Part shown: one piece after another, positions 1-64,000 of the stretch
Layout of the letters: every line of letters starts with the position of its first letter
Position numbering within the stretch: position 1 is the first letter of the stretch
DNA from: Akkermansiaceae bacterium
GTDB taxonomy: Bacteria > Verrucomicrobiota > Verrucomicrobiia > Verrucomicrobiales > Akkermansiaceae
Assembly: GCA_015061985.1 (NCBI GenBank)
Contig: SUVN01000005.1
Coordinates: forward strand, 43,163 to 107,162
Reading direction: 5' to 3'
DNA: 64,000 nt
Translations under genes and position numbers: made by a program
Notes under the pieces: generated by a model
What the model was told of the DNA's origin: nothing
Database searches by the model: none
What the model saw: the letters and a program-made list of their open reading frames with translations, nothing else

Positions 1-3000
1 GATTTCATCCCCTCCTGCTCAGCGGTAACACCGAAATGCAGCACCCCTTTTCCCTGTGCGGGCAGGGTAATCTTCTGCGCTGTTGCGTTGCTGTCCGTAC
101 AGACTGTCCAGGTGTGTTCCCTGTTGGTCTTATTGGTGACGGTGACCGGCAGTTGCAGCGTGTCTCCCACGCTCATGAAAAGCGGGGTGCCGGCGGTGAG
201 GGACACATCTCGGTCTACCTTCAGCATAGCCTCCGTTCCACCGTAGCTTGCGCCGTCTTTCCCCACAGCCAGAGCAAACACGCGATATCGGGTCAGCGTG
301 TCCGGCATTGTTACCGCAGCTGAGAAGTTTCCCCTGTCATCCGTCTCCGTCATCGGACACCAAAATGCCACCGGGTTGAAATCCCGCCGCAAACGGGGAT
401 TCTGTAGAGCCTCCTCATTTTGCTGCGGCTCTGAGCAGGCGGGTAAATGTTCATCCCATTCACCGGCGACTTCTGACAGAGCCCTGGCGCGGTAGGCATT
501 TCCGGAATTCATTCTGTAATGCCCTGAAATATCATCATACAGAGAGGAAGATTGACGAGAGAACGCATCCGCATCCCCGGAACACTTTCGGCAAAGCATC
601 TCTGTCCAGCATTCAAGCTGTCGCGAGATGGCGCGGTAAAAATGATAGTCTTCATCCGGGCTATTCAGAAACAAATAGTCGGGGTAATGTAAATGCGGCC
701 GACAGAAAGCCGTTCGGATGCTGTTGATGTCGAGTTTGTCATGAGGCGACAGATTCAGGAATCCTTCATCCACCGCAAACAAACAGACCTGTGCCGGGCA
801 GGGCGTCCCATCATGACGAAGAACTTTCCCGCTGACAGTCGTTGAACTACCCGGTGCCAACGGAACGTCTGATTCATTCAGCGTTACTTTCAACTGCCTT
901 TCAGGGCGTTCGATTCGGATGTCAGATAATGAGCGTGCATGTTTCAGCCGATATTCGCCGTTTTCCGGCATGGCAAGGAGCAGATAGCAGAGATAAGCAC
1001 CTTCCAACTCGTCCGGCAGGGGAATGGAGAGTTCTTTCTGTCCTCGGTGGAGTTCTACGGGAATGAGATGAGTCTGTCTGCCCACAAGTACGGCCCATGC
1101 CCGGCAATCCACCGGGAAAGGATGTTCGATAACCTGTTTCAGCTGCCCATGGGTGACAGATGTTCCGTAAATGTGTGGGAGGGGCAGTTCGTTGTCCTCA
1201 TCAGAGTAGAGAGTTCGGGTGTATGTGCTTCGGTAGGGCCTACCCTGACTGTCTGTGCCGGTGATGTCATATTCAAGACGAATCGTTCCCTTGATGCCCG
1301 GCAGGTAGGGCTTCAGATTCAGCGGAACACCTTCTTCTGCATGCGCCGGTACGGTAACTTTTTCTGTGAATAGCAGCTGCTTTTTTACCCCCTCCCAAGT
1401 GAGCCCGCTTGCCGTGGGAATAGAATACGGAAGCTGCGCCTTTACTGAAATCTGCAGCTCCTGAGCTCTCGGCAGCGGCATCCCGTTACAGTCATACGTG
1501 CGTACATTACCGTTTTCTTCGATGCGACAATAGAAATCCGTGCAATGTATCAGCTTGCGTTTCCAAATCCGGTGGTACTCCATGCGTTCATTTCGGACGG
1601 ATATTTCCGCTATCAGGTAGCGTCCGTTACTGTCGCGAGAAGGGGGGATGCTTCCACGTAATTCGGCTGTTCCCAAGGCGCTCAGGGGCAGCGTGTGTGT
1701 TTCTTGATGTCCTCCGCAGAAGAGGGTAATTTCTGCTTCCCCATCGCTAACCGGAGTACCTGTGAGTGTCTTTGCTTCGATTTGCAGGGTATAAGCATCC
1801 GGGTTAAAGTCCCGATTGAGTGTTAATTCTGCCGTGGCATGGAAATCATGGCGACGGAATTCCTCGCAGGTGATGTATTCTGAACTCAATCGTGGCTCTT
1901 CCTCTGTGCCGAATACAATCTGATGCGACCCTATACTCTTGTCCTTTCCCTCCGGCAGGATGAATTCGGCACAGAACGTACCAAACGGTGAGATATCGAC
2001 CGCCTTTTCAGCAAGAATATCGGTATCCCCTCGCAATAACTGTAATTTCCCCTGAGTGGTTGAGGGCGTGCGGATATGCCCATCCTCCGACCATCCTCGA
2101 AGAACACCCCAGACATGCACCGTATCCCCCGGGCGATAATACGTTCGGTCAGTAATCAGTTGAGCCGTCTTATCCGATACAGAGGAAGAGTCATCGGTTT
2201 TCGAGTAGCTTATCTTCCGGCAGAGGTAGTCATCGCCATGTTGCACAAGCAGTGTGCCGTTTCTGATATCATGAGGAATGTGTATGCCCCCGTTGGTTGA
2301 AGGGATGTTTCTGACAGGACCGTCATCCATACGGATGCTTGCCTCTGCTGACTGAATGATATCCCCCGCACTGCGAGAGAGAAGATGCAGCAGACGTGTT
2401 TCATCTTCAAATACAGTCGATATATCCGTATAATTGACTACTCGATACAGGGTGGATTGAGCCTTCTCCGGCGCGATGCGGCAGATATCCTCCGTTGCTT
2501 GCAGGTTGATTTCCAGAAGGTAATATCCGTAAGACGGCAGGCCCTTGCAGAGCTGTTCACGCTGCAAGTTTGTTTCCACCGGCAGCGAGTCTCCCTGAAT
2601 ACCCGTGAGGTTGATGTGTCGGGGAGTTCCTGCTGCAGAAACGGCTTTAATGTTCTGAACCGTGCGGCAGATTTGTTCATCCGAAGATGTTTTCTCGAAG
2701 CCTTCTGAGTAGACGATGGCATCCAGAAGCTCCTCCAATCGGATAATTTCTTCCGGCGGGATGCGGTAAGCCGTCACTTCGATATGGCTGATGCCCATGC
2801 TTTTCAATATCCACGTTCCTCGAGAATGCTCCTTGCCGTCACCCATACGGAAAACAGCCTGTGGGCAAGCCGGATGAAGCTGCAGGGTATGCCGCTGCGG
2901 CTCGGTGCGTTTCAGCCCGGCAGCGGTGGATATATTGACGGGAACATCCAATTGAACTGTTCGGCCCAAGCCGCCGCTGACCCGAATGAGCAGGGAATCA

Positions 3001-4139
3001 GGAGTGCTGTTCCTGAAAGAGTAGCCATCTATCAGCTCTTCCTCATCTGCCCCGAGGAATGAAGAGAGCCGCAGCTGCCTCTCATCGGAATCGTATTCCG
3101 TCTGAGCCTGACCGGATATCAGCTGAAAAGTAACCGTCCCATCCTCTCCCTGCCATTTTCGGATAGTTTCATCTTCTGAGGGAACTGCCTTCTTGCCGTC
3201 AATGCTGATACTCAGTTCTCTGAGCAGGCGGTCGGCACTTTCGTGGGAAAGCGGAGCGTTGAATATCAGACTTATGTCGATATCTGCACTTGTGGAATCG
3301 GGGCCGACATCAAGATGATACTGCATTTCTGTGCTTGATTGCAGGGCTCGCTTCCCCGTGATGCCTTTGTCCAGAAGGCTACCGGACGTAAAGCCGCTTG
3401 TTTCTTCTGCCCGGGCTACCAGCTGCCATGGCCCCGGTGTTGACAATTCTTCCTCTGCCTGCACCAGTACGGTCTGCGGCAGCGGGGTATCCGGCGTCAG
3501 CGTTTCGGGATATTTCTGATAACGTTTCGGTAAGTTTTTAAGAATTTTGTTCATGAAATACGGCAGATTCAAGTGCCCATCCGTCTGTATATGTCGCATT
3601 TGAGCCGTCATTACCCGACAGGGGACTTCTGTTCCTTGCTCATTGATAAAGAAATAGCGGACAGGAGACTGCGGAGAGAATGCTTGGGCTTCCGCATGGT
3701 GAGCCCCCGCGACCGTTACCAGAAAAGAACATCGTTCCATCCCCATCACTTCCACGGCTTTCTGAGCAGCAGGGCGGCAGCGCAGGTGATAGACGGTTTC
3801 TTCCAAAGGCTGGCCATTGAGGAAGAATGCCTTTTCGGCCGGGAATTCCAGTTTGTACTCCGTTTGGTAACGGCAGCCCTCCGGGAAATCAATCCGCAGC
3901 ATGTCCTGCTGCTCCCAGTAAAGAGTGGGTACGTGTTCCTCATCACCGCTGATACTCAGTCCTTCTGCCTTATTGCCCGTCTTATCCTCTGTAACCATGG
4001 CTTCCGGCATGGGCAGGAATACGCTGTGCGGATACCTCTTCATCAGCTCCTTTATCAGCACCTCGCGCTCCGTTCCGGCCAACGCAAAACCGTAACACCA
4101 CCCGATGATGCACGCCAGTATGAAAAAGACTGTTCTCAT
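1..4139 (-). CDS. Alpha-2-macroglobulin family protein (MG domains), secreted; 3' end runs off the window
   Basis: Reading the minus strand from ATG at 4139 gives an open frame to the window edge (about 1379 codons), starting MRTVFFILACIIGWCYGFALAG (signal peptide). It contains RRDFNPVAFWCPMTETDDRGNFSAAVTMPDTLTRYRVFALAVGKDGASYGG, typical of the bacterial A2M (YfaS-like) family. Absent from the ORF track because no stop lies in the window. Confidence 0.85.
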   Translation of the reverse strand, partial: MRTVFFILACIIGWCYGFALAGTEREVLIKELMKRYPHSVFLPMPEAMVTEDKTGNKAEGLSISGDEEHVPTLYWEQQDMLRIDFPEGCRYQTEYKLEFPAEKAFFLNGQPLEETVYHLRCRPAAQKAVEVMGMERCSFLVTVAGAHHAEAQAFSPQSPVRYFFINEQGTEVPCRVMTAQMRHIQTDGHLNLPYFMNKILKNLPKRYQKYPETLTPDTPLPQTVLVQAEEELSTPGPWQLVARAEETSGFTSGSLLDKGITGKRALQSSTEMQYHLDVGPDSTSADIDISLIFNAPLSHESADRLLRELSISIDGKKAVPSEDETIRKWQGEDGTVTFQLISGQAQTEYDSDERQLRLSSFLGADEEELIDGYSFRNSTPDSLLIRVSGGLGRTVQLDVPVNISTAAGLKRTEPQRHTLQLHPACPQAVFRMGDGKEHSRGTWILKSMGISHIEVTAYRIPPEEIIRLEELLDAIVYSEGFEKTSSDEQICRTVQNIKAVSAAGTPRHINLTGIQGDSLPVETNLQREQLCKGLPSYGYYLLEINLQATEDICRIAPEKAQSTLYRVVNYTDISTVFEDETRLLHLLSRSAGDIIQSAEASIRMDDGPVRNIPSTNGGIHIPHDIRNGTLLVQHGDDYLCRKISYSKTDDSSSVSDKTAQLITDRTYYRPGDTVHVWGVLRGWSEDGHIRTPSTTQGKLQLLRGDTDILAEKAVDISPFGTFCAEFILPEGKDKSIGSHQIVFGTEEEPRLSSEYITCEEFRRHDFHATAELTLNRDFNPDAYTLQIEAKTLTGTPVSDGEAEITLFCGGHQETHTLPLSALGTAELRGSIPPSRDSNGRYLIAEISVRNERMEYHRIWKRKLIHCTDFYCRIEENGNVRTYDCNGMPLPRAQELQISVKAQLPYSIPTASGLTWEGVKKQLLFTEKVTVPAHAEEGVPLNLKPYLPGIKGTIRLEYDITGTDSQGRPYRSTYTRTLYSDEDNELPLPHIYGTSVTHGQLKQVIEHPFPVDCRAWAVLVGRQTHLIPVELHRGQKELSIPLPDELEGAYLCYLLLAMPENGEYRLKHARSLSDIRIERPERQLKVTLNESDVPLAPGSSTTVSGKVLRHDGTPCPAQVCLFAVDEGFLNLSPHDKLDINSIRTAFCRPHLHYPDYLFLNSPDEDYHFYRAISRQLECWTEMLCRKCSGDADAFSRQSSSLYDDISGHYRMNSGNAYRARALSEVAGEWDEHLPACSEPQQNEEALQNPRLRRDFNPVAFWCPMTETDDRGNFSAAVTMPDTLTRYRVFALAVGKDGASYGGTEAMLKVDRDVSLTAGTPLFMSVGDTLQLPVTVTNKTNREHTWTVCTDSNATAQKITLPAQGKGVLHFGVTAEQEGMK

Positions 4140-4260
4140 AGTTCTCTACCCTATATAATCCACATCAATGCCGAATCCGCAATAAAAAACAGCAAAAATC
4201 CGTGACAGGTGACGATATGTCTGAAAAATCTGCTTCACGCAGACAGAAAAGGGTGATAGA

Positions 4261-5700
4261 ATGATGCGCGAATGCGGCGTATCTATGAACGAAACCGCTC
4301 ACACCATGATGGAGGAACAACAGCAGGCCACGACCGATGTGGCACAGTTCATTCACGAGAAAAATACGAGACCGCTCGCGGAGGGGGAGTCCGTGGCCTT
4401 GCGCCCGGACGGTTCCATTTACATGGGAAACTATGCAGCTGAGCCCATTGAGCTGGTGCGAGTGGCCATTATCGGACTGAGTGAGCGAGGGATTCCGCAG
4501 ACGCTGCAATTTGTCTCCATCCCGCATTGTTCTGTGGTGGGGTTGTGTGATTTGCAGCCGGAAGCGGCTCATGAGGCAGCAGCCGAACTGGAAAAACGCT
4601 GTGGGCTTCGTCCTGCGGTGTTTGAGGATTATCTGCAGATGCTCGATGAGCTGAAGCCCGATGCCGTCTTTATCAATACGTCATGGGAAACGCATGCGGC
4701 CATGGCGGTGGCCTGCATGGAGCATGGGGCTCATGCTTTTGTAGAGGTGCCGCTGGCAACCACGATTGAAGGACTCTGGCAGATTGTTGATGCCTCTGAG
4801 CGCACGCATCGCCACTGCATGATGCTCGAAAATGTGAACTACGGGCGCGTGGAGCTCATGTTCCTGAACATGGTTCGACAGGGACTGGTGGGTGAGCCGG
4901 TTCATGCAGAGGCGGCTTACATTCACGATTTGCGCAGCCGTATGCTCAGCGATGCAGCGGCGGGCAATATCTGGCGCACCAGCCATTTCGCTGCCCGAAA
5001 CGGCAATCTCTATCCCACCCACGGACTGGGGCCTGTGGCTCAATACATGAGTCTGGCCCGGACGGAAGATACCTTTGACAGCATTGTGTCCATGAGCAGT
5101 CTTTCTCTGGGGCGCGCCGCTTTTGTGCAGCGGGAATTGCCGGAGGACCACCCCTGGCAGAATCTCGATTTCCGATGCGGCGATGTCAATACCAGCATTA
5201 TCCGCACCCGCGCGGGGCGCACCATCCTGGTGCAATGGGACGAGACAACACCGCGCCCGTACAATCGTAAGAATATGATTGCCGGCACGCTGGGCGTACT
5301 GGCCGGCTTCCCCACCCGCGTGGCAGGCGAGCACCTCAGCCCGCCTCCTGCTCCGGCTGATGATTCCTGCGGCGGCTTCAGCGGTGAGGATTGCTGCCAG
5401 TGGTACATGGGAGCAGAAGCAGAAGCTGACCTCTTTGCCCGTTATGAGCACCCGCTCTATGCCCGCCTGGGCGATGAGATGGCACGCAACGGAGGGATGG
5501 ATTTCATCATGCTCAGCCGCGTTATTGAGTGCCTGCATCGCGGTGAACCTCTCGACCAGAATGTGTACGAGGGGGCTTTCTGGTCTGCTGTCGGTCCGCT
5601 TTCGGAAATGTCGGTCTCGCAGGGCGGTGCCCCGCAGCATTTTCCCGATTTTACACGCGGTGACTGGTGCCATACCCCTCCTTTGGGGATTGTGAACTGA
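4261..5700 (+). CDS. Gfo/Idh/MocA family oxidoreductase, glycoside hydrolase family 109-like (start may be 4288)
   Basis: Rossmann start VRVAIIGLSERGIPQTLQF plus GH109-like ENVNYGRVELMFLNMVRQGLVGE and RNGNLYPTHGLGPVAQYM. Confidence 0.75.
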   Translation: MMRECGVSMNETAHTMMEEQQQATTDVAQFIHEKNTRPLAEGESVALRPDGSIYMGNYAAEPIELVRVAIIGLSERGIPQTLQFVSIPHCSVVGLCDLQPEAAHEAAAELEKRCGLRPAVFEDYLQMLDELKPDAVFINTSWETHAAMAVACMEHGAHAFVEVPLATTIEGLWQIVDASERTHRHCMMLENVNYGRVELMFLNMVRQGLVGEPVHAEAAYIHDLRSRMLSDAAAGNIWRTSHFAARNGNLYPTHGLGPVAQYMSLARTEDTFDSIVSMSSLSLGRAAFVQRELPEDHPWQNLDFRCGDVNTSIIRTRAGRTILVQWDETTPRPYNRKNMIAGTLGVLAGFPTRVAGEHLSPPPAPADDSCGGFSGEDCCQWYMGAEAEADLFARYEHPLYARLGDEMARNGGMDFIMLSRVIECLHRGEPLDQNVYEGAFWSAVGPLSEMSVSQGGAPQHFPDFTRGDWCHTPPLGIVN

Positions 5701-5809
5701 TTTTCGTAACAAAAAAATCAACTTTTCCTGATTATTATGCATGGTTGCATTGACAATTCCTGTCTTAACAGGTAAAATGACGATGCTCCTCCATGGTTTT
5801 TCTCCGGAT

Positions 5810-6403
5810 ATGAAAAAATTAGTGTTCGTCTTTTGTGTTCTGCTTGCGCTGGGAATTGCTGCGCACTATAACAAGGAAACTTTGATGGCATGGATGTCCC
5901 CGGAGAAAGAGGGCCCACCCACTCCTGCCGCTCCCAACGAAGCGAAGCCAGCGGCTCAGCCTGCTCCTGCGGAACAGCCCCCGGTCGAACCTGCTGTGGC
6001 AGAAGTTTCTGAGGAGGTGAAGGCTCTGCAGTTTGCCGCAGAAGGCGGGGATGCCGTGGCGCAGTGTAATTTGGGCCTTTGTCTGGAGTCCGGCGAGGGG
6101 ATTGCCACCGACGCTGCGGCTGCGGTCGAGATGTATCGCAAATCTGCGGAGCAGGGGAATGCTGCTGCGTGTTTCAATCTGGCGCGCTGCTATGTGAACG
6201 GGTTTGGCGTGGAGCCGGACGTGGCTCAGTTCATCAGCTGGTGCCGTAAGGGCGCAGAAGCAGGCAATGCCGATGCCATGTATACGCTGGGTATGTGCTA
6301 CAAGCAAGGTCTGGGAGTGGAGGCATCCGCTCAGGAAGCAGAGGTATGGCTTCGCAAAGCGGCTGACCTCAACCACGAAAAGGCAACCGCCGAGCTCAAT
6401 TGA
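5810..6403 (+). CDS. Membrane-anchored/secreted Sel1-repeat protein
   Basis: N-terminal hydrophobic MKKLVFVFCVLLALGIAAHY, Pro/Ala-rich linker, then about three Sel1-like repeats (AEGGDAVAQCNLGLCLESGEGIATD...). Confidence 0.75.
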   Translation: MKKLVFVFCVLLALGIAAHYNKETLMAWMSPEKEGPPTPAAPNEAKPAAQPAPAEQPPVEPAVAEVSEEVKALQFAAEGGDAVAQCNLGLCLESGEGIATDAAAAVEMYRKSAEQGNAAACFNLARCYVNGFGVEPDVAQFISWCRKGAEAGNADAMYTLGMCYKQGLGVEASAQEAEVWLRKAADLNHEKATAELN

Positions 6404-6429
6404 TATTTTTCCGCGAACTCGTAACAGAG

Positions 6430-6465
6430 AGCGGGCTCATGCACATCCGAATGCATGAGCCCGCT
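6430..6465. terminator. Bidirectional hairpin terminator between convergent genes
   Basis: Perfect 14-bp stem AGCGGGCTCATGCA / TGCATGAGCCCGCT with 8-nt loop. Confidence 0.8.
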
Positions 6466-6495
6466 TTGTCGTGTTGCGTAAGATGAAAGGGGAAA

Positions 6496-7698
6496 TCAAT
6501 ACCCCTGCCAGAACTTCAGTTCAGCAGCGGGGATGGAGTCTCCGGGCTTGAGAGAATCCCAGTTGAAGACGATGCGCGTGCGGAATCGGGAACCGTCGGG
6601 CTTGCCGAAGAGCAAGTCGATGGCCTGTTCACCGTTGCGGACGTTCTTCAGCCGCTGTAACTCGCAGAGGGGGATGCGGACGCTGCACGTCTGCCTACCC
6701 TTCCCGTCACGCTCACGAGCCATCAGGAAAGCAATGGCATCGTAATCGCGGTTGACGGTGTATTCCGGATCCTGAATGTAGGCATTCACGCAGAAATCCT
6801 CTTCGCAGCGCAGCGTCAGGTTCAGAGCCTGTCCATCATACACGATGCTGAGTCCTTCAACCGTGGGCTCAGCAGCATTGTCCGGATAGAACTGCGGTGC
6901 CTTGCCATCCACGGCGAAAGTCTCCGAACAGTCCAGAATGCTGCATGAGGAAGGAGTCAGATAGGTCGGCTTGAGCCCGAAAGTGTAATTGCCGCTGCCC
7001 ATCAGGGGAGTCCCCAGCTCGGCATTCATGCCGGTGGGCCCGTCATTGTGGGGAAGGTTGAGACCATGCCCCAGCTCATGCGCAAAACCGCCATACCACT
7101 TGGTGAGAAGTCTGCCCTGGGGCGTATTCTGTCCCAGATATTTGATATCGAAATCCGGGTAGTCCAGCGCAAAACAGTTGCGACCCAGCCCGTAGAACGG
7201 CACACCGCCGGGATTGCTGTTGCTGTACTCTTCGTCATAGTGCGTGGGCATGATAACGAAGGTGTGGTGGCTGAACTTCTTGTCGGGATGCGCATCAAAA
7301 TAGGCATTCACCTCTTCCAGACAGGCGTTGTGCCCGGTGCCGTAGCTGTATTCCTTGTGTCCCTTTTTACCGCGAATGAGGATGATGTCCACCTCTCCGT
7401 TGGGCAGCATATTCAGCCCGAATGCGCGCTTACCGTAGCCGTTGCGATCCATTTCCTTTGCGTAGAATTGCTGCAGATAGAGCAGCAATTCGCTGATGCG
7501 ACGCTGATAATCCGCAATCGGCTCATTGTCATTTCCCGTAAAATAGACCACATTGAGCTTGTTTGCCGGTTTTTCCAGCTCCACACTATCAGCCAGATGA
7601 GCCTTGGCCGCATCCGAAAAATGCTCCGGACAGGCTCCGCTGGCCACAGAAGCCATAGCAAGCACACTTATCGCAGAAAACCAAACAGGTGTCTTCAT
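6496..7698 (-). CDS. Secreted zinc metallopeptidase, metzincin-like
   Basis: Signal peptide MKTPVWFSAISVLAMASVASGA; zinc motif HELGHGLNLPH (HExxHxxNxxH) followed by PLMGSGNYTFG as a possible Met-turn. Confidence 0.7.
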   Translation of the reverse strand: MKTPVWFSAISVLAMASVASGACPEHFSDAAKAHLADSVELEKPANKLNVVYFTGNDNEPIADYQRRISELLLYLQQFYAKEMDRNGYGKRAFGLNMLPNGEVDIILIRGKKGHKEYSYGTGHNACLEEVNAYFDAHPDKKFSHHTFVIMPTHYDEEYSNSNPGGVPFYGLGRNCFALDYPDFDIKYLGQNTPQGRLLTKWYGGFAHELGHGLNLPHNDGPTGMNAELGTPLMGSGNYTFGLKPTYLTPSSCSILDCSETFAVDGKAPQFYPDNAAEPTVEGLSIVYDGQALNLTLRCEEDFCVNAYIQDPEYTVNRDYDAIAFLMARERDGKGRQTCSVRIPLCELQRLKNVRNGEQAIDLLFGKPDGSRFRTRIVFNWDSLKPGDSIPAAELKFWQGY

Positions 7699-7952
7699 GC
7701 CCTGATTCTATCAGTTTTTCTCCTCAGCCGCAAGCTGAATTTTCGCTCCATATCCGCGCAGAATATGTGCATGTATGTTTCGCATCCTTTCGGTTTGACT
7801 GTTGCATAATCGGTTGATAATGTCATTTCCGACATGAAATGAACATGAATTCAGCATCACGATTGTCATAGACAGATATATACGCAGAAACAGCTGAATC
7901 CACAGAGGAATCCAGCTGTTTACGTGTATGAAAAAAAAGGAGAGAAGAAGAA

Positions 7953-8582
7953 TCAGCCCTTGTTCTGGGCGGCTTGCATCTGGCGCTCCAGGGCGGCGTA
8001 CATGCGGCGGCAGTGTTTGTAGCCGCGCCGGCCTGCGAGCTGCTGCATGCTGCGGGTGGGGGAGCCCCACTCGATGACCTCAATTTCAACGATGCGGGTA
8101 GCCCACTTGCGCATGAGCGCCTTGGACGGATGGTAGATGTCGATGGTGGCGGTGCCGACAAGCGCGCTGCCATAGTCATCTACAATATAGGTGTAGGGCT
8201 CACCCTTAATCTTGAACTTGGTGCCCAAAGGATAAACCGACCAGTCGGCGGCCGCACTGCGAACCTCATCGGTGTACTTGAGGTAGGTGCCTGCTGCACT
8301 CTTGGGGCCGTAGGCAATATGGTCGCTTTCCGAATGCGTGTAAGCCGTCGTGCGTACCACGCGGTTCTTTTGCTTGGGATGGTAGTACGGCAGCCCGTGC
8401 TTATCGCGTCCGAGATTGGGTAAATCCTTATCCGGGGCAGCGCTGGGGCTGGGAGCAGCAGGGGGGATGAAGCCACTGCTGGTGGCGTGGGGATTGGCCT
8501 TGGCAGCATGTGCAGGCACAGCGGTGCCCGTCAGCAGAAGACCTACTGCGGCGGTCAGAGCGGTGGTGAGTTTTTTGAACAT
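7953..8582 (-). CDS. Secreted 3D-domain (double-psi beta barrel) protein
   Basis: Signal peptide MFKKLTTALTAAVGLLLTGTAVPAHA; RTTAYTHSESDHIAYGPKSAAGT ... YPLGTKFKI ... YIVDDYGSALVGTATIDIYHPS. Confidence 0.75.
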   Translation of the reverse strand: MFKKLTTALTAAVGLLLTGTAVPAHAAKANPHATSSGFIPPAAPSPSAAPDKDLPNLGRDKHGLPYYHPKQKNRVVRTTAYTHSESDHIAYGPKSAAGTYLKYTDEVRSAAADWSVYPLGTKFKIKGEPYTYIVDDYGSALVGTATIDIYHPSKALMRKWATRIVEIEVIEWGSPTRSMQQLAGRRGYKHCRRMYAALERQMQAAQNKG

Positions 8583-8735
8583 GTTGTCAGTTTGTATTGA
8601 AAAATGTAGCCCCTGTTTTTCGGAAATAACAGGTGTGTCAGAAGAGTCTATCACAAACCGGAATTTATGACAAGCAAATTCCTGCCTGTTTTGTCAAATT
8701 TTGCAAAATAATGAAAGATTGATGAAAGAATGTAA

Positions 8736-9686
8736 TCAGCGCCTGCGTACAGGCTTGTTTTTGCCTTTATCTTTCTTATCATCAGTATCTTCCTCTTTAT
8801 TTAGCTCCGGCTCAATGAAGGTTGCTGTCGGGTTGAGAACCGGGACAACATTGATGCCGGATATTTTTTTCCCGGTGGCTCGGGCGTGTTCCAGAATCAT
8901 ATGCAGACGATCCACCTGCTCGTAGATACCGTATACCTGCATGATGACGCTGATGCCACCCTCCAGCGTGAGGACTATTTTCCAGGACTTTGAGCGGAAA
9001 ATTTCGCGAACGGAGGGAATCTGGGTCAGTTGGTATGTGTTGAGCGCGGAAACGAGTTCTGTGATGGGACGGTACAACTCCTCGTCAATGCGAGTACCGG
9101 GTTTGAAGTCTTTCACGTCCGACGCATTGAGATACCACACGGGCAGCTCCATGACTTTGGCATGGTATTCCGGCATAACCGGGAAGAGATAACCGCGGGG
9201 GTCCATGAAGAGCTTCCGGCGCTGTCCCCTGTCTGCGGCGTTCTCCATCTCAACATAGACAATAGGAATGCGTTCCTCTACTTCAATACTGAGGGTATCC
9301 GGCAGCTCGGCGCGGATATGGGCTGATTCGATGCAGGGATTGCTTGTCAGTGCCGCCTCCATGCCGGATGCATCGAGGGTGGCCATATTGATGGCCCCCT
9401 CGATACCGAGCATCTGCATGACATGTTCCTTGGTGATGAAACCTCTGGAGGAGGCGTAATCCACATGTTCAATGCTGAGGCTGTACGCCTTTTCAATGGT
9501 GTAGGTGACAGCTCTGAAAATGCCGTAGCAGATGGGAATAATCAGCAGCAGAAGAAGGAAAATCCTGCGGAGCCGCTTGGCACCGCGCCGAACGGCCAGC
9601 CGACTGAACAACGCATCCTTGATGGAGAGTGCTTTCTCCAGGATTTTCACGTTGCCCTGTCGGCGGTACCTGTTTCCTTTTTTCAT
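8736..9686 (-). CDS. ftsQ: Cell division protein FtsQ (POTRA/FtsQ domain)
   Basis: Single N-terminal TM then SLSIEHVDYASSRGFITKEHVMQML...NPCIESAHIRAELPDTLSIEVEERIPIVYV; located after murCB and ddl. Confidence 0.8.
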   Translation of the reverse strand: MKKGNRYRRQGNVKILEKALSIKDALFSRLAVRRGAKRLRRIFLLLLLIIPICYGIFRAVTYTIEKAYSLSIEHVDYASSRGFITKEHVMQMLGIEGAINMATLDASGMEAALTSNPCIESAHIRAELPDTLSIEVEERIPIVYVEMENAADRGQRRKLFMDPRGYLFPVMPEYHAKVMELPVWYLNASDVKDFKPGTRIDEELYRPITELVSALNTYQLTQIPSVREIFRSKSWKIVLTLEGGISVIMQVYGIYEQVDRLHMILEHARATGKKISGINVVPVLNPTATFIEPELNKEEDTDDKKDKGKNKPVRRR

Positions 9687-9708
9687 GCTGTCCGAGTCTG
9701 CTGCGGCA

Positions 9709-10632
9709 TCAACCTCTCGGCTGGTTCAGAGAGACTTCTGCAATGCGGGTGCAGAGTTCTCCGTAGGAAATCCCGACCGCCGCAGCAGCTTTCGGGAAGA
9801 GTGAGGCTCCGGTCATGCCGGGGATGGTGTTGATTTCCAGAACATACGGCTTGCCATCATCAGTCAGCAGAACATCCACACGGCCGTACACCTCCACGTT
9901 CAGCGCGTTGTAGGCTGCAAGGGCCGCGGCCTGTACGTCCTTGGTCTCCTGTTCCGTGATGTCGGCGGGGCAGATGTAGTCCGACCCGACACCGCCGTAC
10001 ATGGAGGGGTACTTGTTGTTCATATCGTAGAAGCCGGAACGGGGGCAGATATGGATGACGGGCAGGGCAGTACCATTGAAAATGGCGACGGTCAGTTCCT
10101 TGCCGGCTATATATTCCTCCACCAGCAATTCTTTGCCGTATTTGCCGGCTTCAGCCACAGCTGCGGGCAGCTCCGCAGCATCCTTCACAATCTGGACTCC
10201 CACGGAGGACCCTTCGCACGGGGGCTTGATGACGCAGGGAACGGGGATGGTGGGCATCCGGTCTGCCGTGATGGTTTCGCTGAGCGGAGTGGGTACGCCG
10301 GCTGCAACAAATGCCTTCTTCGTCAGCACTTTGTCAAAGCAATTTCGGCTGGTGACGGAGCCGGCTCCGGTATAGGGAATTCCCAGTTCTTCCAGATAGG
10401 ATTGCAGCCCTCCATCCTCGCCGTAGGTGCCGTGGATGATGTTGTAGCAGAGTTCTGTGCCCTCAGGAATGGCCGGGCGTTCTACGTCAACGATAACCGG
10501 GGTAACGTTGGTGAATCCTTCTCCGCGCAGGGCTTCCAGCACACCTTTGCCGGAGGCGATGGAAACGTCGCGCTCAGAACCCGGGCCACCCATCAGCAGG
10601 GCAATCTTTGTGTCTTTGGTAAGTTCTTTCAT
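9709..10632 (-). CDS. ddl: D-alanine--D-alanine ligase
   Basis: IALLMGGPGSERDVSIASGKGV, CVIKPPCEGSSVGVQIV, VLEINTIPGMTGASLFPKAAAAVGISY. Start placed at MKELTKDTK (10632), not at the ORF-track start. Confidence 0.93.
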   Translation of the reverse strand: MKELTKDTKIALLMGGPGSERDVSIASGKGVLEALRGEGFTNVTPVIVDVERPAIPEGTELCYNIIHGTYGEDGGLQSYLEELGIPYTGAGSVTSRNCFDKVLTKKAFVAAGVPTPLSETITADRMPTIPVPCVIKPPCEGSSVGVQIVKDAAELPAAVAEAGKYGKELLVEEYIAGKELTVAIFNGTALPVIHICPRSGFYDMNNKYPSMYGGVGSDYICPADITEQETKDVQAAALAAYNALNVEVYGRVDVLLTDDGKPYVLEINTIPGMTGASLFPKAAAAVGISYGELCTRIAEVSLNQPRG

Positions 10633-10651
10633 ATAGATGTTATGTTGAAAA

Positions 10652-12952
10652 TCAGAATTCGGTATCGCGGTCACCGATGACCTGCACCTCGGTGCGGAGG
10701 GTAATGCCGCGTTCATTCCGGGCTTTGGCGCGGATGGCATCAATCAGTTCCGTTACATCCGTTGCCAGAGCCTTACCGGTATTCACGATGAAGTTGGCAT
10801 GAACCGGGGAGACCTGAGCCCCGCCGATGGAGAAACCTTTGAGCCCCAGCTCATCAATGAGCTTGCCGGCGGGGATGGTGTCGGGGTTCTTGAAGGTGCA
10901 TCCGGCGCTGGGTTCAATGGGCTGGGTCGTCTTGCGGCGGTTGCGGAACTCAACCATCGTTGCTTCGATGTCTTTCTTGTCGGCAGGGGTCCCGGCAAAG
11001 GTGGCCTGCATGACCATATTGTGGCGGAACTCCGGTATGCAGCGGTAACTGGGAGTTGCCATGCTGTCGCGGTCAAACTCAACCTGCTCGCCGTCTTCAT
11101 CCAGAGCAACAGCGGATTGGAATACCTGCCACATATCGCCGCCCAGACAGCCGGCATTCATGCGCAGGCTGCCGCCCACGCACCCGGGAATGCCGTCCAT
11201 CCACTCAAATCCGGAGAGCCCGTTGGCTGCGGCAAATGCGGCCAGCTTCTTGAGACGCACGCCCGCGCCGGCCACGATGTTGTTTCCTTGCAGCTCAATC
11301 TTGTCGAATTCTCCGCCGTTAGGGTGAATGACAGCACCGCGAATGCCACCGTTGCGGACGATGAGGTTGGAGCCGCGCCCGATGATATGCACGGGAAGGT
11401 TACGGTCTTTGAAGAAGTTGACTACGGCCTGCATATCTGCAAAGCTTGAGGGCTCTATCCAGTACTGTGCTTCACCGCCCACACCCATGGTGGTGTGCTT
11501 GCTCATGGGTTCATAGAGGCGGCAGGGGATATTTTTTCCGCATTCCTGCTGCATCTCTGCCAGCACGCGCAAATCCTGCGCAATCTTTGTGCCTGCTTCG
11601 TGTACATTGCCGGCACCCAGAGTCAGGAAGAGGTCACCGGGACGCAGTTGGTTGCCGACGACGTGATGAGCCAGCGACAGATTGGGAAGGAATGTAGCAT
11701 CGGCCGGGCCGTGTTCCTTGACCGCGTCCACAATGGTCTGGCCGGAAATGCCGGGAATGGGTGTTTCGCTGGCCGGGTAAACATCTGCCACAAACAGCTT
11801 GTCCACATTCTGCAGAACGCGGCCGAAGTCGTCGCGCAGCAGCTGCGTGCGGGTATAGCGGTGCGGTTGGAACAGAATCACCAGACGCCCGGGTTTCAGA
11901 CTTTGCGCGGTCTGCACGGTGGCCCCGATTTCTGTCGGATGGTGGCCATAGTCGTCCACGATGCGGTAATCCCGGGATAAATATTTTGTTTCAAAGCGGC
12001 GGCGAGCTCCTGCAAAGCTGACCAGCCCGCGGGCGATGCTGGCAAAGTCGCAGCCCATTTCAAGCGCGGCCGCTGTTGCTGCCAACGAGTTGAGGACGTT
12101 GTGACGACCGGGAATGCCCAGCTCCACGCGCCCCAGGGGTGTGCCGTGATGGTTGATGGTGTAGAGAGTACGGCCTCGTTTAACGGTCACATCCGTGGCG
12201 GTATAATCGGCATCCTGCCAGCCGTAGGAGATGGAGTTGGGGTACTGGGAGCAGACATCGCGCGCACCGTCATCGCTCTTGCAGTAGAAAATGGTGCCGC
12301 GGGTCTGGCGGCAGAGCCGGTGGAACACTTCCTTGATGTGGTCCAAATCACGGTAGAAGTCCAGGTGTTCGGCCTCGATGTTAAGGATGATGCTGTGTTC
12401 CGGGAGGTAATTTACAAGCGTGCCGTCGCTTTCGTCACCCTCGGCAATCAGGTATTCGCTCTCGGTGTTCCAGTGGGCGTTGGCTCCGAGAACGGGGATT
12501 TCCGCACCCACATAGTGGCAGGGGCGCATACGGCCCTCGCGCAGCAGATGGGCGGTCAGAGAGGATGTGGTGGTCTTGCCGTGTGTGCCGGCCACAACGA
12601 CGCCTTTCTTGTTGTTGAGAATGGCGGCCAGACATTCGGCACGGCGCAGGCAGAGGCAGCCGTTCTGACGGGCGGCATGCAGAGCCACGTTTTCTTCACG
12701 GATGGCAGAGGAATAGATGACCACCTCCGCATCGCTGACGGCGGCGGCACTATGAGGACAGGAGAATACGAGCCCGGCCTGTTGCAGACGCTCGGTTTCC
12801 GTGCTGGTCACACGGTCACAACCGCTGACGCGATGCCCCATTTCCAGCAGCATGCGGGCAAGTCCGCTCATGCCGGAACCGGCTACGCCGATAAGATGAA
12901 TGCGAACGGGATGCTCCCGATCCAGAAGACGTTTACGTAACTGATCAATCAT
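10652..12952 (-). CDS. murC-murB: Fused UDP-N-acetylmuramate--L-alanine ligase (MurC) / UDP-N-acetylenolpyruvoylglucosamine reductase (MurB)
   Basis: N-terminal MurC (HLIGVAGSGMSGLARMLLEMGHRVSGCD; VAGTHGKTTTSSL) continuous with C-terminal MurB (TTMGVGGEAQYWIEP, IIGRGSNLIVRNGGIRGAVI, GIPGCVGGSLRMNAG, SAGCTFKNP). Confidence 0.93.
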   Translation of the reverse strand: MIDQLRKRLLDREHPVRIHLIGVAGSGMSGLARMLLEMGHRVSGCDRVTSTETERLQQAGLVFSCPHSAAAVSDAEVVIYSSAIREENVALHAARQNGCLCLRRAECLAAILNNKKGVVVAGTHGKTTTSSLTAHLLREGRMRPCHYVGAEIPVLGANAHWNTESEYLIAEGDESDGTLVNYLPEHSIILNIEAEHLDFYRDLDHIKEVFHRLCRQTRGTIFYCKSDDGARDVCSQYPNSISYGWQDADYTATDVTVKRGRTLYTINHHGTPLGRVELGIPGRHNVLNSLAATAAALEMGCDFASIARGLVSFAGARRRFETKYLSRDYRIVDDYGHHPTEIGATVQTAQSLKPGRLVILFQPHRYTRTQLLRDDFGRVLQNVDKLFVADVYPASETPIPGISGQTIVDAVKEHGPADATFLPNLSLAHHVVGNQLRPGDLFLTLGAGNVHEAGTKIAQDLRVLAEMQQECGKNIPCRLYEPMSKHTTMGVGGEAQYWIEPSSFADMQAVVNFFKDRNLPVHIIGRGSNLIVRNGGIRGAVIHPNGGEFDKIELQGNNIVAGAGVRLKKLAAFAAANGLSGFEWMDGIPGCVGGSLRMNAGCLGGDMWQVFQSAVALDEDGEQVEFDRDSMATPSYRCIPEFRHNMVMQATFAGTPADKKDIEATMVEFRNRRKTTQPIEPSAGCTFKNPDTIPAGKLIDELGLKGFSIGGAQVSPVHANFIVNTGKALATDVTELIDAIRAKARNERGITLRTEVQVIGDRDTEF

Positions 12953-13088
12953 AAGTGCGCGCTTGTAGATGTGCGCGCTATTATATACTAAAATCGGTTA
13001 CAAGCAAGGCTAATGTGAAAGAGAGTTATGCGCGGGTAGTATACCGACACACAGGAAATGTCGATGGAATATGATTCATGCTATCTCA

Positions 13089-14300
13089 TTATGAGCCTGT
13101 TAGCGTGGGTGTTTCCGGCTCCTTCATCCTCCTTGCCAGAAAACCGGCGGCCACCACGGCCAGTCCTCCGATGAGGAATACAGCCTGCGGGCCGCCCGTC
13201 AGCTCCCAGATGACACCGCCCACGATACCATAGCCGATGGAGGCAACGTGGTTGATGGCAATACCCGTGTAGATGCACGGCGTAATCTCCTGCTTACGGT
13301 CGCCGCAGATGCGGGCAATGTAGGTGGTTCGCGCCATACCCATGGCGAAGAGCAGGTTGTCCAGAACAAAGCAGGTGCCCACAACCCCGACGGCCCAGCC
13401 CAAAGGCAGCAATCCCGGAGCAAAGGCATATGCCAGACACAGGACGGAAAGCGCCACGCTGTCGAATATCGTGACTCTGCGCTCGCCGAAACGCTTGATG
13501 CTCCAGCCGATGAGTGGCTGAGTAAACAGCCCGATGATACCGGCAATGAGCAGAATGAAGCCGATACCGGACGGTTGTTGCCCCAGCGTGCTGACCATCA
13601 GCCAGTAGCCGAACGTAAGGTAAAGCTGCTTTCGGATGCCGTGCAGGATTTCAAGCCCGTAATAGACGCTGTACTCTCGGCGGATGATGAAGCTTTCTTT
13701 CCAGGAGCGTCGGGCAGGGAATTGTGTGCCGCGTACGCAGCACAGCAAAGCCGCAGCCAGCAACATCATAATTCCCATGACAGCGTAATCCACAGAGAAA
13801 TCATTGTTGATTTTCCACTTGATGCCTATGTAGAGCGCCCCGGTCAGGGTGGCAGCCGTTCCCAGTGCCCGCATTTGCCCCAGCCGCAGACTGCGGTTTT
13901 CCGGGCGAGCTGTGTGCATGACGATGGAGTCAATGGTGCCGATGAGTATGTGAGCTCCAAGGCTGGCAGTAATAATCCACAGACTCAGTGTCAGCAGTCC
14001 GCAGTCGGCTTCCAGCTGCATGAATCCGAATGCCCCGACAGCCGCCAGAATGCATGCCAGAATGGTCAGCTTAATCTCATCCAGAAAGAAAAGGGCGCAG
14101 ATGACTACAAAGCAGAGAATCCCCGGCAGCTCGCGCGGAAGCTCCAGAAAGCCGCGCTGCCCGGCATCCAACCCCTGAACATCTCTCAGATAGTTGCTGA
14201 AGAGTAAGTCCCAGATACCGTGTCCCAGCTGTGCCAGAAAGATGGCTGCCAGCAACAGAACCATGACCTTGCGGATGCGGGGGGATTTGTCAGTGCTCAT
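13089..14300 (-). CDS. Major facilitator superfamily transporter
   Basis: About 12 hydrophobic segments and MFS-like N-terminus (QLGHGIWDLLFSNYLRDVQGLDAGQRGFLELPRELPGILCFVVICALFFL). Confidence 0.7.
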   Translation of the reverse strand: MSTDKSPRIRKVMVLLLAAIFLAQLGHGIWDLLFSNYLRDVQGLDAGQRGFLELPRELPGILCFVVICALFFLDEIKLTILACILAAVGAFGFMQLEADCGLLTLSLWIITASLGAHILIGTIDSIVMHTARPENRSLRLGQMRALGTAATLTGALYIGIKWKINNDFSVDYAVMGIMMLLAAALLCCVRGTQFPARRSWKESFIIRREYSVYYGLEILHGIRKQLYLTFGYWLMVSTLGQQPSGIGFILLIAGIIGLFTQPLIGWSIKRFGERRVTIFDSVALSVLCLAYAFAPGLLPLGWAVGVVGTCFVLDNLLFAMGMARTTYIARICGDRKQEITPCIYTGIAINHVASIGYGIVGGVIWELTGGPQAVFLIGGLAVVAAGFLARRMKEPETPTLTGS

Positions 14301-14386
14301 GAATGCCTACCATATCACAGCTTGTTCCCTGGTTCAATGCTGTATTCTGTGTGTGTTGTTTATTTGCGGATATGATGGGTGCGTAT

Positions 14387-14538
14387 AGTATTTTTAATGC
14401 GATGTACAGCAAAAAAAACGATTTTATAGACTGCTAGACACATAGAACGAAAAAAACAGGCAAAAAAAAAACAAACAAACGTTATTGCATAAAGATTACA
14501 AATATTAGTGTTTTAAAAAGCATCGCATTAAAAATGCT
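14387..14538. repeat. Inverted-repeat pair (18 nt, 1 mismatch) enclosing 116 nt upstream of an acyltransferase gene
   Basis: Left AGTATTTTTAATGCGATG (14387-14404), right CATCGCATTAAAAATGCT (14521-14538); read directly on both strands. Confidence 0.9.
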
Positions 14539-14554
14539 GTATAGTACCCGAGAC

Positions 14555-15562
14555 ATGGAAAATACGGGGGCGAAAAGAAATGAATGGATTGAATCGGTGC
14601 GTGTATTGGCTATGTTGCTGATAATTATGTTTCATATGCGTTCATCAGACCTGCCTGTTGCAGATGAGCATTGCATTTCATCAATAATACTATCGTTCAT
14701 GTTTCAACCTGCAGCATCCCTTTTTGTCTTTTTCTTCCTTGCCGGTTATTTCACGCGAAAAAACATGGCTGTCAAGAAATGGATGATGCGACTTGTGGCG
14801 CTGCTTGTTCCTTATTTTATATGGAATGGACTTTATTCATTCGGGCTCAATGACGAAGTAACATGGGGAAGAGTATTTGGTATTGGTTCCGGTTCTTTCA
14901 TATGTGCTGATTACCCGTTGTGGTTTGTTTTAGCAATTATATACATGACTGCTTTTTGGCCAATATGGCGATTTTCTCCGGAAATTGCTGCTGTTGTATG
15001 TCTCGTTATGTCCTTATATGGTAACAGCTGGCATTGCGAACTTCTGACACATTTGCCTATGCCTATTCCTACTGATTTTTTAGTTTTTCTTTGTGGTGTA
15101 TGTGCCGGGAGGTTTTCCTTAAATGTGTTGCAGAAGGTGTTTGTATATCTTTTTGTTCCTCTATTGTTTATTGTCATTATAGGTAAATATTATTATTCAT
15201 TACCATATTTGGCCATAGTTGCTGCTGCTTTATTTTTGTCCTTTATGGCATGTGTTTCAAGAGTATGCCCTTGCGTAGTCAGTTTTGCGGCAAAATATAG
15301 TCCAGCCGTTTTTTTGAGCTATGCTACCCATGCCGGCATAATCTATTTATTGGGTAAACTTTATCAAGCATATTTTACTCAGTATGCAATTTTGGTGCGT
15401 GAAATGTATATACCATTCACTTTTTTGATTTTTATGTTTAATGTATTTGCATTAAGGTTAATGTACAGACATATTCCTTGGATCCTTCCGTTTATTGCAC
15501 ATTCCGGGAAATTCTTTTGGCAGAGTAAACAAAATGCAACACGCGTTGTCGATTCCGTATAA
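14555..15562 (+). CDS. Acyltransferase 3 family membrane protein
   Basis: Polytopic; RNEWIESVRVLAMLLIIMFHMRSSDLP start and VFFFLAGYFTRKN are typical of the acyltransferase 3 (OafA-like) family. Confidence 0.75.
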   Translation: MENTGAKRNEWIESVRVLAMLLIIMFHMRSSDLPVADEHCISSIILSFMFQPAASLFVFFFLAGYFTRKNMAVKKWMMRLVALLVPYFIWNGLYSFGLNDEVTWGRVFGIGSGSFICADYPLWFVLAIIYMTAFWPIWRFSPEIAAVVCLVMSLYGNSWHCELLTHLPMPIPTDFLVFLCGVCAGRFSLNVLQKVFVYLFVPLLFIVIIGKYYYSLPYLAIVAAALFLSFMACVSRVCPCVVSFAAKYSPAVFLSYATHAGIIYLLGKLYQAYFTQYAILVREMYIPFTFLIFMFNVFALRLMYRHIPWILPFIAHSGKFFWQSKQNATRVVDSV

Positions 15563-15868
15563 CTGATAAAAGTTCTTCGAAATTATTTTATTTTCTTTCA
15601 GTTGAAAATACAGATCTATCACACGGTTTCCTGGGGCTTTGGTTTTGCTTTTCACAAGTGCAGAAAACGCTCAAAGGTATTTGCTTCGCTTTTTTAATCA
15701 CTTTTGTCAGAATTTTGCTTGACATTCCTTAACAAAGGAGTATCCTGTGCGTCCACCCTTACTTTCGCTGGTCTGGGTGAGACAAACCCGGCGGGTGACA
15801 ATACACCGCGCACCGACGTCGGAAGAACTCCAAACAAAACTCAATTTCCAATACATAGAATCATTATC

Positions 15869-16423
15869 ATGACTCCGTATTCTCTCAAAGTGACCAAGCG
15901 TGAAGCTGTCGGCACCGGCAAGCTGAACGCTCTTCGTGCTCAGAACATCATTCCCTGCGTTATCTACGGCTGCGCCGTGGAGGGCAATGTGAACGTGCAG
16001 GCTACGGCCGCTGACGTGCGCACGCTGCTCAACGCTGCTCCTTCCGACAATGTTCTGGTGAATCTGGATCTGGACGGCACAACGATGCTGGCTCTGGTGA
16101 AGGACGTGCAGCGCAACTTCCTTACGGACGCTGTTTCTCACATCGATTTCTGCGCCGTGACTCCCGATACGGTGGTGAAGACCCGCGTTCCCGTCAAGCT
16201 TACGGGTACTCCCGTTGGTCTGGCCATGGGTGGTGTGGTGCACCAGATTGTGCACTCCATGCCGGTCAAGTGCGCTGTGAAGGATATCCCCGCCGCCATC
16301 GTGGCTGATATCTCCGGCGTGAAGTATCAGGAATCCCTGCGTCTGAGCCAGGTGGAGATGCCCGCCAACGTTGCCACGCCGTTTAACGGCACGGTGGTGC
16401 TGGCTTCTGTCATCAAGCCCTGA
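15869..16423 (+). CDS. rplY: 50S ribosomal protein L25 / Ctc family
   Basis: MTPYSLKVTKREAVGTGKLNALRAQNIIPCVIYGCAVEGNVNVQ ... HIDFCAVTPDTVVKTRVPVKLTGTPVGLAMGGVV. Start placed at 15869. Confidence 0.88.
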   Translation: MTPYSLKVTKREAVGTGKLNALRAQNIIPCVIYGCAVEGNVNVQATAADVRTLLNAAPSDNVLVNLDLDGTTMLALVKDVQRNFLTDAVSHIDFCAVTPDTVVKTRVPVKLTGTPVGLAMGGVVHQIVHSMPVKCAVKDIPAAIVADISGVKYQESLRLSQVEMPANVATPFNGTVVLASVIKP

Positions 16424-16447
16424 TTCGACCGAAAATATCTCTTTTTC

Positions 16448-16477
16448 AACCGCATCCCGAGTAATCGGGGTGCGGTT
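16448..16477 (+). terminator. Rho-independent terminator after the L25 gene
   Basis: Stem AACCGCATCCCGA / TCGGGGTGCGGTT (one G-U pair) with 4-nt loop, followed by T-rich sequence. Confidence 0.8.
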
Positions 16478-16596
16478 TTGCCTTTTGTTCTGTGTTGTTC
16501 TCTATGAGCCTTATCCCCAGTATATAAAAGTTAGCAGCGATGCTGCATTTTACGGCTTGCCAATTTCAGAAAATGAGGTATAATGTCCGGGCGAAT

Positions 16597-17565
16597 ATGA
16601 GGAAATTGGTGTACATGGCCGGCGTTGCGTCTCTGGCGCTGGGGTCATACTCTCCGGCGACCGAGGGGGCGTTGCTGGTGGATGGCGCTGCCGTGGCCAC
16701 GCCTGCCGATACAGAGCGAGTCGGGCAGGAGTTCCTCAAAACGACCTCGGACATGTGGTTTCTTCTGTCCGGCATTGGTAATAAGGAGGAAGCAGATAGC
16801 GCTGCTCCTCGCTTTCTGGAGCTGGTTCAGCGTGTCGCAGAGCTGGACGAATTGCTCAGCCGTCTGCCCATGGTTCCCGATGCCGTCGACGAGGAGCCGG
16901 AAGATTCTGATGAGGTGCATGTGGTGGGTATGATGGACGGCGTTCACCTGCGCATTCTGGAGGCATTCGAGGATTTGAATGCTGAGTTTCTGGGGCTTTG
17001 TCGGGTGCGTTGCTATGGTTCGGAGCGACTTCGCGTGGCTTTTCGTCAGGCGGTGGCTTCCGGCATGTTCAGTGAGGACGATGTGGATTTGCTGAAAACT
17101 CCTCCCGCTCCGCTGGATGAGGAAGAGACCCGCATCGAGCTCGTGAGGCTCAAGCGTCTGCATACCCCGGACAAGGCGTTGCTGGAGACGCTGGAGCTGG
17201 TGCAGGATGCTCCGACCGCGAGAGAGGCCGCCGAGCGATTGACGGAACTGACCGAGCGGCTTCAGGCGCTGCTGCCGGAGAGCTATATCATGAATCGCTC
17301 TTTTGCTGATGCCTCCGATGCTGCCGTGCGTGAGGCAACGGAGCCGCTGGAGCCGATACTGTGGGGAATTCGCAGCGAAATAGTGCGCATTGCAGGGATT
17401 CCCGGATATAACACAGAGCCTTTCGATAGTTTTTCAGACGCTCTCGATTCCATGTTCGAGAGCCTTGGCGAAACCCATAGTTTCTGCTTTGAGAATGTAT
17501 TTGATGCCTCATTCCGTTCGGATTTGGATGAGGCAGCACGTGCCAACATGACATCTTCCCATTAA
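16597..17565 (+). CDS. Secreted protein of unknown function
   Basis: Signal-like MRKLVYMAGVASLALGSYSPATEGA; helical acidic body; no family recognised. Confidence 0.55.
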   Translation: MRKLVYMAGVASLALGSYSPATEGALLVDGAAVATPADTERVGQEFLKTTSDMWFLLSGIGNKEEADSAAPRFLELVQRVAELDELLSRLPMVPDAVDEEPEDSDEVHVVGMMDGVHLRILEAFEDLNAEFLGLCRVRCYGSERLRVAFRQAVASGMFSEDDVDLLKTPPAPLDEEETRIELVRLKRLHTPDKALLETLELVQDAPTAREAAERLTELTERLQALLPESYIMNRSFADASDAAVREATEPLEPILWGIRSEIVRIAGIPGYNTEPFDSFSDALDSMFESLGETHSFCFENVFDASFRSDLDEAARANMTSSH

Positions 17566-17588
17566 AATCGTATTCTGTATCATTCATC

Positions 17589-19061
17589 ATGCCTGTTTCT
17601 GATTATCTCGTTACCATCGGCCTGGAGGTTCACTGCCAGATTAAGACAGAGACCAAAATGTTCTGCTCCTGCAAGGCCGGATTCGGCTATGAGCCGAACA
17701 CGAACGTGTGCCCCACCTGTTTGGGGATGCCCGGTGCTCTGCCGGTGCTGAATGAATTTGCCATCGAGCGCACGGTACTCACGGGCATGATGCTGGGTTG
17801 CAGCACCCCGCCTGTTTCCAAGTGGGATCGCAAGAATTATTTCTATGCCGACATGCCCAAGAACTACCAGACCAGTCAGCTGGATTTGCCGCTTTGTATC
17901 GGTGGTGAGGTTCCTCTGTATGCCTGGGCATACCCGGCTAATTCAAAGGAAGCTGCCGGGGCAGAGGGGGCTGTGGTGCGCAAGGTGAAGCTTGACCACA
18001 TCCACCTGGAGGAAGATGCCGCCAAGCTGACCCACTACGGCAATTACTCTCTGGTCGACTACAACCGTGGTGGCACCCCGCTCATGGAGATTGTTTCCGC
18101 CCCGGATTTGACCAGCCCGGATGAAACCTATGCTTATCTGAAGAGCCTGCAACAGATTCTCATCTGCGGCGGTATTTCCGATGCCGATATGGAAAAGGGG
18201 CAGATGCGCTGTGATGTGAACGTCTCGCTGCGACCCAAAGGTCAGAAAGAACTGGGTGCCAAGATAGAGATGAAGAATATCAACTCCATGTCCGCCGCCC
18301 GTCGTGCGTTGATATACGAGATTGCCCGTCAGGCAGATGAGCTTGACCGCGGCATTGCTCAGGTGCAGTCCACCCGCCGCTGGGATGATGATATGGGCGA
18401 GAGCATTGTCATGCGCACCAAGGAGAATGCTCACGATTACCGCTATCACACCTGCCCGGACCTCATCCCCGTGCAGACGGCACCCATTGTGGAGAAGGTG
18501 AAGAGCGAGATGCCGGAGCTGCCGGATGCTTTGCATGCCCGTCTGGTGGCGGAGTACGGGCTGCCTGTGGCGGATGCCAACACGCTGGTGGGGGATGTGG
18601 CGCTGTGCCGATACTTCGAGGCTGCTGCCGCTGCGTCGAAAGCTCCCCGCAAGGTGGCTAACTGGATTATCAACAACCTGTCTGCTACCCTTTCTGCCCG
18701 CGAGATTTCCATAGCCGACTGCCCGCTCAGCCCGCAGACGCTGGCGGCTCTGGTCGGCATTATTGAGGAAGGCATCGTTTCCACCAATCAGGCTAAGGAA
18801 GTGCAGGAAGTGCTGTGGGAGAATCCCGGGATGGATGCCACGGCCGCTGCCGCCTCGCTCGGTTACAAAAAGACCGATACGGGCGCTCTGGATGAGCTGG
18901 TAGACAAGGTGATAGCTGAGAATCAGGATGTTGTGGAGCGCGTGAAAGCCGGCAATCTCAAGCTGCTCAATGCGCTCACCGGCATGGTGATGAAAGCCAG
19001 CAATCCGAAGCCCAACCCGAAGATGGTGACGGAGATTCTGACCGCCAAGCTCGGCCTGTAA
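17589..19061 (+). CDS. gatB: Aspartyl/glutamyl-tRNA(Asn/Gln) amidotransferase subunit B
   Basis: VTIGLEVHCQIKTETKMFCSC, CPTCLGMPGALPVLN, RMRCDVNVSLRPKG-like segment, C-terminal GatB/YqeY tail. Confidence 0.95.
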   Translation: MPVSDYLVTIGLEVHCQIKTETKMFCSCKAGFGYEPNTNVCPTCLGMPGALPVLNEFAIERTVLTGMMLGCSTPPVSKWDRKNYFYADMPKNYQTSQLDLPLCIGGEVPLYAWAYPANSKEAAGAEGAVVRKVKLDHIHLEEDAAKLTHYGNYSLVDYNRGGTPLMEIVSAPDLTSPDETYAYLKSLQQILICGGISDADMEKGQMRCDVNVSLRPKGQKELGAKIEMKNINSMSAARRALIYEIARQADELDRGIAQVQSTRRWDDDMGESIVMRTKENAHDYRYHTCPDLIPVQTAPIVEKVKSEMPELPDALHARLVAEYGLPVADANTLVGDVALCRYFEAAAAASKAPRKVANWIINNLSATLSAREISIADCPLSPQTLAALVGIIEEGIVSTNQAKEVQEVLWENPGMDATAAAASLGYKKTDTGALDELVDKVIAENQDVVERVKAGNLKLLNALTGMVMKASNPKPNPKMVTEILTAKLGL

Positions 19062-19108
19062 GCCACTCGCCACCCATGCGGAGCAGGGGGCGCACTTCCG
19101 TGTCCCAC

Positions 19109-20341
19109 ATGTATTTACTCTTCGACTGCAATAACTTTTTTGCCAGTTGTGAGCAGGTGTTCCGTCCCGATTGGCGGCGACGTCCCCTCGTCGTGTTGTC
19201 CAACAACGATGGCTGTGTCATTTCCCGCAGTGCCGAGGCGAAAGCTCTGGGTATCGCCATGTGCGAGCCTTATTTCAAGTGTCGGCAGCGGCTGGAGGCG
19301 GCAGGCGGTATCGTTTGCTCGGCCAACTTTGCGCTCTATAGCGACCTCTCTGACAGAATGATTCGCATCTTGGAGGATTCTCTCCCGGAAGTGCAGCAGT
19401 ACAGCATAGATGAGGCCTTTGCCGTGGTGCAACCCGGCCCGGATTGGGAACAGGAAGCCCGCCGCATCCGCAGAAATATCTTCCGCTGGGTTGGAATCAC
19501 CGTCAGCGTGGGGATTGCGCCCACCCGCACCCTTGCCAAGCTTGCCAACGAAACCGCCAAGAAACTCCCGCAGTACCGCGGAGTCATGGCTTTAAACACC
19601 CCGGAGCAGATACAATCATTGCTGGAGACCACCCCGGTGGAGGAGGTCTGGGGCGTGGGGAGAAAACTCCGTGAGCGCATGCGTGGTGCGGGTATCCGAA
19701 CGGCGGCTCAGCTTGCCTCAGCCCCGGCCGGACGACTGCGCCGCTTATTCGGAGTCCATGGCGAGCGCCTGGCTCTGGAATTACAGGGCGTTTCCTGTCT
19801 GGACGAGATAGAAGCACCGCAGCGGACGCAGGTGATGGTGTCCCGTACGTTGTCGGAAGCCATTGATGACTCCGTTGTGCTGCGGGATGCCCTCTGCCGT
19901 TTTGTGGAGAAAGCAGGGCGTATCCTGCGGGATGAGGGACTGATGGCGGCTGCTGTACACGTGGTGCTGCGGACTTCTCGCTATGAGGATACGGAGCGCC
20001 TGTATGCGGAAAGCTCGGGCTGTGCGCTTTCCTGTCACACGGATGATACGCGTGTATTCACCGCAGCTGCAACCGCTCTGTTGGATTCCATCTATCGCCC
20101 GGGTTATCGGTATCGGAAGGTGGGGGTGCTGCTGGCAGACCTCCTGCCTGCCGAGGAGGTGCAGCCCACCTTTGAGCATCCGGATGCGGCACCCAGTCCG
20201 TTGATGGAGGTGTTGGACAAGCTTCAGAAATCCGGCCACAACATCCGCTTTGCCAACACCTCAACCACTCCGCTGGCTCAGAAAGCCCACGTGTCGCCCG
20301 CTTTTACCACCTCGTGGAACGATTTGCCGGAAGCTCGCTGA
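19109..20341 (+). CDS. umuC: Y-family DNA polymerase, UmuC-like
   Basis: LLFDCNNFFASCEQVFRPDWRRRPLVVLSNNDGCVISRSAEAKALGIAM; YSIDEAFAVV; TLAKLANETAKKLPQYRGV. Confidence 0.88.
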   Translation: MYLLFDCNNFFASCEQVFRPDWRRRPLVVLSNNDGCVISRSAEAKALGIAMCEPYFKCRQRLEAAGGIVCSANFALYSDLSDRMIRILEDSLPEVQQYSIDEAFAVVQPGPDWEQEARRIRRNIFRWVGITVSVGIAPTRTLAKLANETAKKLPQYRGVMALNTPEQIQSLLETTPVEEVWGVGRKLRERMRGAGIRTAAQLASAPAGRLRRLFGVHGERLALELQGVSCLDEIEAPQRTQVMVSRTLSEAIDDSVVLRDALCRFVEKAGRILRDEGLMAAAVHVVLRTSRYEDTERLYAESSGCALSCHTDDTRVFTAAATALLDSIYRPGYRYRKVGVLLADLLPAEEVQPTFEHPDAAPSPLMEVLDKLQKSGHNIRFANTSTTPLAQKAHVSPAFTTSWNDLPEAR

Positions 20342-20383
20342 AAACGCTTGATGCGGGGCGTGACCGGGTGTAGACTGGTGGGC

Positions 20384-21175
20384 ATGAAGATTCATGTCCT
20401 GATGGAGAATAGCGCTTCCTCTGATGATTTTGCAGCAGAGCATGGGTTGAGTCTTCTGGTGGAAACCGCAGGGCGGCACATCTTATTCGACACCGGGGCT
20501 TCTGCTGCCTTTGCCGATAATGCGGAGAAGATGGGCGTTGATTTGTCGCGGGTGGAATTAGCAGTGTTGTCGCACGGTCATTACGACCACGGGGGCGGCC
20601 TTACTCGTTTTCTTGAAGTGAACACGCAGGCCTCCGTCTGGGTGAGTGCGTATGCGTTTGAGCCGCACTTCAATGCATCCGGCAAGGATATCGGCCTTGA
20701 TACGGCGCTGATGCATCATCCACGCATCAGGATGGTGGAGACTCCTGTCTTTTCTCCGGCAGAGGGAATGACGCTGTTCTCTGCAACGGAAGTTCCCCTT
20801 ACGTACGGGCTTGATTCATCCGGGATGAGTGTTCTGCGGGAGGGTAAACGCGTTTCCGATGACTTCCGCCACGAGCAATACCTGCTGGTGGAGGAGCAGG
20901 GGAAACGTGTGCTGTTCAGCGGGTGTTCCCATCGCGGGATTCTCAACATCGCATGCTATTTCCGACCGGATGTGCTCGTGGGCGGCTTTCATTTCATGAA
21001 ACTGAGCCCGGATACCCATGCGGAGCGGCTGAACCGGGCGGCAGATGTCCTGTTGCAACTGCCTGCTCAATACCTGACCGGACACTGCACGGGAGACGCT
21101 GCCACGCTCTTTCTGAAAGAGCGTATGCAGTCCCGCCTGCACACTTTTGCGGCAGGGCAGACTATCTGCCTTTGA
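20384..21175 (+). CDS. Metallo-beta-lactamase fold hydrolase
   Basis: MKIHVLMENSASSDDFAAEHGLSLLVETAGRHILFDTGAS; HGHYDHGGGL metal-binding motif. Confidence 0.8.
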   Translation: MKIHVLMENSASSDDFAAEHGLSLLVETAGRHILFDTGASAAFADNAEKMGVDLSRVELAVLSHGHYDHGGGLTRFLEVNTQASVWVSAYAFEPHFNASGKDIGLDTALMHHPRIRMVETPVFSPAEGMTLFSATEVPLTYGLDSSGMSVLREGKRVSDDFRHEQYLLVEEQGKRVLFSGCSHRGILNIACYFRPDVLVGGFHFMKLSPDTHAERLNRAADVLLQLPAQYLTGHCTGDAATLFLKERMQSRLHTFAAGQTICL

Positions 21176-21183
21176 GTCGCCCT

Positions 21184-21864
21184 TTACTTTTTCTCGGGAG
21201 CTTCTTCCTGGGCTCGGATGTAGGCCACCTCTTTTTTCAGCACGGCACCCACGCGGTGTTTGGCCAGATAAACCTGAGCAATGCTCACCCCCAATTTGCT
21301 GCGCACCTCGCCGGCACTCATGCCTCGCAGCACATTGTAATCAAAAATCTGGAACTGCTGGGGTGAAATCTTCATTTTCACCCGTTCGATGGCCGCTTTC
21401 ATGACGTTGTTCTGCCACTCGCGATCCCATATTTTGGCAAAAGTTTCACCGGTGGTGTCAGGAATGTCGGCCAGAGGTTCTCTTTCCGTCCCGTCAGCGG
21501 ACGTTACGGTGGCGGAGGTATCTTTTCTGCGCTGGCGGAATTGGTCATTGATGCGCCAGCGTGTGATGTGCCACAGCCACATCTTGAACGAGCCCTTCTT
21601 CGGGTCGTACATATTCTTGACGCTCTGCTTGGCTATCGTCAGCACCGTTTCCTGAACCACATCCCAGGCCTCATCCTCCCGCAGCCCTGCTTTGAGCGCC
21701 ACAGAGTAGATGAGTCTCCAGTAGGTGCGATAGAACTCATCCCAGCTCTTCTGGTCTTTCCAGTCCCCCAGCCTCATGATGAGACTGCGGCGCGTGCGGG
21801 CGGCGAATTGTTCCAATTCGTCGTTCGTGGGAGTGTTCAGTTTTTCGGTATCAGGCTGCGCCAC
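21184..21864 (-). CDS. ECF-type sigma-70 family RNA polymerase sigma factor
   Basis: Sigma region 2 (SWDEFYRTYWRLIYSVALKAGLREDEAWDVVQETVLTIAKQ...FKMWLWHITRWRINDQFRQR) and a region 4-like C-terminal HTH. Confidence 0.8.
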   Translation of the reverse strand: MAQPDTEKLNTPTNDELEQFAARTRRSLIMRLGDWKDQKSWDEFYRTYWRLIYSVALKAGLREDEAWDVVQETVLTIAKQSVKNMYDPKKGSFKMWLWHITRWRINDQFRQRRKDTSATVTSADGTEREPLADIPDTTGETFAKIWDREWQNNVMKAAIERVKMKISPQQFQIFDYNVLRGMSAGEVRSKLGVSIAQVYLAKHRVGAVLKKEVAYIRAQEEAPEKK

Positions 21865-21911
21865 GGCGCGATGTTACCATAAACAGTACGATGTGGCAAG
21901 GAACAAGTTCA

Positions 21912-22922
21912 TCACTCCTGCGTATCTTTCATTTTTCCGGGCTCAACAAACGAGGACGGCTTCTGCGATTCCTTCCACATGGGCAGGATGACATCTTCCG
22001 TGTATCGGATGTTCTGCTCCAGCTTTTTTCCCAGGCGGGAGTCGGGATCAATGGCGTGAGCCTCTTTCATGGTGCGGAGCATGGACGGCACATCGCGCAG
22101 AAAGGCGTAGCTGTCGGATTTGGCGCGGAGGGCTTCCTGCCGCACGTCCGTATCCAGATCCTCCCGGGCGAGGAATGAGTCCAGCGCGGCGATGTGGCTG
22201 CGGATGAGCTGCGGTTCGAATTGCCCGCGGAAGGAGTCGAGCAGTTCCCGCAGCTCGGCCATTTGCCGGATGCGCGCTTCGCTGCCCCGGCAATATCGGC
22301 GGTAGCCCAAGGTGTCGACCGGGTCATGTTCAGCGATGGTTTGCAACAATTCGGGGTATTTATCGCGGCAGGCTTCCGGCAGGAGGTTGAGCGCCTCTGC
22401 GAGCGCTCGGGCAGACGCTGCTCCGGTGAGCGTATGGGCTCGCTTTAGTGCCTCGTTTCGGGCCTTGAGCGTTTCAAATGCACGATTCAGCAGGGGGAGG
22501 TAGTCCGCTGTGGTGCGCGTTGTGCCGGAGAGCGTGGCAAAAGGATACCCCTGCGCATCCAGCAGAACAGCATAGGGCAACCCCTCCGCCCGATAGGATA
22601 CCAGCAGTGCCGTGCGTTTGTCCCACTCTTCCTTCGAGATTTTCTTCACCAGCTCAGGGTTGCGGGGGTAATCCACTTCCACCAGCACCAGCTTATCGTC
22701 CATTGCCCTGTTGAATTCCGGCGAATCCAGTATTTTGGTTCTCAGATGAATACAGGCCGTGCACCAATCCGTTCCTGTGAAGTTCAGCATGATGCACCGA
22801 CCGTCCTTGCGGGTGACGGACAGGGCTTCTTCAAGGTCGGTGAATTCGGTCAGGGCGGGCAGAGGAGCGCACAGTAGTGCCCACAGAGCTAGGAGTCGTT
22901 TCATCCTCCCCATTGTAGCCAA
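21912..22922 (-). CDS. Secreted thioredoxin-fold protein
   Basis: Signal peptide plus MLNFTGTDWCTACIHLRTKILDSPEF (CxxC) and AVLLDAQGYPFATLSG. Confidence 0.75.
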   Translation of the reverse strand: MATMGRMKRLLALWALLCAPLPALTEFTDLEEALSVTRKDGRCIMLNFTGTDWCTACIHLRTKILDSPEFNRAMDDKLVLVEVDYPRNPELVKKISKEEWDKRTALLVSYRAEGLPYAVLLDAQGYPFATLSGTTRTTADYLPLLNRAFETLKARNEALKRAHTLTGAASARALAEALNLLPEACRDKYPELLQTIAEHDPVDTLGYRRYCRGSEARIRQMAELRELLDSFRGQFEPQLIRSHIAALDSFLAREDLDTDVRQEALRAKSDSYAFLRDVPSMLRTMKEAHAIDPDSRLGKKLEQNIRYTEDVILPMWKESQKPSSFVEPGKMKDTQE

Positions 22923-22987
22923 AGATGACGTTACCGCAAGGAATAATAGAGAAGTCCTTTGTCATGCATCCTCTGCTCGGGGGCGAT

Positions 22988-23875
22988 TTATTCAGAGTCA
23001 ATACAGAAGGCTTTGTGGTGATGCATGAAGAAGTCGTGCATCAGCCGCACGTTTTCAAGCTCGTACCAAGGGCGTTCCTGCACCGGGGTGGTGCTCAGGT
23101 CATATACCTTTGCACCGGGCAGACTCAGCAGCAGGGGAGAATGAGTGGCGATGATGAATTGGGTGCGCAGTTCCAGACTGGCACTCAGGAATTCCGCCAG
23201 TTGGAGCTGCAGGGCGGGCGCAAGACTGTTTTCCGGTTCGTCCAGCAGGTAAAGCCCTGTTTCGCCGATGGTATCCGTGAAATAGAGGAAGGCGTTTTCG
23301 CCGTTGGAGTACTCGCGCACACGCTCGCTCACTCCCTTGCTGCGGGCATAGCTGGCGGGATTGTGGCGCAGGGCGCTTCTGTGTGCCAGGAATTGCTCGT
23401 AACCGCCCTGTTCCCATGTGTTGAGCCTCACCTTTTTGATGTCATGCCGCCAGTTGCGGGACTCCTCATGGAGCCGCAAATCGCGTTCTTCGTTATCGCG
23501 TCTGGTCTTCAGTATGCGGGAGAATACATCATCGCTGGCAATATAGCGGCTATCTGCCGGGATAGAGACGCGAAATCGCTCATCGTCACCCGCCAGTTTG
23601 GCTGAACAGAGCTGCTTGAAAGTGTCAAAATACTGCGTCTTGTTGTAAGGCCCGCTGCGGCTGAGCTCCAGATATTGGGCAATGAGGTTCAGTATCGTTG
23701 TCTTGCCGGAGCCGTTGCCTCCATAGAGGATGGTGACGGGCGCAAACTCCAGCGAGGGGATATCTTCCGTGAACAGCTTGAACGGATACACGTTGGATTC
23801 CACATACGGCATGTTGTTCAACACGCCTTCCTGCACCGCAACGGAGGGCAGGGTAAAGGATTCGAGGTAGAGCAT
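22988..23875 (-). CDS. AAA-type ATPase (ABC/SMC-like, RecF-type)
   Basis: Walker A ILYGGNGSGKTTILN; Walker B/D-loop GLYLLDEPENSLAP; FIIATHSPLLLSLPGAKVYDL. Confidence 0.8.
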   Translation of the reverse strand: MLYLESFTLPSVAVQEGVLNNMPYVESNVYPFKLFTEDIPSLEFAPVTILYGGNGSGKTTILNLIAQYLELSRSGPYNKTQYFDTFKQLCSAKLAGDDERFRVSIPADSRYIASDDVFSRILKTRRDNEERDLRLHEESRNWRHDIKKVRLNTWEQGGYEQFLAHRSALRHNPASYARSKGVSERVREYSNGENAFLYFTDTIGETGLYLLDEPENSLAPALQLQLAEFLSASLELRTQFIIATHSPLLLSLPGAKVYDLSTTPVQERPWYELENVRLMHDFFMHHHKAFCIDSE

Positions 23876-23923
23876 GCCGTGTTTCGCAGGGTAGTTGGGC
23901 AGGGCAGGGGAGGCGTGTGCCTC

Positions 23924-25339
23924 TTAAACGAACGCTGCAGCCAGACGGGCAACGACGGCTCGCAGCTCACTGTCATCCTTCATCTTCTGCTCGATGGTTC
24001 TGGAGGCATGAAGCACGGTGCCGTGGTCGCGCCCGCCGAACGCGGCGCCGATGTCCTGCAGTGAGGTGTCGGTGTGCTTGCGAGCCAGATACATGGCCAC
24101 CTGGCGCGGATGCGCGATGGCAGCCGTGCGACGGCGGCCGTTGATGTCTGCCAGGCGGATATTGAACTCATCTGCCACGCGCTGCTGGATTTCGCTGACG
24201 GAAACCTTGCTGCCGCGTTGCTGGCGAAGGAGATCCTTGAGCTGAATGCGGGCATCTGCCACAGTGATGGTACGGCGGGCAAAGGAGGCATAGCTGGTCA
24301 TGCGAACCAGTGCTCCTTCCAACGCGCGGATGGAATGCGTCACGTTCTTGGCGAGGAACTCCAGCACCTCGTTGCTCAACAGGTCGGACTTCCACTGACG
24401 GCGCAGCTTCTGCCGCAGGATGGCCATGCGGGTCTCATAATCCGGTGCCTGGAGACTGACGGTCAGTCCCTGTTCGAAACGGGTGGTCAGGCGAGATTCC
24501 AGATTGGTGATATTGGAGGCGGGGCAGTCTGCGGAGAGAATAATCTGCTTGCCGCTTTCAAAAAGCGCGTTGAAGGTGTGGAAGAACTCCTCCTGTGTCT
24601 TACCGGCGCGTGCCATGAACTGCACGTCATCAATCAGCAGAACGTCTGCCTTGCGGTATTTGCGGCGGAAGGCGTTGAGCGTGTCCCCCTTCTTGGAGAT
24701 AGCTTCAATGTAAGCGTTCGTGAAGTCCTCGCTGGTGACGTAGAGTACCTGCGTTCCCTCGTTCTTCGCCTGAATGGCGTTGCCGATGGCCTGCAGCAGG
24801 TGCGTTTTACCGAGCCCTGAATCGCCGTGGACGAAAAGCGGGTTGTATTTGCAGTCGCAGTTGTTCACGATAGCCTGTGCGGCGGCGTAGGCGAACTCGT
24901 TGTTGGAGCCCACGACATAGCCGTCGAAGGTGTAATCCGCATTCAGTCCGCTGTTGATGGGGCTGCTGCTGCGACGGGTGCGGCGTTTGCCTGTACCGGC
25001 CTTCTTCTCGCTTGCCTCTGCGGGGCAGGGTGCGGTGATGGCAGCGGGCTGCTCGTGCGTTTCTGCCGGGCTGTCGCTGCCGGCTGCGACGTATTCGATG
25101 GTTCTGGCGGCGTTGAGTACGCGTGCCGCCGCGTTCACAATCTGGTCGTGGTAGTTAATCTCGAACCAGTCGAACACGATGTCCTGCGGGTACTCCAGAA
25201 TAAGTTTGGTGCCAGTGTCTCGCAGTAGTCTCAGTTTGGAGATATAGGACTCGAACCCATACGCCCCCACGCTGCCAACGCTGCGCAGATCTTCTGCGAT
25301 CTGTGCCCAGATGGCCTGTTCCTTTTCCTGTTGGTTCAT
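23924..25339 (-). CDS. dnaA: Chromosomal replication initiator protein DnaA
   Basis: YTFDGYVVGSNNEFAYAAAQAI, PLFVHGDSGLGKTHLLQAIGN, VLLIDDVQFMARAGKTQEEFFHTFN, AFGGRDHGTVLHA. Confidence 0.97.
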   Translation of the reverse strand: MNQQEKEQAIWAQIAEDLRSVGSVGAYGFESYISKLRLLRDTGTKLILEYPQDIVFDWFEINYHDQIVNAAARVLNAARTIEYVAAGSDSPAETHEQPAAITAPCPAEASEKKAGTGKRRTRRSSSPINSGLNADYTFDGYVVGSNNEFAYAAAQAIVNNCDCKYNPLFVHGDSGLGKTHLLQAIGNAIQAKNEGTQVLYVTSEDFTNAYIEAISKKGDTLNAFRRKYRKADVLLIDDVQFMARAGKTQEEFFHTFNALFESGKQIILSADCPASNITNLESRLTTRFEQGLTVSLQAPDYETRMAILRQKLRRQWKSDLLSNEVLEFLAKNVTHSIRALEGALVRMTSYASFARRTITVADARIQLKDLLRQQRGSKVSVSEIQQRVADEFNIRLADINGRRRTAAIAHPRQVAMYLARKHTDTSLQDIGAAFGGRDHGTVLHASRTIEQKMKDDSELRAVVARLAAAFV

Positions 25340-25727
25340 TGCCTGAAATCTCTAGTTTCCCTTGGTGATTGTTTCCCTTTTCCCGTTTTGTCGTTCCCGG
25401 GGCAGGGAGGTGATGCGGGGGGAAATATGCCACGTCTCTCCCTAACAAGAAAGAAATTTTTCGCTGAATAAATTTTCTGCCCCGTGCAAAGCGCTGTTCC
25501 ATGGGAGTTCCACAGGTTCAAAAAAAGTTGGCATACATTTTTCGATTAGTTAACGTTTCTTGATATTTATTCTGAGTTCGAATGTGTGCTCAAGAATCTC
25601 TGTGGAACAAAATTTGACGATGTTACAATGTATTGATAACACGATAGTTGAATTAAATTAAAGAAAAAGTTAGACGGCAAAATTCAGATGTGTGGAACAC
25701 TGGCGAAAAGGTGGTTAAATGAGTGAA
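25340..25727. other. AT-rich intergenic region upstream of dnaA, candidate oriC and/or dnaA regulatory region
   Basis: About 390 nt, AT-rich, three copies of a TTCCACA-type DnaA-box-like 9-mer: AGTTCCACA (25506-25514) and TGTGGAACA at 25601-25609 and 25691-25699. Confidence 0.5.
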
Positions 25728-26612
25728 TTAGGCAGAAAAGTGCTGCCAGCCGCGACCAAGATTCTCGCGGTTTCGGGGAACAATTTTCCCGATGGAAGTG
25801 ATGGAAATCGGCAAGTCTATGAGAGAGAGCCTCTGAGCGGTTTCCGGGGGAAATGTCATGAGCAGCTCGTAATCCTCACCGTCCGTGAGGGCGTTTTTTA
25901 TCGAGCATCCGGGATGACAGGGGATGGTTTCCGGTGTCAGTTCATAGCCGCAGCCGGAGGCTTCTGCCAAGCGTGGCAAATCGGTGGCGAGTCCATCGGA
26001 CAAATCCATCATGGCCGAGGGACGCAGGGCGTTTTCCATGAGAAAACGAGCCAGCCGGATACGTGGTTCAAAGGTGAGATGCCGTTCCGAGGGGAAAGAG
26101 CCGCCCAGGAGCCCCGATACGCACAGGATATCCCCAACGTGGGCACCGGAACGCAGAACCGCCATTCCACGCTCTACACGGCCCGTCAGAGCCACGTTGA
26201 TGACCAGCCCGTCGGTGGGGAGGGAGGAGGTTTCCCCACCGGCGAGAGAAATCCCGTAGGATTCGGCCAGCCGATGCAGGCCGGAGTAAAGCTGCTCCAG
26301 CAGTTCAACCGGGCGGGAGGGGTGTACCAGCAGGGTAACCAGAGCGTGCTCCGGGATTCCCCCCATGGCGGCGATGTCGGAAACGGCTCGGGCCAGCGCT
26401 TTTCGTCCGATGAGTTCCGGCGGCGTCTCCGGCGTGAAATGCACAGATTCGACCACGACATCCGTTTTGAGCAGCGTGTCCCATTCCTCATTGCGTGTTA
26501 CCACGGCACAATCATCCCCCGGGCCGATGATGAGTTTCTCATTCGTCGGCATCCGCCGGAGCAGCCGCTGCAGCACAGCGTTCTCTCCCATGGATGAAAG
26601 TGGGGTGGGCAT
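25728..26612 (-). CDS. thiL: Thiamine-monophosphate kinase
   Basis: GPGDDCAVV, TDVVVESVHFTPETPPELIGRKALARAVSDIAAMGGIP, SLAGGETS, MMDLSDGLATDLPRLAEASGCGYEL. Confidence 0.92.
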   Translation of the reverse strand: MPTPLSSMGENAVLQRLLRRMPTNEKLIIGPGDDCAVVTRNEEWDTLLKTDVVVESVHFTPETPPELIGRKALARAVSDIAAMGGIPEHALVTLLVHPSRPVELLEQLYSGLHRLAESYGISLAGGETSSLPTDGLVINVALTGRVERGMAVLRSGAHVGDILCVSGLLGGSFPSERHLTFEPRIRLARFLMENALRPSAMMDLSDGLATDLPRLAEASGCGYELTPETIPCHPGCSIKNALTDGEDYELLMTFPPETAQRLSLIDLPISITSIGKIVPRNRENLGRGWQHFSA

Positions 26613-27430
26613 CAGGCAGGAAGGATAAGAATCATGATGAGCATGAGGGCGTTGTAGATGGCATGCAGAGCCATGGGAAGCCAGAGCGAGCGCGCTTTGT
26701 CGTACAGGATGCACTGCACCACCCCGAATACCAGGAGCGGCAGTGTCTGGGCAAGTGAGCCGTGAATGACGCTGAAGAGCAGCGCGGAAAGGAGAATGGC
26801 CACCACGCGGCCGCTGTACCGCTTGAGGATGTTATACACAAAACCGCGGTACACAATTTCCTCGCACACCGGGGCAACGATGACGGCAGCTGCGGCAATG
26901 ACCAGCCGCAGCTCGGTATGACCATCCCGGAACATGACGACGATATCCTGTAACTCCGGGCATCCTGTCAGCTCTGTCAGCCAGCGGAAGAAGCCCAGCT
27001 GCTCCAGAATGCAGAAAGGGATGATGATGCTCAGAAGCGCCAGGAAGAGGTGACAGGCAGCCGTTCCGATGCGGAACTTCGGACGAATCGGTGCGGGCAG
27101 CATGCCGAATCGGATGACAAAGGGCAGGTAGACGCAAACCTGCAGGAGCAGGTTGGTCAGCAGGGTGCCGACCGTGATTTCTCCTGTCGGCGGGTTCATG
27201 ACGGTCACGACGGTGCCGAAAATGGTTGTCGTGATGAAAAATGCGGTGTACAGCCAGTCAAAGATGTTCGGGAATGTTGCTCCCGGGAACATCGGCACCG
27301 GAGGAAGGGCGCTCGTACTGAATTGCCGCCGCAGCAGTCCCCCGCCTATGGTAAAGAGAATCAGAATGGGGGTCACGACCAGCAGCAGTGACATCATCAG
27401 CGTGTGAAGGGAAAGCTCCGAAGCGAACAT
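26612..27430 (-). CDS. CPBP family intramembrane metalloprotease
   Basis: Polytopic; EEIVYRGFVYNILKR, LLFSVIHG, HAIYNAL motifs. Confidence 0.88.
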   Translation of the reverse strand: MFASELSLHTLMMSLLLVVTPILILFTIGGGLLRRQFSTSALPPVPMFPGATFPNIFDWLYTAFFITTTIFGTVVTVMNPPTGEITVGTLLTNLLLQVCVYLPFVIRFGMLPAPIRPKFRIGTAACHLFLALLSIIIPFCILEQLGFFRWLTELTGCPELQDIVVMFRDGHTELRLVIAAAAVIVAPVCEEIVYRGFVYNILKRYSGRVVAILLSALLFSVIHGSLAQTLPLLVFGVVQCILYDKARSLWLPMALHAIYNALMLIMILILPA

Positions 27431-27451
27431 GGTGGGCGGGTATTCTAACGA

Positions 27452-28057
27452 TTAAATCGGATTTGGCAAGTCTGAAAGCACGACCGACGGTTGATAGGCA
27501 ATCGCGCCGCAGTAGCCCGGCATGGGGGTGAACAGATGAACTTCCGGGGCTTGTTCGAACAGCGGGACAATGCTGCCCTCTCTGTAAATAAAGGGATAGG
27601 CAGCGGCGTTCCAGATGGTGTCCCCTGCCTGTTTGACCAAGGCTTCTGCCGCACACCAACAGGCAAAGAATTCGTCAACCGGGCAGCCTCTCTCCCGAAA
27701 CGCCGCCAGCTGTTCCTCTGCCATGAATCGGGGAGCCAGCCTGTCCATGGCTCGCGGGCGGATTTTTTCCACATCGATGCCGATGGGCGTGTGATGGAAA
27801 GCCATGCAGAGACAATCTCCCGAGTGAGAGATGTTGAACTCGTATTGGGGGATGGAGGGTTTGCCGTGAGCACCATAGGAAAAATGAATTTCCGTGGCCG
27901 GGATGCCGCATCGGCGGGACAACTCACACTTCAACAAAGAACGAATCCGCCGGAAATTCTCTCCCCGCTGCCGGGCCTCCTCTTCCTCACAAGAATCCAG
28001 GACGGGAGGGATTCTTCCGTTCATTATCCCGGTCATGCTGAAGACGAGGTAATCCAT
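27452..28057 (-). CDS. 4'-phosphopantetheinyl transferase superfamily
   Basis: GKPSIPQYEFNISHSGDCLCMAF, PIGIDVEKIRP, FFACWCAAEALVKQAG. Start placed at MDYLVFSMTG. Confidence 0.87.
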   Translation of the reverse strand: MDYLVFSMTGIMNGRIPPVLDSCEEEEARQRGENFRRIRSLLKCELSRRCGIPATEIHFSYGAHGKPSIPQYEFNISHSGDCLCMAFHHTPIGIDVEKIRPRAMDRLAPRFMAEEQLAAFRERGCPVDEFFACWCAAEALVKQAGDTIWNAAAYPFIYREGSIVPLFEQAPEVHLFTPMPGYCGAIAYQPSVVLSDLPNPI

Positions 28058-28067
28058 TATAATGATA

Positions 28068-28559
28068 TTATATAGGGAAATGGAAGAACTGGCCGGAATC
28101 CGTATCATAGACACCGATACCGGGGCGGGATTGCCGCCCGAACACCTCGCCGGGATTGGCCAGCAGGGTTGTTCCCGACATACGGCTGTCCGCACAATGC
28201 GTATGCCCGTAAAATACGGCATCAAATCGGCCTGTTTCAACCGCCTGCCGGGCAAGGGAGGGCAGATGGCAGAAGAATAAGCGACGGGAGCCTATTGTCA
28301 CCGCCCCATAATTGCCGTGCAGGGTCACATGCGGTGCCGCTGTCGCAATGGCATGGAAGGCCTCTATTTCATATTCATTATTGCCGAATACCAAATCCAG
28401 CGGCTTTTTCCACTCTTCCGTCAGGAGGGTGAATGTGGAGCTGTGTACCATGTCCCCCAGAAAAATCATGCGTTCACACCCGGCCTCATCAGCTGTTGCA
28501 AGAGCCAGCAGCAGATGATTGATATGGTCGTGAACATCTGAAACGATGGCTATTTTCAT
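28068..28559 (-). CDS. YfcE/MJ0936-like metallophosphoesterase
   Basis: IAIVSDVHDHINHL, FLGDMVHSS, VFGNNEYE, FYGHTH. Confidence 0.87.
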   Translation of the reverse strand: MKIAIVSDVHDHINHLLLALATADEAGCERMIFLGDMVHSSTFTLLTEEWKKPLDLVFGNNEYEIEAFHAIATAAPHVTLHGNYGAVTIGSRRLFFCHLPSLARQAVETGRFDAVFYGHTHCADSRMSGTTLLANPGEVFGRQSRPGIGVYDTDSGQFFHFPI

Positions 28560-31330
28560 GGTGTTGACGTGGAGGAAGCGCTTTTCTCTTCCGGTTGTAA
28601 CAGGAAGTGCCAGTTCAATCGGTCGTTGTCACAGCTCAGCTGCCGGAGAATCAGTTGCAGCCCGATATCACCGGAGGCATGCTGCTCTGCTTCACGATAG
28701 GTCGCCAGAAGCTTTTCACCGACGAAATGCAGGATGCCGTCAATGATGCGTCGTCTGTTCTCCGGCCGACGGAGCAGTCGGAGAACCCGGCGTCTCTCTT
28801 CTTTGCCGGCGGCACTGCGCGAGCTCGCCGCTTCGTAGGACAGCAGCACATCCGCGGCTTCGGGTGCCACTCTCTGCATCAGTTCGCTGAATGCTTTGTT
28901 GTTGAAAAGGGTGCAGTATCGGGCTGCAGCGCTGTCCCATTCTTCTTCAGTCAGACCGGACTTGTTCATGATGCTCAGCGTCGTGTAGACCATGGCCAGG
29001 CTGAAAACGGGGTCAGAATCGCTCACCTCGCCCGCACAACCGGTGTTGACAGTCTTGTGGAACGTATCGTGGAGCTTTTGGGTGATATTGCCCGTGGGTG
29101 TTAATTTGCAGGTGAAGGTCTCGAAATGTCGGTTGGTGGCTGATACATCTGCTCCGTTCCATTCCACGGCGGCGGGATTGGCGGCGGATATCTCCGGCGT
29201 ACCGACGGAGTTACCGCCCTTGACCAGAAGCGGCAGTCGGAAGGAGAAGCGCTGCGGCACAGTGTGGCGGTTCGATTCAACCCAGGGGAATTGATTTCCT
29301 TTTTTCAGTTTCAGGCTGGCCGCCATGTGGCTGGTCGAGGGCGGGACTATTTCCAGATGCTCCGGCAAGATAGTGAAGTCCTGCTCATTTGCCGGGGGAA
29401 TAGTCGGTGTATGGATGCCGGAAAGAGGAATCGCAAGCTTGGGTATCAGCAGCACTTGTCCTGTTTGAGTGGGCAGACTGACGGCAACCGGGATGCCTCT
29501 GCGGCTGATGCTGATTAGTCGATTATTGCGCACGCAGATGTCAATATCTGCCTTATTTGCAGCTTTGCTGAATCGCAGATGGTAGAAATCCTGTGCGGCA
29601 CTTCTGACGATGCGGCACTCTGTCCTGCCGGGCTTCAGGGCGATGTGCTCCGTCCTGTCCTTATCCGAGGCCCATGGCATGCGAGCTATGATGATTTCTC
29701 CGTTGCTCAGCGTGACGGGGGCTTTCTGCAGAATATCGGTGAGCAGGTTCGGCAGCTCTTCGCCGCTTGTTATTGGGTGGAAACGATTCTGACAGTCGGA
29801 TTTCGCTATGTCGGCAACCCGGTGAGCGTCACTTTCTCCCCTCGGGGTTCTCATGACATCATCGAAATACGCAAGGAGCTCCGGCTCATTCAGCCCGGCT
29901 CGTAATTCGGGCTCTTCTGCAATGAGGGCCTCCCACTCCTGTAATTCTTCTCCGGAGAATGATCGAGCCCATTCGGCAGCCGGGCGGTTGTGTGTGGCTT
30001 CCCGCATGTAGAGGAGGCAGAGTTTGTTCTTGTTCAGCTTCCATTGGCGGGAAAGTTCACAGAGCAGACGCAGGTTGCCGGCATGTTTCTCCGATTCGGA
30101 TGCCTGTTGCAATATGTTAACTATCCTGACGACGGCGCGATTCCTGTCACTTTCCGACTGATGGGAAGCCTTGGCAAGCGCTTCCGTATTTTCCAGCAGC
30201 TGTGCAGCCAGTTTCGCATCGTAGGGCTGTGACAGCAGGGAGCGGAGTGAGTTGTAGGCTGCGTGTTCTCCGATGCGGGCGGGGCTGTGCCGCGCGGCAT
30301 AATATACCCCGAAGCCGCCGCCTCCGATAGCCAGCAGCAGAAGAACCGCCGCCGCCGCTACCATTCGTCGTCGCTTCTGTCGCCGGATGACGGATAAATC
30401 ATAGAGCTCCTCATCCGGTTCTTCGGAGAACTGGTAGGGCGGCACCATGCGCGCTGCCTGACGGGCTGCCAGATGCTCGCGGAACTGGTGCTTCTCCTCG
30501 CCCTGCATGATGCCGGGAGGATAGACGACAGAGGTGGCCGGCAGTGTATCGTCCGATGTCTCTCCCAGCTCGAGATCCATCCCTATGGGGAGGACGGGAT
30601 GCCCGGTCCGCATGGCCTTGCGGATGAGCGGCGAGTTTTCCGTGCATGCCCAGCGTTGGGTCACGCGGAAATTATCGGACTCGTCTGCATGCGTGATGAA
30701 TGTTTTGCCCCATCCGAAGTGAGGCGAGAGCCAGTCGCTTTCATGCCACAGCAGCAGGATATCTTCTACCGGTGTTGTCTCCGGGACAGTCATGAGGCAA
30801 TCTTTCTCAAAGGGCGGCGTGCAGAAAGCTCGGGCATTACTCTTGTGCCCGGTGAGCCGCTTCCATGTGGCCTGTATATCTGCGGTGGGGATATCCTGTG
30901 GGCTCAGGTGCGGTTCTCCGTTCAGGAAACGCGGAGGACCTTCCCAACGTTTGCGCCAGAACCCGGCATGCTCCAGCGCCAGAATGACACCCGCAGGCGT
31001 GGGCCGATATTTGTTCCGCAGCAGAGCGGCCACCTCTTCCGGCAGAAGAACGAGATGATGCGACAGGTGGCACATCCGGCCGCTGTAATCCGCCCCCGCC
31101 GGTTGGGAGACAGTCAGAACATGGTATTCCGAATTCGCGTAGGTCAGGGTAGTATAGGCACATTGCGGCCCGGTGATACCCCGGCATGAGCCTGTCCGAT
31201 AGCGGCTCAATTCGGTGAGCTTGCGTCGCATCTCCCGCGGCATCACTTCCGACCGCGCCACGATGCCGTAACCCGACTGGGATGAGTCGAGTAGCTGTGC
31301 AGCACTGGTGTAGATGAGCTGGAGTGCCAT
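28556..31330 (-). CDS. Membrane-anchored GTPase-associated protein 1 (GAP1)-like protein
   Basis: N-terminus LQLIYTSAAQLLDSSQSGYGIVARSEVMPREMRRKLTELSRY resembles GAP1-N2; one TM (MVAAAAVLLLLAIGGGGFGVYYAA) near residue 335; downstream of the GTPase gene on the same strand. Confidence 0.65.
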   Translation of the reverse strand: MALQLIYTSAAQLLDSSQSGYGIVARSEVMPREMRRKLTELSRYRTGSCRGITGPQCAYTTLTYANSEYHVLTVSQPAGADYSGRMCHLSHHLVLLPEEVAALLRNKYRPTPAGVILALEHAGFWRKRWEGPPRFLNGEPHLSPQDIPTADIQATWKRLTGHKSNARAFCTPPFEKDCLMTVPETTPVEDILLLWHESDWLSPHFGWGKTFITHADESDNFRVTQRWACTENSPLIRKAMRTGHPVLPIGMDLELGETSDDTLPATSVVYPPGIMQGEEKHQFREHLAARQAARMVPPYQFSEEPDEELYDLSVIRRQKRRRMVAAAAVLLLLAIGGGGFGVYYAARHSPARIGEHAAYNSLRSLLSQPYDAKLAAQLLENTEALAKASHQSESDRNRAVVRIVNILQQASESEKHAGNLRLLCELSRQWKLNKNKLCLLYMREATHNRPAAEWARSFSGEELQEWEALIAEEPELRAGLNEPELLAYFDDVMRTPRGESDAHRVADIAKSDCQNRFHPITSGEELPNLLTDILQKAPVTLSNGEIIIARMPWASDKDRTEHIALKPGRTECRIVRSAAQDFYHLRFSKAANKADIDICVRNNRLISISRRGIPVAVSLPTQTGQVLLIPKLAIPLSGIHTPTIPPANEQDFTILPEHLEIVPPSTSHMAASLKLKKGNQFPWVESNRHTVPQRFSFRLPLLVKGGNSVGTPEISAANPAAVEWNGADVSATNRHFETFTCKLTPTGNITQKLHDTFHKTVNTGCAGEVSDSDPVFSLAMVYTTLSIMNKSGLTEEEWDSAAARYCTLFNNKAFSELMQRVAPEAADVLLSYEAASSRSAAGKEERRRVLRLLRRPENRRRIIDGILHFVGEKLLATYREAEQHASGDIGLQLILRQLSCDNDRLNWHFLLQPEEKSASSTSTP

Positions 31331-31349
31331 GCAGGGAGGGAATGCGGTG

Positions 31350-33089
31350 TTATGTTGCTGCTGCGCCGGGGATGAGCGAGGGGGCTACCTCATGCAGCGC
31401 CCACATGACGGGGTCGGTGACGCGGAACGGATGCACCTCACCCGAGGCCGGCCCTATCAGCATGGAGCCGCTGGCCTCATCCGTGAACTCTACCGGGGAT
31501 GCGCCCAGTGCAGAGGCGGCAAAATAGCGCACGTTGGAGGAAATAGCCTCGGCATTGGCGCAGATGTGGGGGGCTATATTGAAGAGGAACTGACGCAGGC
31601 GCGCAGAGTTCAGGTTGACATGCTCGGTCATGAACATCCCATTGCGGATGGTCGGCAGAAGCGGTTCCGGCCCCAGCAGATGCGACCATGTATCGCACTT
31701 GCCGATGATGACGGCCAGCGGCACCCGCAGCTTTTCTGCAGGTGGGAGGTTGAGCTTTGTCCGCAGGCGCATTTCGGATTCGGCCAGCAGGATGGCCTGC
31801 CGCCCCGGGCGATACAGGTTGTGCCGCAGCTGCGGATCATCGCCGTCGCGGAGCAGGGTGCGGAATCCGGGGTTCGCTGTCGGGTCAAAGAGGAACAGAA
31901 TGGCATCTGCCACGGCCATGTGAAGGCTGCCGGGGGTGTATTCCGAATCGCTTCCCGGCTGGAAATCCTCGCCCGCATTGTCGTACAGCACCAGAGAATG
32001 CGTTTCATTCCCCTTATTCAGATTATAGATGAAGGGGCGGGGCATGTTGGCAAACACGCCGCGTCTCCACACCTGCTGGTAGAGGTTGCCGCGCACGTGG
32101 GTCTTGCCCAGGTAGGCATCCTGCGGGGTGCGCGCGTTGAACAGGCGCATGCGTAACTCATTCAGCGGCTCATTCATCAGCGGGTCAGCATCGCGGAACG
32201 GCATGCCGAACTCCTTGGGAAATTCCTTTTCCAGTTCCGGCACCAGCGCGGTCAGATAGTGGGTCTTGCCCGCAGCGGGAACACCAACCAGAGAGAAAAT
32301 ATGCTGAATGGTGGTGTAAAAGAAAGGAGGCAGCTTCAGCAGGCAATGGGGACAGGCGTATTCCGTGCAGGTGCTGCCGCAGGCATCCAGCGGGAAGCCG
32401 CTGGCCTCATCCCAGGCAGAAGGCCGGAAGCGGAGCATATCATCCTCCCCCAGAATGGGGTCGCCCAGCAAATCCGGGTGGGCTGCTATGGAAAGAGTTT
32501 CTTCCGGTTTAAAGGTCAGCCAGCAGGAGGGACAGCGCAACTCACGTTCCTCCTGCTGTTCCACTTGTTCCGGCGGGGGATTCTCCTCGATATACTTCTC
32601 CGCATAGGCGGCCACATCCAGTATATCGCGCAGGTAAAAGGCATCTCTGCCCAAGCCTCGGAAAGTGACAAGGGATTCTCCGGGGAACTCCCGTGTGACA
32701 TGGGTCAGGCTGGTCAGCTCATAGGGCCCATACCATTGCTCCGCACCCGGGGCCAGAATGAACCATTCGGCCGGATTGAATGCGGAAAAATCCGGCTGTT
32801 GGCCATACCAACAGACAAAGCACCCGCCGTCGAGTATCATCAGATACAGCGTATCGGGCAGTATGACCACATCGGCGTTGGTCGGTTCACCGTTCACGAT
32901 GTATTGTTCCACCTTGCCGTGGGGGAAAAAGCGACAGGTCTCGTTCCTCTGAGCAAATGAGCCCCCGTTCTCCGTGCGCATGTGGACACGGAACGTGTTT
33001 CGCTCTCCCGAGCCGATGGTCATGAAATTACCATCGGAATTCAGCATGACAGCTCCGTGGCAGTCATAGATATAGAGCTGCTTATTCAT
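31350..33089 (-). CDS. TRAFAC-type GTPase-like protein with GYF_2-like and zinc-ribbon domains
   Basis: P-loop FSLVGVPAAGKTHYLTALVPEL; VLYDNAGEDF; IIGKCDTW; two CxxC pairs (CPSC, CPHC); GYF_2-like WFILAPGAEQWYGPYELTSL. Confidence 0.7.
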   Translation of the reverse strand: MNKQLYIYDCHGAVMLNSDGNFMTIGSGERNTFRVHMRTENGGSFAQRNETCRFFPHGKVEQYIVNGEPTNADVVILPDTLYLMILDGGCFVCWYGQQPDFSAFNPAEWFILAPGAEQWYGPYELTSLTHVTREFPGESLVTFRGLGRDAFYLRDILDVAAYAEKYIEENPPPEQVEQQEERELRCPSCWLTFKPEETLSIAAHPDLLGDPILGEDDMLRFRPSAWDEASGFPLDACGSTCTEYACPHCLLKLPPFFYTTIQHIFSLVGVPAAGKTHYLTALVPELEKEFPKEFGMPFRDADPLMNEPLNELRMRLFNARTPQDAYLGKTHVRGNLYQQVWRRGVFANMPRPFIYNLNKGNETHSLVLYDNAGEDFQPGSDSEYTPGSLHMAVADAILFLFDPTANPGFRTLLRDGDDPQLRHNLYRPGRQAILLAESEMRLRTKLNLPPAEKLRVPLAVIIGKCDTWSHLLGPEPLLPTIRNGMFMTEHVNLNSARLRQFLFNIAPHICANAEAISSNVRYFAASALGASPVEFTDEASGSMLIGPASGEVHPFRVTDPVMWALHEVAPSLIPGAAAT

Positions 33090-33208
33090 ATATAATCACT
33101 CCACCGGTTTCGCAGAATATAGCAAATTCAGCAGGAATGGTCAAGAAAAGACGTATACTGTCATGATGCTTTTGCTTGCGCTTGAATCCCCTCCTGTATT
33201 GTGGTAGA

Positions 33209-34069
33209 ATGCCGCCCATGCAGACGGCATATTCCAAGGAAGAGTTGCGTAACATGCTCGCACCGCTTCGCGGCGGGCGGTTGGTTCTGGTTCCCACCAT
33301 GGGAGCCCTGCACGAGGGGCATGCCTCTCTGCTGCGTCAGGCGCGTGTGTTGGCGGGTGACTCCGGCAGTGTGGTGGCCAGCGTGTTCCTGAATCCCGTG
33401 CAGTTTGACAATGCCGGGGATTTGTCCTCCTACCCGCAGACCCCGGAAGCTGATTTGGAGCTGTGCCGCAGCTGCGGGGTAGACGTGGTGTTCATGCCCA
33501 CGCCGGAGGTGATGTACTGTGCTGACCGCTCCGTTACCATGGAGGAGACGCATCTGTCCACCGTCCTGTGCGGCGCGAAGCGCCCCGGGCACTTTGCCGG
33601 TGTCTGTCTGGTGGTGAGCAAGCTGTTCAATCTGGTGCAGCCCACGGATGCCATCTTCGGCAAGAAAGATTACCAGCAGCTTGCCATCCTGCGCCGCATG
33701 GTGCGTGATCTGGATTTCCCCATCACCCTGCATGGTGCTGAAATCGTCCGCGAAGCCGACGGCCTCGCCCTCTCCAGCCGCAACGTCCGTCTTACTCCGG
33801 AACATCGTGCCGCAGCGCCCTCCATTCGCAAGGCTCTCCTGGAAGCCTCTGCGGCTTACACCAACGGCGCGAGCGCCACGGATGTCTGTGTAGCCGTTCA
33901 GCGTTCGTTGGAGGCAATTCCCGGCGTGCGGGTGGACTATGTGACGCTCTGCGATGCGGAGACGCTGCATGAGCTGACGGATGAGAAACGCCTCGCGCTT
34001 CTGGCCGTTGCCGCCTATTTCGGCGACGTGCGCCTCATTGATAACATCGAACTGACCCGCCGCGCATGA
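33209..34069 (+). CDS. panC: Pantothenate synthetase
   Basis: LVPTMGALHEGHASLLRQAR, SVFLNPVQF, DAIFGKKDYQQLAILRRMVRDL, READGLALSSRNVRL. Confidence 0.95.
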   Translation: MPPMQTAYSKEELRNMLAPLRGGRLVLVPTMGALHEGHASLLRQARVLAGDSGSVVASVFLNPVQFDNAGDLSSYPQTPEADLELCRSCGVDVVFMPTPEVMYCADRSVTMEETHLSTVLCGAKRPGHFAGVCLVVSKLFNLVQPTDAIFGKKDYQQLAILRRMVRDLDFPITLHGAEIVREADGLALSSRNVRLTPEHRAAAPSIRKALLEASAAYTNGASATDVCVAVQRSLEAIPGVRVDYVTLCDAETLHELTDEKRLALLAVAAYFGDVRLIDNIELTRRA

Positions 34070-34725
34070 TTACAGCAGACAATTTACATCGTTCCTACAG
34101 CATTGGTAAAAAGCAGGTGGAGGTTCTGCACGGCCTCAGCCTGCATATCAAGCGCGGCGAAAAAGTGTTCCTCTGCGGCCCCAGTGGTGCAGGCAAGACC
34201 ACGCTCATGTACACACTGGCCGGGCTGGAACCGCCCCAGCAGGGCAAGGTGATGGTGGACGGTCAGGATATTTACAGTCTTTCTCTGCGCCAGCGCGCCC
34301 TCTTCCGCAACAGAAACATGGGCTTCATCTTCCAGAACTACATGCTCATGCCGGAGCTGACGGCTCTGGAAAATGCCTCTCTGGCTACCGCCATCGCCGG
34401 CACGGAAGCCACGGAGCGCATCAAGGCTCTGCTGGAAAAGGTTGGGCTGGCTGACCGCATGGACCACCTGCCGAATGAGCTTTCCGGCGGTGAGCAACAG
34501 CGTGTGGCCATTGCCCGCGCTCTGGCTCACGACCCCGCCATCATCTTTGCGGATGAGCCCACGGGCAACCTCGACTCCCGCAACGGTAATCAGATTCTCG
34601 ACCTCCTCTTCTCTCTGGCGGATGAGGGCGGCAAGACCCTCGTCACCGTCACCCATGATTCCCGTGTCGCCGCCCGCGGCGACCGCACCCTCATCATCCG
34701 CGACGGCGTCGTGGCACCGGAGTAA
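34066..34725 (+). CDS. ABC transporter ATP-binding protein, LolD/MacB-type
   Basis: Walker A CGPSGAGKTTLMYTLAGLE, signature LSGGEQQRVAIARAL, Walker B PAIIFADEPTGNLDS. Overlaps the panC stop. Confidence 0.9.
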   Translation: MITADNLHRSYSIGKKQVEVLHGLSLHIKRGEKVFLCGPSGAGKTTLMYTLAGLEPPQQGKVMVDGQDIYSLSLRQRALFRNRNMGFIFQNYMLMPELTALENASLATAIAGTEATERIKALLEKVGLADRMDHLPNELSGGEQQRVAIARALAHDPAIIFADEPTGNLDSRNGNQILDLLFSLADEGGKTLVTVTHDSRVAARGDRTLIIRDGVVAPE

Positions 34726-34941
34726 ATCAGATAACATTTTACAGTAAAAAGTAAGATTAAACTCAGGTTCAAAGAATCTATCGTGTTGAGAAGTCGCCGG
34801 GGCCTCCTGCGCAACACCTGCCCCCTGCCTCCAAAGAGTCATTAAGATACATCTCTGAGTGGTCAAAAAGCGGGGGATAAGACGCAAAAGCGTGATTTCA
34901 AACTTGCAGAGCGAGCAGTGGCGTGGTATTCTGTAGCGGAG

Positions 34942-35922
34942 ATGAATAAAAAGGCTCTGTTATTTCTGAGTGTGGCTGCGGTGGCAGCATTGCCGATGTG
35001 TCAGCAGTTCAATGTAGAGTTGCATCCTGCCGGTATGGTGACGGCGCAGGATGCGAAGGCAGATAGCCTGCTAGCTTCAGCAAGGACAGCCAGAAAGACC
35101 GGAAAAATCGGGGATGCCATTAGCACATACAAGGAGATAGTGTATTATCATTCGCTGGCCCCCAATGCGGCTCAGGCTCGCTTTGAACTTGCAGAGTGCT
35201 ATGAGGCAAAAAAAGACTATCGTGAGGCTTTTCGTCAGTACGACCGCCTGATTGAGCGTTATCCGCAGAGCTCGTTGTACAGGACTGCTTTGGACAGACA
35301 GCTGGCCATGGCTTTGTCTGCGGCAAAGAGCGAGATGAAGGTAGAGGTGTTCTGGGGACTTTGGAAGGCGGATATGGAGTCGGCTGTTGTGATTGAATGG
35401 CTGCGTAATATTATTGGTAAGGCTCCGTATAACGACATGGCCGCCACGGCATCGTCCATTCTGGCCGAATTTCTGGTGAAACAGGGTAGAGATGAAGAAG
35501 CCCGCATGGAATATGCCCGTCTGGTGGAAAAATATCCGGACAGCCCCCTCGCTCCGGAGGCTCAGCTGATGGTGGCACAGCTCTGGGCGAACACCACTCT
35601 GCGCGGTGAGTCAGATAATCTGGTGAATCTGGCTCGTGCTCGTGAGGCATATGAAGAGTTCAGTCTTCGCTTCCCGAATCACAAGGATGCCCGCAAGGCA
35701 CTGGGGCAGGCCGCCACCATGGATAAACTTCTTGTCAGTCAACAGTTGGAGGTGGGGCGCTACTATCTGGAGCGTTCCCGTGAGTACACGTCTGCTATTT
35801 TCTGTTTTGAGGATGTTATCCGGCAGAAGAGCGTGAACCCGGAAGCTGCCGCTGAGGCACAAAAGCTTCTTGAAAAAGCACGTGCAGCGCAGGCTGCCGC
35901 TAAAAAAGTCTCTCAGTCATGA
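34942..35922 (+). CDS. TPR-repeat envelope protein, BamD/YbgF-like
   Basis: Signal-like N-terminus; tandem TPR (AQARFELAECYEAKKDYREAFRQYDRLIERYPQSSLY). Confidence 0.65.
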   Translation: MNKKALLFLSVAAVAALPMCQQFNVELHPAGMVTAQDAKADSLLASARTARKTGKIGDAISTYKEIVYYHSLAPNAAQARFELAECYEAKKDYREAFRQYDRLIERYPQSSLYRTALDRQLAMALSAAKSEMKVEVFWGLWKADMESAVVIEWLRNIIGKAPYNDMAATASSILAEFLVKQGRDEEARMEYARLVEKYPDSPLAPEAQLMVAQLWANTTLRGESDNLVNLARAREAYEEFSLRFPNHKDARKALGQAATMDKLLVSQQLEVGRYYLERSREYTSAIFCFEDVIRQKSVNPEAAAEAQKLLEKARAAQAAAKKVSQS

Positions 35923-36440
35923 AACAAAGAAGCGCTTTTACCATGTCGGTCTGCACGATGGCCGCCGCAGTTCTGGTAACCTCATGCGGTTATCGAGCCG
36001 GAGGATATCAACCTGCAGTACTGAAAGGGAAGACTACGGCTTTTGTGGAGGTTTTTGCCAACCACACGATTCAGCCCATGTTGTCCACCCAAACAACAGC
36101 CGCTGTGTGCGATTTGCTGCAACGCGACGGCACCTACACGCTGGCATCTCCTCGGAAGGCCGATATTATTATTCGCGGGAATGTCAATGATATCACCCGC
36201 AGCTCCTTGAGAACGAATCCGTACGATTCGTACCTCAGCTCGGAAGTGCAGTTGACGGTGAGAGTGAGCTATCAGGTTGTGGACAGAAAAACGGGGAAAG
36301 TTCTGATGAAAGGCAATGTCAGTGGGCAGGGCAGTAATCTGAGTACCTCCGGCAATGTTCAGGGAGCGGTAGATAATGCCCTGAACTCCGCAGCTATCCG
36401 TGCGGCTGAGGCTCTGGTGACCAATCTCACCATGCCATGA
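35919..36440 (+). CDS. LptE-like LPS-assembly lipoprotein
   Basis: Lipobox VTSCGYRAGGYQP; VEVFANHTIQPMLSTQTTAAVCDLLQRDGTYTLASPRKADIIIRGNV. Confidence 0.7.
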   Translation: MKQRSAFTMSVCTMAAAVLVTSCGYRAGGYQPAVLKGKTTAFVEVFANHTIQPMLSTQTTAAVCDLLQRDGTYTLASPRKADIIIRGNVNDITRSSLRTNPYDSYLSSEVQLTVRVSYQVVDRKTGKVLMKGNVSGQGSNLSTSGNVQGAVDNALNSAAIRAAEALVTNLTMP

Positions 36441-37138
36441 TAGAATACCCCGTCAGCTTCGTGGGATTACCCATCGGCAATCGCGAGGATATTACCCGGC
36501 GCGCGCTTGTGGTGCTGGAGACCGTAGATTGTATCTGCTGTGAGGATACCCGCAACACGGGGATGCTGCTGTCGCATTATGGTATCCGCAAACCTCTGCT
36601 GAGCCTGCATGAACACAACGAGTCTCGTCGCGCACCGGAGGTGGCCTCCCGTGCGTTGGCCGGTGAGACTTTTGCTGTTGTTACGGATGCCGGGATGCCG
36701 GGGGTGAGTGATCCCGGTTACAGGCTGATTCAGGAGCTCAAGGCTCGCGGTGTTCCATTTACGGTGTTGCCGGGACCTTCTGCCGTGGTGACGGCTCTGG
36801 TGGGCTCCGGCTTGCCGAGCGATGCGTTTTTCTTTGGTGGATTCCTGCCGGTGAAGTCGGGCAGACGCACCGCTGTATTACAGAAAGCGGTGGATGCGAG
36901 TTACACGAGTATTTTTTACGAGTCGCCGTTTCGCATCGTGAAAACCATTCAGGCTCTGGCAGAGATAGCTCCGGATACCCCGGTATGCGTTGCCCGTGAA
37001 CTGACGAAGGTGTTCGAGACCTATCATCGCGGAAGTGCGGCTTCTCTACTGGCAGAGTTTACCGCACATCCTCCGAAAGGAGAGATGGTTATCCTGATAG
37101 GCGGGGTGAATGCACCACGCGAGTCGGATGAATCCTGA
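36437..37138 (+). CDS. rsmI: 16S rRNA (cytidine(1402)-2'-O)-methyltransferase
   Basis: FVGLPIGNREDITRRALVVLETVDCICCEDTRNTGMLL, VVTDAGMPGVSDPGYRLI, GFLPVKSGRR. Confidence 0.92.
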   Translation: MIEYPVSFVGLPIGNREDITRRALVVLETVDCICCEDTRNTGMLLSHYGIRKPLLSLHEHNESRRAPEVASRALAGETFAVVTDAGMPGVSDPGYRLIQELKARGVPFTVLPGPSAVVTALVGSGLPSDAFFFGGFLPVKSGRRTAVLQKAVDASYTSIFYESPFRIVKTIQALAEIAPDTPVCVARELTKVFETYHRGSAASLLAEFTAHPPKGEMVILIGGVNAPRESDES

Positions 37139-37353
37139 TGGAGGATAGCATCAATTGTATGCAGGGCCGCAGCATGCCTGCCGTCCCAAAGTTTTGATAG
37201 AGCCGGTTGGAACTGCGCCTCCTGTCATTCAGCCCGATTCACACACACCAACCCTTCTCCCTCCGTTTCCCCGGCGGCTGATGCGTTTTTTCCGCAGTGA
37301 TTGATATGCCCGAATTCTGCGTTTAGACCGGCGAATGTATTTTTGCTGTGTCC

Positions 37354-37384
37354 AAAGCCGCACCCAATAACGGGTGCGGCTTTG
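37354..37384. terminator. Hairpin terminator, copy A of an identical 31-nt pair
   Basis: AAAGCCGCACCCAATAACGGGTGCGGCTTTG, 12-bp stem, followed by A/G-rich sequence; identical at 38784-38814. Confidence 0.85.
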
Positions 37385-37482
37385 AAAAAAAAGAGGGTTC
37401 ACATGTTGCTGCTGATCATGTAGTTACAGGTACAGGTTGTATTGATAACTTTCTGTAAACGATACCATGGATAAGTAATTCA

Positions 37483-38565
37483 TCATGCGATAAATAATTT
37501 CCTGAGTTTGCTGCTGTGCTGGCGAATGATTTTGCCTGCACCTTGGACGACGAGTGCCAGTACTAATGAGTAAATGAAACATATCACAACTTTTGCCCAT
37601 TCGATGTCCACAACTAAATCAGGAATCAGTTGATCTGCGCAAACAGTGATGGCGCGATGACTCAGATATAAGGGGAGGCTTAAAGAACCTAAAAACAGAC
37701 ATATTTTGTTTGCGTAAATTCGTCTGTCAGAAACCTGGTCGGAAAAAGAAATTGCAATGGCGAGCAGACCTGCAATCAGGGCAAATCCATGCAGCCAGGT
37801 TTGGTGCAACGCGGCAATTATGCCGACCAGACCTATGCAGCAATATTTGATTGATGTGACAAAAAAAAGACCTAATCGGGAAAGATTAAATTGGCTGAAG
37901 GATTGAATCGCCTGATATGCAGTAGCTCCTATCAACAACTCACCCACGGCTCTCAGATTTCCCTCAAAAGTGAAGCCGTACCATGCATATACTCCATTGA
38001 GCTTTCCGTGGTATTGGCATAAAAAACCGCAGATAATTACGCCTGCAATAAATAGTATGGGGTGCGTGCCAAATCTCACAAGAAGAGGGTAAACAATAAT
38101 TAGCCCTATCAGCATGGATGATATATACCAGGTAGCACCATTGAAATCTACATAAGAAATACTAATGCCTGTCATCTTTAAGGGCAAAATGCCATTTATC
38201 ATTGTTTTAGCAGCAGTTGCAATAAGCTGAAAATCAAGTGGCCTGGATAAAAGGAATATTGCAATGGTGGTTATGGTTGCCACCAACAATTCCGGGTAAA
38301 ATGTTGATAATTTGCGTAAAATAAATGCGCCGGTTCCAGGGACGGTATTGCCTTTCATTCTCGCCCTTGAAATGGAATTCATGGTCAAATATCCCGTCAG
38401 CAAAAAGAAACAATCTACGGCAAGAGCTCCGTTTGGCAGAACGCTCATGTGAGAAAGAAATACCATAACCGCAAAGAAAAAACGCCATAGCTCTATCTCA
38501 GGGTTTCTAATGCCTCTGAGTTTGGCAGCGGGGAGAGACACTTCGTTGGCTCTGTTCTTGTTCAT
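37483..38565 (-). CDS. Acyltransferase 3 family membrane protein
   Basis: Polytopic; GIRNPEIELWRFFFAVMVFLSHMSVLPNGALAVDCFFLLTGYLTMNS. Confidence 0.8.
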   Translation of the reverse strand: MNKNRANEVSLPAAKLRGIRNPEIELWRFFFAVMVFLSHMSVLPNGALAVDCFFLLTGYLTMNSISRARMKGNTVPGTGAFILRKLSTFYPELLVATITTIAIFLLSRPLDFQLIATAAKTMINGILPLKMTGISISYVDFNGATWYISSMLIGLIIVYPLLVRFGTHPILFIAGVIICGFLCQYHGKLNGVYAWYGFTFEGNLRAVGELLIGATAYQAIQSFSQFNLSRLGLFFVTSIKYCCIGLVGIIAALHQTWLHGFALIAGLLAIAISFSDQVSDRRIYANKICLFLGSLSLPLYLSHRAITVCADQLIPDLVVDIEWAKVVICFIYSLVLALVVQGAGKIIRQHSSKLRKLFIA

Positions 38566-38583
38566 CTCACGTGTGTATATCTG

Positions 38584-38745
38584 ATTTCAAATGCGATGTA
38601 AAGAAAAATAACCACTAAATACTTAAAATAGTACATCATTTCATTAAATCAGGTGTATAGAAGATTGATTTTTCGTGACTCTACCTCGTTATGCTTCTTT
38701 CTGTTATCAGCACATCGCATTTCAAATGCGATGTGCTGATAACAG
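38584..38745. repeat. Repeat cluster upstream of the second acyltransferase: IR pair enclosing 114 nt plus a 45-nt near-perfect palindrome
   Basis: AATGCGATG (38590-38598) and CATCGCATT (38713-38721); palindrome CTGTTATCAGCACATCGCATTT-C-AAATGCGATGTGCTGATAACAG (38701-38745). Confidence 0.9.
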
Positions 38746-38783
38746 CTAAATTTGCGGGAAGATTGAACCCGTCTTTTATGTAA

Positions 38784-38814
38784 AAAGCCGCACCCAATAA
38801 CGGGTGCGGCTTTG
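38784..38814. terminator. Hairpin terminator, copy B of the identical 31-nt pair, downstream of pgm
   Basis: AAAGCCGCACCCAATAACGGGTGCGGCTTTG. Confidence 0.85.
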
Positions 38815-38837
38815 GGAAAAGGCGGGTTTTCTTATCC

Positions 38838-40781
38838 TCAGGCCATGCGGGCGTAGGCATCGGCCTCCACGGCTTTCCAGAGGGCGGCAATGCTGGCTTC
38901 CACAGCCGGGCGGGCGGTGGCAAGGTCTGCTCCGGCCTCACCATGCGCGAAGAGGTAGAACTTAATCTTGGGCTCTGTGCCGCTGGGGCGCACGGCAAAG
39001 CTGCGGCCGTCAGCCAAATCGATGAAGAGCATTTTTTCTGCCGGAACGGGGTCGCCCTCAGCATCAATCATCTTGCCGGAGGAGAAGTCACGCACGTCGA
39101 CCACATTTGCACCGTCCATAGTGGTGGGAGGATTCTCGATGTAGCTCTTGGTGAGGGCGGCGATTTTGGCAGCGCCGTCGGCACCTTCCATCACGATGTT
39201 GGTACCCAGCTCCTTGTAGTAACCGAGCTGAGTGTAGATGCTGTTAAGACATTCCAGCAGGCCGATTCCCTTGGAGGAGAGGTAGGCGTTCATCTCTGCC
39301 AGACAGATGGCAGCGGCATTGGCATCTTTGTCACGCACGAAATCCTGAGCCAGATAGCCGTAGCTTTCCTCTCCGCCGAAGACGAAGAACTTGCTGTATT
39401 CCAGACGCAGGGCGCGGGTCTGCGCCTCGGTCATGCTGCGGTAGTCCTGGCGGAGCTCTGCCGGGATGGCGTTTTCATACTTGCCGAGCTTGGCGGCGAT
39501 ATACTTGAACCCGGTCAGCACGTTCACGGTGGAAATGCCGAAAGATGCTGCGATGGCATCCTGCAGCGGGCTGGTCACGAAGGTCTTGACCATGACGGCA
39601 TGGTCGATGTTCTCCGGGGTGATGAGCCCGAGCTCAATCATGCTCATGCAGCGATACCAGGCCAGAAGGCATCCTGTCTGGTTGCCGGTGAGCAGCTGCA
39701 TTTTGCCCGTAGCCTTATCACGCACGGCGATACCCATGCGGTCGGCATCCGGGTCGGTGGCGATGACCAAATCAGCGTTCTCTGCATCTGCCTGAGCCAT
39801 GGCCATATCCAGTGCCGGGGCGTTTTCCGGATTCGGGCTCTTCACGGTGGGGAAGCGGCCGTCCTGCACGTCCTGAGCTGCCACGGTGCTGACGTTGCAG
39901 CCCAGCTCGCGGAGCAGGGGGACGATGCAGCGAGCTCCCGTCCCGTGCAGGTTGGTGAACACCACCTTGGCTGCACCGGCAGAGAAAATCTCCGGACGCA
40001 GGATGATTCCCTGAAGCTTCTTCATGTAGATGGCATCGAATGCCGCATCCAGTACGCGCAGGGAACCTTGTTGCTCAGCTGGCAACGGTGTGTAGGAATC
40101 TGTGGTCAGGGCGTTCACCTCTGCAATCACGGCTTTGTCGTGCGGGGCGATGAGTTGTGCGCCGTCGTTGAAATAGGCCTTGAAGCCGTTGTCATGGGCA
40201 GGGTTGTGAGAGGCTGTCAGCACCACACCCGTGTCGGCATTCAGCTCGCGAATGGCAAAGGATACCTCCGGCGTGGAGCAGGGACCGTCAAACAGTGCGC
40301 AGTCGCAGCCCAGATCGGTGGTGATTCGGGCGCAGAACTCTGCGAAGTCGCGGGAGAAGTGGCGCGTGTCGTGCCCGATGACGATGAGCGGCTTGCGGCC
40401 TGTACCCTCTGCTTCCACGAAGCGGCGGACATAGGTGATGAGCCCGCGCATGGCGCGGCCAACATTGAAGTAGTTCATGGAGGCTGTGCCTACACAGGGG
40501 AATTCGGGACGGCCGTTGATGCCGCCTTTGCCTTGTTCGGCTTCGGTGACGATGGTGCCGATGGTGCGACCGCGCAGACCGCCTGTGCCGAAGGCCAGCG
40601 TTTTATAGAAGCGGTTGTTGAGCTCTGCCCAGGCCTGTGCCTCAATCAGCTGGTCAATGGCTGCGGGGACAATGGCATCCTGCGTGGCTCCGCAGAGCAT
40701 GCAGATGTTTTCAAGTGACGATTCGAGCAGCTTGCCGTCGGCAACGGCCTGCTTCAGCGTGGAAAGTGTAGCGTCCGTCAT
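38838..40781 (-). CDS. Phosphoglucomutase / phosphomannomutase family
   Basis: LAFGTGGLRGRTIGTI, VVLTASHNPAHDNGFKAYFNDGAQL, VIATDPDADRMGIAV, FGGEESYGYL, VRPSGTEPKIKFYLF. Confidence 0.93.
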   Translation of the reverse strand: MTDATLSTLKQAVADGKLLESSLENICMLCGATQDAIVPAAIDQLIEAQAWAELNNRFYKTLAFGTGGLRGRTIGTIVTEAEQGKGGINGRPEFPCVGTASMNYFNVGRAMRGLITYVRRFVEAEGTGRKPLIVIGHDTRHFSRDFAEFCARITTDLGCDCALFDGPCSTPEVSFAIRELNADTGVVLTASHNPAHDNGFKAYFNDGAQLIAPHDKAVIAEVNALTTDSYTPLPAEQQGSLRVLDAAFDAIYMKKLQGIILRPEIFSAGAAKVVFTNLHGTGARCIVPLLRELGCNVSTVAAQDVQDGRFPTVKSPNPENAPALDMAMAQADAENADLVIATDPDADRMGIAVRDKATGKMQLLTGNQTGCLLAWYRCMSMIELGLITPENIDHAVMVKTFVTSPLQDAIAASFGISTVNVLTGFKYIAAKLGKYENAIPAELRQDYRSMTEAQTRALRLEYSKFFVFGGEESYGYLAQDFVRDKDANAAAICLAEMNAYLSSKGIGLLECLNSIYTQLGYYKELGTNIVMEGADGAAKIAALTKSYIENPPTTMDGANVVDVRDFSSGKMIDAEGDPVPAEKMLFIDLADGRSFAVRPSGTEPKIKFYLFAHGEAGADLATARPAVEASIAALWKAVEADAYARMA

Positions 40782-40860
40782 ATTGCGCGTATTTTATCAA
40801 AGTCCCCCGTCCCGCGCAAGCCCTATCTTGCGTCAGTTGCAACGAAAAAAACGAAAAAAA

Positions 40861-40886
40861 GCGAGCCGCCCTTGCAGGTGGCTCGC
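40861..40886 (-). terminator. Rho-independent terminator downstream of the tryptophanase-family gene
   Basis: GCGAGCCGCC-CTTGCA-GGTGGCTCGC stem; on the minus strand followed by a T run (complement of AAAAAAA at 40854-40860). Confidence 0.8.
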
Positions 40887-40913
40887 TGATGAAATTCTGA
40901 TGCCGGGAGCGCT

Positions 40914-42365
40914 TTACAGGCTATCGCCGAAGTCCTCGCGGAACTTGGCGGCCAGTTTCTCCTGCCAGTCGCTCAGCGGCTGCAGGCGGCCGAAGAAGAA
41001 GCGCAGAACCTCCGGCTCTTCCACCCACTTGAGGCCGCCGATGAGCTCGCGGTTGTCGTACAACCACTTCACGCGGTCAGCGCAGTACTTAACCTGGGAG
41101 AGGGTGAAGACGCGGCGGGGGCAGGCCAGACGCACCAGCTCCAGCTCGGCATAGTTTTCGGAGCCGTCCGGGTTGCGCTGCTCAGAGAGGGAACCGCGCT
41201 CCATGCCGCGGATACCGCCGGCAATGTAGAGTGCCGTGGCGAGAGCCCCGGCGGGGTACTGCTCATGCGGGATATTCGGCAGGAACTCAGAGGCGTTGAT
41301 GTGGGCACCCAGACCGCCTGCAGGTTTCACCATCGGCACGCCGTAGTCGGAGAGTTCCTTCACGAGGTATTCGATGAAGATGGGACCCTGGTTGATGATT
41401 TCTTCGTCCAGCGTCTCCATGAGACCGACTGCCATGGCTTCCATGGCGCGCACTTCCATACCGCCGTAGGTCAGGAAGCCTTCGTACAGCGGGATAAATG
41501 CCTTCATCTTGAGGATGAGGTTCTCGTTGTTGGAGATGATGGCACCGCCGCGGGCAAAGCCCAGCTTGCGGCTGGAGAAGTAGATGAGATCCATGGCGTC
41601 AGCCAGCTTGCGGATAATCTCTGCCACACTCATGTCCTTGGCAGCTTCCTCACGCGTCTTGATGAAGTACAGGTTATCCTGCAGCAGAGAGGCATCCAGC
41701 ACGGTCATCACGCCGTATTCCTTACAGACAGCGGCAACCTCCAGCATGTTCTCCATGGAGAGCGGCTGGCCGCCAATCAGGTTGGTGCCGGCTTCGATAC
41801 GCACGAAAGGAACGTGCTCGGCGCCGACCTCCTCGATGAGGGTGCGCAGGCGGGGGATATCGAAGTTGCCCTTGAAGGGGTAATCCAGATTCGGGTCGAG
41901 TCCCTCCGGGATGATGAGTTCCTCCACGCGGCCGCCCTTGCGGGTGATGTGGGCCTTCGTGGTGGTGAAGTGGAAGTTCATGGGCACGACGTCTCCTTCC
42001 TTCACGAAGGTCTCGGCCAGAATGTTTTCACAGGCGCGCCCCTGGTGAGCGGGCAGGAAGTATTTGGTACCGAATACGTGCTCAATGACGCGGGAAAGGC
42101 GGTTGAATGTCTCTGAGCCGGCGTAGGAGTCATCAGCCTGCATGGAGGCCGCCACCTGGTTGTCACTCATGGCGTTCACGCCGGAGTCGGTGAGCATATC
42201 CATGAATACGTCCTTATTCTGCAGCAGGAACGTGTTGTTGCCTGCTTCGCGGAGCTTGGCCACGCGCTCCTCAACAGTCGGGAGAAACAGCTTCTGAACC
42301 ACGCGTACCTTGTGCATTTCTAACGGTACCTGGTGCTCTTCTTTGTAAAACTTGACGACGGACAT
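40914..42365 (-). CDS. Tryptophanase / tyrosine phenol-lyase family PLP enzyme
   Basis: DSGVNAMSDNQVAASMQADDSYAGSETFNRL, FLPAHQGRACENIL, DASLLQDN, GMERGSLSEQRNPDG, ELVRLACPRRVFT. Confidence 0.8.
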   Translation of the reverse strand: MSVVKFYKEEHQVPLEMHKVRVVQKLFLPTVEERVAKLREAGNNTFLLQNKDVFMDMLTDSGVNAMSDNQVAASMQADDSYAGSETFNRLSRVIEHVFGTKYFLPAHQGRACENILAETFVKEGDVVPMNFHFTTTKAHITRKGGRVEELIIPEGLDPNLDYPFKGNFDIPRLRTLIEEVGAEHVPFVRIEAGTNLIGGQPLSMENMLEVAAVCKEYGVMTVLDASLLQDNLYFIKTREEAAKDMSVAEIIRKLADAMDLIYFSSRKLGFARGGAIISNNENLILKMKAFIPLYEGFLTYGGMEVRAMEAMAVGLMETLDEEIINQGPIFIEYLVKELSDYGVPMVKPAGGLGAHINASEFLPNIPHEQYPAGALATALYIAGGIRGMERGSLSEQRNPDGSENYAELELVRLACPRRVFTLSQVKYCADRVKWLYDNRELIGGLKWVEEPEVLRFFFGRLQPLSDWQEKLAAKFREDFGDSL

Positions 42366-42595
42366 AAGATTGTTTTTGGTGTGTGAATGTATACTCCCGC
42401 GCGGTTCGGACGAGCCGGAACAGACGTAAGCGGCGGGATTCTATCATGTTCTGCAGTCGTTTGTCAAACTATTTACCCTGTTTTGTGCCGGTTATGCCAT
42501 ACAAAACAGAGACGGTGTTGTTTTCTTTGCTTATTGTGCTTGCCAGATTTGATTGGCGTATGTTAGAATGCGGCGGTACAAACTTTTCTTATATC

Positions 42596-44035
42596 ATGAA
42601 GTGTTCTATCTGGAAATATGTGTTGGCTCTGGCGGCCACGGGTGCTGTGGGAACGGTCATGCTGGGCGTGTCGAAGGTGGCCGTGGATGCTGCCCGGAGC
42701 GGGCAGGTGAGCCCCGAGCTTTCCGGCTCCGATGCAGAGCAGGTGGCACAGGCTATTCTCCACCAGAAATGTGCGGATTGCCATGGCCCGGAGGCCTCTT
42801 ACAGCAAGTTCTGGAACGCGCTTTCTTTCGGTAAACTGGCGCGCGATGTGGATGGTGCTCAGCGTGCATACAAGATGGTGCCGGATTTGGAAATCCGCTC
42901 GGCCAACGTGGATTACCTGAAAATGGATCATGTGCTGCGCACCCGCCGTATGCCCCCGGCTGCCTACACGATGGTGCACCTTGGCTCCCGTCTCACGCCG
43001 CTGGATGTGAGTATTCTGCGTAACCGCTACAAGGAACAGGGGGCGGAGCTGCGTCGCTTTGCCCCCATTTCTCCCGCTTCACCACCGGAGACAGAGTGGG
43101 ATCGCGCCCGCATTCGTCTGGGGCAACTGCTGTATCATCATGGTGCGCTTTCTACCAATAATCAGGTTTCCTGTGCTTCCTGCCATGATTTGACCAAGGG
43201 GGGGACGGATAATCTCTCCAAATCGGAGGGTGTGCCCGGTGCGGACGGACTGCCGCAGTTGGGGGGCGTGAATGCTCCCACCACCTATAACACGGTCGGT
43301 AATATTCGCCAGTTCTGGGACGGTCGCGCGGCCGACCTCAAGGAACAGGCTGCCGGCCCACCCCTCAACCCGGTGGAGATGGGTTACAGCAAGCCGGAAG
43401 ACTGGGCCGAAATTGCTGACAAGCTGGCCCAGGATGATGAAATTCGCACGCTCTTTGCTCTGGTGTATGGCGGCGACGGTATAACGGGTGACACGATTAC
43501 GGATGCCATAGCGGCTTTCGAGAAGACTCTGGTGACCCCCGATTCTGCCTTTGATGCATACTTGAAGGGCAATAAGAATGCTCTGACGGAGAAGCAGAAG
43601 AAAGGGATGGAATCCTTTGTGAATCGCGGTTGTGCCACCTGTCACTCCGGCCCGGCGCTTGGCGGTATCAGCTTTGAGTATATCAACACGCATGGTGATT
43701 TGCGTGCCGCCGCTGCTCCGGAGGATTATCAGGAAGGCGCTTTCGGACTCCGCGATTTCACTAAACGCGAAGAGGATAAGGATATGTTCCGCGTTCCGGT
43801 GCTGCGCAATGTGGCAATGACGGCTCCCTATTTCCACACCGGCTCGGTTCAGACGCTGGAGGAGGCTGTGCGGGTGATGTGCGCCTCGCAGGTAGGAGTT
43901 TCTGTCTCTGATGCAGAGGTGGAATCCATTGCTGCGTTCCTGCGTGCACAGACGGGTAAGCTGAACGGTCGCCCGCTTCAGGCGCTCACGCCGGAGGAGA
44001 CGAACCCCTATCTGGCTAAACCTACCGCGCAATGA
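42596..44035 (+). CDS. Cytochrome-c peroxidase (CcpA/MauG family) with three CxxCH haem motifs
   Basis: CADCH, CASCH and CATCH motifs; RLGQLLYHHGALSTNNQVSCASCHD; VPVLRNVAMTAPYFHTGSVQTLEEAV. Start placed at MKCSIWKYVLAL. Confidence 0.88.
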   Translation: MKCSIWKYVLALAATGAVGTVMLGVSKVAVDAARSGQVSPELSGSDAEQVAQAILHQKCADCHGPEASYSKFWNALSFGKLARDVDGAQRAYKMVPDLEIRSANVDYLKMDHVLRTRRMPPAAYTMVHLGSRLTPLDVSILRNRYKEQGAELRRFAPISPASPPETEWDRARIRLGQLLYHHGALSTNNQVSCASCHDLTKGGTDNLSKSEGVPGADGLPQLGGVNAPTTYNTVGNIRQFWDGRAADLKEQAAGPPLNPVEMGYSKPEDWAEIADKLAQDDEIRTLFALVYGGDGITGDTITDAIAAFEKTLVTPDSAFDAYLKGNKNALTEKQKKGMESFVNRGCATCHSGPALGGISFEYINTHGDLRAAAAPEDYQEGAFGLRDFTKREEDKDMFRVPVLRNVAMTAPYFHTGSVQTLEEAVRVMCASQVGVSVSDAEVESIAAFLRAQTGKLNGRPLQALTPEETNPYLAKPTAQ

Positions 44036-44811
44036 TGCGTCTCTCCGTTCTGGCCAGCAGCAGTCGTGGCAATGCCTCCGTCATTTCTGCCGGAGGCATC
44101 ACGCTGATGGTGGATGCCGGTATCAGTGCGTTGCGGATTCGCAAGGGCTTGGAGGAGTGCGGACTGGGGGTGCCGTCCCTTGACGGCATTTTCCTGACCC
44201 ACGAACACCACGACCATATATGCGGACTCGGGGTTCTGAGCAAGAAAGATAAGCTGCATCTCTATTGCAGCCGCTATCTCGTGTCAGAGTTGCGCGGCGG
44301 AATGGCTCATTCCACGGCATTTACCTGCATGGAACATGGTTCCTGCGTGCAGGTGGGGGAAGTCGCCGTGACGGCGTTCGGCGTTCGACATGATGCCTAT
44401 GAGCCGTTTGGTTATGTCTTTGAGTATGATGGCAAAAAACTTGGGTATCTGACGGATACCGGGACGGTGACTCCGGATATCCTTCGTCGTCTGGCGGGTG
44501 TGGATGCGCTGTATGTGGAGTCCAACTATGACCCGGAGATGCTGGAGAACTCCGGGCGTGCGCCCTCGCTCATTGACCGCATTTGCGGTGATTGGGGGCA
44601 TCTTTCCAATGGGCAGGCCTGCGACCTGGTGCGGCAGTTGGCGCATCCCGGCTTGCAGCATGTGGTGCTCGGGCATCTCAGCCCGGAATGCAACACGCCC
44701 CGTTTGGCCACGATGGCCATGCAGAGCACTCTGGATGAGCTTGGATTGGCCTCCTGCCGTCTCCATTGCGCCCCTATGGCTAATCGGCTCCCGTGGGTGG
44801 AAATTATTTGA
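44032..44811 (+). CDS. MBL-fold metallohydrolase (YycJ/WalJ-like)
   Basis: LSVLASSSRGNASVISAGGITLMVDAGIS, THEHHDHICGL, LGYLTDTG. Confidence 0.85.
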   Translation: MMRLSVLASSSRGNASVISAGGITLMVDAGISALRIRKGLEECGLGVPSLDGIFLTHEHHDHICGLGVLSKKDKLHLYCSRYLVSELRGGMAHSTAFTCMEHGSCVQVGEVAVTAFGVRHDAYEPFGYVFEYDGKKLGYLTDTGTVTPDILRRLAGVDALYVESNYDPEMLENSGRAPSLIDRICGDWGHLSNGQACDLVRQLAHPGLQHVVLGHLSPECNTPRLATMAMQSTLDELGLASCRLHCAPMANRLPWVEII

Positions 44812-44843
44812 TAAAAGTGATTTGTTTCAACAGTATGTTTTGT

Positions 44844-46412
44844 ATGAAGTTTGCTCCTTCTCTTATTCTGACCGTTGCGTTGTTGGGTGGTATAGCCGCA
44901 GAAGGTGCCTCTGCCGATTCTGTCCCTGCGGAGACACCGACCCGGCAGGGTGGCTTCACTATCCTCTGCTCACCGAAGACACTCAGAGAACCAGCCTGGC
45001 GTAACGTGGTGCTTGCCTTGCAGGCAAAACACCGCAATGCCGGGCGAAATGTCATTGTTCAGGAGGTGAATGACTGGAGCGAGGATGAACTTGCCCGCTG
45101 TCTGAAGCAGGGGGAGGCACGCTATGCCGGTATCGTAGCGCGTCCGGAGGAGGTTAACCGTGTGCTCGTCATGAATCTTCACCGCGCTGCCCGCCGCATG
45201 GATGCCGACCCCTGGGGTGATTGTCTCTGGGGGATTATTACCGGCGCGACCCCGGAAGATGCCCTGCGAGTGGCTACGGCTTCCAAGCCCTTGGTCATGA
45301 AGCGACTTTTGTCTACAACGAATGTTGATGCTTCGCGCTTTGAGCATAGTTATTGCATTACTGATTGGACAGGGACTCCCATTCTGGAACAAAGCGGTTA
45401 CAGTGAGCCGAAGCAGACGCTTTACGATTCGAAAACGCCGGAAGGCAAGGCAGCACTGGAAATCGGTCTGCAGGCGTTGTTTGCCGAGCAGCTGGAGACG
45501 GCGCGTCCGCAGATGATTGTCACGGCCAGTCATGCAACGCAGTTCAATTTGGAAATGCCTTTTGGTTGCGGCCTCATTATTCCCTCTGGGGGATTATTTT
45601 ACCAGGCATCCCCCCGACATCTCTTTGCCTACAAGCCGGTTCTTAAAGCTGCGCTGGCCGGGGATAGGGAAACGCACCGCCGTTGGGTGAAGGAGCACTG
45701 TCTCAAACCAGTAGAAGCAGACGGTGAGCCGCGCATCTGGTTGGCGGCGGGTAATTGTCTGTTTGGCGATGCGTATGGCTGCGCAGACAGTATGGCTGTA
45801 ACAGCGCTTTCTTCCTATACTTGTAATCAGATTGTTGGTTATACCGTCACCACATGGTATGGTGAAGGCGGATGGGGAACCATGGGAAGTCTGCTGAATA
45901 ATGCTGAGGGGACATCGCTTGCGGAAGCCTGGTTCCTCAATAATCAGTTTATCCTGCATCGTACGCAGAAAATTGAACCGGCTCTGTTGGGAATTGAATT
46001 CAACGAAGAGCAATTTTCCGTGGCTGCTCAGGCCCGCATGATTCGGAGTATGGAAAAAGCCCGCATTGCTCCGGAAAAGGTTGCTCCCGTAATGAAGGAT
46101 TGCTTCGGCCTCATCCACGACAGGGATGTAGTTGCTTTTTATGGTGACCCCACATGGCGCGCCGTGGTGAATGAATCCAACACCAAACCCGCTTTCAGGA
46201 TTACCTGGAACGGTAAGGATTCTTTCACCATCAGTTCGGAGAAAGGCGGCAAAGGACGCGTTGGCGTTCTCTTCCCGGAATCTGTGTCGTCAGATAGTGT
46301 TATTTCCTGCGATGCTCCGGATGCAGTCTTTACCAACGATTTCATCCTTTTTGAATCGCTTGAGCTTGCTGCCGGTGCTTCCCGAACTGTGACGCTTCAG
46401 TATCAGAAGTGA
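44844..46412 (+). CDS. Secreted protein of unknown function
   Basis: Signal peptide MKFAPSLILTVALLGGIAAEG; conserved-looking IVTASHATQFNLEMPFGCG and IWLAAGNCLFGDAYGC segments. Confidence 0.6.
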   Translation: MKFAPSLILTVALLGGIAAEGASADSVPAETPTRQGGFTILCSPKTLREPAWRNVVLALQAKHRNAGRNVIVQEVNDWSEDELARCLKQGEARYAGIVARPEEVNRVLVMNLHRAARRMDADPWGDCLWGIITGATPEDALRVATASKPLVMKRLLSTTNVDASRFEHSYCITDWTGTPILEQSGYSEPKQTLYDSKTPEGKAALEIGLQALFAEQLETARPQMIVTASHATQFNLEMPFGCGLIIPSGGLFYQASPRHLFAYKPVLKAALAGDRETHRRWVKEHCLKPVEADGEPRIWLAAGNCLFGDAYGCADSMAVTALSSYTCNQIVGYTVTTWYGEGGWGTMGSLLNNAEGTSLAEAWFLNNQFILHRTQKIEPALLGIEFNEEQFSVAAQARMIRSMEKARIAPEKVAPVMKDCFGLIHDRDVVAFYGDPTWRAVVNESNTKPAFRITWNGKDSFTISSEKGGKGRVGVLFPESVSSDSVISCDAPDAVFTNDFILFESLELAAGASRTVTLQYQK

Positions 46413-46606
46413 TTCTCCTAAAGTATCTCATCAGACATGGTATTACCGCTCAATGGAGGCGATAATACCCGGCTGTCGGTTACTTATGTGGGGCTGGCAA
46501 TCGTCCGGTAAAGCATCGGTCTTTTCGCGCATGTCCGTGACAAAAATCTCGGTAGTTACAAGTTTAGGCTGGATATTTGTTGTAAAAAGCGTATAATCGG
46601 CGCGCT

Positions 46607-48094
46607 ATGTCAGAAAATCAACCTGCCAATAACGCTCCGGGTTCCTCTGAGGAGGAACTGATTGCCGTGCGTCGCGAGAAGGTGAGCAAGATTCGTAGCC
46701 TCGGGGTGAATCCCTACGGCGGACGATTCGATGTGACCACCAATGCGGCGGAAATCAAGGCCAATTTTGCGGAGGGTAAACAGGTTAAATTTCTGGGTCG
46801 TATCACGGCTCTCCGTGATATGGGCAACACGCAATTCTTTACCGTGGGGGATGTCTGCGGCTCTATCCAGTGCATGCTCACCAAGAAGGCTCTCAGCCCG
46901 GCGGCATGGGCTCTGTGGAAGCTTCTGGAGCGTGGTGACTGGGTAGGTATTGAGGGTGAGACGTTCATCACACGCACAGGTGAGCCCTCTGTTCGCGTGG
47001 CAGAGTTCAAGGTGTTGTCCAAGGCACTGCGTCCTATGCCGGACAAGTTCCATGGTCTTGCCGATGCCGATATGCGTTACCGCCGTCGTCACTTGGATTT
47101 GATGAGTAATGCTGCCAGTGCAGACCGCTTTGTGAAGCGCTCTCTCATCATCCAGGAGATTCGCAGCTTCCTGACTGATCGCGGCTTTTTGGAGGTGGAA
47201 ACGCCCATGCTTCAGGATGTGGCGGGCGGAGCTGCCGCCAAGCCTTTTGAGTCCTATTACAATGCCCTCAAGAAGCAGGTGACGCTGCGTATTGCGCCCG
47301 AGCTCTTCCTGAAACGCTTGCTGGTGGGCGGTTTCCCGAAGGTGTTCGAGTTGAATCGCAATTTCCGCAACGAGGGCGTGGATCGCCGTCATAATCCGGA
47401 ATTCACGGTGCTTGAGGTCTACGAGGCCGGTGGCGATTACGAGACTATGGCCGAGATGATGGAAGAGATGATTACCTCCGTCGCGGAAAAAGTCTTTGGT
47501 ACGCTCAAGTTTGATCAGTATGATGACGAGGGTAACCTGCGCTGGACAGTCGATTTGACTCGTCCGTGGCGTCGAGCTGACTACAATGATCTGGTGAAAG
47601 AGGTAGCCGGGAATGACTGGTTTGACCTCACCCCGGAGCAGCGCCGAGACCGCGCGGAGAATCAACTGCGCCTCCAGATTGGTGAAGATTTGGACGATAC
47701 GGCTGTCACCCAGCAGGTCTACGAAAAGCTCGTGGAGGAGAAACAGGCTAATCCGCTGTTCGTTTGTCATGTTGCCCGTGACCTTGTGCCGCTGGCCAAG
47801 GCCAATCCGGAGAACCCGGAGGTGGTGGATGTCTTTGAGCTGGTCATGAACGGACAGGAACTCTGCCCCGGATATTCCGAGCAGAACGACCCTGTTGAAC
47901 AGCTGGAGCGCCTCATGCATCAGGCCGGTGAGGAAACTCAGAAAATCGACTACGATTTCGTTCAGACGCTGGAGTCCGGCATGCCTAGTGCCGGTGGTAT
48001 CGGCATCGGTATTGACCGTCTCTGCATGTTGCTGACCGGTGCCGGCTCCATTCGCGATATCATTCTCTTCCCGCAGCTCAAAAATCGCAATTGA
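46607..48094 (+). CDS. lysS: Lysyl-tRNA synthetase, class II
   Basis: RYRRRHLDLMSN, LEVETPMLQDVAGGAAAKPF, LRIAPELFLKRLLVGGFPKVFELNRNFRNEGVDRRHNPEFT, GGIGIGIDRLCMLLT. Confidence 0.97.
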   Translation: MSENQPANNAPGSSEEELIAVRREKVSKIRSLGVNPYGGRFDVTTNAAEIKANFAEGKQVKFLGRITALRDMGNTQFFTVGDVCGSIQCMLTKKALSPAAWALWKLLERGDWVGIEGETFITRTGEPSVRVAEFKVLSKALRPMPDKFHGLADADMRYRRRHLDLMSNAASADRFVKRSLIIQEIRSFLTDRGFLEVETPMLQDVAGGAAAKPFESYYNALKKQVTLRIAPELFLKRLLVGGFPKVFELNRNFRNEGVDRRHNPEFTVLEVYEAGGDYETMAEMMEEMITSVAEKVFGTLKFDQYDDEGNLRWTVDLTRPWRRADYNDLVKEVAGNDWFDLTPEQRRDRAENQLRLQIGEDLDDTAVTQQVYEKLVEEKQANPLFVCHVARDLVPLAKANPENPEVVDVFELVMNGQELCPGYSEQNDPVEQLERLMHQAGEETQKIDYDFVQTLESGMPSAGGIGIGIDRLCMLLTGAGSIRDIILFPQLKNRN

Positions 48095-48108
48095 TGCTGT
48101 TATATCCT

Positions 48109-48139
48109 GCCCGGAGGAAATGTTGTTCTTTCTCCGGGC
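48109..48139 (+). terminator. Hairpin after lysS, possible terminator
   Basis: GCCCGGAG ... CTCCGGGC, 8-bp stem; no strong T run afterwards. Confidence 0.4.
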
Positions 48140-48500
48140 GGGACAGGCCGCGGAATACGAGACCTTAGCGAAAACAGTTCAGAGGCTGACTTTTGCTGTT
48201 TGGGGCGTTCTCCGACTAATTCGGAATTATTCCCCATGGAGTGTTGCTTTTACTCTGCGATTTGTTGTCCTTGCGGCCTGTTATTTACTTGTATATTTAC
48301 GGATAACAGCAGCAGGTTTGTACACAGAAATACGACGGAAGAGAAATCTGCTCCTGCAATAGTAGTTAGATAGTGTGCTGCCAATTTGTAAGCCTGCTGA
48401 ATATTTTGGTTAAAACATTTTCAGGGGCTATACTTTTGTCTACACTGCCCCCTGCCACAGACCGGTTAATCCTGTCACCTCTTTTATCACGTAAATTCAA

Positions 48501-48527
48501 ATAACCCTGCCTATCAGGCAGGGTTAT
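48501..48527 (-). terminator. Rho-independent terminator downstream of tRNA-Arg
   Basis: ATAACCCTGCC-TATCA-GGCAGGGTTAT perfect 11-bp stem; T-rich on the minus strand. Confidence 0.8.
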
Positions 48528-48532
48528 AGGAG

Positions 48533-48604
48533 TAGCCCCGGCGGGAATCGAACCCACATCTAAGGTACCGGAAACCTTCGTCCTATCCATTGAACGACAG
48601 GGCC
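48533..48604 (-). tRNA. tRNA-Arg (anticodon CCG)
   Basis: Minus strand GGCCCTGTCGTTCAATGGATAGGACGAAGGTTTCCGGTACCTTAGATGTGGGTTCGATTCCCGCCGGGGCTA: anticodon stem AAGGT/ACCTT around TTCCGGT; T-loop GGTTCGATTCC; CCA not encoded. Confidence 0.9.
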
Positions 48605-48890
48605 GCTTTTCTCTGTGAAGCGCGGGAGATACCACCGCCCCGCAACGGTGCGCATTCTGCCACAAACGGGGTGGTATTGTCAAGATAAGATGTGCGGTAT
48701 GTCGCATAATTATCTATGCGGTGCAGAAGGGATGCGGAAAAGCGAGCAAATAAGCGCTGTTGTCGTGATTTTTCAGGGGTAGAAACCAAATTTTTGTTGA
48801 CTATTTCCCGGTGGGGCGTTAAACTGGCTGTGCCTTGCCGGGCCGGGTGGCTTGGCGGGATTCAACTTATAATCCATTTATCCTACTATT

Positions 48891-49898
<1,008 letters not shown>

Positions 49899-49930
49899 TC
49901 TTCATACGCCTTAGTCGCCAGACTATTCAA

Positions 49931-49960
49931 GAGGGTGGAACGGAAAGCCGTTCCACCCTC
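49931..49960. terminator. Bidirectional hairpin terminator between gap and the exbD-like gene
   Basis: GAGGGTGGAACGG-AAAG-CCGTTCCACCCTC, 13-bp perfect stem. Confidence 0.8.
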
Positions 49961-50011
49961 AATTATCGTAAGCGATGACGTGTTGAGTGATATTTCAGCT
50001 GAAGCAGCCCA

Positions 50012-50428
50012 TCAGGGCTTATAATCAATCCTGACGGGGACTTTTTCTATATTGAGGCCGGCGGCGGTGAGCTGGTCGAGGACTTGCAGGAAGCGCCCGA
50101 GTGAGGAGGAGTCTGCTGCGGAGACCTGGATGGTGCTGTCGGGGGCTTTTTCCAGTTGCTCCTGTACCAAAGCAGGGAGTTGTTGCTCGGTGATAATTTG
50201 TCCGCCGAAGGCGAGTGTGCCGTCTGCGCCGACTTCTAATAGGACGCTGTCGTTGCTGCCTTTTTCGCCGGAGAGGTTGTGCGTCTGAGGTAAATCCAGA
50301 TTCAGGACACTGACCTGACGCTTGAATTCGGTATGCACAATGAAAAAGATGAGCAGGATGGTGAGAATATCCAGCATGGGCACAATGGTGATGCCCATGG
50401 TGGGTATTTTGCGGGTGTAGATATTCAT
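50012..50428 (-). CDS. ExbD/TolR family biopolymer transport protein
   Basis: ITIVPMLDILTILLIFFIVHTEF. Confidence 0.85.
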   Translation of the reverse strand: MNIYTRKIPTMGITIVPMLDILTILLIFFIVHTEFKRQVSVLNLDLPQTHNLSGEKGSNDSVLLEVGADGTLAFGGQIITEQQLPALVQEQLEKAPDSTIQVSAADSSSLGRFLQVLDQLTAAGLNIEKVPVRIDYKP

Positions 50429-50433
50429 GGCGG

Positions 50434-51030
50434 TCAGGCTTGACGGCTGTTGAGCAGGGTGGTGAAGCTTTCGTTGATGCGGGCGGCGCGGTTTTCCAGC
50501 CTGCGCTCAAAGCAGGTGCCGGCGATGACTCCGGGAACGGCAATGGCCAGACCGAATATGGTGGTGTAAAGTGCCTTGGAAATGCCCATGGCGATGCCTG
50601 CCTGTGCATCCGACGAGCCGAAAACGCCGAAGATATCCACCAAGCCCCATGCAGTACCGAGGATGCCGAGCATGGGGGCGATGTTGGTAATGATGCTGAT
50701 GAGTGCGAGCCCGCTGCGGCCGGAATCGATGGCGTGAATCAATCGGGCTTCCGTCACTTTTTCCATGGATGCGTCCGGTGAGGCGTTCAGGATGCTGAGG
50801 ATGACTTCGGTGAGGGAATCATGGTGTTGCAGGCTGTATTCACGGAGGGCTTTTTCTGCATCAGTGGGGTGTTGCAGGGCAAAGTCTATCTGCGCCAGCG
50901 TGCGATGCCAGCTGCGACCAACAAAGATGAGGTGGTAGAGTATAGCGGCTATCAGCAGGACGGAGCAGGCGAGCAGCGGGTAGCCGAAAGGGTGGCAGGC
51001 ATCGAGGAATTGACGGATGGTTTCTGGCAT
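50434..51030 (-). CDS. ExbB/TolQ (MotA/TolQ/ExbB proton channel) family protein
   Basis: IITNIAPMLGILGTAWGLVDIFGVFG and ISKALYTTIFGLAIAVPGVIAGTCFERR. Confidence 0.88.
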   Translation of the reverse strand: MPETIRQFLDACHPFGYPLLACSVLLIAAILYHLIFVGRSWHRTLAQIDFALQHPTDAEKALREYSLQHHDSLTEVILSILNASPDASMEKVTEARLIHAIDSGRSGLALISIITNIAPMLGILGTAWGLVDIFGVFGSSDAQAGIAMGISKALYTTIFGLAIAVPGVIAGTCFERRLENRAARINESFTTLLNSRQA

Positions 51031-51050
51031 GGTTTATTGGTGGTTAATGG

Positions 51051-52241
51051 TTAGTCAAAATTAAAGGTGAAGATGAGTTCCAGCAGATCGCCCACTATCT
51101 CCTGCCGGACGGTTGTCGGCATGGGGGGCAGGGAGGCCTGGCGAATAGCACGGAAGGTGAAAGATTGCTGGATGACTCCGGCCCCGTGGCGACGCACGAG
51201 ATCCATGTTTTCCAGATGTCCGCGTTTGTTGATACGCAGGCTGATGGTAATACTGCCGGGGATGATGTCTCCCCTGTGGTCATCGCAGGCGCGATACCAG
51301 AAGTAAGCGATACGACGGTAGATTTCGCTTTCGTAACGACCGAGCGGTGTTGCGCTGACATTGAGTGCAGCTCCTTTGCCCACAACAAAGCGTCCGGAAC
51401 TGCGGGAGCGCCGCTCTGTGGTGCGGAATCCGATGGCGTTCGGTTGCGCGGATGCCAGGCTGGGATCAAAAAAGACGGGACGTTTTTTGCGGGCTACTTG
51501 TGGAGGTGCAGGGACAGAAGCTGTGCCGGCAGCGCTGCCGATGGCAGCTGCTTTGGCCGGGGTGTCAGCGTTGACGTGTTCTTCCGGGTGTTCTTCGGCG
51601 CTGATGAGGAGTTCGCCGTGTTCAGTCTCTTCCTGCTTCTCCCGGGAATGAACGGTTGGTGCGGTCAATGTCTCCTTATCAGCGGCGTGGGGAATGGGCG
51701 TTGTGCCCGTTGCGTCTTTCCGTCCCGGTGCCGGGGGCCGGGGAAGCTCGTAATGAGGGTGGGTAGCGTGGGCAACATCCGGGGGCAGGGGGGGAGTTGG
51801 CGGCTGTTGTGGTTTTTGCCCTTCGTGGTCGAGCGCCCCATCCTGACGTTCCTGTTCAAAGGTGACGATTTCGTCTTTTTTCTCGCCTCGTTGAGCCGGA
51901 GCTTCCTTCTCGCTGCGGAGGTGCCCTGCATCCGCTTCACTTGCAGCGCGAGTATTACGGCTACCCTCGTAATCTGTTCTTTCCGGCAGTGCTTGAGGGG
52001 AGTCTGCTGAGGTTTTGGCAAAGGGAATTTGCTGTTGCTCTTCCTGTTGCGTGCTATTTTTTCGTTGAATACGCACGAAACGTTGTTGGACAGAGGGTGT
52101 TACTGTTGAAGTAATCTTCTTCTCCTCAGTTGAAGAGGGGAGAAACAGAAGAAACGCCAGTAGCAGGTGCAGCAGAAGAGAAAGCAACACGCACAGCATG
52201 ATGGCGCTGATGCGTTTTCCTCTGATATGCCGATTCTCCAT
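51051..52241 (-). CDS. TonB family protein (energy transducer)
   Basis: N-terminal TM, Pro-rich linker, C-terminal YRRIAYFWYRACDDHRGDIIPGSITISLRINKRGHLENMDLVRRHGAGVIQQSFTFRAIRQASLPPMP. Confidence 0.78.
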   Translation of the reverse strand: MENRHIRGKRISAIMLCVLLSLLLHLLLAFLLFLPSSTEEKKITSTVTPSVQQRFVRIQRKNSTQQEEQQQIPFAKTSADSPQALPERTDYEGSRNTRAASEADAGHLRSEKEAPAQRGEKKDEIVTFEQERQDGALDHEGQKPQQPPTPPLPPDVAHATHPHYELPRPPAPGRKDATGTTPIPHAADKETLTAPTVHSREKQEETEHGELLISAEEHPEEHVNADTPAKAAAIGSAAGTASVPAPPQVARKKRPVFFDPSLASAQPNAIGFRTTERRSRSSGRFVVGKGAALNVSATPLGRYESEIYRRIAYFWYRACDDHRGDIIPGSITISLRINKRGHLENMDLVRRHGAGVIQQSFTFRAIRQASLPPMPTTVRQEIVGDLLELIFTFNFD

Positions 52242-52383
52242 TACTCCATATCAAACACCAATTCCGGCGTTCTGACAAGTGCATTACGCGTCAACCAATG
52301 CAGTTTTTTGTGCACAAGGGATTACTAACGGATTTTTAACTTGTCAACCTCCTGTTATCATGCTATAAATCCCTGCGTACGTT

Positions 52384-53781
52384 ATGAACATTCAACCGAA
52401 ATTCACCCCCGTGCTCGACCCGGGCTTTATTGCCCCGGTGCTTTGGAACAAGGCTTTTGAAGAGAAGGTAGCTGCTACCCCCGGTGCTCATACTGTGGAT
52501 CTGGCACTCACGCGTCTTGATGGTACCTGCTTCCGCTGGAGTGGCAAGATTCTCCCTCAGGAGGACGAGAATGTCGCACTGAACAACCTCTATATTGAGC
52601 GTATCGTCAAGTTCCTGCTCTGGATGAAAGGCGGCTGCACCATTCTGGTTGCCGGCGATGATCAGATTGCCGACATGCTGGCGGCTACTTACAGCGCCGG
52701 CGGTGCTCGTGAGTTCGACTGGGACTTTATCGGTAAGAAGATTTATGACCTGCCTATCGAGGTGAAGAAGGTGGCTTCTGCAGAGGAGCTTCCTGCTGAG
52801 AACTCCACTTCTGTGGCTCTGGGGCGCAATCTGGACGGCTACCGCATCGGTTTCGACCTGGGTGGTTCCGACCGCAAGTGCGCCGCCGTGGTGAACGGCG
52901 AGGTGGTGTACTCCGAAGAAGTGGTGTGGGATCCCTACCACCAGACTGACCCCAACTATCAGCTTGAAGGCGTGGATGACTCCCTGCTTCGTGCTGCCGC
53001 TCACCTGCCGCAGGTGGACGCCATTGGCGGCTCTGCTGCCGGTGTGTATGTGAACAGCGAGCCCCGCGTGGGTTCCCTCTTCCGCGGCATCTCCCCGGAG
53101 GACTTCCAGAATGTCATCCGTGGCATGTTCGGTACGCTCAAGGACCGCTGGAGCGAGCGCATGGGCAAGGAAGTTCCTTTCGAGGTGGTGAACGACGGTG
53201 AAGTGACGGCTCTGGCCGGTGCTATGGGCATGAATGACGATGCCGTGCTCGGTATCGCCATGGGTACCTCTCTGGCTGCCGGTTATGTGGACCCCGAGGG
53301 GCACATCATGCCTTGGCTTAACGAGCTGGCATTCGTGCCGGTGGACTACCAGGAAGACGGTGGCGTGGACGAATGGTCCAAGGATAAGGGTGTGGGTGCC
53401 ATGTACTTCTCCCAGCAGGCTGTGGCTCGTCTGGCTCCCCGCGCCGGGTTTGACTTCGGCAGCATGCCCTATCCGGAGCAGCTCAAGAAGGTGCAGGCAG
53501 CTATGCTGGAGGGCGATGACCGTGCCCGTAAGATTTACGAGACCATCGGTGTGGAGTTCGGCTACACGATTGCCTACTTCTCCAAGTTCTACGCTATCCG
53601 CAATCTGCTCTTCCTCGGTCGCGTGGCTACGGGTGAAGGCGGTCAGATTATCATTGATAAGGCTAACGAGGTGCTCAAGGGCGAGTTCCCGGAACTCTCC
53701 ATCACGCTCTGCGTGCCGGATGAAAAGACCAAGCGCCATGGTCAGGCTGTGGCCGCAGCCTCTCTGCCCAAGCTGGGCTGA
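52384..53781 (+). CDS. ROK-like (ASKHA fold) protein with an extra N-terminal domain
   Basis: YRIGFDLGGSDRKCAAVVNGEVVYSEEV; AIGGSAAGVYV; VVNDGEVTALAGAMGM; IAMGTSLAAGYVD. Confidence 0.7.
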   Translation: MNIQPKFTPVLDPGFIAPVLWNKAFEEKVAATPGAHTVDLALTRLDGTCFRWSGKILPQEDENVALNNLYIERIVKFLLWMKGGCTILVAGDDQIADMLAATYSAGGAREFDWDFIGKKIYDLPIEVKKVASAEELPAENSTSVALGRNLDGYRIGFDLGGSDRKCAAVVNGEVVYSEEVVWDPYHQTDPNYQLEGVDDSLLRAAAHLPQVDAIGGSAAGVYVNSEPRVGSLFRGISPEDFQNVIRGMFGTLKDRWSERMGKEVPFEVVNDGEVTALAGAMGMNDDAVLGIAMGTSLAAGYVDPEGHIMPWLNELAFVPVDYQEDGGVDEWSKDKGVGAMYFSQQAVARLAPRAGFDFGSMPYPEQLKKVQAAMLEGDDRARKIYETIGVEFGYTIAYFSKFYAIRNLLFLGRVATGEGGQIIIDKANEVLKGEFPELSITLCVPDEKTKRHGQAVAAASLPKLG

Positions 53782-53851
53782 TGCCGCCTGAATACTGATT
53801 TATCATACCGGGGGGAGGGGACTTCCCCCGGTTTTTCAATTCGCTCTTCAT

Positions 53852-55843
53852 ATGGCCGGACAAGCAAGTGACATTCATATCTGTTCGAGCTGCGGTACGT
53901 CATTGGACGTGTCGTCGCTGGGGTTTTACGCAGAAGTACGATGTCCTGTCTGTGGAGAAAATGGTCGGGTGCATTGTTCTCTGGCCAACTTCCGTATTGA
54001 AAGTATCCTCGGCATCGGGGGGATGAGTGTGGTGTTCAGTGCTCGAGACCTGGTACTGGGACGAGAGCTGGCTGTTAAGGTGCTGAATGATAGTTATCGG
54101 GATAATCCTGAGCGTATTTCACGCTTTGAGAGCGAATGCTCCATGATGGCGCGAGTCCGACATGAAAATGTCGTATCTGTCTATACCGCCGGTTGGTCAC
54201 GTGGGCAATTTTACATTGCCATGGAAAAGGTGGAGGGTAAGAATCTGGAGCTATTGCTGTCGGAGCATAAATGCCTGATGCAGGATGAAGCTTTGGATGT
54301 GATTCGTCAGGTGGCCTCCGGCCTGCAGGCTGCAAAGAATGCCGGGGTGCTGCATCGTGACATGAAACCGGGCAATATTATCATTACCCCCGATGGACTG
54401 GCAAAAGTGCTTGATTTCGGCCTTTCTCTGGATGATCGGCCCGATGCTGCCCGAGAGGAAATCATCTGGGCGACTCCTTTCTATGTGCCACCGGAGACGT
54501 TGGAAGGGAAGCCGGAGGATGCCAGAACGGATATCTATGCCCTCGGAATGACGCTGAGAAGCATGATAACCGGCGTTGTTAACTATTCTGAATCTGTGGA
54601 AGATTTAGGTGCATTGCTGAAGTTGAAGCGGGAGATGAAGCCCATGGGTGAGCTTTATCCTCATCTGGATGAGTCCTTATGCGACCTTATTGACCACATG
54701 ACAGCGTTCGACCCATCCAATCGTCCGGTGGATTATGAGGTGTTGCTGGATGAGATTGAGGAAGTGCAGTCCGGTATTGGAAAGGCATCCGATGAGCTCC
54801 AAAAACGCCGGAGGAATCGGCGTAGGTCCCTTATGGTATCTGCAGGGGTAGTACTTGCGGGATGCGGAGCAGCTGTTGGGGTTGCATTTCTCACATCCCC
54901 GCCGCCGGCATATGAGTCAATCACCGTGCGTTCCCATGTCGCATGGCCGGAGAATGAGTCGCTGAAGAGTGCTTGTGAGCAACTCTCAGACGGCGATTTC
55001 AACAATGCGGCGCAGATATTTCGCCGTCTGTCAGAACAGGGAAGCGACCCTGCGGTGAGATTGGCTTCTTTTCTGATGTGGTGGCTGGCAGATGATGATA
55101 TGTCAGTGTTTTCTTCAGAAGATATAGCCGTTTTTCGGCAGCGGATTGATGAGGCTGCTACCGGTGATGCATACGCCCGCAGATTGGCGCTTCTTTGTTC
55201 AGAATTGCCGTCCATGTTTGAGGCGCGGCAGGTGATGCCGGAGGGTGTTCCGACAGAGCTGCCCTCTCCTTTGCGCTCTGCTATACTCATGTTGGCTGCT
55301 CGTTGCTACATCAACAACGGAAAAGCAACGGAAGCGACATCCTGTCTGGATGCGGCAGCGGAAGCCTTGGCTGCGTCCCCGGTGACAGCGATTATGGCAG
55401 ATACCGTTCGAAATCAACGCCGGAACCTGCCGCGGGTCATGGTGCAGGGCAGCAGAAAACATGTCCGTGCACTCATGTCTTCGGGTAATCCTTCTTCTGC
55501 TTTGGATATATTGCGCCGGATGGATACGACTCATTTTACCCCGCTGGAGCTTGCCGAGCATGCCGTGCAGCAGGAGTATTGCCGTGTTGCCGCAGAAGCT
55601 TTTGAAATGCTAAAGCGGCGTTTCCCGGAGCAATTCCGAAAGGACGCATCCCCGGAGCAGATTCGCGACCTTGCAAAAAAACTCCACAAAGCTCAACTTT
55701 CAGATGAGTTGTATTCTCTCTGCTGGTTGCTGCAGGGGGATTACTCCCGCGCCTTTGAGACTAATCCGTATAAGAATAACGAGACCTCCCGAGAGCCGTT
55801 TGCCATTCTGATGAGAGATTGGAAACAGAGACTGGGGTTGTAA
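53852..55843 (+). CDS. Ser/Thr protein kinase with N-terminal zinc-ribbon-like segment, TM helix and TPR-like C-terminus
   Basis: CSSC...CPVC pairs; GIGGMSVVFSARDLVLGRELAVKVL; VLHRDMKPGNIIITPDGLAKVLDFGLSLD; TM SLMVSAGVVLAGCGAAVGVAFL. Confidence 0.87.
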   Translation: MAGQASDIHICSSCGTSLDVSSLGFYAEVRCPVCGENGRVHCSLANFRIESILGIGGMSVVFSARDLVLGRELAVKVLNDSYRDNPERISRFESECSMMARVRHENVVSVYTAGWSRGQFYIAMEKVEGKNLELLLSEHKCLMQDEALDVIRQVASGLQAAKNAGVLHRDMKPGNIIITPDGLAKVLDFGLSLDDRPDAAREEIIWATPFYVPPETLEGKPEDARTDIYALGMTLRSMITGVVNYSESVEDLGALLKLKREMKPMGELYPHLDESLCDLIDHMTAFDPSNRPVDYEVLLDEIEEVQSGIGKASDELQKRRRNRRRSLMVSAGVVLAGCGAAVGVAFLTSPPPAYESITVRSHVAWPENESLKSACEQLSDGDFNNAAQIFRRLSEQGSDPAVRLASFLMWWLADDDMSVFSSEDIAVFRQRIDEAATGDAYARRLALLCSELPSMFEARQVMPEGVPTELPSPLRSAILMLAARCYINNGKATEATSCLDAAAEALAASPVTAIMADTVRNQRRNLPRVMVQGSRKHVRALMSSGNPSSALDILRRMDTTHFTPLELAEHAVQQEYCRVAAEAFEMLKRRFPEQFRKDASPEQIRDLAKKLHKAQLSDELYSLCWLLQGDYSRAFETNPYKNNETSREPFAILMRDWKQRLGL

Positions 55844-56016
55844 CGAAAAAAAGTAGCCCCGGATTGTCTGATGTTGTATATGGAAAACGTGTGAGCGGAA
55901 TCGCAAGTCTGCGGATTCATAACATATATTTGCGTCACGCGGTAAGAATTTACTTTTCTGAACGCATTCGCAGGTGTATACTGGCACCTGACAGGGTGTA
56001 ACCTGAAAATAGAAAC

Positions 56017-57300
56017 ATGAAGATTGTACTTGCATACTCCGGTGGCCTTGACACATCCGTTCTTCTGGTGTGGCTCAAGGAGAAGTATAATGCTGAAATT
56101 ATAGCCTACTGTGCAGACGTAGGTCAGGCGGAAGAGCTGGATGGTGTTATTGAGAAGGCCCTTGCAACAGGTGCTTCCAAGTGCATCATTGGTGACCTGA
56201 AAGCAGACTTTGCCGCTAATTACATTTTCCCGATGTTCCAGGCCAACGCAGTGTATGAAGGCCGATATCTGCTGGGTACCTCCATTGCCCGTCCCTGCAT
56301 ATCCAAGGCCATGGTGGATGTCGCTATTGCTGAGGGAGCTGATGCCATTGCTCACGGTGCTACCGGTAAGGGCAATGATCAGGTTCGCTTCGAGCTTTCT
56401 ATCAACGCTCTTGCTCCCCAGTTGCAGGTGATTGCCCCCTGGCGTATGAAAGAGTGGCGCGAGCAGTTCCCCGGACGCGCGGAGATGATTAAATATGCCG
56501 AGGAACACGGTATTCCGATTCGTCAGAGCATGAAGAAGCCCTACTCTATGGATCGTAATCTGCTTCACATCTCCTACGAGGCCGGTATTCTGGAGGATAC
56601 CTGGTATGATGCCACCAAGGAGGAAGACCGCAGCATGTATGTGCTCTCAACCGCCCCGGAGGACGCTCCTGATGCACCTCAGTACCTCCAGTGTCTGTTT
56701 GAAAAGGGTAACATCATTGGCTTGCAGACGGAGGGGCTGGCTGATATCATGGCTCAGGTCGGCACTACAGCACAGGGTGAAAAGGATGGCTACACACTGC
56801 TTGACCCGCTGGGTGTCATGCTCGTGCTCAACGCGTTGGGTGGTAAGCACGGTATCGGTCGTGTGGATATCATTGAAAACCGCTTCGTAGGCATGAAGAG
56901 CCGCGGTATCTATGAGACTCCCGGTGGTACCATTCTTCTGGCTGCTCATCGCGATATTGAGACTATCACGATGGATCGTGAGGCTCAGAAGGTGCGCGAT
57001 TCCCTCATCCCCGATTATGCGGCCATGGTTTACAACGGCTTCTGGTTTGCTCCCGAGCGTGAGGCTATTCAGGCTCTCGTTTCCAAGACTCAGGAGACTG
57101 TGAACGGTGAGGTTCGCCTCAAGCTTTACAAGGGCAACGTGATGTATGCCGGTCGCCGCAGCCCGAACAGCTTGTACAGCTACGCCATGGCCACTATGGA
57201 AGCTGATTACACCGATGAGGATTACAATCAGGATGACGCCAGCGGTTTCATTCATCTCAATGGCCTGCGCCTCAAGCAGTTTGCCAGGGTTAATAAGTAA
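56017..57300 (+). CDS. argG: Argininosuccinate synthase
   Basis: [56 protein letters not shown]. Confidence 0.96.
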
Positions 57301-57359
57301 GAATATATCAACAATGCGCATCCGGTGAATCTCATCGGATGCTCAGTTTGTTTTGTTTC

Positions 57360-58493
57360 ATGAAAAAGAAACCTGTTATAGCAATTCTTTGCAAGTATCC
57401 CTCATGGTTGCATTGTAGTCATATCCCTGTGCAAAAAGGACACTATGAAGTGTGGCATGTGTCTATGCATGACGCTTTTGCCAATGATGATGAGTTTGAA
57501 ATCCATCGTATTGTTTTAGACAAAAATGTTAAAAAGCAAATAGACTTCGTTGATAAGGGGGAACATTTCCATATATTGCCTCGCTCTCGTGGTTGGATAG
57601 GTCTGTTTACTGGGTATGCCATGGATCGCATACGAGTCGCTCGCCTATTGAAGCAACTTAAACCGGATTTGGTGCATGCGTGGGGAACTGAATATTGCTA
57701 TGGATTATGCGCGTTGGATTTTCATGGTAAGAAATTGCTCTCACTTCAGGGACATTTAACTGCCTATGTAAAAATGAGTAAGATGTCTAAGTTTGAGTAT
57801 TTTCAGAGTTTCTATGAACCGTGCATTTTCCGCAAAATGCCGCTGATTACTACTGAGTCAGAATGGGGGCGTGAACAGATTTTGAAGATGAATCCGAAGG
57901 CAAAGGTTCTGCTGTGGGATTATGCTCCCGAAACTTGTTTTTTATCTGAAGCTCGCGATATCTCAGAGCAGCCGAATTGTGTGTTAAGTGGATATAACAC
58001 TCCAAGAAAAAACATAGGATTGGCAGTGAAGGCTTTTTCTCGTCCGGAGTTAAGTCATGTCAAGCTTTATCTGGCTGGAACCTATGAGAATGATTTTGAA
58101 AATCTGCCGCCCAATATCATCCCCTTGGGCGCGGTCGAGCGTGACGATTTGGTTAAACTTCTGAAACAGACTTGGGCTCTCGTTCATCCTACTTTGGCGG
58201 ACACTTGTCCGAATGCTGTTAAGGAAGCGAGAGTAATGGGCATTCCTGCTATTGTTACTCATGAGTGTGGCGCAAAACAATACGTTGTCCATGGAAAATC
58301 CGGTTTTGTTATTGATGCATATAATGAGCAAGAGTTGGTAGATGCAGTTTTATCTACAACAAAGGATGCATCGACTTCTATTTTCTTGGGTAAATATGAT
58401 CAGGATAGGTGTAGGGAGGCTCTTTCAACCAAGACAATGGTAGATGGGATACGTCATATATATCAGGGTATTTTGTCTGATTCATCTGTTTGA
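57360..58493 (+). CDS. GT4-type glycosyltransferase
   Basis: LKPDLVHAWGTEYCYGLCAL; C-terminal LVHPTLADTCPNAVKEARVMGIPAIVTHECGAKQYVVHGKSGFVID. Confidence 0.82.
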   Translation: MKKKPVIAILCKYPSWLHCSHIPVQKGHYEVWHVSMHDAFANDDEFEIHRIVLDKNVKKQIDFVDKGEHFHILPRSRGWIGLFTGYAMDRIRVARLLKQLKPDLVHAWGTEYCYGLCALDFHGKKLLSLQGHLTAYVKMSKMSKFEYFQSFYEPCIFRKMPLITTESEWGREQILKMNPKAKVLLWDYAPETCFLSEARDISEQPNCVLSGYNTPRKNIGLAVKAFSRPELSHVKLYLAGTYENDFENLPPNIIPLGAVERDDLVKLLKQTWALVHPTLADTCPNAVKEARVMGIPAIVTHECGAKQYVVHGKSGFVIDAYNEQELVDAVLSTTKDASTSIFLGKYDQDRCREALSTKTMVDGIRHIYQGILSDSSV

Positions 58494-58653
58494 CTTGATT
58501 TTCCTTAGGTTTTACTATCGTAATAGTATGATAGTGGATTGATGCAGTACGTGACCTATTCCTGTTATACACGTGCCTAACTATTATTTTTAAGTTATGT
58601 TACGAGTGTTATCGTAATTTGTCCAAATGGGAGAGCGCGTTTAATAAGTAGCT

Positions 58654-59844
58654 ATGAATGTGTGTATTGTTTTTTCTGCGAGAATCGATGCTTCTATCGG
58701 TGGCGTGGAGTCTGTATGCAAAAAATTAACTGAAGAATTAACCAAGCGTTATAATGTCAATTTTTTTTATGTGTATACCGATGGTGAAAAAATAAATGGC
58801 GATGCTACATATTTTAAACTTCCCAAGCATATTGATGTTGATAATGCTTCCTATTCAGCATATGCCTTGAGTAGTTTTTTCAGAAGAAATAGAATTGATA
58901 TAATATGGTATCATGAACAAAGTGATTTACAATTGCAGAAACTGGTTTTTACTGTAGGCGTGACAGAAAACATTAAGACCGTATCTGTGTATCACTGTTG
59001 TCCTTCTATAATGTTCTCTGATTTGAAGGATCGATTTGCCTATTCTTGGTTTAGATTTCGTGAATACAACAAATTCGTACCTTTGCTTTTTGATGTGCTG
59101 ACTATGCCTCTCCGATATTTAAATGTTATTAGAAAGACGCAAAGATATTTAAGAAGCTTTTTCGTATATAGTCATGACCTCGTGTTAGTATCAAATAAAT
59201 TACGTGCAGAATATGTCAAGCTGTCCGCTTTGAGTGATTCTGATAGGATAAAAGTCATCCCTAATCCGATATTACCTGTAAAATATTCTTTTTACCCAGA
59301 AAAAAAGGAAAATTTGATAGTTGTTGTTTCTCGTCATGTATGGTTTCAAAAAAGACTGGACAGAATAATTCGGGTGTGGAAAAAAATTATGGGCAATTTT
59401 GAAGACTGGCAGCTTGTCATTTTAGGAGATGGTGTTGCGCGCCAGGATTACATGCATCTGGCAAAATCATTGCAGACGAAAAGACTCTCTTTTGTGGGAA
59501 GTCAAGATCCAATTGATTACTATAAAAAAGCTAAGATTCTTTGTATGTCAAGCAGTAGCGAAAGTTTCGGATTAGTGTTGGCAGAAGCGCAACAGTTTGG
59601 ATGCGTGCCCATTGCCTACAGAAGTTATTCTTCTCTTGATGATATAATTGAGGATGGCAAAACGGGATTTGCCGTTAGGCCATTTGATGAAGATGAATAT
59701 ATAGAAAAACTAACACGGTTGATGTCTGATGATTCTTTGAGGGAATGCATGGCTCTTCAGGGGATGCAAAGTGTTAAGAAATTTCGTGTCGAAGAGATTG
59801 GCAAACAGTGGATGGGGTTGTTCTCTTCATTGATTAATGATTGA
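58654..59844 (+). CDS. GT4-type glycosyltransferase
   Basis: MNVCIVFSARIDASIGGVESVCKKLTEEL; C-terminal CMSSSSESFGLVLAEAQQFGCVPIAYRSYSSLDDIIEDGKTGFAV. Confidence 0.87.
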   Translation: MNVCIVFSARIDASIGGVESVCKKLTEELTKRYNVNFFYVYTDGEKINGDATYFKLPKHIDVDNASYSAYALSSFFRRNRIDIIWYHEQSDLQLQKLVFTVGVTENIKTVSVYHCCPSIMFSDLKDRFAYSWFRFREYNKFVPLLFDVLTMPLRYLNVIRKTQRYLRSFFVYSHDLVLVSNKLRAEYVKLSALSDSDRIKVIPNPILPVKYSFYPEKKENLIVVVSRHVWFQKRLDRIIRVWKKIMGNFEDWQLVILGDGVARQDYMHLAKSLQTKRLSFVGSQDPIDYYKKAKILCMSSSSESFGLVLAEAQQFGCVPIAYRSYSSLDDIIEDGKTGFAVRPFDEDEYIEKLTRLMSDDSLRECMALQGMQSVKKFRVEEIGKQWMGLFSSLIND

Positions 59845-59911
59845 AGTGTCACAGATGATTCTCAAAGATGTTTGTTTTTGCATATTAATAAATCATTATT
59901 AAATTATAGTT

Positions 59912-61180
59912 ATGCCTAGGCATTCTAAAATCTATCGTCTTCTCCATTGGCTCTTGATGCATGCGTGTCCTTCCTTTCTTCGTTGTTTTCTTGCAAGGAA
60001 AACCAGAGAGGTGAAACGTCTGTGCGCAATAGCTGCCCGAGTTCAGAAGAAAGAGAGTATCACGGTTGCTTTCATGGTTTTAGATGTCCCCAGTTGGAGA
60101 TGCGATAGTGTGTTTCGGATGATGTTGCAGCATCCGCGTTTCAATCCAGTCATCTGGATTGTCCACGCAAATCATATAACTGATAATGATGAAATATCAC
60201 GTCGCTTAGATATTATACGTTCTTTTTTTCAGAAAAGGAAATATCCGATAGCGGAACTATTTTCGTTGGAACGGATGCGAGCAGAATACGCGCCTGATGT
60301 TGTTTTTTTAGCCAAACCAATACCGAAAATTGATGAATGGGATGTTTTATCAATGGATAGGGAGTTATTATGCTATGTCCCCTATTGCTATCAGAATACA
60401 AAAAAAGAAGATTTTATTACCGGAATGGAGTGTCATCTGTGGCGTAATTTCTACACTACGCCCAGTATCCGCAAGTTAGCTTCTTCCGTCATGACAAACG
60501 GAGGTTGCAATGTTGTGGCAGTTGGTTCTCCGGTTGCCGATAATTATTTTTCAGATGAGGCTGAGGACTCAGCTTCAGTTTGGCGCTCATGTGGAGAGGG
60601 GATGAAGCGTATCATCTGGGCTCCTCATTGGTCTGTAGGGAAGGTTTCCTGGTTCAATGTTGCAACATTTTTGGATGTTGCGGAGGATATGGTGCGTCTG
60701 GCTGAAAAATATGCATCTCGAGTTCAGTGGGCATTTAAACCGCATCCCCTGTTGAGGGTTACTCTATATAATCGTCCCGATTGGGGAAAAGAAAAGACTG
60801 ATGCTTATTATGAGCGCTGGGCGAATATGCCGAACTGCCAGTTAGAAATCGGAGCATACGTGGATTTGTTCAAACAATCGGATGCGATGGTACATGATAG
60901 CGGCAGTTTTATTATGGAATATCTTCTCGTCAACAAGCCGTGTATGTATCTGCGGAAACAGGATGGTTATAATGACTTCAATGATGATACCTTGAAAGCT
61001 CTTGATTGTTATCATCGAGGTTCTACTGCTCAGGATGTGGAAAAATTCATACAGAGTTTGTTGCGTGGTGAGAAAGATTCGATGAAAGAGAAGAGAACTC
61101 GATTCAGGGAAGAATATCTGCTTCCTCCGGGAGGATCCTGTGCGCAGCTCATTATAGATGAAATCCTGAATGGGAAGTAA
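59912..61180 (+). CDS. CDP-glycerol glycerophosphotransferase-like / surface-polymer biosynthesis protein
   Basis: RIIWAPHWS...VQWAFKPHPLLRVTLYN...VDLFKQSDAMVHDSGSFIMEYLLVNKPCMYLRKQDGY pattern. Confidence 0.65.
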   Translation: MPRHSKIYRLLHWLLMHACPSFLRCFLARKTREVKRLCAIAARVQKKESITVAFMVLDVPSWRCDSVFRMMLQHPRFNPVIWIVHANHITDNDEISRRLDIIRSFFQKRKYPIAELFSLERMRAEYAPDVVFLAKPIPKIDEWDVLSMDRELLCYVPYCYQNTKKEDFITGMECHLWRNFYTTPSIRKLASSVMTNGGCNVVAVGSPVADNYFSDEAEDSASVWRSCGEGMKRIIWAPHWSVGKVSWFNVATFLDVAEDMVRLAEKYASRVQWAFKPHPLLRVTLYNRPDWGKEKTDAYYERWANMPNCQLEIGAYVDLFKQSDAMVHDSGSFIMEYLLVNKPCMYLRKQDGYNDFNDDTLKALDCYHRGSTAQDVEKFIQSLLRGEKDSMKEKRTRFREEYLLPPGGSCAQLIIDEILNGK

Positions 61181-61284
61181 AGGGAAGAAATCACAATCAG
61201 GGGCTATTTGACTGGATTTTTCCTGTTTTTATGTGTGTCGAATTATCATTGACATAGAGATAGAATTTTGGTACGCTCAGGCGC

Positions 61285-61974
61285 ATGAAGATACGTAAGT
61301 ATTTATCGACGCTTTCATTTGCATTCTCGGGGCTGTTGCTTGCGCCGCTGTCAGCGCAGGACACTTCCGGGGAGGTGGATACGTTTGAAGAACCAACGGA
61401 AACCACAGCTGATGAGTCTGCGGACGATGCGGATGAAGACTCGGAAAAGAAGAGCAAAAAGAAAAAGAAGAAAAAGAGCAAGAAAAGCAGCAAGTCTAAA
61501 AAGGACAGCAAGGAAGCTGCTGACGAGAAGGCAGAAAAGAAAGCTTCCGATGAAAGTGCTGTTGTGGAAGCTTTCGGGAAGTTCAAGAATGTTGGCGGCA
61601 AGCTGAACAAAAAGGCCGATTTTTTCATTTATCTGGTGACCTCCAGTACGTGCGTTCATTGCCAGCGCTGTATGCCTGTGGCCATCGAGCAGTACAAAAA
61701 GATGAAGGCTCGCAAAGTGGAGCTGATTATTATTGATGCCGATACTACAGAAGAGGCTGCCAAGAAATACCTCAAGTCATACAAGCTGAAGAATCCTTGC
61801 ATCATGTTCTCGGAATTGCAGGCTACTAACTTCCAGGGCTTGCCCGGTTGTGGGATGCCGTTGCCTCCCTCTATCTCCGTGGTGAGTAAGGACGGCAATA
61901 TGATTAAGAATGTGGTAGGAGCTACTCAAGTGATAGAGACACTCAACGATTGGAGAAATCTCTGCTCGAAGTAA
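61285..61974 (+). CDS. Secreted thioredoxin-like protein with acidic and poly-lysine linker
   Basis: Signal-like MKIRKYLSTLSFAFSGLLLAPLSAQ; KKSKKKKKKKSKKSSKSKK tract; FIYLVTSSTCVHCQRCMPVAIEQYKKM. Confidence 0.7.
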   Translation: MKIRKYLSTLSFAFSGLLLAPLSAQDTSGEVDTFEEPTETTADESADDADEDSEKKSKKKKKKKSKKSSKSKKDSKEAADEKAEKKASDESAVVEAFGKFKNVGGKLNKKADFFIYLVTSSTCVHCQRCMPVAIEQYKKMKARKVELIIIDADTTEEAAKKYLKSYKLKNPCIMFSELQATNFQGLPGCGMPLPPSISVVSKDGNMIKNVVGATQVIETLNDWRNLCSK

Positions 61975-61994
61975 CATTTTCATTATCCCATCAT

Positions 61995-62040
61995 AACAAA
62001 TCGCCCCGCTTGCCATTGTCTGCGAGCGGGGCGATTTGTT
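61995..62040. terminator. Bidirectional hairpin terminator between convergent genes
   Basis: AACAAATCGCCCCGCT / AGCGGGGCGATTTGTT perfect 16-bp stem. Confidence 0.85.
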
Positions 62041-62063
62041 GAGGTAAGAGACCGGGAATGCTT

Positions 62064-62321
62064 TTACTCATCTCCCTGTTTCCCCTTGCCGAAAAGCTTG
62101 CCGATGCGTGAAAAAGAGAAACTCTTGCCAATGCGGAAGCCGCCGATGCTCTTGTTGAGGCGCACGCCGCTTTTGCTCACCGTTGCTCGTCCGGTAGTGG
62201 AAGAACCAAAGCTCAGGGTGATGCCGGAAGCACTCAGATTGATGTAAAGAATACCCGGAATGATGGGGATTCTCGTGTAGGCCGGGGAGCGGCGGTAGCG
62301 TCGTCTGCTTGTCATGCTCAC
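62064..62321 (-). CDS. Small DUF4236-like protein
   Basis: IPIIPGILYINLSASGITLSFGSSTTGRATVSKSGVRLNKSIGGFRIGKS resembles the DUF4236 pattern; downstream of a convergent terminator. Confidence 0.45.
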   Translation of the reverse strand: MSMTSRRRYRRSPAYTRIPIIPGILYINLSASGITLSFGSSTTGRATVSKSGVRLNKSIGGFRIGKSFSFSRIGKLFGKGKQGDE

Positions 62322-62456
62322 AGTATAGAGGTTGAGTCACAGAGAGTCAAGTAAGAATGCCGATTAGGCGTTAATTGAAAAAAATATCGGATGATGTCGC
62401 GGAGAGCGGCAATTTAGCTTGACTTTTGAGATGAGTTCATGCACTCTCTCGGAGCG

Positions 62457-63683
62457 ATGAACACAGTACTCATTATCGGTGCAGGTGGTGTGGGCCATGT
62501 GGTGGCTCACAAGTGTGCTCAGATGAAGGATGTTTACAAAAACATCCATCTTGCTTCGCGCACCAAGAGCAAGTGCGATGCCATTGCGGCAGACGTGCTT
62601 GCCCGCGAGGGTGTGACGATTACCACGCACGCCGTGGATGCCGATGACGTGGCGGCTACGGTGGTGCTGCTGCGCGAGATTAAGCCTGATCTGGTGCTCA
62701 ATGTGGCGCTGCCCTATCAGGATCTTCCCCTCATGGATGCCTGTCTGGAAGCCGGTTGCCACTACATGGACACGGCCAACTATGAGCCCCGCGATGTGGC
62801 GAAGTTTGAGTACAGCTGGCAGTGGGCATATCAGGAGCGCTTCCGTGAAGCCGGGCTGTATGCTCTGCTGGGTTCCGGCTTTGACCCGGGTGTGACCAAT
62901 GTGTACACTGCCTGGGCACTCAAGCACCATTTCGATGAAATTGAGTACTTGGATATCATCGATGTGAACGGCGGCGACCATGGCCAGGCCTTTGCCACCA
63001 ACTTCAACCCGGAAATCAACATCCGCGAGGTGACAGCCCCCTGCCGCCACTGGGAAAATGGCGATTTTCAGGAAACCGGAGCCATGAGCAAACACCAGGC
63101 CTTCACCTGCCCGGATGGCGTGGGTACCTATGAGATTTACCGCATGTATCACGAGGAGATGGAATCCCTCGTGAAACATATCCCCACCATCAAGCGCGCC
63201 CAGTTCTGGATGAGCTTCTCCCCGAACTATATCAACCACCTGACGGTGCTCAAGAATGTGGGCATGACCCGCATTGACCCCGTCGTGTACAACGGTGTGG
63301 AGATTGTTCCGCTGCAGTTCCTCAAGGCCGTGCTGCCTGACCCCGGTGATTTGGGCAAGACCACTCACGGTCGCACCTGCATCGGCTGCGTGATTCAGGG
63401 CAAGAAGGACGGCCGGTACAAGGCCATCTACGTGTACAACATCTGTGATCATGAGGAATGCTTCCGCGAGGTTGGTTCTCAGGCTATTTCTTATACCACA
63501 GGCGTTCCAGCAGCCATCGGCGGTAGTATGATTCTTTCCGGCATTTGGAGTGGTAAAGGTGTGTTCAACATGGAGCAAAATGACCCTGACCCCTTCATGG
63601 ATGCGCTCAATCAATACGGACTCCCCTGGAACTGCATCGAGCTCAGCCGAGAGCAGGCTGAAAACCTCACCGTGGTCAACTGA
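62457..63683 (+). CDS. Saccharopine dehydrogenase family protein, likely carboxynorspermidine synthase
   Basis: MNTVLIIGAGGVGHVVAHKCAQM; LVLNVALPYQDLPLMDACLEAGCHYMDTANYEP; GSGFDPGVTNVYTAWALKHHFDEIEYLDIIDVNGGDHG. Confidence 0.82.
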   Translation: MNTVLIIGAGGVGHVVAHKCAQMKDVYKNIHLASRTKSKCDAIAADVLAREGVTITTHAVDADDVAATVVLLREIKPDLVLNVALPYQDLPLMDACLEAGCHYMDTANYEPRDVAKFEYSWQWAYQERFREAGLYALLGSGFDPGVTNVYTAWALKHHFDEIEYLDIIDVNGGDHGQAFATNFNPEINIREVTAPCRHWENGDFQETGAMSKHQAFTCPDGVGTYEIYRMYHEEMESLVKHIPTIKRAQFWMSFSPNYINHLTVLKNVGMTRIDPVVYNGVEIVPLQFLKAVLPDPGDLGKTTHGRTCIGCVIQGKKDGRYKAIYVYNICDHEECFREVGSQAISYTTGVPAAIGGSMILSGIWSGKGVFNMEQNDPDPFMDALNQYGLPWNCIELSREQAENLTVVN

Positions 63684-63708
63684 TTGCCAGTTCCTGTCTA
63701 GCAAAATC

Positions 63709-63742
63709 ATCGATTTCCGCGCACATTGCGTTGGAAATCGAT
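63709..63742 (+). terminator. Probable terminator after the saccharopine dehydrogenase-family gene
   Basis: ATCGATTTCC / GGAAATCGAT stem with 14-nt loop, followed by TTGTTTAT. Confidence 0.6.
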
Positions 63743-64000
63743 TTGTTTATAGTGCTATTGAGAGAAGCGTATTGCCTCAAAATAAAATCGAACCCAAGGG
63801 GGTGGATGCCTCAAAATTAATCGAACTCTAGGATACACAGTTTTTAGAACTATTCAAGCCCAAAGTTACCTTGGTGCCCAACACCCTAGCCGGGTGGGTT
63901 TGGGAGGGGCGGCAATGAGCCCCTCCCTTACTGCTCCCGCTGGGTTAATAGCATGGCTATTTCTTTAGAGTATTGCGTTATTTCTTTCTGTATTATCCAA

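What the first reader, a model, noticed from the sequence alone, without database searches (positions are those of the whole stretch)
38584..38745. Second copy of the same inverted-repeat module in front of the other acyltransferase-3 gene
About 24 kb away, the only other acyltransferase-3 gene in the window (minus strand, start 38565) is preceded by the same core: AATGCGATG (38590-38598) and CATCGCATT (38713-38721), spacing 114 nt versus 116 nt at the first locus. The inner flanks are alike (AATGCGATGTACAGCAAAA at locus 1, AATGCGATGTAAAGAAAAA at locus 2), but at locus 1 this flank is gene-distal and at locus 2 it is gene-proximal. That is what opposite orientations of related invertible segments would look like. 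A shared core, spacing and gene family make chance unlikely and suggest a trans-acting recombinase or regulator encoded outside the window.
Basis: partly seen in the sequence, partly recalled or inferred. Interest (0 to 1): 0.82.

Follow-up and report, generated by a model that had tools for sequence, protein, structure and literature searches.

The report
Akkermansia address-coded split-promoter DNA switch
The repeat in front of this sugar-coat-modifying gene is one of dozens of DNA switches in gut Akkermansia bacteria, in which flipping a short segment joins or separates the two halves of a promoter; it belongs to a known class, but with a changed recognition sequence, a layout I did not find described, and a likely damaged (stuck) copy at this spot.

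Summary
The genome is an Akkermansia species. It has four AATGCGATG/CATCGCATT inverted pairs with 114-124 nt between the cores (search range 100-130; reversed-pattern controls zero), and three front acyltransferase-3 genes. Each end is a recombination core CGCATT-NNN-AATGCG. The central triplet matches in inverted sense between partners (13/14 pairs) but differs between loci, the overlap-identity sign of site-specific recombination. The published A. muciniphila inverton motif is CGGATT..AATCCG; this genome and about ten relatives use CGCATT..AATGCG instead. Across both dialects the core is exactly the 17-nt spacer of a split promoter: a -35 (TTGACN or TGTACA) one base inside the segment and a -10 (TAnnnT) one base outside, beside the gene. 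Locus 2 is predicted ON and locus 1 OFF. Locus 2 is the only C-type pair with a mismatched triplet (TGA/TCA), so it may be locked or deletion-prone rather than invertible. In three clusters of this genome, several exported-protein genes each have a site and a -10, but only one carries the TGTACA -35. No serine recombinase was found; the responsible tyrosine recombinase was not identified. Flipping was not observed here, only inferred.

The parts
37483..38565 (-). acyltransferase-3 gene (360 aa) predicted to be driven by the locus 2 switch; ATG 8 nt after the -10
   Evidence: ORF; Acyl_transf_3 E=3e-16
38574..38579 (-). fixed -10-like hexamer TATACA, outside the segment
   Evidence: sequence
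38581..38595 (.). gene-proximal recombination core CTGATT-TCA-AATGCG (outer arm degenerate)
   Evidence: alignment of sites
38597..38602 (-). -35-like hexamer TTTACA at the end of the invertible segment, 17 nt from the -10: predicted ON state
38599..38712 (.). putative invertible segment of locus 2 (114 nt between the 9-nt cores)
38716..38730 (.). gene-distal recombination core CGCATT-TCA-AATGCG; triplet matches the partner in direct, not inverted, sense
38701..38745 (.). 45-bp palindrome (22-nt perfect arms, 1-nt centre) around the distal core
14387..14401 (.). locus 1 gene-distal core (degenerate outer arm)-TTT-AATGCG
14403..14408 (-). locus 1 -35-like TGTACA, facing away from the acyltransferase gene: predicted OFF
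14405..14520 (.). locus 1 invertible segment (116 nt between the 9-nt cores); homologous element in G007:C45, same orientation, sites conserved
14524..14538 (.). locus 1 gene-proximal core CGCATT-AAA-AATGCT
14540..14545 (+). locus 1 fixed -10-like TATAGT
14555..15562 (+). acyltransferase-3 gene of locus 1; likely start 14555, since the listed ATG 14534 lies upstream of the -10
13089..14300 (-). MFS transporter gene on the other side of locus 1; possible alternative target

Best explanation
It is a member of the genus-wide Akkermansia inverton system. A trans-acting recombinase, by exclusion most likely a tyrosine recombinase, recombines two inverted cores CGCATT-NNN-AATGCG that share the same central triplet and flips the segment between them (114-124 nt in this genome's four exact pairs). 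The core is the 17-nt spacer of a sigma-70-type promoter. The -10 is fixed outside the segment next to the gene, while a -35 (TTGACN in the G dialect; TGTACA, TTTACA or TTGACA in the C dialect) is carried at one end of the segment. One orientation therefore joins -35 and -10 (ON) and the other replaces the -35 with a poor hexamer (OFF). Targets are mostly envelope genes: acyltransferase-3, glycosyltransferases, PEP-CTERM proteins, autotransporter-like peptidases. The triplet works as an address that pairs partners. Locus 1 is predicted OFF and locus 2 ON. Locus 2 has mismatched triplets and may be locked ON or lose the segment by deletion. Shown from sequence: sites, triplet matching, promoter geometry, gene association, dialect. 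Inferred: actual flipping, expression states, recombinase identity.
For: Pairs with constrained spacing and zero reversed controls. Triplet identity in inverted sense: 28/30 neighbouring exact cores under 600 bp against shuffle mean 1.5, maximum 11; 0/50 beyond 600 bp; C-type 13/14 against mean 3.1, maximum 10. Split promoter in the independently chosen G-type pairs: -35 of at least 5/6 at exactly 1 nt inside in 12/20 pairs against 0.24 by shuffling, and at most 2 at any other offset; TA at exactly 1 nt outside in 17/20 against 2.4 at other offsets. Surface or envelope genes downstream. The same class was shown to flip and to correlate with capsule ON/OFF in A. muciniphila with motif CGGATT..AATCCG (PMC13343947). 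5 of 23 C-type sites lie within 250 nt of contig ends (P=5e-6), as expected if both orientations fork the assembly. Sites conserved while the inner segment diverges in the relative G007. No serine recombinase (PF00239) and 19 tyrosine recombinases in the genome.
Against: No read data, so no orientation mixture was seen. The one homologous locus compared (locus 1 in G007) has the same orientation. Locus 2 violates the triplet rule. The C-type -35 score is inflated because the search pattern fixed its CA; the TGTACA hexamer is only 4/6. The dedicated recombinase was not found, and the only integrase tested by its genus-wide distribution did not fit. Contig-end clustering could also reflect strain mixtures.
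Confidence: 0.82

Rival explanations
1. Fixed regulatory operator: CATCGCATT is a transcription-factor site or part of an alternative promoter upstream of TATA-like -10 boxes, with no DNA inversion.
For: The core lies directly upstream of a -10-like box at both window loci, and at locus 1 both divergent genes have one.
Against: An operator needs no locus-specific triplet that is mirrored in the partner, no inverted pairing at constrained distance, and no -35 on mainly one end of each pair. The G-type counterpart is experimentally invertible (PMC13343947).
Confidence: 0.08
2. Miniature mobile element (MITE or cassette) with terminal inverted repeats that inserted upstream of surface genes.
For: Short segment, inverted ends, copies at several loci; the locus 2 gene cassette was found only in this genome among 77.
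Against: Inner sequences are unrelated between loci, outer flanks continue the inverted repeat instead of forming target-site duplications, and in G007 the element sits at the homologous place with conserved ends and diverged interior.
Confidence: 0.04
3. Locus 2 in particular is a decayed, locked-ON relic: triplets TGA and TCA no longer match in inverted sense, so recombination gives either nothing or deletion of the -35 segment. (This concerns locus 2 only and is compatible with the best explanation for the family.)
For: Only mismatch among 14 C-type pairs; degenerate outer arm at the proximal core; top-strand triplets are in direct orientation.
Against: The distal site is a near-perfect palindrome, so a single central mismatch might be tolerated; a single assembled base in a draft genome could be wrong.
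Confidence: 0.5

Closest known systems
Akkermansia muciniphila invertons (IR motif CGGATT..AATCCG; Jiang et al. 2019 motif as cited in PMC13343947; inverton group 138 in PMC11892184; cps1 capsule switch)
   Same: Same genus, same core shape (6-nt arm, 3-nt centre, 6-nt arm), surface and PEP-CTERM targets, and the same split-promoter geometry as measured here
   Different: Arm base changed symmetrically (CGCATT..AATGCG); shorter spacing in this genome; the papers I could read do not describe the split promoter, the triplet address or the multi-gene clusters. Jiang et al. itself could not be read, and a promoter motif is reported there.
Bacteroides invertible promoters (Mpi-controlled capsule loci; background knowledge)
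   Same: Many dispersed invertible segments controlled in trans, surface genes
   Different: There the whole promoter lies inside the segment, and Mpi is a serine recombinase; none of that family was found here
Shufflons (R64 Rci) and Mycoplasma vpma/vsa switches (background knowledge; PMC2268961 on vpma seen as abstract only)
   Same: Clusters of silent genes with a shared site and one expressed copy, as in the C26, C41 and C52 clusters
   Different: Here the shared moving part would be a -35 half-promoter and each cluster has its own triplet

Membership tests
Akkermansia inverton system | IR motif CGGATT..AATCCG | tested here: not met
   This genome has CGCATT..AATGCG in 24 of 27 CGSATTNNNAATSCG cores, one of them apparently inside a tRNA gene; A. 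muciniphila-like genomes have almost only CGGATT. It works like this system in a shifted dialect; strict motif membership fails.
Akkermansia inverton system | paired inverted sites at short distance upstream of surface genes | tested here: met
Akkermansia inverton system | both orientations present in one population | not testable with these tools
   no reads; contig-end enrichment is indirect support
Tyrosine-recombinase site | inverted arms around a short overlap that is identical in both partners | tested here: met
   28/30 and 13/14 pairs; locus 2 is the exception
Tyrosine-recombinase site | cognate recombinase identified | tested here: inconclusive
   19 PF00589 genes; XerA-like candidate rejected by distribution; others unresolved
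Serine-recombinase inversion (Hin/Mpi type) | PF00239 resolvase-domain recombinase in the genome | tested here: not met
   none at E<=0.001 in a 90% complete genome
MITE / insertion element | target-site duplication flanking terminal inverted repeats | tested here: not met
   outer flanks are inverted, not direct, repeats

The most novel reading that the evidence does not exclude
Akkermansia species use one address-coded half-promoter system. The recombination core is itself the 17-bp promoter spacer, a mobile -35 is passed among genes that each own only a -10, and three-letter addresses keep dozens of switches and multi-gene clusters apart under a shared recombinase, whose recognition base has changed between lineages. 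In clusters this gives expression of one surface protein at a time (one TGTACA, several silent copies with GCAGCW-type -35 and intact TATACT).
Probability: 0.6. Interest if true: 0.8.

Novelty: new variant of a known kind. Interest (0 to 1): 0.66.

Why it matters
It turns a list of Akkermansia invertons into a readable code. From sequence alone one can predict which sites recombine with each other (matching triplet), which gene is ON (where the -35 lies) and which loci are stuck (mismatched triplet). It also shows a lineage with a one-base shift in the recognition motif, a natural comparison for finding the unknown recombinase and how it reads its site in an important mucus-dwelling gut genus.

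Tried and rejected
XerA-like ICE-type integrases (L009/L010) as the global invertase: present in 9/77 genomes, absent from site-rich G004, G017, G081 and G024. Tree of 62 tyrosine recombinases from the own genome, two other site-rich and two site-poor genomes: no clade confined to site-rich genomes that covered all three. No core site with at most 1 mismatch within the fetched flanks of any own-genome tyrosine recombinase. Homologue of the locus 2 cassette in other species: none. Opposite orientation of a C-type element between species: not found. The single CGCATTACGAATGCG seen in many genomes appears to lie in a tRNA gene and is background (sequence context at L122:2452; not run through a tRNA finder). 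The genome-contig search by protein and the first promoter-literature query gave nothing; Jiang et al. 2019 is not held; further literature queries for a split-promoter switch gave nothing relevant.

Full report
OBSERVATION. The inverted cores at locus 2 (38590-38598, 38713-38721) and locus 1 (14396-14404, 14521-14529) are exact, with 114 and 116 nt between them. Both genes carry Acyl_transf_3 domains. The 9-mer is enriched in the window (5 against 1.04 expected).

GENOME-WIDE. The pair with 100-130 nt between cores occurs four times in the 2.37-Mb draft genome and never for the reversed control. It also occurs in four of 36 same-genus genomes and in none of 22 from other genera of the order. 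Named contigs with the pattern include several Akkermansia MAGs (goat cecum and colon, roe deer rectum) and one Akkermansiaceae MAG; their coordinates coincide with the unnamed same-genus genomes, which is how the genus was identified. The few other hits are about what chance would give. Three of the four own-genome pairs stand before acyltransferase-3 genes.

SITE STRUCTURE. Lining up 14 pairs shows each end is CGCATT-NNN-AATGCG, continued inward by ATGTACAGNAAA at one end. The NNN triplet is the same in both partners, read in inverted sense, but varies between loci (TGA, TAC, AAA, TGG, TCA, GCC, TAG). 13 of 14 match, where shuffling gives 3.1 on average and never more than 10; for exact cores closer than 600 bp 28 of 30 match, and none of 50 beyond. 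This is what the overlap-identity rule of conservative site-specific recombination predicts (established knowledge of Cre, FLP and lambda-type recombinases). The one C-type exception is locus 2: TGA against TCA.

DIALECTS. The published A. muciniphila inverton motif is CGGATT..AATCCG, shown to flip and to correlate with capsule ON/OFF at cps1 (PMC13343947); PMC11892184 rediscovers it as group 138, enriched near PEP-CTERM genes. Counts over 77 Akkermansia genomes separate G-type genomes (e.g. 58, 69, 85 cores) from C-type genomes (own 24/27, and G007, G009, G034, G008, G024, G090, G093, G094, G096); one genome (G027) has 108, mostly not C-type; most others are at background.

SPLIT PROMOTER. 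In 20 G-type pairs from A. muciniphila-like genomes, one end has a TTGAC-like -35 (at least 5/6) exactly one base inside the core in 12 pairs (shuffled 0.24; other offsets at most 2), and TA stands exactly one base outside in 17 pairs (other offsets 2.4 on average). The C-type pairs show the same with TGTACA, TTTACA or TTGACA and TATACT-like boxes; there the last two bases of the -35 were fixed by my search pattern, so the G-type set is the clean test. The core is thus a 17-nt spacer, and inversion exchanges the -35. Locus 2 reads TTTACA-17-TATACA-8-ATG (ON). Locus 1 reads AAAGCA-17-TATAGT (OFF) and would become TGTACA-17-TATAGT after inversion. Ends with the TA box more often face an ORF of at least 150 aa (13/16 against 7/16, Fisher P=0.03; counts read by eye, test).

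TARGETS. Downstream genes include acyltransferase-3 (L004, L005, L006, L031), a pair of glycosyltransferases on both sides of one element (L028), a hexapeptide transferase, PEP-CTERM proteins, S6-peptidase-like autotransporters and a sugar transferase.

CLUSTERS. Three clusters in the own genome (C26, C41, C52) hold several exported-protein genes (weak PEP-CTERM-type matches, below curated cut-offs), nearly all with a core of the cluster's own triplet and mostly an intact TATACT. Exactly one core per cluster has TGTACA; most others have GCAGCA, GCAGCT or similar. In C41 and C52 the active copy faces the silent ones, so each inversion could hand the -35 to another gene. This is inference.

INDIRECT SIGNS OF FLIPPING. 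5 of 23 C-type cores lie within 250 nt of contig ends (P=5e-6), as assembly forks would give. Locus 1 is present in G007 in the same orientation, with conserved sites and diverged interior.

RECOMBINASE. No PF00239 gene, 19 PF00589 genes. The XerA-like candidates do not follow the distribution of sites. A tree did not single out another. Unresolved.

LIMITS. No reads; draft genome; start sites and expression are predicted; the 2019 source paper could not be read, so priority for the promoter layout is uncertain.

Noticed in passing
G000:C41:9713-15269 (L120), C26:40631-50034 (L115), C52:13546-17098 (L121): Clusters of paralogous MKKTII.. exported proteins, nearly all with a recombination core of the cluster's own triplet and mostly an intact -10; only one core per cluster has the TGTACA -35.
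   Followed up: partly
L053:2960-5398 (G007:C66): One element lies between two similar glycosyltransferase genes facing away from it, as if it toggles between them.
   Followed up: partly
L119:2302-2459 (G000:C40): An element whose right core lies inside the start of an ORF resembling a membrane transporter; inversion would change its N-terminus or truncate it.
   Followed up: no
G027 (108 cores): One genome has 108 CGSATTNNNAATSCG cores, only 11 of them C-type, the highest count in the genus sample.
   Followed up: no
L160:2136-2285 (G000:C38 about 62.6 kb): A decayed-looking element with unequal triplets next to DNA 73% identical to part of the locus 2 acyltransferase gene.
   Followed up: partly
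window 37354-37390 and 38784-38820: The same 37-nt terminator-like sequence flanks the acyltransferase gene and switch of locus 2 on both sides; the gene cassette was found in no other genome of the genus sample.
   Followed up: partly
G000 loci L018, L019, L021-L025: Seven paralogous tyrosine recombinases (about 54-89% identical) expanded in this genome; candidates for mobile or inverting enzymes.
   Followed up: partly
window 14540-14557 and 38563-38579: In both acyltransferase genes the ATG follows the predicted -10 by 8-9 nt, suggesting leaderless transcripts.
   Followed up: no
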